Virus record (IMG/VR): IMGVR_UViG_3300025674_000288
Span: 1 to 27,882 of that record
Source: a virus
Length of the DNA: 27,882 nucleotides
Direction: 5' to 3' (one strand)
Each line of letters begins with the position of its first letter. The first letter of the stretch is position 1. The position numbers and the translations under genes were made by a program. Below the pieces are notes generated by a model. It saw only the letters and a program-made list of their open reading frames with translations. It did not search any database and was not told where the DNA came from. Positions 1 through 27,882 of the stretch are shown here, piece by piece.

Positions 1-1523
1 TTACCATAGCGAGTAAGTAAACCTTTTCTCGGCTGGAAGGACTCAGGATCGACGACAGTTGGTAGCTGCTGAAGCGGAATGTACGGAGCGTAGATATAGC
101 CCGCGTCCATCGCGTTAGCACCCTTGTAACCCATGAGGATTTCGTCCTGCGGGTACATGGGGTCAACGTAAAGGTCATAACGACCCAAGAACTTACCCTT
201 ATACTCAATGCTGTTACGACCGACGTTAGTAGGCCCATCACCAGGAGCAATACCGCCCTCAAGCTTGGCAGCACTTTCCATGAGAGCAGCCATTAGAGGA
301 GAGGTAAGAAGCCAGCTACCCGGCCCACGCATGGTGGTGCGGTAGATGTCCTGCGAGGCAATGTTGATAACCGCAAGAAGGTTAGAGTACACTTCGCCAA
401 CGTGACGAGGATAAAGACCGTCCGCAGCACCCTGCGTGAAATCAACAACAAAGACGTTAGAGCCATTAAGGTTGTTTCCAGCAAACTCCGTAAGACCCGC
501 ACCTGTGCCGTTGAAGTCATAGGTGAACTGGTTGGGAACAAAAGTACCCGCAGCGGCAGCACCATCAAGACCAGGGAAGCGACCGTCCGCAGCATCACCC
601 ATGCTGATGTAATCGTTGTCCATGAGACGCTGATCAACACCGCCAAGCTGGGCAGCAGACTTGTTACGGAAGCCGTAACCAATCATGCGAAGGTCTTCAA
701 TAAGCTCACGGTCGATCTCAAGCTGAAGCTCCTTGCTAAGAAGGTCAGTAAGCTCACGCTCAAGGTCAAGGTTGTGATAAGCCTTGAGATCTTGAGAAGC
801 CTCAAGAGTCCAAAGCGCACGCATCTTACGAGTGTTAGCGACGACCGCCTCCTGCTCGATGTGGAAGGTCATCTCGGGGATGCCCGTACCAGTTAGACGC
901 TCACCAGCGGAAAGCTGCCAACCCATGAGAACCGAGGAGTTAGGCCAAGCACCAATCTGACCACCCATTGTGCCAGACGGAGCGCCGTTACCCGAAAGAG
1001 AGTCACCACCATCAGTGAAAAGGACGTTAGAAACGTCGAAGCCAGTTTTAGCAGAGTCACCGTCAAGGCCACCCTGAGTAGCGGGGTTGGGACCAAAGGT
1101 TCCTTTGTCGGTGCTATTCGTAGAAGACGTAGAACCGATGGTGGAGTTGTAAAGACCTCTGTAGGTCATGTTGAACTTACTGTAGACAGTCTGAACAGTG
1201 TTACCGTACACGCGGTCGTTACCGAGGTAGAATACCTGAGAAACCGGACCCTGCATGGGCTGGACGCCAACTAGGCTGTTAGCAAGAAGCTGCGGGTAAA
1301 CCCGACGAACGAGAGGGAAAGCGAACTTTTGGAAAGTGCCAAGCTGGCCCGTAGTTGTAGCGCCTGTAGAGAGGTTTTCTGAGATGCGCTCTTCAACAAT
1401 TGATTTCGCTTGGTTCTCAAGAAGTTGAGCGGTGACGCGACGAGTATACTCGCTGTCGATGCCCTCAAGGACAGGCTCCCACTTCTGGACAAGCTTTTCA
1501 TCCGTTTGATGCATAATATCCAT
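1..1523 (-). CDS. 23: Major capsid protein, T4 gp23-like (3' end cut by window)
   Basis: This protein builds the hexameric shell of the head. The frame is open from the ATG at 1523 to the window edge, giving 507 visible codons; T4 gp23 has 521, so only a few residues should be missing. Translating the minus strand gives a near-canonical gp23 segment, FPLVRRVYPQLLAN followed by VGVQPMQGP and QVFYLGNDRVYG (about residues 69-107), and the visible part ends in LLTRYG, as in this family near its C-terminus. The start at 1523 has AAGGA nine bases upstream, overlapping the stop codon of the scaffold gene; a second ATG (1514) is badly placed for it. The N-terminal 50 or so residues should be a propeptide removed by the prohead protease; IVE-E (42-45) and ISE-N (47-50) fit the hydrophobic-x-Glu rule. 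The gene is visibly richer in GC and uses CTT, CGT and CGC codons far more than the tail genes, consistent with very high expression. Confidence 0.95.
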   Translation of the reverse strand, partial: MDIMHQTDEKLVQKWEPVLEGIDSEYTRRVTAQLLENQAKSIVEERISENLSTGATTTGQLGTFQKFAFPLVRRVYPQLLANSLVGVQPMQGPVSQVFYLGNDRVYGNTVQTVYSKFNMTYRGLYNSTIGSTSSTNSTDKGTFGPNPATQGGLDGDSAKTGFDVSNVLFTDGGDSLSGNGAPSGTMGGQIGAWPNSSVLMGWQLSAGERLTGTGIPEMTFHIEQEAVVANTRKMRALWTLEASQDLKAYHNLDLERELTDLLSKELQLEIDRELIEDLRMIGYGFRNKSAAQLGGVDQRLMDNDYISMGDAADGRFPGLDGAAAAGTFVPNQFTYDFNGTGAGLTEFAGNNLNGSNVFVVDFTQGAADGLYPRHVGEVYSNLLAVINIASQDIYRTTMRGPGSWLLTSPLMAALMESAAKLEGGIAPGDGPTNVGRNSIEYKGKFLGRYDLYVDPMYPQDEILMGYKGANAMDAGYIYAPYIPLQQLPTVVDPESFQPRKGLLTRYG

Positions 1524-1532
1524 AATAATTAA

Positions 1533-1537
1533 TCCTT
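1533..1537 (-). promoter_or_regulatory. Shine-Dalgarno site of the capsid gene
   Basis: AAGGA lies nine bases before the ATG at 1523 and overlaps the TAA stop (1536-1538) of the scaffold gene. It decides the start MDIMHQ over the internal MHQ start and couples capsid translation to scaffold translation. Confidence 0.7.
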
Positions 1538-2186
1538 AGGATTGGGAGGTAAAGGGCATGAATTTCATGACCTCATCAGTTAGGAACTCATTGCTTTTAT
1601 TGATTTGAGTCCTTTCTTCGTTGATTTCCAAATCCGCTTTGGAAACAACTACCGCTTTCTCTGAAGAGACGAATGCTTCGTCCTTCGCGGCTTCAAGATT
1701 CTCAACTTCTTCCAGAAGCTGTGCTTTTTCAGTCTCAAGCTCAGAGGCAGTGCTCTCAGCAATAGAAACTTTCTTGTCCATAACTCTTACCGTGTTCTCA
1801 AGACGCTGGTTCTCTTCAACTAGGCTCGCAAGCTGGTTGTTTAGAACGTCAAACTCTTCCTGAAGTTCGCCATACTGGCCTGTCATTTCAGAAAGAGCGT
1901 TGTCTTGGTCGTCGGTGTTAAGCTCAAGGGACATGAGAGTTCTTACAGATTCGAATAGTCTAGCATTTCGATAGACTTCGCTCTCCTCGGAGAGTTCTGT
2001 AAGAGCTTGTTCTTTGATGTCATCAATTTTAGTGCGAATGTACGCGGTGACTCGCGCTTCAAGGAGGCCGATCTTCTCAGCGACTTGCTCGTTAATAGTA
2101 GAATCTACCAGTTGAAAGATCTGTTCAACGGTAGATTCGTCAAGCCCTTCGGGTAGAATATCAGCTATATTCTTTATATTACTCAT
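1536..2186 (-). CDS. 22: Prohead core scaffolding protein, T4 gp22-like
   Basis: This is the internal scaffold on which the capsid shell assembles, later degraded by the prohead protease. It has 216 residues, a little shorter than T4 gp22. The middle (about 90-175) is a long charged heptad-like coiled coil (EENQRLENTVRVMDKKV, then ELETEKAQLLEEVENLEAAK). The C-terminus EFLTDEVMKFMPF is the recognisable end of this family. The protein is acidic and has no cysteine. The gene sits between a gp21-like protease and a gp23-like capsid gene, exactly the T4 order 21-22-23. The ATG at 2186 is preceded by AGGAG eight bases upstream. The gap upstream is one of only two real intergenic spaces in the window, so scaffold and capsid probably have their own late promoter. 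The assignment is sure from composition, C-terminus and context together. Confidence 0.92.
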   Translation of the reverse strand: MSNIKNIADILPEGLDESTVEQIFQLVDSTINEQVAEKIGLLEARVTAYIRTKIDDIKEQALTELSEESEVYRNARLFESVRTLMSLELNTDDQDNALSEMTGQYGELQEEFDVLNNQLASLVEENQRLENTVRVMDKKVSIAESTASELETEKAQLLEEVENLEAAKDEAFVSSEKAVVVSKADLEINEERTQINKSNEFLTDEVMKFMPFTSQS

Positions 2187-2194
2187 GAGTTGTT

Positions 2195-2199
2195 CTCCT
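2195..2199 (-). promoter_or_regulatory. Shine-Dalgarno site of the scaffold gene
   Basis: AGGAG is followed by eight bases and the ATG at 2186. It is among the strongest ribosome binding sites in the window, in keeping with the large amounts of scaffold needed. Confidence 0.7.
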
Positions 2200-2223
2200 A
2201 GGTTCAGGTATATGTATGGACCT

Positions 2224-2231
2224 GTATTATA
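2224..2231 (-). promoter_or_regulatory. Possible late promoter -10 box upstream of scaffold and capsid
   Basis: The minus strand reads TATAATAC here, inside the 77-base gap between the protease stop and the scaffold start and 37 bases before the ATG. It is only a partial match to the T4 late motif TATAAATA and no upstream element is obvious. The call rests mostly on position in front of the two most highly expressed head genes. Confidence 0.35.
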
Positions 2232-2232
2232 T

Positions 2233-2256
2233 AAAATAACTTTTTTTTAGAAAATG
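2233..2256 (-). repeat. AT-rich element, copy 2 (shared with 5064-5088)
   Basis: Read on the minus strand, this begins CATTTT-C-TAAAA, runs through an A-tract to AAAAGTT and ends in T-rich sequence. The gap before the acidic protein gene contains almost the same string with one extra base. Both copies lie just after a stop codon (here 7 bases, in the other copy directly). It could be part of a promoter, a weak terminator or a processing site; the stem it can form is short and contains only A-T pairs. Confidence 0.45.
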
Positions 2257-2263
2257 TAGGCGA

Positions 2264-3607
2264 TCAGCTAGGCTTAAAGTTTGTTTTTCTTTTTCCAGGA
2301 ACACGCTTCCCCTCCTTATCTAACTTCATTCTGGTTTTAGGATCTCCTGTGCTTGAAGGGTATTTTTTTACGCGCTTCCTGTATTCTTCGTCTCGTTCTG
2401 CTAACTTAGCATTTCGATTCTTTAGCCTTTCTTTTCTGTTGTAAGCCTCAACAAGACCTAGAGCCTCTGCCATCATATCACCGATTTGCTGATAGGAAGT
2501 ATGGGCCATGAGAGCTTTGCGATCTCTTCTAGCTTTGCCTCCTTGAGGACCTCGCTCGGACTGTCTTACACTTGCACGATAAGCATCTTCTCTTTGCTTC
2601 TTGCTCATGGTATAATCCTCGTCCATTTTCTTAGACTTATTTTTCTTTACAAGAGCGTCAACTCTTGCCTTGTATGCGTCACGGTCCGCTTTGTCTTTCG
2701 CACCAGCAACTCGCTCGCGGCGAGCTACTTCGGCAGGTGAAGCACCTTCCTTCTTTGCTTTAACATACTCAGCTTCGGCCCGCGTCTTCTGACGCATCTC
2801 AGAGAGACCAAAAGCCTCAGCGAGAGCAAAAGCAATCTGATGCCAGCTACCGTCAGCCCGAACAGCTTCCATAACCTTCTTCTTTTTTCCTTTGGGACCA
2901 GGGATGACACCTCGCCCTACTAGAACATCAGCCCTAGTAATCTCACCGTCCTTGTTTAGATCAGGGAAGCTACCTTTCTTCTTAGTCTTGGCTTCTTCAA
3001 TAAAGGGTGCATAGGAATCTCTTAGGCGAGCCTCGATCATGGTGACAAAGTTGGACTCCTTCTTGAGCTTGTCCTGGCTCTCTCTAACGAACTTGGACTC
3101 GGTGGACTCGGAAAGACCTGGGAAAGCTCCCCTTGTAGATGGATCAGCTACAAGGTCGAAGGTGACAAGGCGGAAGTCTTCGTTGACAACCTTCTGCCCA
3201 TTAGCATCCTCAGAGAGTGTGCCCATGCCGCGAGAAGAAATACCGATTTTAACACCGCCTTCAACGAGCGCCTTAGCTGTCATACCAGCAGGAGTGTTGA
3301 GGATCTCAGCCTCACCGATAAGCTCATCGCCTTTCATCTCAAGCTTGGTGATGAGGTGAGAAGCATTAGAAAGCTTAACCGTGTCGTTCTGAGGGTGATC
3401 AAGCTCGCCACAAAGACGCCGCTCGCTAATCATAGGCTGCACTTTCTTAAGCTGACCTTCAAGAACAGCCGTAGGATATACTCGACCATTGTTGTTCTGC
3501 TCGTTGCAGCGCCCGAAGATGCCTTTGATCTTCATGGTGGGATTAGTTTTACCCTCTGTTAGAACCTGAAGATTCTCTACGATGAATACGTCTTGTAGTA
3601 ATTGCAT
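2264..3607 (-). CDS. 21: Prohead protease, T4 gp21-like, with long C-terminal extension
   Basis: This is the maturation protease that cleaves the scaffold, core and capsid precursors in the prohead. Residues 1-165 form the herpes/T4-type protease domain: GELDHP supplies the catalytic histidine (H71), GISSRG the nucleophilic serine (S124 or S125), and FDLVADPST (150-158) the usual conserved strand. T4 gp21 is a little over 200 residues; this protein has 447. The extra 280 residues are lysine-rich and contain an EF-hand/dockerin-type loop, D216-L-N-K-D-G-E-I-T-R-A-D227, and two related peptides ending LAEAFGLSE and MAEALGLVE. These contain hydrophobic-x-Glu sites the protease could cut itself. 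The ATG at 3607 has AGGAG nine bases upstream and follows the previous stop by one base. Protease function is sure; the role of the extension is unknown and could be scaffold anchoring, DNA binding or a packaged cargo. Confidence 0.92.
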   Translation of the reverse strand: MQLLQDVFIVENLQVLTEGKTNPTMKIKGIFGRCNEQNNNGRVYPTAVLEGQLKKVQPMISERRLCGELDHPQNDTVKLSNASHLITKLEMKGDELIGEAEILNTPAGMTAKALVEGGVKIGISSRGMGTLSEDANGQKVVNEDFRLVTFDLVADPSTRGAFPGLSESTESKFVRESQDKLKKESNFVTMIEARLRDSYAPFIEEAKTKKKGSFPDLNKDGEITRADVLVGRGVIPGPKGKKKKVMEAVRADGSWHQIAFALAEAFGLSEMRQKTRAEAEYVKAKKEGASPAEVARRERVAGAKDKADRDAYKARVDALVKKNKSKKMDEDYTMSKKQREDAYRASVRQSERGPQGGKARRDRKALMAHTSYQQIGDMMAEALGLVEAYNRKERLKNRNAKLAERDEEYRKRVKKYPSSTGDPKTRMKLDKEGKRVPGKRKTNFKPS

Positions 3608-3608
3608 A

Positions 3609-4055
3609 TCACTTTTCTCCTTTGCCTAGGCGACCATCTTTGCCACCAATTCCTTTAGATTTTCTAATGGATCTACTACCATATTTTTGAGCCAGTTTAG
3701 CGGAGCCTTTTCCGTACCTAAGAAGAGTACGGGCAGCGTGCTTCTTTACACTACTAAACTTAGCCGAAGGCGTGGCGCTCCCTGGCGTAAACCCTTTTGC
3801 TATTTTTCCTTTGCCACTTTTAGCTCCCCACTTACCTTTTGAAATTACATACAATCTTCCAGCAGCCTTGGTAGAAAATATTTGCCCGTAAGATCCTTTA
3901 GATAAGGCGTCTCTGATACTAGAATAAGTTTTAACTCTGCCCTTGAATGTTTTCTTTTTGTCGTCCTTTGTGGCTTTTTTCGAGGTATAAGCTTCCCTAC
4001 CCTCTTTAGAACCACGGGCTTCATTCATACATTCTAGGGCTTCGTTAAACTTCAT
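3609..4055 (-). CDS. Small very basic protein, probable prohead-core or internal head protein
   Basis: I do not recognise a named family. The 148 residues are dominated by Lys, Arg, Gly and Ser, with almost no acidic residues after position 35, as expected of a DNA-binding protein. The N-terminus MKFNEALECMNEARG resembles the capsid-targeting peptide of the T4 internal proteins (MKTYQEFIAEA, cut after the second Glu) in length, its MK start and its Glu-Ala cleavage position. The gene lies directly before the prohead protease, where T4 has the prohead-core gene 68. Its ATG overlaps the upstream stop as ATGA (4052-4055), so it is translationally coupled; no strong Shine-Dalgarno is present. I infer a core protein packaged with the DNA after N-terminal cleavage. 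It could instead be a head-completion protein. Confidence 0.75.
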   Translation of the reverse strand: MKFNEALECMNEARGSKEGREAYTSKKATKDDKKKTFKGRVKTYSSIRDALSKGSYGQIFSTKAAGRLYVISKGKWGAKSGKGKIAKGFTPGSATPSAKFSSVKKHAARTLLRYGKGSAKLAQKYGSRSIRKSKGIGGKDGRLGKGEK

Positions 4056-4558
4056 CTGAATCTTCTTTTTATACTTTGCTTTAGAATAGCTTTGCGAGAG
4101 TTAGTTTTCCTTGAAGAGGTGGGAGAAATGTAACCTTTGGGTTTGATTTTTTTCATTGGGTCCTTGCAAGGACCCCCCAAATTAACACCAAGACCCCCCG
4201 CAGTGGTCATTTCCTTTAGGTCAGCAACCATACCCTTAACTTCTTCTAGTAAAGAAACTAGTTCTTTTCCGGTTTCTTCAGTAAGCTGCATAGGCTCTGG
4301 TGCTGGAACCTCCTCTTCCGGTTCTTCCCAAACTAATTCTGGGAACCCTTCTGAAGCAGGTGTATCTTGAGGATGAAATCCTTCACCTAAAATTTCCTGC
4401 ATCATCTCATCAGGAACTTTTATGTTAGAGATATCCTTAGCTGGAGCATTAGCGGTAGCCTTTGCCTCCTCTAGCTTTGGAGGCAAAGACTTTCCTTCTT
4501 TAATATCCTCGACCTGACCTAAGATTAGGTTCTCAGCGAAGTCTCCGATACTCTGCAC
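4052..4558 (-). CDS. Head-region protein with acidic middle and basic tail, function unknown
   Basis: The protein has about 168 residues and I recognise no family. It has a short N-terminal helix (MQSIGDFAENLILGQ), then VPDEMMQEILGEGF, an acidic Pro/Glu-rich linker (WEEPEEEVPAPEP), a predicted helix (GKELVSLLEEVKGMVADLKEM), a Gly-rich turn and a strongly basic tail (SRKAILKQSIKRRFR). The polarity from acidic to basic suits a prohead-core component. The longest frame begins at a GTG at 4564, only one base from the AGGAGG at 4566-4571; a second in-frame GTG at 4558 has ideal seven-base spacing and is preferred here. Its end overlaps the next gene as ATGA. Position in the 67/68-like slot upstream of the protease suggests head assembly, but this is inference. 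Confidence 0.7.
   Translation of the reverse strand: MQSIGDFAENLILGQVEDIKEGKSLPPKLEEAKATANAPAKDISNIKVPDEMMQEILGEGFHPQDTPASEGFPELVWEEPEEEVPAPEPMQLTEETGKELVSLLEEVKGMVADLKEMTTAGGLGVNLGGPCKDPMKKIKPKGYISPTSSRKTNSRKAILKQSIKRRFR
4158..4175. repeat. 18-base perfect palindrome inside a head gene
   Basis: The stretch GGGTCCTTGCAAGGACCC is its own reverse complement. It lies in the coding sequence of the acidic/basic head protein (codons for GPCKDP). There is no T-run after it on the minus strand, so it does not look like a terminator. Confidence 0.5.
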
Positions 4559-4560
4559 GA

Positions 4561-5001
4561 TCACTCCTCCTCGTCAGCGAAGAGAAGCTCGGCAATGGTT
4601 TCGTCGATAACAGACTCGATGTCCTCGTCGCCTTCGTGAAGCTGGCTGAGGCGATCTACGAGACCAAGAACTACGTTGAGGTGCTCAAGGATGCGCTCCT
4701 CGTCGATAGACTCGTCAAGCTGAGAGACGCAAAGGGGGCAAACGTGAACGGCTTCTTCAAGCTCCTCAGCGTCCTCGTCCTCTTCGACTTCAGTATCTTC
4801 CATGTAGCTATCCTTCATGGCCTTCTTGCCCTTCTTGGCTTTCTTCGAGCCGCAAGAAGACTTCTCCTCAAGTTCCTCAACCTCGTCTACTTCCTCTACG
4901 GCAGAGGACTCGTCAAGGCGAGCAGCAATCTCGTCGTTCTTCCAAACGGCAGCTTCCATAAGCTGTTGACGTAGTTCGTCGGTTAATTTCATGTGATCCA
5001 T
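4561..5001 (-). CDS. Acidic protein, probable prohead-core component (gp67 position)
   Basis: This 146-residue protein is very rich in Glu and Asp, with one lysine patch (KKAKKGKKAMK, 53-63) between two acidic runs (35-47 and 69-83). It has a CPLC motif (C88, C91) preceded by H86 and one further Cys (C50), which could form an incomplete zinc knuckle. The C-terminal half is helical. The first 17 residues end MKLTDELRQQLMEA, another MK-start peptide with a Met-Glu-Ala end that may be a prohead-protease site. T4 has the acidic core gene 67 in the equivalent position. The ATG at 5001 has AGGA seven bases upstream; a second ATG (4992) is too far from it. Its last codons (DEEE and stop) contain the AGGAGG that starts the next gene. 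Core function is inferred from composition and position. Confidence 0.8.
   Translation of the reverse strand: MDHMKLTDELRQQLMEAAVWKNDEIAARLDESSAVEEVDEVEELEEKSSCGSKKAKKGKKAMKDSYMEDTEVEEDEDAEELEEAVHVCPLCVSQLDESIDEERILEHLNVVLGLVDRLSQLHEGDEDIESVIDETIAELLFADEEE
4566..4571 (-). promoter_or_regulatory. Shine-Dalgarno AGGAGG inside the end of the acidic gene
   Basis: AGGAGG is made by the terminal Glu codons of the acidic protein. It stands seven bases from a GTG at 4558 and only one base from the longer GTG at 4564, so it decides the start of the following gene in favour of 4558. Confidence 0.65.
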
Positions 5002-5008
5002 AATTATA

Positions 5009-5012
5009 TCCT
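5009..5012 (-). promoter_or_regulatory. Shine-Dalgarno AGGA of the acidic head gene
   Basis: AGGA is followed by seven bases and the ATG at 5001, the first gene of the head block. The second in-frame ATG at 4992 is sixteen bases away, so MDHMKL is the likely start. Confidence 0.6.
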
Positions 5013-5041
5013 ATAAAAAGGTTAAGATTTTCATCTCTAGG

Positions 5042-5049
5042 TTATTTAG
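5042..5049 (-). promoter_or_regulatory. Possible late promoter box at the head of the capsid block
   Basis: The minus strand reads ACTAAATAAC around here, close to the T4-type late motif TATAAATA, in the 87-base gap between the 1069-residue structural gene and the acidic head gene. It lies about 40 bases before the start codon. A promoter is expected at this boundary because it is the largest gap in the window, but the motif is short and the region AT-rich. Confidence 0.35.
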
Positions 5050-5063
5050 TGAGCCAAACCAAA

Positions 5064-5088
5064 CAAAAAACTTTTGTTTTAAAAAATG
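5064..5088 (-). repeat. AT-rich element, copy 1, with short inverted repeat
   Basis: Directly after the TAA of the 1069-residue gene the minus strand reads CATTTTTTAAAACAAAAG and then a T-run. The same string with small changes is at 2233-2256. Within and beside it (5061-5079) the arms AAACAAAA and TTTTGTTT face each other across three bases, a weak A-T hairpin. A weak terminator, a promoter-associated element or a processing site are all possible. Confidence 0.45.
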
Positions 5089-8000
5089 TTACGGTAGTGC
5101 TGTAGGAGGCGACGGAACTGGAGCGGGCTCAAATGCTCCGAAAGTTGAATCTTCTTCAACAGTAGGTGGAACAATGGCTCGGCCAAAGTTTGTAGACTTA
5201 ACCTCTGGGAATTCATCTTGGGGTGGAGCGGTTGATTTCCTCCTAACCAACTGTGTCTTATTAATAGCTATTCTAGCATCTGCATTTTTAGTGGCAGGAA
5301 TAACCTTTACGTTCTGAACGGCTCCGTTAAACAGACTATTTTTTATTTGATGGAAGTTTTCTAATCTGTACAATTTATTGAATTGACGTAGAGTTAGCCT
5401 ACAGAAAACATCAAACTCAGTTAAAGACTTACCTATTCCATTTAAACCTAAAAGATAATTATCGTCTAAGTTTTTTATTATTTCCGAAAGGATCCTGTAT
5501 CCTGTTTTACTTCTTTGGGCAGTAAAGCTGCTTGCAGGTATAATTTCTCCTGAAGAGTTTCTATACCCAGAATCAAAAACTTTAGAACCAAAATCAATTA
5601 CATTTATTCTAGCCTGAGTATTAGGTTCGTCAAATATATCTCTAGCTGTTTTACCAACATAAGGATTATCAACAAATAAGTTTACTGAGTTACGGAAATC
5701 TTTAACTATACTAGTTTTTGTTCTTAGCTTTCTTGTTAAAGATGGTCCTTGGTCAGTCGAAGATGGAGAAATGTTTGTAATTTGAGATTTTACATTGAAA
5801 ACGTCATACTCAGGTCTATTGGTTGGGTAGAGAATGATATACCAAGGAATTTGTCTTGTGAGGAGTGGTATGGTTTTATTTTCTTTAGGAGAATCTAAAA
5901 GAAGGTCTGTTTGCTCTAACCTAAGATAACCATCTGCTTCTACATAATCCAGTATTAAATCTTCGTCGTTCACTATGAAAACTTGATGATTGTCTTTGTA
6001 CTTTATGTACTCGTTTATCTCTCTGGTGCTAGAAATAGGGCACACTTCAAATCTTACAGAGGATCTTTTTAGATATTTTGGGTTGACTAAATCTAAATCA
6101 GTCGAGAGACTAGATAGATTAGCACTTAAGAAATAGGCATTTTGTCTTGGGGAGGTCAACGAACTATTCAACTCAATGGTAGAACTAGCGTCACCGCTTA
6201 CAGACAAAAATCTATCAGGATCTCCTCCAAGAAGTTTTATTGCTACCTGCCTAGTTTTTTCTGGGATGTAGAAGGCATGATCTTTCTCTGATTTAGCGTA
6301 TAATCTAGTAGTCTCACCACCAAGAGTTACATCAAAGTATTCTCCATCGTTTAGGGAAAGCGTGCTTCTGTCTATAAAAGTATCATCATCGTTGACGTAG
6401 TATCGCCTAACTTCCCCAGCAACAGTAACTTCTATGTATCTGTCAATATCGCTAGATAAAGTTTTTTTGTTTTTAAGTAACTCTCTTCCCTCCCCGAAAT
6501 ACTTATTAAAGTCTAGTGGGTTATAATTATTCTCGATTAAAGCTAAAGCTACTGATTCGTTTACTAGTTGAGACTTGCTAGGAGTAATATCAAATTCATC
6601 GTCAGCTTGACTGCCTTGAGCTAAACGCTGTAAGAAGGATAGGTTTACATCTGCAATAGTCCCATCAAGGACCCTAGAACCCACTAAAGAAAATATTTGC
6701 TTTCTCGATAACTTAGATCCGTCGTAGTTAAAAACTTTGTCTAGTAAATCCTTTGCTTTTTTATTTAAGTTTTCATATATTATCTCAGGTGTTATGCTAC
6801 CCGCGAGCCCACTATCCCAAGATCCGTAGTCTAAAGGTCGCTCTAAAAGGTATAATAAAGATTCGTCAATATATTTGTTGAATATATTAGTTTTGGTGCT
6901 GGTATTCCTTACCAGTTTCCTTCTCTTCGGTGCTACATTAAAATATACTTCTTCGTCTTCAACTCCCGAAGGCCTTTTTTTTAACAATGCGTTAACAACA
7001 TCATCATCAGAAAGATCAATTCTAGACTGAGAAAAAGTTTTTTTCAAGAGTTCTTCTTCAGTCAAAGGATTAAAAGTATCAACTCTTGAACTTCTTCTAC
7101 TACGCACAGGAATTGGTGCTGATATACTATTCGGATTACCCTTAGGTGGGGGAGGAGAAGTTAGCAAGTTACTAGTAACAAATCCACCAGCCTCATCCTG
7201 GTCTTCAATTCTAACAAAGTTAAAAATATCCGGGCCGGGAGGAGAAGTATCGGGGAGCCCATTTGGAGATAAAGGATTAGGAACAGCAGGTCCCTCAGGA
7301 TCTTCAGGAAGCCCAACATCAGCTTGGTCATCTATACTAACAAAAGGAGGACCTGAGGGCTCATCAGGAACTAAACCTGGTTCCAGATCAGGCAAAATAG
7401 GAACTTCCCCTTCAGGCGCGGGCTCACCTATGACAACTCCAGGTAGAGGCTTAAACCAAACAAGTGTTAATGTAGTACAGAAATTTGGATCTGGATCACA
7501 AGAGTTATTAACTACTCTACAAGGTCGATCACCCGTGCTGTTAGGTCGAGAGATAATTGTGCCTCCCTGCTCCTCTATTTTTTCTATGGCTTGATTAATA
7601 ATCTGTGTGGAAGGACCCTTCACAGTGGGATCGTTTCTATCTTGACATTTCCTAAAGTATCTTCTCGTGTATCTAGTGCCTTCGCCTGGGATATACTCGT
7701 AGGAAGTTTGCTCCCTGTATATCGTGCACCTACATCTTTTTACTCCGTATGTGGGTCCTGGAATTGAGCTAGGGCCTAACGGGCCAGTGGGTGGGGTAGA
7801 CGGCCCACCTATGTCTCGAAAAAGCGGTAGTTTATAAAATACTCTAATAGGATCACAATTTTTTTCAGCACACTCTAATTCTTCTGGAGGTTCTCCCGGT
7901 ACTGGGGGCGGGTCGGCACAATCTACCGTTCCCGGCTCAGTTTCAAGTAATACTGCTCGGGGTATAGCCGCTATCTGAGCTTGTAAATCTTGTATGACCT

Positions 8001-8298
8001 CGGTGCTATTGTCTGCCGGAAAGCCATTTACGATTTCTACGCATTCTTTGTCGATAGAGACTACCCAGTATGTCCAGAACTGGTCATTGCCTAAGCTGGC
8101 AACAACCTGAGTTCCCGCTGCTTTAGGTCTACACTCACAATACGTTATGTCGGGAGGCGAGGTTGTTCCTGGATCAATAGGATCAAACTCTAGGTCTGGA
8201 CTTCCTCCGTTGACCGTTCCTCCACCGCTAAAATCGGGAAAGTTGAACGGACCTTCACCAGGAAGAAATTCTCCGCAACCAAACGTAACCTGTGACAT
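5089..8298 (-). CDS. Large virion structural protein with Cys/Pro-rich N-terminus, function unknown
   Basis: This 1069-residue protein belongs to no family I can name. Residues 1-280 hold 13 cysteines (for example YCECRP, CAEKNCDP, RCRC, NSCDPDPNFC), whereas the remaining 790 residues hold two. A Pro/Gly/Asp-rich linker (285-400) contains two related peptides, FVSIDDQADVG (319-329) and FVRIEDQDEAG (361-371). Residues 621-676 contain a duplicated beta motif, YIEVTVAGEVRRYY and YFDVTLGGETTRLY. The last 30 residues are again Pro-rich. No signal peptide or membrane segment is seen. It is the last gene of the tail block, two bases after the previous stop and without a clear Shine-Dalgarno, so it is probably coupled. 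I infer a virion appendage or decoration; a neck or whisker part is possible. Confidence 0.8.
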   Translation of the reverse strand: MSQVTFGCGEFLPGEGPFNFPDFSGGGTVNGGSPDLEFDPIDPGTTSPPDITYCECRPKAAGTQVVASLGNDQFWTYWVVSIDKECVEIVNGFPADNSTEVIQDLQAQIAAIPRAVLLETEPGTVDCADPPPVPGEPPEELECAEKNCDPIRVFYKLPLFRDIGGPSTPPTGPLGPSSIPGPTYGVKRCRCTIYREQTSYEYIPGEGTRYTRRYFRKCQDRNDPTVKGPSTQIINQAIEKIEEQGGTIISRPNSTGDRPCRVVNNSCDPDPNFCTTLTLVWFKPLPGVVIGEPAPEGEVPILPDLEPGLVPDEPSGPPFVSIDDQADVGLPEDPEGPAVPNPLSPNGLPDTSPPGPDIFNFVRIEDQDEAGGFVTSNLLTSPPPPKGNPNSISAPIPVRSRRSSRVDTFNPLTEEELLKKTFSQSRIDLSDDDVVNALLKKRPSGVEDEEVYFNVAPKRRKLVRNTSTKTNIFNKYIDESLLYLLERPLDYGSWDSGLAGSITPEIIYENLNKKAKDLLDKVFNYDGSKLSRKQIFSLVGSRVLDGTIADVNLSFLQRLAQGSQADDEFDITPSKSQLVNESVALALIENNYNPLDFNKYFGEGRELLKNKKTLSSDIDRYIEVTVAGEVRRYYVNDDDTFIDRSTLSLNDGEYFDVTLGGETTRLYAKSEKDHAFYIPEKTRQVAIKLLGGDPDRFLSVSGDASSTIELNSSLTSPRQNAYFLSANLSSLSTDLDLVNPKYLKRSSVRFEVCPISSTREINEYIKYKDNHQVFIVNDEDLILDYVEADGYLRLEQTDLLLDSPKENKTIPLLTRQIPWYIILYPTNRPEYDVFNVKSQITNISPSSTDQGPSLTRKLRTKTSIVKDFRNSVNLFVDNPYVGKTARDIFDEPNTQARINVIDFGSKVFDSGYRNSSGEIIPASSFTAQRSKTGYRILSEIIKNLDDNYLLGLNGIGKSLTEFDVFCRLTLRQFNKLYRLENFHQIKNSLFNGAVQNVKVIPATKNADARIAINKTQLVRRKSTAPPQDEFPEVKSTNFGRAIVPPTVEEDSTFGAFEPAPVPSPPTALP

Positions 8299-8300
8299 TT

Positions 8301-10850
8301 TTAGTTCTGATTAAGAGTAATATTAGAGAACCCTGGTTGAAGCGTACCGTAATGATAAGGAGAATCCGCTGTTGTGATAGCCTTCATACTCCAAGTTATA
8401 GTGGGGTAGGTACACTTTCCCGCTCTAGGATTTCCATTATATCCTTGATGCATTCTATAATCTCCTGTATCTTCTATTTGAGGGTACTGAGGATCTTCAT
8501 TAGCAATCAAAAGATCTTCAGTCATGACTAGGAAACTACTAAACCTTTCTCCACCTCGCTCAGAACGGATAACACTACCACTCCCATTTTCATTATTAAC
8601 TACATGAGGTGCTGGGTAAAAAGGTAGAGCTCGACGGGCTCTATTATTACCGTCCGTTTCGATAAATCTGCTGGGAGCATCAAATGCTATAAAAATAGTA
8701 AAGTAATCTGGGCCTTTCTCTATCCAATGTCCTGCATACGGTATTGTGTCGCCTCGACCGTCCCCATCGCGATCACGGGTGCCGTTATACTGATAAACTA
8801 GAGAGTTACTCCCATCGCCTTGAGGAACACAATTTAAAAAAGAAAGGTCAACATTATAGTCAATCATTCCTGGATAACTTGCTCTATCAAACGTAATTTT
8901 TTTCTTTATGTAATTAAACCTAACTCTTTGGTTATGAAGAGGTCTAGACATATTGTTAAAAACTTTTGCTCTGTCAGGCAAATTGCCAAATTCATTAAGA
9001 CCGTCTGGTCTCACGGCTTCGATACATGAACCACCAACAATTGAAGCGTCAGTCTCAGTATTAGTTCTATAGTTATTGGCAGCGTTAGTTGAAAAGAAAG
9101 TATTAATATAATCGTTGGGGAATGCTCCTGCGTCTTCTTCTGATCCAAGCTTGGTAGCCCAGTTGGCTATGTCCCAATCAGGTCTATCAGGAATAGGAAA
9201 CGATACTCCATACTTTGCTCTCACTAAATCTTTTACTATTTCCGAGCTACCGCCTGTTTGCTTGCCATAGTAATCATACAAAGCTCCCTCGGGACCGAAG
9301 TTCCAACCACCAAAAACGTAGCCCGTAGCAACTGTTCTAGTTCCTGCGGCGGGGCCAGTCTCACCTCCTGAATTAGCTAGAGCGTCGATTTGTGATTTTA
9401 AATCATCGTACTGGCGCTTTAATTCGTAATCAACTTGTACTTTTCCCACAGCGGGGTTGGCTAGGGATAGCTGAGGTAAGGCTCCAGCGATACCTGCTCT
9501 CTCATTATAACTCAATTCGGCTGTTCTGAAGAACGGTCGAATATCAATAACATCTGTTGTGGAAACTACAGTTGATCCATTCGTGACCCAGACATAAGCT
9601 ACGGGCAGTATACTTTGGCCCACCAGTTCATATGCATCACTCTCTAACCTATGAGAGAGGAGCGGAGCAATGTTTAGCAAGTCGTCGGGAGAAGGAAAAG
9701 TTCCACGGACATCATACGCAATATCGTTAGCCGAGGCTGCTGTAAAACCTAGGCCCTCGTTTTCTGCGTCCCCAGGGGAAGCAACAATTGCGTGGTCTTC
9801 TCTTGTTCCATACAAATACTCCTCGTCATATCTTTCGGTGCCTAAGAAATTTACTTTCAGTCCGGCTCCTCTGACGATGCCTAATGTGGGTGAGGTAATT
9901 ATTTCCTTATCCCTATCCCCCTGAATAGTAACAGAACTAGCATCAACAGGTTTACTATAAATAAATACCATGTCAATTCTAGTTGTCACTCCAGGAACAG
10001 AAACCTCATCTCCACTTTCATTTATGTAGTTAAAATCATTAGGATCGAATTGAGGAACTTCTATGCTTAACTCTTCAGGAACATCTACAATCGCCGTTCT
10101 GGCTGCGCCTCGCCACCTTTTTATGAAGAAGCTTTCTGTTCTAGGAAGTCTAGCTAATCCAACAGAAGGGTTAGTGTAATCCCAAGTGGTTAATAAAGTT
10201 TTTGCAGCACTAGAATTCTTAGATTTTGCCCAAAGTAGTGCTTCGGTAACAGGAAAAGGAGCATCAATCCCTGTCCATCCTAAACCCCCTCGGGAAGAAG
10301 ACTGAATTGACACATTCGCCCCCGTGTCAAATATTGGATTATCTGGATTCTCCATAGGCCGAGTAAACGCTCTCTCTACTAAACCGTTTAATCCTAAGGA
10401 GTCCTGAGCTAGATTTGATTTAAATGTCTCTAAAGTATCCGTGAGAATTCCGTTTGCCGCGTTTGTCGCTCTAGTAGAAAAAGTTCCTGGGTTAGGGAGC
10501 GCAGCTTCATAGGTATCAACTTCGCCTACCTGTAACCCAACTACCTTTCTAAGGTAAGCCAAGGGTTTTTTACCGACATCGTTAATCCTAGCCGTGAATC
10601 TTCCTGGCTTTACTCGAACAACACGGTCACCTCCTAAAGAGTAAGGCCGAAGCTCTTGAATGTCTTGTCTCGTTACATCAGTAATTTTCAGTACCTCTCT
10701 ACGAATCTGATCTTTCAACCAAAGACAATTTTCTTGTAGCTGTTTTAGAGGTAAGTTATCTACTTCAAAGTAGTAGGGGTCGTTAGCTTTAAAAAGTCTA
10801 ACGGGGTCAGTAAATTTGTAAACACTCTCGTTATATTCTTGTCTAGCCAT
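8301..10850 (-). CDS. Virion structural protein, probable tail fibre or baseplate appendage
   Basis: The protein has 849 residues. Its N-terminus (YKFTDPVRLF, then PYYFEVDNLPLKQLQEN at 25-41) is a type I associate with large structural proteins of marine T4-like phages, and the segment matches one in the neighbouring beta-helical protein, suggesting both dock at the same place. A central segment with YDDLKSQIDAL may be a short coiled coil (around 475-490). Near residues 690-700 DRDGDGRGD fits the calcium-binding consensus DxDxDGxxD. The C-terminal part is rich in aromatic residues and short beta strands, suited to a receptor-contacting tip. The ATG at 10850 overlaps the previous stop as TGATG, with GAGGGA six bases upstream. 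Fibre function is inferred; no chaperone or peptidase domain is visible. Confidence 0.8.
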   Translation of the reverse strand: MARQEYNESVYKFTDPVRLFKANDPYYFEVDNLPLKQLQENCLWLKDQIRREVLKITDVTRQDIQELRPYSLGGDRVVRVKPGRFTARINDVGKKPLAYLRKVVGLQVGEVDTYEAALPNPGTFSTRATNAANGILTDTLETFKSNLAQDSLGLNGLVERAFTRPMENPDNPIFDTGANVSIQSSSRGGLGWTGIDAPFPVTEALLWAKSKNSSAAKTLLTTWDYTNPSVGLARLPRTESFFIKRWRGAARTAIVDVPEELSIEVPQFDPNDFNYINESGDEVSVPGVTTRIDMVFIYSKPVDASSVTIQGDRDKEIITSPTLGIVRGAGLKVNFLGTERYDEEYLYGTREDHAIVASPGDAENEGLGFTAASANDIAYDVRGTFPSPDDLLNIAPLLSHRLESDAYELVGQSILPVAYVWVTNGSTVVSTTDVIDIRPFFRTAELSYNERAGIAGALPQLSLANPAVGKVQVDYELKRQYDDLKSQIDALANSGGETGPAAGTRTVATGYVFGGWNFGPEGALYDYYGKQTGGSSEIVKDLVRAKYGVSFPIPDRPDWDIANWATKLGSEEDAGAFPNDYINTFFSTNAANNYRTNTETDASIVGGSCIEAVRPDGLNEFGNLPDRAKVFNNMSRPLHNQRVRFNYIKKKITFDRASYPGMIDYNVDLSFLNCVPQGDGSNSLVYQYNGTRDRDGDGRGDTIPYAGHWIEKGPDYFTIFIAFDAPSRFIETDGNNRARRALPFYPAPHVVNNENGSGSVIRSERGGERFSSFLVMTEDLLIANEDPQYPQIEDTGDYRMHQGYNGNPRAGKCTYPTITWSMKAITTADSPYHYGTLQPGFSNITLNQN

Positions 10851-13800
10851 CAGTTTTCCCTCGATAGGTCAAATACAGTCGCAGATCTAAAGCCAACTAA
10901 ACCATCTCCTGGGTAAGCTTCAGACGACCTGCCTAGACCCGCATTGTATATAGTGGTTTTTTTTGGCCTTCCCGCTAACCCAATACTGGCATTCCTAGCA
11001 TTAGCAAACGTATCAGCCGCAGACTCATCCAACAAACATTGCATTGGATTTTCTTCTAACATTTCAGAGCAATAATAGAAGCCAGAAGTCCATAGTTTTT
11101 CATAAACTCCATCTCCATTCTCATCATAGCTTTGCTTTAAAAGATCTGGTGCGACGGAGCTTGCGTTTGCATAACCTACAGGAGGTATAGCCGAAAGGTT
11201 TGCAGAGCAGTTATAGCCTTGAGCAAAGATTTGATATGGTGCTCCCGCGCTACCGTCTGCTTGTAATAGCTTGGCGCTGGCCTTAGGGCTCCAGTAGATT
11301 CTGAAGAATCCTCGGTTGTTGTAGGCACCGCTAACTCCGAAAACCATTCGATCAGTTCCATCAACATTAATTCCTGCTTCCGACAGAATTTGTCTAGTCT
11401 CTATATTAAGAGCAGAGTCTCCAGACACAGGATAGAACCTATCGAAAGGTTGGTTTATATCTACGCCTGAGGGAGGCAACCAAGCTGCACTAGGGGCATT
11501 TCCGAACGCATCTAGAATACTTAATGAACCCGTATCTGGAGTACCAGAAGGGGCCTCGTAGACGGGGATGTCGTCGCCCGATGCCCACAAGGCACTGGGA
11601 CCATGTTGAAGACAATCAATAGGGTGCATTCCGCTGGTAGACGTATACGAAGCAGTCATTCTAGAAGTATCTGCTATGTTCCAGATGCTGTATCGTTCAC
11701 AAAGATCCCCGCCAGCATCAAAGATTACTCCATCCGCAGGACTACCATTAACCGGGAAGGGGAAGTGGACGTTCCTAATATTTACTTCGCTATCGCTAAC
11801 TGCTCTTAGACATACTCCACCTATGGAAAAACCGGAAGTCGTTGTATACTGAGGGTTGCCAAGGCCCCTATTAAATAACATTGTTGTAATCTGTCCGTCT
11901 ACAGAAGGAACTAGTGGCGTGGAAAACGCTGGAACTGAGGCTGCACCAGCAGCAGTAATTGTAGCTTCGTCCTGTGGGTTTGGGAAAAATTGCATTAACC
12001 CGCCAGAAACGAAGCTACTTGTTGGCAACGTGTAATCTATGTCTCCCAGTAATTGTAGACCACTGGGAGTGCTACTCCAATTGGCCGGGAATGCGCCCAA
12101 GTCTTCCATGTTAACTACGCTGTGCTTTTCTGCCACTATACAAGATCTTGTAGAGTGAAGCTCGACCGCAGTATGATTCAACTGATTGTCCAAATCAAAG
12201 GAAGAAATATCTACATTGTACTGCCCGTCTATTCTTCTGGGCTCAAAATTAGTCACAGAATTGTTACTTGCTAGAACGTCCACACCAAATTGAGCTACCA
12301 CTGTGGGTCCGTGGAAATTAATAACAGAGTTGTCTTCGGCGCATACTCCAGCCATCACTTTCTGTGAAGAATACTGATCGGGACCAATAACTAGAGTAGC
12401 ACCGTTTTGAGTTCCGTTAAATGTAATCTGAGAATTATTCTCTGCCTTAGCGCCACGACCGTAAGTTACTTTATTAACTGCCACATTCCTAACGTCTACA
12501 TAAGGACTTATCAAGTCCGCGTCGGAATTATTACTTACCTTTATCGCAGGTCCTTCCGTAAATGCCGCTCGGAAGAACGAGTTCCCGTACTTTTGCGGAA
12601 CAGAATCTTTTAGTTGGAATCCGAAAGAAGAGGATCTGTTAAGGTCTAGGTGAACTAAGTTTCCAGATAACTCAAGCTGTCTTCTGGCAGCGTCAAGGCC
12701 ACCACCAATAGAGTCTAAGTTATTTTCAGAATCATATAAGAAAGTTGATTTGTTAGAAACAATCCCCTGCTCTTGGTTACCTTCAACAGTGAGATTCTCA
12801 TACTTAACAAAGGAGTTATCAGCAATAATTCCTTTGTTGTTTCCAAATATATCTACGAGACCTTTTACATCAACAAAAGAATTATTTAGTACCAGCCCAG
12901 CACTAGTGTTTAGTTCTGAGCACATTGCGCCCCCCGTTCTCGGAGCGGCAGCGGAAGTTCTTTGGAAGCCTCCTCTAATTTTAGAATTATCTAAGACAAA
13001 CCCTTTAGTATTTCTGGATGCTACAAAAGCAGCGTCTTCGCCAATAGCTCCAGTATCACCTATTGAGGTGCTGCCTTCTTCTACTGGATTAGAGCTTAAA
13101 GTAACGTCAGAGTTTACTAAATGAAAGCCTATGCCGTCCTCAGCATATCGAGAGGTTAAACTGCTTAGATTATAGTTTCTGTACGAGAATGCTGACCTTG
13201 ATAGAACAACTTCTGAGTTGGTTAGTTTAAATCCCGCCTTCTTAGCTCTAACAGCCAAACAGTTCTCCAAGACCACATTAGAGTTATTTACTTCAATGGC
13301 GTGGTTAACTGCTTGATCCGCGTCTGAAAAGAAGTTTCTAATAAATATTGGCCCAGTGCAGTTCTGAACAGTTATTTTGGGGCAGTAATTACCATAAAAA
13401 TTGCCGCCCAAGGTTTGGCTTAGTGATATTCCAGGTCTAGCTAAAGAGAATCCGTTAGCTGTGTCAGAGCCACTAAAATCAAGGGTTCTAATTGTATCAT
13501 CCTCTGAACTCTGGCTTTCAAAAATACTAACACCAAACCTATTGGCTTGAGTATTAATAATATTGGATTGTTTAATTGCTACTGAAAGAGGAGAATTTCT
13601 TTGGGCGTGCGATGGATAAACAGCCACGGTTCCTTCCGTTAATCTAGCATCACCTCCACCTGCATCTTGATATACTTTTGTTCCTATGTGTACGCAAGAA
13701 GTGTCACTAATTGAGTTACTTAGGTCTATAGAACTAAAGTCGGTTACAAATCTTTGATATTTAGAGTTGGTTGCTGTTGAGGTAATATATGCTGTAGAAG

Positions 13801-14236
13801 ATGCATTATAAGCTCTAGCAAAGTTTCTGTTTACAATTTCTATCGAGCCGCCCTCCTCGACTCTAAAGTTATGTAACTCAAGTGGTCCTAGATCACCAAA
13901 ACTGCCGACTTCAACTAACACAGGGAAACGAACTACTTTTGGGATGGCTGCTATGGCGGAACTTAGATCGGAGAATATATTGTTATTCTGCTGAGAAATC
14001 AATGTAGGCACGTTGGACGAGACTGTTAAAGCCAGCCCAGGAACTCCCGCTGAGGTAGTGAAACCCTGCTGCTCCCAAAGCTCATAAGTGCGCTCTTCTA
14101 AATCATAAAGGGGTACGTTGTCTTCTTCCCAATTATAAAACGTACTTGAATCAAACTTGGACACATAAGGTGTCCAAGAGTTAAACAGCATTACGCTACC
14201 ACTACTTGTATAAATATCATTTGGATTGAATGCCAT
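10850..14236 (-). CDS. Beta-helical tail appendage or tailspike-like protein
   Basis: The protein has 1128 residues. Residues 33-56 (FYNWEEDNVPLYDLEER and on) match the docking segment of the next gene product. From about residue 313 to 710 there are about a dozen repeats of a rung pattern with an Asn-Ser corner, e.g. GFKLTNSEVVLS, GFHLVNSDVTLS, GFVLDNSKI, GLVLNNSFVDV, GAKAENNSQITF, GVCAEDNSVINF, VLASNNSVTNF. This is the signature of a right-handed parallel beta-helix with an asparagine/serine ladder, as in phage tailspikes and pectate-lyase folds. I cannot point to catalytic residues, so enzymatic cleavage of a surface glycan is only a possibility. The C-terminal 350 residues are non-repetitive and probably form the receptor-binding or trimerisation end. 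The ATG at 14236 follows the previous stop by one base, with no good Shine-Dalgarno. Confidence 0.85.
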   Translation of the reverse strand: MAFNPNDIYTSSGSVMLFNSWTPYVSKFDSSTFYNWEEDNVPLYDLEERTYELWEQQGFTTSAGVPGLALTVSSNVPTLISQQNNNIFSDLSSAIAAIPKVVRFPVLVEVGSFGDLGPLELHNFRVEEGGSIEIVNRNFARAYNASSTAYITSTATNSKYQRFVTDFSSIDLSNSISDTSCVHIGTKVYQDAGGGDARLTEGTVAVYPSHAQRNSPLSVAIKQSNIINTQANRFGVSIFESQSSEDDTIRTLDFSGSDTANGFSLARPGISLSQTLGGNFYGNYCPKITVQNCTGPIFIRNFFSDADQAVNHAIEVNNSNVVLENCLAVRAKKAGFKLTNSEVVLSRSAFSYRNYNLSSLTSRYAEDGIGFHLVNSDVTLSSNPVEEGSTSIGDTGAIGEDAAFVASRNTKGFVLDNSKIRGGFQRTSAAAPRTGGAMCSELNTSAGLVLNNSFVDVKGLVDIFGNNKGIIADNSFVKYENLTVEGNQEQGIVSNKSTFLYDSENNLDSIGGGLDAARRQLELSGNLVHLDLNRSSSFGFQLKDSVPQKYGNSFFRAAFTEGPAIKVSNNSDADLISPYVDVRNVAVNKVTYGRGAKAENNSQITFNGTQNGATLVIGPDQYSSQKVMAGVCAEDNSVINFHGPTVVAQFGVDVLASNNSVTNFEPRRIDGQYNVDISSFDLDNQLNHTAVELHSTRSCIVAEKHSVVNMEDLGAFPANWSSTPSGLQLLGDIDYTLPTSSFVSGGLMQFFPNPQDEATITAAGAASVPAFSTPLVPSVDGQITTMLFNRGLGNPQYTTTSGFSIGGVCLRAVSDSEVNIRNVHFPFPVNGSPADGVIFDAGGDLCERYSIWNIADTSRMTASYTSTSGMHPIDCLQHGPSALWASGDDIPVYEAPSGTPDTGSLSILDAFGNAPSAAWLPPSGVDINQPFDRFYPVSGDSALNIETRQILSEAGINVDGTDRMVFGVSGAYNNRGFFRIYWSPKASAKLLQADGSAGAPYQIFAQGYNCSANLSAIPPVGYANASSVAPDLLKQSYDENGDGVYEKLWTSGFYYCSEMLEENPMQCLLDESAADTFANARNASIGLAGRPKKTTIYNAGLGRSSEAYPGDGLVGFRSATVFDLSREN

Positions 14237-14237
14237 A

Positions 14238-14840
14238 TCAGAAGTTTATTGTCCACCTAAAAATTAAACTAAAATCAATAGTTTTTACTATATCACTAAA
14301 TTGTCTGTAACAAACAAGAATCGGGTTGTCGTTTGGTGCCCCAGTTGGGTTCTTCATAAACATTCCGATTTCATTGATTCCCCGATCTACTCCACCTCTT
14401 TGAATACCGTTCGCAGCCTCTTCGTCAAGGACTAGAGTATAGCGAACAGAGTTCTCATTTATCCTAGTCATCTTGCTAGAGGGTATTTCTGCAAATACCC
14501 GGCCATTTATCAAGGAGTTATCAACGATTTGAGGGCCTTGGTACAGGAATAAATTGCTTCCTAGGCCGTACTCTTCGACAGAGGATAATGGACCCCCTAA
14601 CTCGTTAACTCCGCTGGTGACCGTAACTTCAGTAGAAGAAACGCCTATTTGGAACTTTTGTATTTGGTAGTCTAGGATATTATTCGACCCGGAAGCAGAG
14701 AACAAATAAGATAACCCCACCCCCATGCCAGAAACAATAATGTTTGGGTCGTCAAGCAGAACTTCTTCCTCACCCGTACTCATCTTTTTTATAATGGTTA
14801 GATGACCATTGATGCCTAGTTCTTCTGTAAAGTTTTTCAT
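14238..14840 (-). CDS. Small structural protein, paralogue of the upstream gene
   Basis: I do not know a named function. The ATG at 14840 forms an ATGA overlap with the stop of the upstream gene and gives 200 residues (MKNFTEELGINGHLTI...); an in-frame GTG at 14858 would add six residues (MEASLP) and a 22-base overlap, and is less likely. The N-terminus (DDPNIIVSGMGVGLSYLF), the segment DYQIQKFQIGVSS and the C-terminus (FSLIFRWTINF) line up with the upstream protein (EANMLTDGAGALLADIM, NYTIQAISFGTAS, LTIKWRLHFL), so the two genes are old duplicates of different length. The fold is probably beta-rich. Context between the baseplate wedge genes and the appendage genes suggests a linker or adaptor at the baseplate rim. 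Confidence 0.8.
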   Translation of the reverse strand: MKNFTEELGINGHLTIIKKMSTGEEEVLLDDPNIIVSGMGVGLSYLFSASGSNNILDYQIQKFQIGVSSTEVTVTSGVNELGGPLSSVEEYGLGSNLFLYQGPQIVDNSLINGRVFAEIPSSKMTRINENSVRYTLVLDEEAANGIQRGGVDRGINEIGMFMKNPTGAPNDNPILVCYRQFSDIVKTIDFSLIFRWTINF

Positions 14841-15919
14841 AGGAAGTGAAGCCTCCACTTTATTGTTAGATCTTGGTATGCTGTAATGTCTTCTATGTAT
14901 GTCAGATCCTTAGACAAACCTTTTCTGCAAAACAACTTGTACTTTCTAGGATTATTTAGTACACTAAACGCAAACGGAGGTGTATTTCCGTTCAGAAGAG
15001 ATTCTTTCATATCTATGGTCCAAAGACCTAGATGATATATTCCTCCAAATAAGGTTAAAGAAGCTATATCATCTTTGGAAAGTTTGGTAGAATACTCTAC
15101 AATTCCGTTAGAAGCCAAGTCAGCGTTTGATGAAGTAGTTAATCCTGAGGAAGGTTCAGTCCCCGAAACGCTTGTTATAAAACCAGAAACATCCATAGAA
15201 CTGGCTTCATTAGGAAAGCTCCCAACTGTTAGGTTTTTAGCATAAGGGCTACTGTCTGGCCCAGGAGTTCGAATAAGTAGTCTGCCTACAAAATTTGATC
15301 CAGCCTCAGAAATACCCGCTGGATAGCTGCCCATTAAACTTCCTACATAAAAACTTGATAAAGATCCACTAAATTCTGTTTCTTCCGTAATTGCTTCTCG
15401 TATTGCCGAGGGCATAAAGTTAACGTGTTGTCCATTGCCAGGAAACACGGAACTAATAGGAGGGGTTGGCTCACCAACAAAATTTCCAGGAACTGAGCTA
15501 ATACTTGTTTCCTTCTCAAGCTTTGTTAAAACGGGATTTGGCGCTGTGGGGACTAAGGAACTTGTTGGATAAAAGTTGGACGGGTTTGCCGCGTCTGTTC
15601 GAGAAAATACCCCTACTGTGTTCCAAGCCCCGGCAGCGGCCCCTCCGTAGCCACCAGCCTGTCCCATATAAGTAGCTTTTTCTGAATCAAGTCCTCTACC
15701 AAAACCTAAAGAATTAAAAGCCTCAGACGCTGTTCCAAAAGAGATTGCTTGTATGGTGTAGTTAGAAGTATCCAGGATAGAGGAAGCATTAGAGATGTCA
15801 GCTAAGGAAGGGGATACCGTCATAATATCAGCCAACAACGCTCCCGCACCGTCAGTAAGCATGTTAGCTTCCTTAAGGATTAAATCATCTCCACTCCAAA
15901 CTTCTACTTCGCCTCTCAT
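14837..15919 (-). CDS. Structural protein, longer paralogue of the downstream gene
   Basis: This has 360 residues. Both ends resemble the 200-residue protein that follows: an N-terminal strand plus LTDGAGALLADIM (22-34) and a C-terminal TIKWRLHFL. The extra 150 or so residues in the middle are rich in Gly, Ser, Pro and Asn and contain an Ala/Gly stretch (GQAGGYGGAAAGAW), so the duplicate seems to have gained a surface-exposed insertion. The start ATG at 15919 shares one base with the previous stop (TAATG), so it is translated by coupling. No signal peptide, membrane segment or enzyme motif is visible. Hetero-oligomer formation with its paralogue at the baseplate or fibre base is a reasonable guess, not shown by the sequence. 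Confidence 0.8.
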   Translation of the reverse strand: MRGEVEVWSGDDLILKEANMLTDGAGALLADIMTVSPSLADISNASSILDTSNYTIQAISFGTASEAFNSLGFGRGLDSEKATYMGQAGGYGGAAAGAWNTVGVFSRTDAANPSNFYPTSSLVPTAPNPVLTKLEKETSISSVPGNFVGEPTPPISSVFPGNGQHVNFMPSAIREAITEETEFSGSLSSFYVGSLMGSYPAGISEAGSNFVGRLLIRTPGPDSSPYAKNLTVGSFPNEASSMDVSGFITSVSGTEPSSGLTTSSNADLASNGIVEYSTKLSKDDIASLTLFGGIYHLGLWTIDMKESLLNGNTPPFAFSVLNNPRKYKLFCRKGLSKDLTYIEDITAYQDLTIKWRLHFL

Positions 15920-18900
15920 TAGTTATCAAACTCCACTTCAGTATACTGAGTTCCAGTCTTTACATACGGACCCCACTCTGGGTGTACTCGATAGCTAACT
16001 CTACTACCTCCCTGAGGTCCCATCACCGCAGAGGTATCCGAGCTATCCCTGGAAGCTAACCCATCCACTAAAGTATTATAGAAGCCTAATACATCTGCAA
16101 GTTCCTGTTTATTATATTCGTATCTATATTCTTTAATAAAAGGTCTTAAAGGGATGGAGCTTGTTTCTAGCCCTATTCCCGTGCCCGCGCCAGCCCAGTA
16201 GCGTAGGGTTTCGTCTTGTAGTTCTATATCATCTATGAGCAGATACTTTTCATAGTTGTTGTTTGGTACAAAGAAAACCTCAATAACATAATTTCTGTTT
16301 TCGTGAATCTGATCTGTCCGAATAAATTGAGGATTAGTCTTGTCAATAATTTTTTTGTATTCGTAGTTGTTATGGATAGTGAAGTTACGAGTATCGAATT
16401 TTATTTCAAAGTTTTCAAAGTCTTGCTTTTTGATTGTATTTAGAATTTTATCGTTTACTGAGCCTTTGTCTTCTCCTAAAGCATTCAAACAATTAACAAT
16501 GTCCTCAGGAGTTCTTGTTTTAAATGTCTTTCTGTGACAAAGCCTGTTAAGCACCTGGGATATGTTTAACTTACTTACTTCAGATGGCGTCCACTTATTG
16601 TCTTCCGTCCAGGACCACATCAGTCCACTAGCGGGCTCCGTGTGAATCCAAACACCTATTTCGCCGCCGCCGAATACGGCGCGTGATTCTTCACCAACTA
16701 AAGCTCTAATATTTAGTCTAAATTGATGTTGAGGTATAAGCTTATTAACAACGTCACCGTAAGAAGAAACATCAAATCTCATTCTAGGGAGTCCTCCCAC
16801 AGACTTACACTTGATAATAGGATTATCTACTATGTATTGTTGCTGCCCAGGAAGGGCCGCACTGGTTCCCAAATGAATAACTCTAAACTCGTTTCTAGAA
16901 GGGGCACCTGAAATGTCGCAAAACTCTATACCGCTAAGTATTGTTGGGTTTCTAAAATCAAAAGAATCACCAAATGTGTACGACCTAATCAAAGGCACCA
17001 CAGCTTGCTCCTCTTGGTCAGCAATAAATGTTCCTTTACTGAGTCCTGCGTCTCCCCACACTGAGGATGCGTTTATGGGCGTATCCTGAGATAAGGATGT
17101 TTGAATAAACTCTGCTCCATTACTGCCTGTTACGCTGAAATCACAATTGTACAGAGCCCTTCCAAAGACATGAGCAAAAATATTTCCTCCAGTAGTGTTT
17201 TGAACTAACTTACCTAGAAGGTGCTTGCCGAAGTCTTTAGCATAGTTTGCGTACAGATATTGAAATTCCCTACCAAAGCTAAAGTTCTCGTAGTCCTTAA
17301 AGGAATTTATTACATATCCACTAGCAACCGCAGAGTTAGCAAAGCTCTGCACTTGATCTTTCCAATAGGAATCATTCTCATAGCTAGAAACATCACTAGA
17401 GACTTGAAGCTCTGCAAATGTTTTAGCTTTATTCTCCAAGATGGTATGCATAGATCTAATAATAGGAGGTGTTTGTCCTCTATCAACATACCTATCTGTG
17501 GCTGAGGGTACGTCCCACCTTTTAGCATCTGAACCTAATTCATTCAGACCTCGATAAGGGAAAGTGTTACTCGTATCCACGCCGGAAAAAGTATTTCTAG
17601 AATCTAGACCTTCGCAAATGTGCCACACCCCAGAAACATTCCTGTAGTTCGTGGGATGAAACTTACCCGCAGAAGCTACATAACCCAATGTTAGCTCTCC
17701 CAAAGAACTTGTCGTAGAATTTTCTAAAACAGAAGGATCGTAGGATACAGGAGCGTTGAACCCTGTTCTGTCGTAATACCCAAATTCTGGCAATAAGTAG
17801 CGTAAGTTTCTTCTTCTAAGATCTCTTCTCAGTAATGGCCCTGGCGACCCTCCTCCTGGAGGAGGGTCGAAGTTACTTTTAATCGAATCTAATGCTACTT
17901 GATCCCTAGTGAACGTACTTCTCCCAGAAGGGGAATAAGTTGTGGGGAATAGTACACCACTTATTTCTGCGTTCCCAATAACAGTACCTGAAGAATAAAA
18001 TTCTCTTGTATCATTGTCATCAAGACCTAAGTACATGAATCTTGTAGAAGAGGTTGAGTATCCATCCGCCGCGCTGGCATTTAGATTAACTTTAGGTATA
18101 CTATGGGCAGGAGAGTATTCCTGAGCTACTCTTGCTGTTTCATATAATGCATACTTAGAGTCATTTTCTAAGTTAACTTTTCTAAAATTAAAATCTGTAT
18201 TATCAAAGTCTATAAAGAAATGAGAAGATTTTCCATTCCAAAGACCTAAAAGATTTTTCTCATAGTCTGAAATCCTAAACATTACATCATCGTAATTAGG
18301 TGGATGCTGCACGGAACTAAAGAACATGAGAAATTCATTTAGGCTTCCTAAATTAGTTTCTGTGGTTACCGCAGACTCGATCAAGAAATCTCCTACTTGA
18401 TCCGCAAACTCTGGCCTGACCTTGAAGCACTTTAGTCTGTCTACTAACAAAGCAACCAGTTCAGATGTTACTATACACTCTCTAAAATATTTCACTTCCT
18501 CGAAGGGAGGCAAGGGGAAGTTTCTTTTTCCTCTGTAGTTGAATAAAAATTCAGGATCCCCCTCAAACAAAAGATACTGAGGGCGAGAAAGACCTTGTGG
18601 ATGGTTCTCGCCCACCATGTATACACCTTCTCCAAAGGGACCAGGACCCAAAGCTAGTTCCCACAAAGGCCCTTCGCCAAAGTCTGCTGCCTGTCTACGG
18701 AAAGTAGCGTACCCTGGGCTGTTTATCGGGTGCCCGTGCCAAGGCTTCATAGCAGGGTCCCCAAGAGCAGTATAAAACTCACCCCTAGTTCCGTCAGAGT
18801 TCATGTAATAAAATCTGGGGAAGGGAATGTCGTTACCGTAGTATTTAAAGTTTTTTGGGTAAGCTACGGCCAAGTCTAAGAGTATTGAGTCCGTAGCTAG

Positions 18901-20262
18901 TTGTATGTTTTCTTCCAGACTGCTAAAGCTGTACGACACCACCCCTGTTTGTTTTGCGGTCAAAGGAGTCCATGTCCTAAGATTTTTAAACAAGGGAGAT
19001 TCCGTTCCCAAAGCGTACCAAATGAGGAAAGGCAGATAGGACTCCCACAAGGGAACAATCTTATTATCAATATCAAGAACACTATTAACAATGATCGCGT
19101 TAAGTGCCGCTCGCAAAGCCTCCTGAGTACCTGCCCTCTTGTAGATATCCGTGGCTACTCTTAATTGATGTCTCCACTTCTCTGACTGGTTTCCTCTTAA
19201 CTTAAAACCAATCAAGTCTGCTATGTATCTAAGATTTTCTTGTTCCGCATTTTCAATATCATAAATGTATTTAATATTTTCTACTTGATCAGAGATGTCT
19301 GAAAAGTGAAAGCCTAATGCATTTAAAAATTTTCTATGAGGACCAGCAGAAACTAAATCCTTCAACTTTATGTCGGCGTCAATATAATTATCGAAAGCCT
19401 CTTTGACTGAAAAATCTTGCTCATCTAATTTTAGTGGTGAATAAACAACATCAATCAAAGTTTTTAAACTGTTTAGTTTTTGGACTCCGCTAGTGTATGT
19501 TGGTAGTGGGCCGTCTTTCGGGTCGGTTATTGCGTCCTGTGCCCCAGACAAGAAATTAGAGGGGATATACTGCCCAAAAGAACAGGCTTCAACATTACGC
19601 CAAAGATACTCAGTAAAGCCTTTGACACCATCAACAGTTTCCAGTTCCGCTCCAACGAATAGTTTAGATAATTCATCAAGCACAAAAGATGATGGAGAAT
19701 AATTATAACCCCCCAAACCAGAAGTGTTCAAGAAATAAAACCACCCTAAGCTATCTACTAAATAGTTATGAACGCTGGAACCAGTAGCGTTTTCTGTAAA
19801 CGCGGATAGCTCAGAAATATTATTTTCTATAGTGCCTGGGGTGTTCTGCCCAGGAGGAATTATTTTTGGTAGGAGCGTTGCGGAAAGATAATCTTTATAC
19901 GAAGAGCTAGTGTCGAAATCATCAAAGTTAGCACTTAGAGGAAGTAAAATCTTTTCTCTAAAGCTTTGTGTGGTAACCTTGGTCAGTTGGTTTTGCTTTA
20001 CAAAATATTGAGATATACCTTCTATTGAGCTTAGATTACGAGTTTGCGTTCCTGCTACCGAAGAGACCGAAAGAACTTGATTGATATCTTTAGCAGCCTC
20101 CAGGTGGCTGTTGATGACTAAGGATAATGGGTTAACCTCAACCCCGCTTAGGTCTTGATCATCTAAAGCATAGATGCTTGGGGTTAATAGCTCAAGAAGC
20201 TCTACAAAATTAGATTTGTAAAACTGCCTGGAGTTTTGGGTGTACTTGTTGCTATCAACCAT
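15919..20262 (-). CDS. Giant baseplate wedge-type protein with P2 gpI-like segment
   Basis: The protein has 1447 residues, the largest in the window. Residues about 335-395 (ENLRYIADLIGFKL, then WRHQLRVATDIYKRAGT, EALRAALNAI) match the core of the P2 gpI tail-protein family, where a helix with RR..V..A..IYK.KGT..ALR is diagnostic. gpI proteins are usually near 200 residues; here the segment is embedded between a 330-residue N-terminal part and a 1050-residue C-terminal part I cannot assign. It directly follows a gp6/gpJ-like gene, as gpI follows gpJ in P2. By position and size it could also play the role of T4 gp7 (about 1030 residues). A Pro/Gly linker (PPPGGG, near 800) coincides with a strong DNA inverted repeat. 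The start overlaps the previous stop as TGATG. Confidence 0.8.
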   Translation of the reverse strand: MVDSNKYTQNSRQFYKSNFVELLELLTPSIYALDDQDLSGVEVNPLSLVINSHLEAAKDINQVLSVSSVAGTQTRNLSSIEGISQYFVKQNQLTKVTTQSFREKILLPLSANFDDFDTSSSYKDYLSATLLPKIIPPGQNTPGTIENNISELSAFTENATGSSVHNYLVDSLGWFYFLNTSGLGGYNYSPSSFVLDELSKLFVGAELETVDGVKGFTEYLWRNVEACSFGQYIPSNFLSGAQDAITDPKDGPLPTYTSGVQKLNSLKTLIDVVYSPLKLDEQDFSVKEAFDNYIDADIKLKDLVSAGPHRKFLNALGFHFSDISDQVENIKYIYDIENAEQENLRYIADLIGFKLRGNQSEKWRHQLRVATDIYKRAGTQEALRAALNAIIVNSVLDIDNKIVPLWESYLPFLIWYALGTESPLFKNLRTWTPLTAKQTGVVSYSFSSLEENIQLATDSILLDLAVAYPKNFKYYGNDIPFPRFYYMNSDGTRGEFYTALGDPAMKPWHGHPINSPGYATFRRQAADFGEGPLWELALGPGPFGEGVYMVGENHPQGLSRPQYLLFEGDPEFLFNYRGKRNFPLPPFEEVKYFRECIVTSELVALLVDRLKCFKVRPEFADQVGDFLIESAVTTETNLGSLNEFLMFFSSVQHPPNYDDVMFRISDYEKNLLGLWNGKSSHFFIDFDNTDFNFRKVNLENDSKYALYETARVAQEYSPAHSIPKVNLNASAADGYSTSSTRFMYLGLDDNDTREFYSSGTVIGNAEISGVLFPTTYSPSGRSTFTRDQVALDSIKSNFDPPPGGGSPGPLLRRDLRRRNLRYLLPEFGYYDRTGFNAPVSYDPSVLENSTTSSLGELTLGYVASAGKFHPTNYRNVSGVWHICEGLDSRNTFSGVDTSNTFPYRGLNELGSDAKRWDVPSATDRYVDRGQTPPIIRSMHTILENKAKTFAELQVSSDVSSYENDSYWKDQVQSFANSAVASGYVINSFKDYENFSFGREFQYLYANYAKDFGKHLLGKLVQNTTGGNIFAHVFGRALYNCDFSVTGSNGAEFIQTSLSQDTPINASSVWGDAGLSKGTFIADQEEQAVVPLIRSYTFGDSFDFRNPTILSGIEFCDISGAPSRNEFRVIHLGTSAALPGQQQYIVDNPIIKCKSVGGLPRMRFDVSSYGDVVNKLIPQHQFRLNIRALVGEESRAVFGGGEIGVWIHTEPASGLMWSWTEDNKWTPSEVSKLNISQVLNRLCHRKTFKTRTPEDIVNCLNALGEDKGSVNDKILNTIKKQDFENFEIKFDTRNFTIHNNYEYKKIIDKTNPQFIRTDQIHENRNYVIEVFFVPNNNYEKYLLIDDIELQDETLRYWAGAGTGIGLETSSIPLRPFIKEYRYEYNKQELADVLGFYNTLVDGLASRDSSDTSAVMGPQGGSRVSYRVHPEWGPYVKTGTQYTEVEFDN
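17845..17869. repeat. 25-base perfect inverted repeat inside the giant wedge gene
   Basis: CGACCCTCCTCC is followed by one base and then its exact reverse complement GGAGGAGGGTCG. As RNA it can form an eleven-pair, GC-rich hairpin with a three-base loop. It encodes the low-complexity linker DPPPGGGS. No T-run follows, so it is not a standard terminator. Confidence 0.75.
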
Positions 20263-21857
20263 CAGTCTAAGTATTCAACATTTATTGTTAGATTATTTAG
20301 TTGAATAATCTCATTAAAATCAATCCTAACGTCCTGGGATAAGTTATCTATTGTGGAAAACCTAACCTCGTCTACCTCAAAAATTTGCCTATTTAGATCA
20401 GCGACTATCAAGTCCTCACCAAATTCAGTGTTGTCTATACTCAAGTAATCTTGAATCTTTTTTCTAACTTTTGCTGTGATGCCTTCTTGATTTTCCTTTT
20501 CTTCTAAATCAACTCTAATCGTACATACCATATCTAGAGTTCGAACGAGGCCATCAACAATAACCACATCATCAGTCATCATTTTCTTTTTGTTTATCTC
20601 AGCAAGAAGCTGAGTCTTAAAATTGCTAGTAGCTCTCTGAAGCTGAATATCACTAGCTTTTTCTAAGACGTAAATATCTATCGTGTTAGCTGATGAATAA
20701 GCATTCCTCGTCGCTGCTGTAGCTTTCCCCGCCGTCCCGAACGTGCTTATGAAGCTGTTTGCAAACGCGCTGTAATCTTGGAGTGTCACTAAACGATCTT
20801 GTCTTCTGAAAGTTAGCGGAGCATACTTTTTTGCTCTTTCTATGGTCTCAGCATTAGCGCCTCCAGTGGCCTTTGAAGTATTAGTAATTGTACCAGCGTA
20901 AGAATTTGTGGAGCTAACGCCTACTACCGAAGTAGATATTGCTCGTTTCTCTAAATTTCCTCGGGTTCCACCGCCGACTCTATAAGTTACTAAGTAAGTA
21001 GCGTTGTCAGGAGGAGAGATGCCAGCGACACCCGTGCCAAACACTAACGTGGCGTTGTAAAAATCATCGTAAGCGATCTCGTAAACCTTGGCTGAAGATC
21101 CCGAAGCAAAGTAAATATTATCAACCTCAACATAATTTCCATTAGAGTCTACATTAGGAGAAGTAATAAATACTTCCACGCTGCCCTCAACTACCGGGCC
21201 ATCGGCCAAGGGAATAGTTTTCTGTCCTTCGGTAGCGGCAAACTCACCAGACTCCACAACTAGAGAGCCTTCCTGCAACACTAGATTTTGGAATACGTTT
21301 TTGTTTGTTCCTGTACCCTCTGCGGCGGGATCTAACACTAATGTGGATGACCTGCCAAGCTGATCAACCACACCGTTTACCACCTTATATAACGTGTAAC
21401 TAACTTGGGCTCCATCTTCTGGGGAAGTAATCTCAAATACTCTTTGGTCTGGACGAATTTCAACTGTGTTAACGGTGGTTAAATCGTCTTGAAATGTTAT
21501 CTGTGCGTCCGCAGCAGCGGAAAGAGGTCCTCGCATTCTGACGCCGATTAATTCCAATAGTTTTTTTACACTACTTCTCTGCTTGGCGGTAGACAAAAAG
21601 TTTTCATTAGCCAACATGTCTGCCTTCATAGACATAACTGCTCCCATATAAGCAGCTAACTCAATGAACATCATCCCTAAATCAGATTCTACAAAATACT
21701 TATACTCGTCAGGATAGACCGCCTTAGAGTAATCAATCAACGAATTTCTAAGCGTCAGGAAATCTGTGGCCGCAAAGTTTATAAGATCCTCTCTACGATT
21801 AAGCGCAATCGGAGCTAACTTCATAAAGTCTGATGTTATTGTTCCAGAAAAGTTCAT
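20262..21857 (-). CDS. 6: Baseplate wedge protein, T4 gp6 / P2 gpJ family
   Basis: Proteins of this family dimerise to form the inner iris of the baseplate and link the wedges. The product has 531 residues; T4 gp6 is about 660 and P2 gpJ about 300. Family marks in order: DLGMMFIELAAYMGAVMSMKADMLANE (split here as DLGMMFIELAAY, 59-70, and MKADMLANENFLSTAKQRS, 77-95); FGTGVAGISPPDNATYLVTY with GGGTRGN; and GGANAETIERAKKYAPL followed by RQDRLVTLQDYSAF, the typical gpJ/gp6 C-terminal core. It lies between the gp25-like and gpI-like genes, overlapping the former by ATGA (21854-21857) and the latter by TGATG. GAGG lies ten bases before the ATG. Confidence 0.93.
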   Translation of the reverse strand: MNFSGTITSDFMKLAPIALNRREDLINFAATDFLTLRNSLIDYSKAVYPDEYKYFVESDLGMMFIELAAYMGAVMSMKADMLANENFLSTAKQRSSVKKLLELIGVRMRGPLSAAADAQITFQDDLTTVNTVEIRPDQRVFEITSPEDGAQVSYTLYKVVNGVVDQLGRSSTLVLDPAAEGTGTNKNVFQNLVLQEGSLVVESGEFAATEGQKTIPLADGPVVEGSVEVFITSPNVDSNGNYVEVDNIYFASGSSAKVYEIAYDDFYNATLVFGTGVAGISPPDNATYLVTYRVGGGTRGNLEKRAISTSVVGVSSTNSYAGTITNTSKATGGANAETIERAKKYAPLTFRRQDRLVTLQDYSAFANSFISTFGTAGKATAATRNAYSSANTIDIYVLEKASDIQLQRATSNFKTQLLAEINKKKMMTDDVVIVDGLVRTLDMVCTIRVDLEEKENQEGITAKVRKKIQDYLSIDNTEFGEDLIVADLNRQIFEVDEVRFSTIDNLSQDVRIDFNEIIQLNNLTINVEYLD

Positions 21858-22321
21858 TCTATTTTAGCCTCTATGTCAAATATCTCTAAATCATCTGTGC
21901 TTAGTTGTACCGTTAAAATCACCCTAAGCTGGTTTCCCCCAGCAGCGTCATACTCCCCTGTCTCAAAAACTGAAACTTTAATGAGGTTAGCTCCTACAAT
22001 ATAGTTTCTAAAAGATTCAGAAATAGTATTTTTTATATTAATGAATACCTCTTCTGTAATAGGCTGAAATAAAAACTTACGCAAATTACATCCGAAGTTT
22101 GGAAGCATAAGTCTTTCTCCGCGTTCAGTCCTCAGTAGCTGAGTTACTGCTTGCCTAATCATTTGTCTTCCACTACTCTTTTTGAAAAATCCCCCAGTGT
22201 CTCTATTTTTTCCTAAAGGAAAAGAGAGGCCATAAATCTCCTTTCGTTTTACCTTAGAAGATTGCTGTTCATACTTAGTAGGTCGTCGCCCGTATCTTTG
22301 GATTGTAGTGTTTGCAGCCAT
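21854..22321 (-). CDS. 25: Baseplate wedge protein, T4 gp25 / P2 gpW family
   Basis: This is a lysozyme-fold-like (but structural) protein that joins the inner baseplate ring to the sheath. It has 155 residues, near the usual 130. The segment LLRTERGERLMLPNFGCNL followed by RKFLFQP (62-87) is the hallmark of the family: a conserved Arg/Gly-Glu-Arg, then Pro-x-Phe-Gly and a Phe-x-x. The first 40 residues are basic and extended, longer than in T4 gp25. It overlaps the previous gene by one base (TAATG) and the gp6-like gene by four (ATGA), with no Shine-Dalgarno of its own, so its level is tied to its neighbours. Assignment is secure. Confidence 0.95.
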   Translation of the reverse strand: MAANTTIQRYGRRPTKYEQQSSKVKRKEIYGLSFPLGKNRDTGGFFKKSSGRQMIRQAVTQLLRTERGERLMLPNFGCNLRKFLFQPITEEVFINIKNTISESFRNYIVGANLIKVSVFETGEYDAAGGNQLRVILTVQLSTDDLEIFDIEAKIE

Positions 22322-25008
22322 TAGATTTTTATATTTTTGAAGAAGCCTTTTTGGGCATCAAAGTTTACTTTTGCCTCAACACTATTTAGGGGTCTTGAGT
22401 AAAATTTTAAGCTTCCCACATGGCCGCGCAAGCCACTGGTGATGCCTCCGCGATCACCTCCCATGAAGTTACCTCTTTGGTACATACCGTCCGTATATCC
22501 TCCTCCCACGATCCACGGAGTGAAGAAGTCGTACAAGGCAGGACCTTGCCTGAGGATTAATGGACCATCCACGGTTGTTGAGGAATATTCGAAACTGTTT
22601 GCCTGTTTGAAATTAGGCAACGAAGGAGTCTTATTAGGATCGACTCCGAATACCTGAGAAATCGAGGAAGTGGCAATAAGATTTCCATCAGCATACATCC
22701 TAACTTCATTCTTTTCTGGCTCGCAAGCAACGCCCACTAACACAAATTGAGAAGATACATTTCCGAAAGCGGTGTCTGCTAAGTCTACTTTCATTTTATA
22801 GAAAGTAGCGTAGTCTTGGCACTCATCATTGTTTATAAAAGATGCTGAAGATGCGTCTCTGGAGATCGTAGGAGCTATGAAAAAGCTTAGGGATGACACA
22901 GGGTCGTTATCGGCGTTATCATTACTGAAGCCTACGGGATTACTTTCTGAAGACTCTTGCGTTATTCTTCGATCTCTAGTAAACCCGCAAAGTATACCCC
23001 TGACGCGCTGTTCGCCTTTATCGTTAGGCATCCTATCTAGGTCTAGGAGTTCCCCCGTTCTCAAGTCTATATTTCTTTCGCCATCTTTTAGTCCTACATT
23101 TTCTGAGCCTAAAAGAACTTTAGTTAGAGAAGAAGCACCTCCACTAAGCCAGCCTAATTCTGCATCAGTAATGTTTGGGACATGCACCCAACACTCCATG
23201 CTAAACCCTGATGGAGAATAGGTTAAATCTTGATACTCTTTTGTATTCGGCAGTTTTAAGAAGCTGCCTAGCGCGGACGCTGCGGCGGTATCAGTGTTTT
23301 TATTCTTTACAATCCCTTCAAGATAAGGTATAGCGACACCGGAAGTAAAGATAGAGCTTCTTGACGTTCCTACCAACTGAGCGTTATTATACATATCATC
23401 CGTAGCACAGTTAGTCACTTGGAAGTCCGTAGACGAGGGAAGTTCCAAACCAGTATCTAAAAAGTTATAAATGGAGAAAAGTCCATCGGTGACAATGTTA
23501 TCCGTTAAGGATAGTATCGTTGCGTTAGTATTTGTAGTTGAGGAAGGAGAGTAAATGATGCTGCCTTTTCCTATCGTAGGCACATTTAGGTGCTCGTAAC
23601 TTAACGACTGAGGCTTTACACTAGATCTAACAAATTTAGGAGTAATTGGTAAGACAATTCCATCTACCTCTGCTTGCTCAAAAATTAAAGCTTTTTGTTT
23701 TTCTAAATCAACCTGAAGGTTATAATCAGCCAAGTAAGAGAAATCGTTGATTGGCACTTTTCCTGGGCCGTAGATGGGCTGAGTTTCTCCTCCATAAATT
23801 TGTGGAGCTTTTACTGCAACCTCGATCTGCTTCTTTCTTCTATTTATCTTATCATTGTGGTTAGCTATCTCAGAAATAATTAGCTGCTTTTGGTTTATTA
23901 CAATAGCTGATTCTGAGCCATAAGTATCAATGTAACTTTGTAAATCAGCAGATAAATCAAAAACAAGCTTATCTCTTTGTTGCTTGACAACTTTCAAGAA
24001 GTGGTCTTGATCATAGTATTCTTGAAGCCCTAGACTGTCATCTATCCTTTTCGGGTCAAAAATATTATCAGCAAACTTATTAAGAGAGTTAATATTTATC
24101 TGCTCTCCTTTTCCGCCTAGATTAGGATCATAGTTATATTTCCAGCGATCACCAACGGGCACCACTCCAGAAATAGCTGTAATAACTGGGTCAAGTCCAC
24201 CTGATTGAGAGTCGTAATATAAACCATCTTTAGTTAAAAGATACTGACCAGTTGTTGTTTGTGGAGGACCGAAGGTTAAGCGGAAAACATCTTCTTCTCC
24301 TAAGCCAGGATCAATCGCTGCCGAGGTATTAAGGCCACTTAAACCAAACTCTTCGTCATCACGGAAGACGGGCTCTAGAGAAGGATCGTCCTGCCTAGCC
24401 TTCAAGATTGCGTTGACCCTAGCTTGAAATGCATCAACATCTTTTACGAAGTCTGCGGCTGTTCTTGCTGCTGCTATGCTTCCTGCATAACTGTTTTCCA
24501 CCATCTCCTTTCTTTCCTCAGGGCTCATCTGTCTAGACGCATAACCCGGATCTTTAGCATTGAGGTAGTCACCAAACTTCCCAACACAATCTATAATTGC
24601 TTCAACCTGATCTATGGCGGCATTAATGTTTTGATAAATTTGAGCACCGAAGGCGGATAAACCCTGAACTAATGAAAGGATTTCTCCGATAGCTCCAAAA
24701 TCAATCCCAAGCCACCCATCATCTAGCTTGAATTGAAAGGTTCCCGTCTCAGTGTCGAAGGTGATAATTCCTAAATCAAACTGTAGGATTCTGAATAATT
24801 TAGCGGTTATCTCATTTGCTTTAGCTCGGCCTTGCGCGGCTGCTAAATTCATTGAAATTAAAACAGGGGTTGGAAGAAGGCTAAGAACATTACTAGCCAA
24901 GTTTAGCATACAGCTTGGGACGCCATACGCCATACCTAAGGCTTGAACCGGACCTGCGCCCGTTTGCCCTTGTGCTGTTAAAAATGTGTCTATGTCAAAT
25001 GATGCCAT
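22321..25008 (-). CDS. Baseplate-region structural protein with C-terminal LamG-like lectin domain
   Basis: The protein has 895 residues. The first 170 are hydrophobic and Ala/Gly/Leu-rich (MLNLASNVLSLLPTPVLISM, and a predicted amphipathic stretch AIGEILSLVQGLSAFGAQI) without a cleavable signal. Residues about 330-400 are helical and charged. From about 595 to the end there is a concanavalin A/LamG-like jelly roll: FSMECWVHVPN, FVLVGVACEP, VRMYADGNLIATS, and the closing GHVGSLKFYSRPLNSVEAK typical of these domains. Such domains bind carbohydrates, here perhaps host glycans. It lies between the spike gene and gp25, a place not filled by a lectin protein in P2. GGAG lies nine bases before the ATG, which follows the spike stop by one base. 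Confidence 0.82.
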   Translation of the reverse strand: MASFDIDTFLTAQGQTGAGPVQALGMAYGVPSCMLNLASNVLSLLPTPVLISMNLAAAQGRAKANEITAKLFRILQFDLGIITFDTETGTFQFKLDDGWLGIDFGAIGEILSLVQGLSAFGAQIYQNINAAIDQVEAIIDCVGKFGDYLNAKDPGYASRQMSPEERKEMVENSYAGSIAAARTAADFVKDVDAFQARVNAILKARQDDPSLEPVFRDDEEFGLSGLNTSAAIDPGLGEEDVFRLTFGPPQTTTGQYLLTKDGLYYDSQSGGLDPVITAISGVVPVGDRWKYNYDPNLGGKGEQININSLNKFADNIFDPKRIDDSLGLQEYYDQDHFLKVVKQQRDKLVFDLSADLQSYIDTYGSESAIVINQKQLIISEIANHNDKINRRKKQIEVAVKAPQIYGGETQPIYGPGKVPINDFSYLADYNLQVDLEKQKALIFEQAEVDGIVLPITPKFVRSSVKPQSLSYEHLNVPTIGKGSIIYSPSSTTNTNATILSLTDNIVTDGLFSIYNFLDTGLELPSSTDFQVTNCATDDMYNNAQLVGTSRSSIFTSGVAIPYLEGIVKNKNTDTAAASALGSFLKLPNTKEYQDLTYSPSGFSMECWVHVPNITDAELGWLSGGASSLTKVLLGSENVGLKDGERNIDLRTGELLDLDRMPNDKGEQRVRGILCGFTRDRRITQESSESNPVGFSNDNADNDPVSSLSFFIAPTISRDASSASFINNDECQDYATFYKMKVDLADTAFGNVSSQFVLVGVACEPEKNEVRMYADGNLIATSSISQVFGVDPNKTPSLPNFKQANSFEYSSTTVDGPLILRQGPALYDFFTPWIVGGGYTDGMYQRGNFMGGDRGGITSGLRGHVGSLKFYSRPLNSVEAKVNFDAQKGFFKNIKI

Positions 25009-25009
25009 A

Positions 25010-26179
25010 TTATATTACTCCAAGTCCAGCATAATCGTCTAGCTTATATATGTCTGTCGGGTTTACATTCTCAACATATCTAGGTGAGTTCGGCACCGCT
25101 TGCGACCCACCTGCCAAGTTTACTACACCGCCTCCTGGGTCGATGTTAACACCCGCTTGCGCCTGAGTCTGTACCAAACCTTCTGTAGTTGTATGTACTC
25201 CTCCAAGACCTCCGTTTATAAATACACCCGCAGGAGCATTTAAGTCTATTGTGCCTCCAGCCCCTGTGGCGTCAAGCACAATTGAGTTGGCCTGAAGAAC
25301 AATTGAACCGTCAGCCCCAGCCGTACCAATTTTAATTAGTTGCCTTTGGCCGAGAGAGTTTAAAGTTTCGATGAATATTCTTCCGGTATACGGAGATTTA
25401 GAGAAAATGTTTACATCTCCTCGATCACTCTGGATATTCACATTACCCGCTGTAGGCAACTTTGCGTCTGGAACTCCAGCCACGCCGCCCCAAGCAACGC
25501 CATTAGCTTTATTTCGTATATTAAGCTCTCGACCCCCGCCTAAAACTAGGAGTTCCATGTCGGATTCTCTACACACATGTAGCTGAGGACCGTTACAATC
25601 AATTTCAATAGATGCAGCGTTCTTCTGTGGGTTATCCCTAGGATCCTGGGTAAGCGTTATGCTGGCATTGTTTCCTGAGTCCAACGTAATTGCATCTATT
25701 CCTGGGCTGTCGTGAAGAGTAATTCTTTTCTTATTGGCTGAAAGTAGCTCAGTTTTAATATTGTTAGTAGTTTTTCCATCCTGCTCATCTGAAATCTCTA
25801 GTCCTTGCCCATTATTGCCGTGAAGAATTACCTTGGAAGGTACACCAGACACCTTATTGATGTTTGGGTCAACTCTGGAGAATGGAGGTGAGCTAGGAGA
25901 TTCATCTTCTTGCCTTTCTTCTGGAGCGAACGTGCTGCCCATGTAATACCACTCGTTACTTCCTGCGGGTTTACACACTAAAATCTTAGTTCCAAGCTCA
26001 GGAACACCTATAAAGCCCGCTTTAGCTCCACTACCGTAAGGACTCACATAGTAAATGATTTGATTCCCTTCCCCAAGCCCGGAAATCATAGCCAAAAAAG
26101 TTCCTGTCGCTCCGACATCTAGTCGATCTCGGACCTCAGCTATCCTTATCTCTGTGTTTTGTATTTGTTCTTTCTTCAT
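25010..26179 (-). CDS. Baseplate central spike, gp5/gpV-like, OB fold plus beta-helix
   Basis: The protein has 389 residues. Residues about 10-90 look like the OB-type domain of gpV/gp5/VgrG spikes (VRDRLDVGATGTFLAM, GFIGVPELGTKILVCKP, EWYYMGS). After a Pro/Ser linker the rest is made of short alternating strands with Gly/Asn/Asp turns (NVNIQSDRGDVNIFSK, GSIVLQANSIVLDAT, GTIDLNAPAGVFINGG), the pattern of the spike's triple-stranded beta-helix. The lysozyme domain of T4 gp5 is absent, and no His-x-His iron site, as seen in the P2 gpV tip, is visible, so a separate tip protein may cap it. A 19-base gap separates it from the hub gene; no good Shine-Dalgarno. The role is to pierce the outer membrane as the tail contracts. 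Confidence 0.85.
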   Translation of the reverse strand: MKKEQIQNTEIRIAEVRDRLDVGATGTFLAMISGLGEGNQIIYYVSPYGSGAKAGFIGVPELGTKILVCKPAGSNEWYYMGSTFAPEERQEDESPSSPPFSRVDPNINKVSGVPSKVILHGNNGQGLEISDEQDGKTTNNIKTELLSANKKRITLHDSPGIDAITLDSGNNASITLTQDPRDNPQKNAASIEIDCNGPQLHVCRESDMELLVLGGGRELNIRNKANGVAWGGVAGVPDAKLPTAGNVNIQSDRGDVNIFSKSPYTGRIFIETLNSLGQRQLIKIGTAGADGSIVLQANSIVLDATGAGGTIDLNAPAGVFINGGLGGVHTTTEGLVQTQAQAGVNIDPGGGVVNLAGGSQAVPNSPRYVENVNPTDIYKLDDYAGLGVI

Positions 26180-26198
26180 TTTACTATTCTAAAGGTGC

Positions 26199-27882
26199 TC
26201 ATACGGGTTGAGTTTGGTTACTTGGTACTATAAGGTTAGGTTCTCCTTCCTTTCTCTCTAGATCTTCGGGCTTCTTTCTAGAGTTAGTGTCAATCTTTGA
26301 TAACAAAAATTCAGACTCTACCTTCTTTCCTATCTTGTGCCTAAATCCTTGCAGAGCATAAACCCCAGTTAAGAAATTATTAAAGCCTGTTCGCTGTTGT
26401 CTTTGTTGTGCTAAGATAGGAGCATCTTGATAAAAAACAATGCATGGATTTTGTAAAGCCAAACCCCTCGTTGCTATGTTAAAGAAAGGAAGAGTTTTTA
26501 TACTAATCGTCTTCGCTGCCTGAGCGATATAATCCACGGAACTCTGAATTATTGTTTTTGGGTCAGTTTCCCTATCTTGAGAAAGCTTGATGTTTAATCC
26601 ATCTTTCTCTTTATCCATGCGTTGTTCTAATTCAGCGACATAATTAGTTAGCTGTTCTCTTCTGGAGGTGTTGCTGGTCTCTCGATCTCGGAAGAGGGCG
26701 CGGAGATCTCCAGAGTTTATACCATTAGTTTTAAAATTGGTTACGGTAGTGCCGGGGAATAATTCAGCAGCTAACTCAGGAGAAACTTTGTTCATAACCT
26801 CGTCTACAATCTCTTCATTGCTTAATATAGGACCAAACATAGCCATCTTTGAAGATATAATGGCAACATCTAATGCTTCCTTGGATACTATAGGTAAGTC
26901 TGATATGCGTAAAGGAACTCCCCCATCAGCAGCAGCACTAGCTATTCTATCCACGTTAAGGCTAAAGAAATTGTTAAGGAGACTAAGGTAGAGCCCTTCG
27001 TCATTGTATGTAATATCCAAGATGTTAGGATTCTCTGTATTGTATCTAAATACAGGTATTTTCCTTTCCTTAATTGTCTTCAGTTGGTCCGCTGTAAATA
27101 ACTCATCAGTGTACCCAAACTGGTCAGGCACACTTGATATCTTTCCGAAAGGAGTTACTTTATTTTCTATACCAAATAACTCTTTAACTTCTCTTTGATA
27201 CATCGAATCTAAACTTTGCTCCTCACGCCAGTGAATAGGATCATTATTAATTATTTCCTGTTGAGCATACAGAAGATTGGTTATCATCGTAACGTCACCA
27301 AAAATTACTGTAGGTCTTTCTGGTTTCCATGTATCAGGCAAAAACCCATTTATAGTAAAGTTAGCAGGTAGCTTCTCCCAATAATCAAGAATAGTAGTGT
27401 CAGCTTCAGAGAACAGGACGGGTAATATCTTCCGGCTATTATTGGATATGCTGTTGATTCCGAATATTACATCATCCAAAGGCTTTTTTAGTTCAGGTAT
27501 ACCTTCTTGTTTTTCAGAAATTAATCTTGCACGGAATAAGATATTTTTATACTTTTCTTCTAATAAAGCTAAAATATCTCCCTTAAACTGTACTCTTTCT
27601 TCCGGGGCTGCTGTTCTAGTGTCGATATCTCGGCCAGGAGCTTTTACGGCATCTATAGACATGTTAATCTTAGATAATAAGTTATTTAGAGCTATCTTTA
27701 AAGTGGTGGTAGGATCAGGTTGAGCAGAATTTTCATAATCTCTAGTAACCGAGTCTAAATATTCTTGGCATAGCTTATTTATATCAGGAAGAACCACAAT
27801 TACATTGGCTCCGTTTGTAGCCTTTCTTAAGTAATCTATGATAGTATCTACCACTATAGAGTGTAAATCTACTCGCGGGCGA
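26199..27882 (-). CDS. Baseplate hub-region structural protein, start outside the window
   Basis: At least 560 residues are visible. The first possible start in the window is a GTG at 27854 without a Shine-Dalgarno, but the frame stays open to the window edge (RPRVDLHSI), so the gene probably begins beyond 27882. The N-terminal half is mainly helical and charged. The last 120 residues (IKTLPFFNIATRG, CIVFYQDAPIL, NNFLTGVYALQGFRHKIG, ESEFLLSKI) have the look of the C-terminal region of gp27/gpD-like hub proteins, in which a strand pair near GVY...GFRH...SEF ends the fold. Its place just before the spike gene also suits a hub that holds the spike. The gp27-like call is therefore tentative; a tail-end or tube-initiator protein is the alternative. 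Confidence 0.7.
   Translation of the reverse strand, partial: RPRVDLHSIVVDTIIDYLRKATNGANVIVVLPDINKLCQEYLDSVTRDYENSAQPDPTTTLKIALNNLLSKINMSIDAVKAPGRDIDTRTAAPEERVQFKGDILALLEEKYKNILFRARLISEKQEGIPELKKPLDDVIFGINSISNNSRKILPVLFSEADTTILDYWEKLPANFTINGFLPDTWKPERPTVIFGDVTMITNLLYAQQEIINNDPIHWREEQSLDSMYQREVKELFGIENKVTPFGKISSVPDQFGYTDELFTADQLKTIKERKIPVFRYNTENPNILDITYNDEGLYLSLLNNFFSLNVDRIASAAADGGVPLRISDLPIVSKEALDVAIISSKMAMFGPILSNEEIVDEVMNKVSPELAAELFPGTTVTNFKTNGINSGDLRALFRDRETSNTSRREQLTNYVAELEQRMDKEKDGLNIKLSQDRETDPKTIIQSSVDYIAQAAKTISIKTLPFFNIATRGLALQNPCIVFYQDAPILAQQRQQRTGFNNFLTGVYALQGFRHKIGKKVESEFLLSKIDTNSRKKPEDLERKEGEPNLIVPSNQTQPV

Follow-up and report, generated by a model that had tools for sequence, protein, structure and literature searches.

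A probable prohead-core cassette of an uncultured T4-like phage, with conserved N-terminal candidate protease sites and a modular basic protease extension

Introduction

Which proteins of a phage head core are merely trimmed by the maturation protease, which are destroyed, and what marks them for the one fate or the other? How proteins find the core is still mysterious according to a review of the field (PMC9958956). The question is raised by a locus in the window, by which we mean the whole stretch of DNA analysed here (27,882 bases; IMG/VR virus record IMGVR_UViG_3300025674_000288, positions 1 to 27,882), where genes for small proteins lie beside that of a candidate prohead protease. An earlier interpretation of this DNA from its letters (hereinafter the sequence-only reading) had proposed that two of these proteins, one basic and one acidic, carry targeting peptides like those of T4 internal proteins and are cut by the neighbouring enzyme. 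The reference for such cuts is T4 gp21, which cleaves after L/I-x-E (PMC9026906).

Results

Gene order of the locus

The minus strand of the window encodes tail and baseplate proteins, a gp25-like wedge protein among them, and then a cassette for an acidic, a middle and a basic protein, an S77 protease, a scaffold-like protein and a gp23-like capsid protein (Table 1). This order is kept in about 22 contigs. The six genes probably make up the prohead core cassette of a T4-like phage that has not been cultured. The first 12 kb of the window gave no close DNA match to named phages, and the three small proteins have no detectable relatives among 50,697 named phage records; IMG/VR yielded 187 confirmed relatives of the basic protein. 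The gene directly upstream of the cassette encodes a 1069-aa protein that is not a portal.

The two small proteins of the sequence-only reading are both present, with N-termini exactly as it gave them (MKFNEALECMNEARG for the basic and MDHMKLTDELRQQLMEAAV for the acidic protein) and with correctly numbered junctions (Glu12-Ala13 and Glu16-Ala17, respectively), and a third, the middle protein, had been overlooked. Four-base start-stop overlaps between the acidic and middle genes (4561-4564) and between the middle and basic genes (4052-4055) suggest translational coupling of the three. Further along the minus strand (5089-27882), the long tail/baseplate proteins tested (531, 895 and 1447 aa) had no Pfam match.

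Table 1 Features of the cassette (positions in the window; ↓ marks the position of a proposed cut; h-x-E, hydrophobic-x-Glu)
Feature	Positions	Strand	Details
Major capsid protein, gp23-like	3..1523	minus	PF07068 E=5.8e-75; cut by window edge
Scaffold, gp22-like by position and composition	1536..2186	minus	conserved LPE13↓G
Prohead protease, gp21-like (Peptidase S77)	2264..3607	minus	447 aa, C-terminal extension
Basic C-terminal extension of protease	2267..3067	minus	residues 181-447; net +29
Module 2, AHTSYQQIGDMMAE↓ALGL	2453..2506	minus	protease residues 368-385
Module 1, ADGSWHQIAFALAE↓AFGL	2804..2857	minus	protease residues 251-268
S77 protease domain	3092..3580	minus	about residues 10-172; PF03420, 5jbl alignment
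Basic protein	3609..4055	minus	148 aa, pI 10.5, net +29; conserved domain from about residue 35
Proposed N-terminal propeptide of basic protein, MKFNEALECMNE↓	4020..4055	minus	Glu12 conservation
Middle protein	4052..4564	minus	170 aa, pI 5.05; 11 h-x-E sites
N-terminal F-A-E↓ segment of middle protein	4532..4558	minus	h-x-E in homologues; then N (F-A-E↓N)
Acidic core protein	4561..5001	minus	146 aa, pI 4.1, net charge -34; 14 h-x-E sites
Acidic protein residues 1-16, to proposed cut after Glu16	4954..5001	minus	L-x-E conserved

A gp21-like protease and its motif in the capsid protein

The protease is gp21-like, as the sequence-only reading had it: it matches PF03420 (E=1e-25, 90.8 bits against a cut-off of 27) and PDB 5jbl (E=9.8e-18), and its His71 and Ser124 are invariant and correspond in the alignment to the two positions occupied by Ala in 5jbl, where we take the catalytic residues of gp21 to have been mutated. 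Near its own N-terminus it has conserved h-x-E sites (IVE11, LTE18). Profile searches placed the scaffold-like protein in no named family above threshold. In the capsid protein, ISE49↓ falls in the region of the T4 maturation cut, and all 75 distinct homologues from the clade carry [LIMV]-x-E in the T4 gp23 cut region. The P1' residue at this capsid site is A, D, E, V, S, G or N, a variety which implies that a relaxed P1' is normal in this group.

Conserved h-x-E sites at the N-termini of the small proteins

In the basic protein of the window h-x-E occurs only at Glu5 and Glu12, and when 19 basic proteins are aligned, no column before Glu12 is invariant and the next invariant one after it is Lys38. 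Across the family, 71 of 72 distinct N-termini contain [LIVMF]xE with the Glu at residues 6-20, compared with 21.1 after shuffling (sd 3.8, maximum 34 in 1000). Residues 12, 9 and 8 are the commonest positions of the Glu, P3 being Leu or Ile, and distant members start MSLFNILE↓S, MTLFKILE↓G or MSFLSIINE↓A; the position of the site thus varies from residue 8 to residue 18 and h-x-E persists, as expected for a protease site that ends a short helix. The modelled N-terminal helix is of low confidence (pLDDT about 50). The sequence-only reading had named homologues without a conserved h-x-E as a refutation, and h-x-E is conserved in homologues of both the basic and the acidic protein. It had also suggested looking for a conserved Glu-Ala junction, which does not hold for the basic family: P1' is A, G, S, R, K, D or others, including Lys or Arg in about 10 homologues, two residues that are absent from the capsid protein sites. 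An N-terminal cut of the basic protein after Glu12, leaving a predicted 136 residues of net +31, is quite likely. The basic gene has a dN/dS of 0.05 against the relative L002, and its product gave no significant match in Pfam, PHROG or PDB, by sequence or fold, and none in BFVD.

In the acidic family, with N-terminal consensus MDHxxLsDELRxxL-x-E16↓, L-x-E is present in 66 of 66 distinct homologues (shuffled, 22.5; sd 3.6), a distant relative (L027) having Gln instead of Glu at P1. The likeness to MKTYQEFIAEA that had been noticed from Met4 of the acidic protein turns out to be a coincidence: neither Met4 nor the M-K of such a tag is conserved (relatives read MDHY-, MNHH- or MEHF- at this place), and only L-x-E is. 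The acidic family, otherwise variable in sequence, also has an invariant motif, H-x-C-P-L-C-x-S-x-L, with a conserved stretch after it; the motif resembles half a zinc knuckle. For the middle protein, homology makes a GTG at 4558 the likelier start (MxSIGDFAE↓), and 55 of 65 distinct homologues have h-x-E at residues 6-20, against 20.1 (sd 3.2) after shuffling.

To place these counts in context, 35 protein families of at least six members each, drawn from homologous contigs, were compared for a conserved N-terminal h-x-E with Glu at residues 6-30. All six head-core families (acidic, middle, basic, protease, scaffold and capsid) have one, as opposed to 4 of the 29 others (Fisher p = 1.3e-4; p = 0.007 for the three small proteins alone). 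Together with the shuffled N-termini, this comparison backs the earlier contention that the shared start design is more than chance.

Internal sites separate the basic protein from its neighbours

Past residue 20, the basic family has 4 [LI]xE in 8,811 residues against 15.7 expected from composition (0.05 per 100 aa after the tag, z -3.1), a depletion based on small counts, 4 against about 16, and with a mirror-control 95% range up to 1.58 ([LI]xE); 69 of 71 members have none at all. After the tag this family is 2% Glu, yet the N-terminal site is kept. The other two small families are enriched after their tags: 476 against 238 expected in the acidic family, which is 20% Glu (5.4 per 100 aa, z about +19), and 360 against 128 in the middle family (3.7 per 100 aa, z about +23). 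In T4, IPI, IPII and IPIII have zero [LI]xE past their tags, and gp22 has 14 (5.4 per 100 aa), gp67 has 2 (2.9) and gp68 has 4 (3.1). A mirror control, the ratio of [LI]xE to Ex[LI], was aimed at excluding helix periodicity; it gave 2.90 for the middle, 2.51 for the scaffold, 1.57 for the extension and 1.33 for the acidic set, compared with 1.12 for other large ORFs, 0.73 for the mature capsid protein and, from few counts, 0.57 for the basic family. By motif counts, sites are plentiful in proteins whose shredding is known or expected and scarce in proteins that stay.

Being almost free of internal sites, like the T4 internal proteins, the basic protein should survive maturation, whereas sites abound in the acidic and middle proteins, as they do in T4 gp22, gp67 and gp68, and these two so look like shredded core proteins; the scaffold protein is likewise rich in sites. 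Judged by these motifs, survival of the basic protein and degradation of the other two are likely. The basic protein has two marks of a T4-type internal protein, namely a candidate propeptide, about 10-19 residues long, with L/I-x-E at its end and, as far as the motif tells, an uncut mature part; the acidic protein, with its own 14 h-x-E sites and its enriched family, lacks the second. Persistence of the strongly basic protein after maturation, as the sequence-only reading predicted, thus agrees with the site counts, but its casting of the acidic protein, too, as core cargo does not: in its sites, and in its gp67-like position and charge, the acidic protein has the look of a sacrificial core protein of the gp67 type rather than retained cargo.

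A hypervariable basic extension of the protease

Beyond its S77 domain the protease continues into a basic extension that is under purifying selection (dN/dS 0.11 against L002). Among 78 measurable relatives with a basic gene, the part after the domain ranges from 31 to 664 residues, and all 48 extensions of more than 100 residues are net positive. A module of outline [YWFH]xx[IMLFV][AGSC]xx[LIVMFA]xE and core form [YW]xx[IM][GA]xxLAE↓A is present in 30 of 49 extensions, with 44 copies in all compared with 0.23 expected. The module search recovered the T4 IPII and IPIII tags as controls, and found no convincing copy in whole cyanophage P-RSM6 or in parts of T4, pelagiphage Mosig and S-SCSM1. 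Separate Lys/Arg-rich ORFs contain the same module; most of them lie downstream of the capsid gene, at a distance of two or three genes, and some start MKYIKKLLSE, MKYLKRLVEA or MKNFKKRKLNEA.

Extension length varies by whole blocks among close relatives. The protease of contig L029, for example, has 271 aa and ends directly past module 1; over the part they have in common it is 85% identical to the 447-aa protease of the window. A tree built from 77 protease domains gathers the long extensions chiefly into one large group, within which the tail has been shortened several times, and sets most proteases without an extension apart in another group. With a pLDDT of 58.6 and a pTM of 0.40, an AlphaFold model of the complete protease is weak and supports no interpretation past helical modules. 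The profile of the PHROG for head maturation proteases has 519 columns, so longer proteases of such type probably exist elsewhere. Protease-tail fusions or polybasic head polyproteins were not found in the open-access literature; as far as our tools and that literature reach, a modular, hypervariable basic protease tail that shares its site module with other proteins is new.

Several further observations concern these tails. Protease residues about 210-235 (2903-2980, minus strand) read FPDLNKDGEITRADVL, a single calcium-loop pattern of EF-hand/dockerin type (Dockerin_1 E=0.09, below threshold), and a similar DxDxDGxIxxxDL lies at the same place in the proteases of L014, L029, L030, L011, L032 and L012. 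Beginnings like MPLTNKGQKIMKSMRKKYGSKEGESVFYASKNKGTI are fused to basic module-bearing tails in L011 (8310-9746), L034 (12991-13767) and L057 (near the start). Module-bearing basic ORFs also lie far from the head cassette, in G005 (L042) at 15102-16166 and in G010 (L046) at 860-1469, one of the two adjoining a DNA polymerase-like ORF.

Discussion

We regard the locus as a core cassette with one protease-site scheme, comprising a trimmed basic protein and shredded core proteins, and this explanation as a whole is probable on the sequence patterns described. The conserved start peptides and the site-dotted basic tail of the protease suggest one tagging scheme for disposable scaffold and lasting DNA-associated cargo. 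Short N-terminal helices, as modelled, would dock the proteins into the scaffold core, and the internal modules perhaps do likewise; that the N-terminal helix is a core-targeting signal we consider somewhat better than an even guess. Once the shell closes, the protease would cut after Glu. The basic protein would then lose 12 residues and remain with the incoming DNA, and the acidic, middle and scaffold proteins would be cut to peptides that leave the head. The protease would also cut its own extension at the module-type sites that separate basic linkers, and basic segments would stay behind in the head; cleavage of the extension at its modules is slightly favoured. Injection of the basic protein into the host, by analogy with T4, seems unlikely.

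The explanation of the small proteins has to be set against three others. All three could be of the gp67/gp68 type and degraded, with nothing basic left with the DNA. Their position and charges match those of T4 gp67 (acidic) and gp68 (pI 10.1) upstream of gene 21, and T4 gp68 is degraded despite being basic (PMC9958956); T4 gp68, however, has 4-5 h-x-E past its start whereas the basic family has nearly none, and the basic protein bears no similarity to gp68, so that we hold this for improbable. Alternatively, the h-x-E helix could be a scaffold-binding element that is never cut, its Glu kept for binding. Targeting and processing are separable in the T4 tag, where Asp at position 10 still permits targeting (PMC9026906), but the drift of the site along the N-terminus with h-x-E persisting, and its identity with the protease's motif in the capsid proteins of the same phages, leave this reading little probability. 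With a motif of three residues and an acidic family rich in Glu, chance or composition in Glu-rich, helical proteins might have sufficed; the family, shuffle and mirror controls disfavour this, as does the site kept in a Glu-poor basic family, and such an origin is most improbable.

For the extension the choice is closer. In lambda-type protease-scaffold fusions the scaffold part brings the enzyme into the core, and the extension could likewise be an assembly tether for the protease rather than cargo, an alternative that is a serious possibility although short of even. Its modules resemble tags, C-terminal processing of T4 gp21 is expected, and propeptides have been proposed to target gp21 to the prohead (PMC9026906). 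On the other hand, a stretch of 200-650 basic residues seems more than targeting would need, separate basic proteins contain the same module, and extension length differs widely between close relatives. A bolder proposal, which we put forward tentatively and at well under even probability, is that the protease doubles as a self-processing cargo polyprotein: the modules would carry the polybasic tail into the prohead, self-cleavage would leave peptides that condense DNA or are ejected, and the same modules would mark exchangeable cargo genes.

The locus thus opens a large natural family in which the C-terminal part of a protease ranges from 31 to over 660 residues and has a module in common with independent proteins. 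Comparison of long- and short-tailed proteases makes the targeting idea directly testable, and site-density and mirror-motif counts offer a sequence-only prediction of which core proteins are shredded and which are retained with DNA.

The N-terminal tags themselves are of an already known kind, the T4 type. Like T4 IPI-IPIII, the basic protein has a short N-terminal propeptide, in its case a proposed one, ending in h-x-E and few or no later sites. The tags differ in sequence (MKTYQEFIAE↓A in IPII/IPIII, MKxxEAhxxhxE here), and no sequence relationship was found between the proteins; unlike the T4 internal proteins, the basic protein has a deeply conserved domain as its mature part, and its gene sits inside the head cassette beside the protease. 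In the IPIII tag, residues 4 and 7 serve targeting and residues 8 and 10 processing (PMC9026906). Hydrophobic spacing upstream of the site is similar to that of the T4 tag even though the sequences differ, and by this analogy a targeting role is plausible.

The parallel with T4 internal proteins drawn in the sequence-only reading fits the basic protein by its sites but misses a second one, with gp67 and gp68. The T4 order portal-67-68-21-22-23 is paralleled by acidic-middle-basic-21-22-23, with small genes immediately upstream of the gp21 gene; the T4 pair has one acidic and one basic member, and T4 gp67 is degraded by gp21 (PMC9958956), as the many candidate protease sites of the acidic and middle proteins would suggest for them. 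Unlike in T4, there are three such genes instead of two, the basic one is without internal sites, and no portal gene lies directly upstream of the cassette in the window. Homology of the basic protein to gp68 and of the acidic one to gp67 was considered and rejected for want of profile similarity (hhalign probability <1% each, against single T4 sequences).

In the giant phages phiKZ and SPN3US, inner-body and ejection proteins likewise lose propeptides to a gp21-type protease that is itself C-terminally trimmed, and the accessible portions of PMC9026906 and PMC5694885 mention no protease-cargo fusion with repeated modules there; the cleavage motif in those phages is S/A-x-E, and the propeptides are mostly long. 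The protease described here is closest in kind to T4 gp21, with which it shares the S77 domain, the catalytic His and Ser and h-x-E near the N-terminus (LIE9 in T4). The two differ in what follows the domain: T4 gp21 and three marine relatives measure 212-216 aa in total, whereas the proteases of this group carry a hypervariable basic extension with site modules (31-664 aa).
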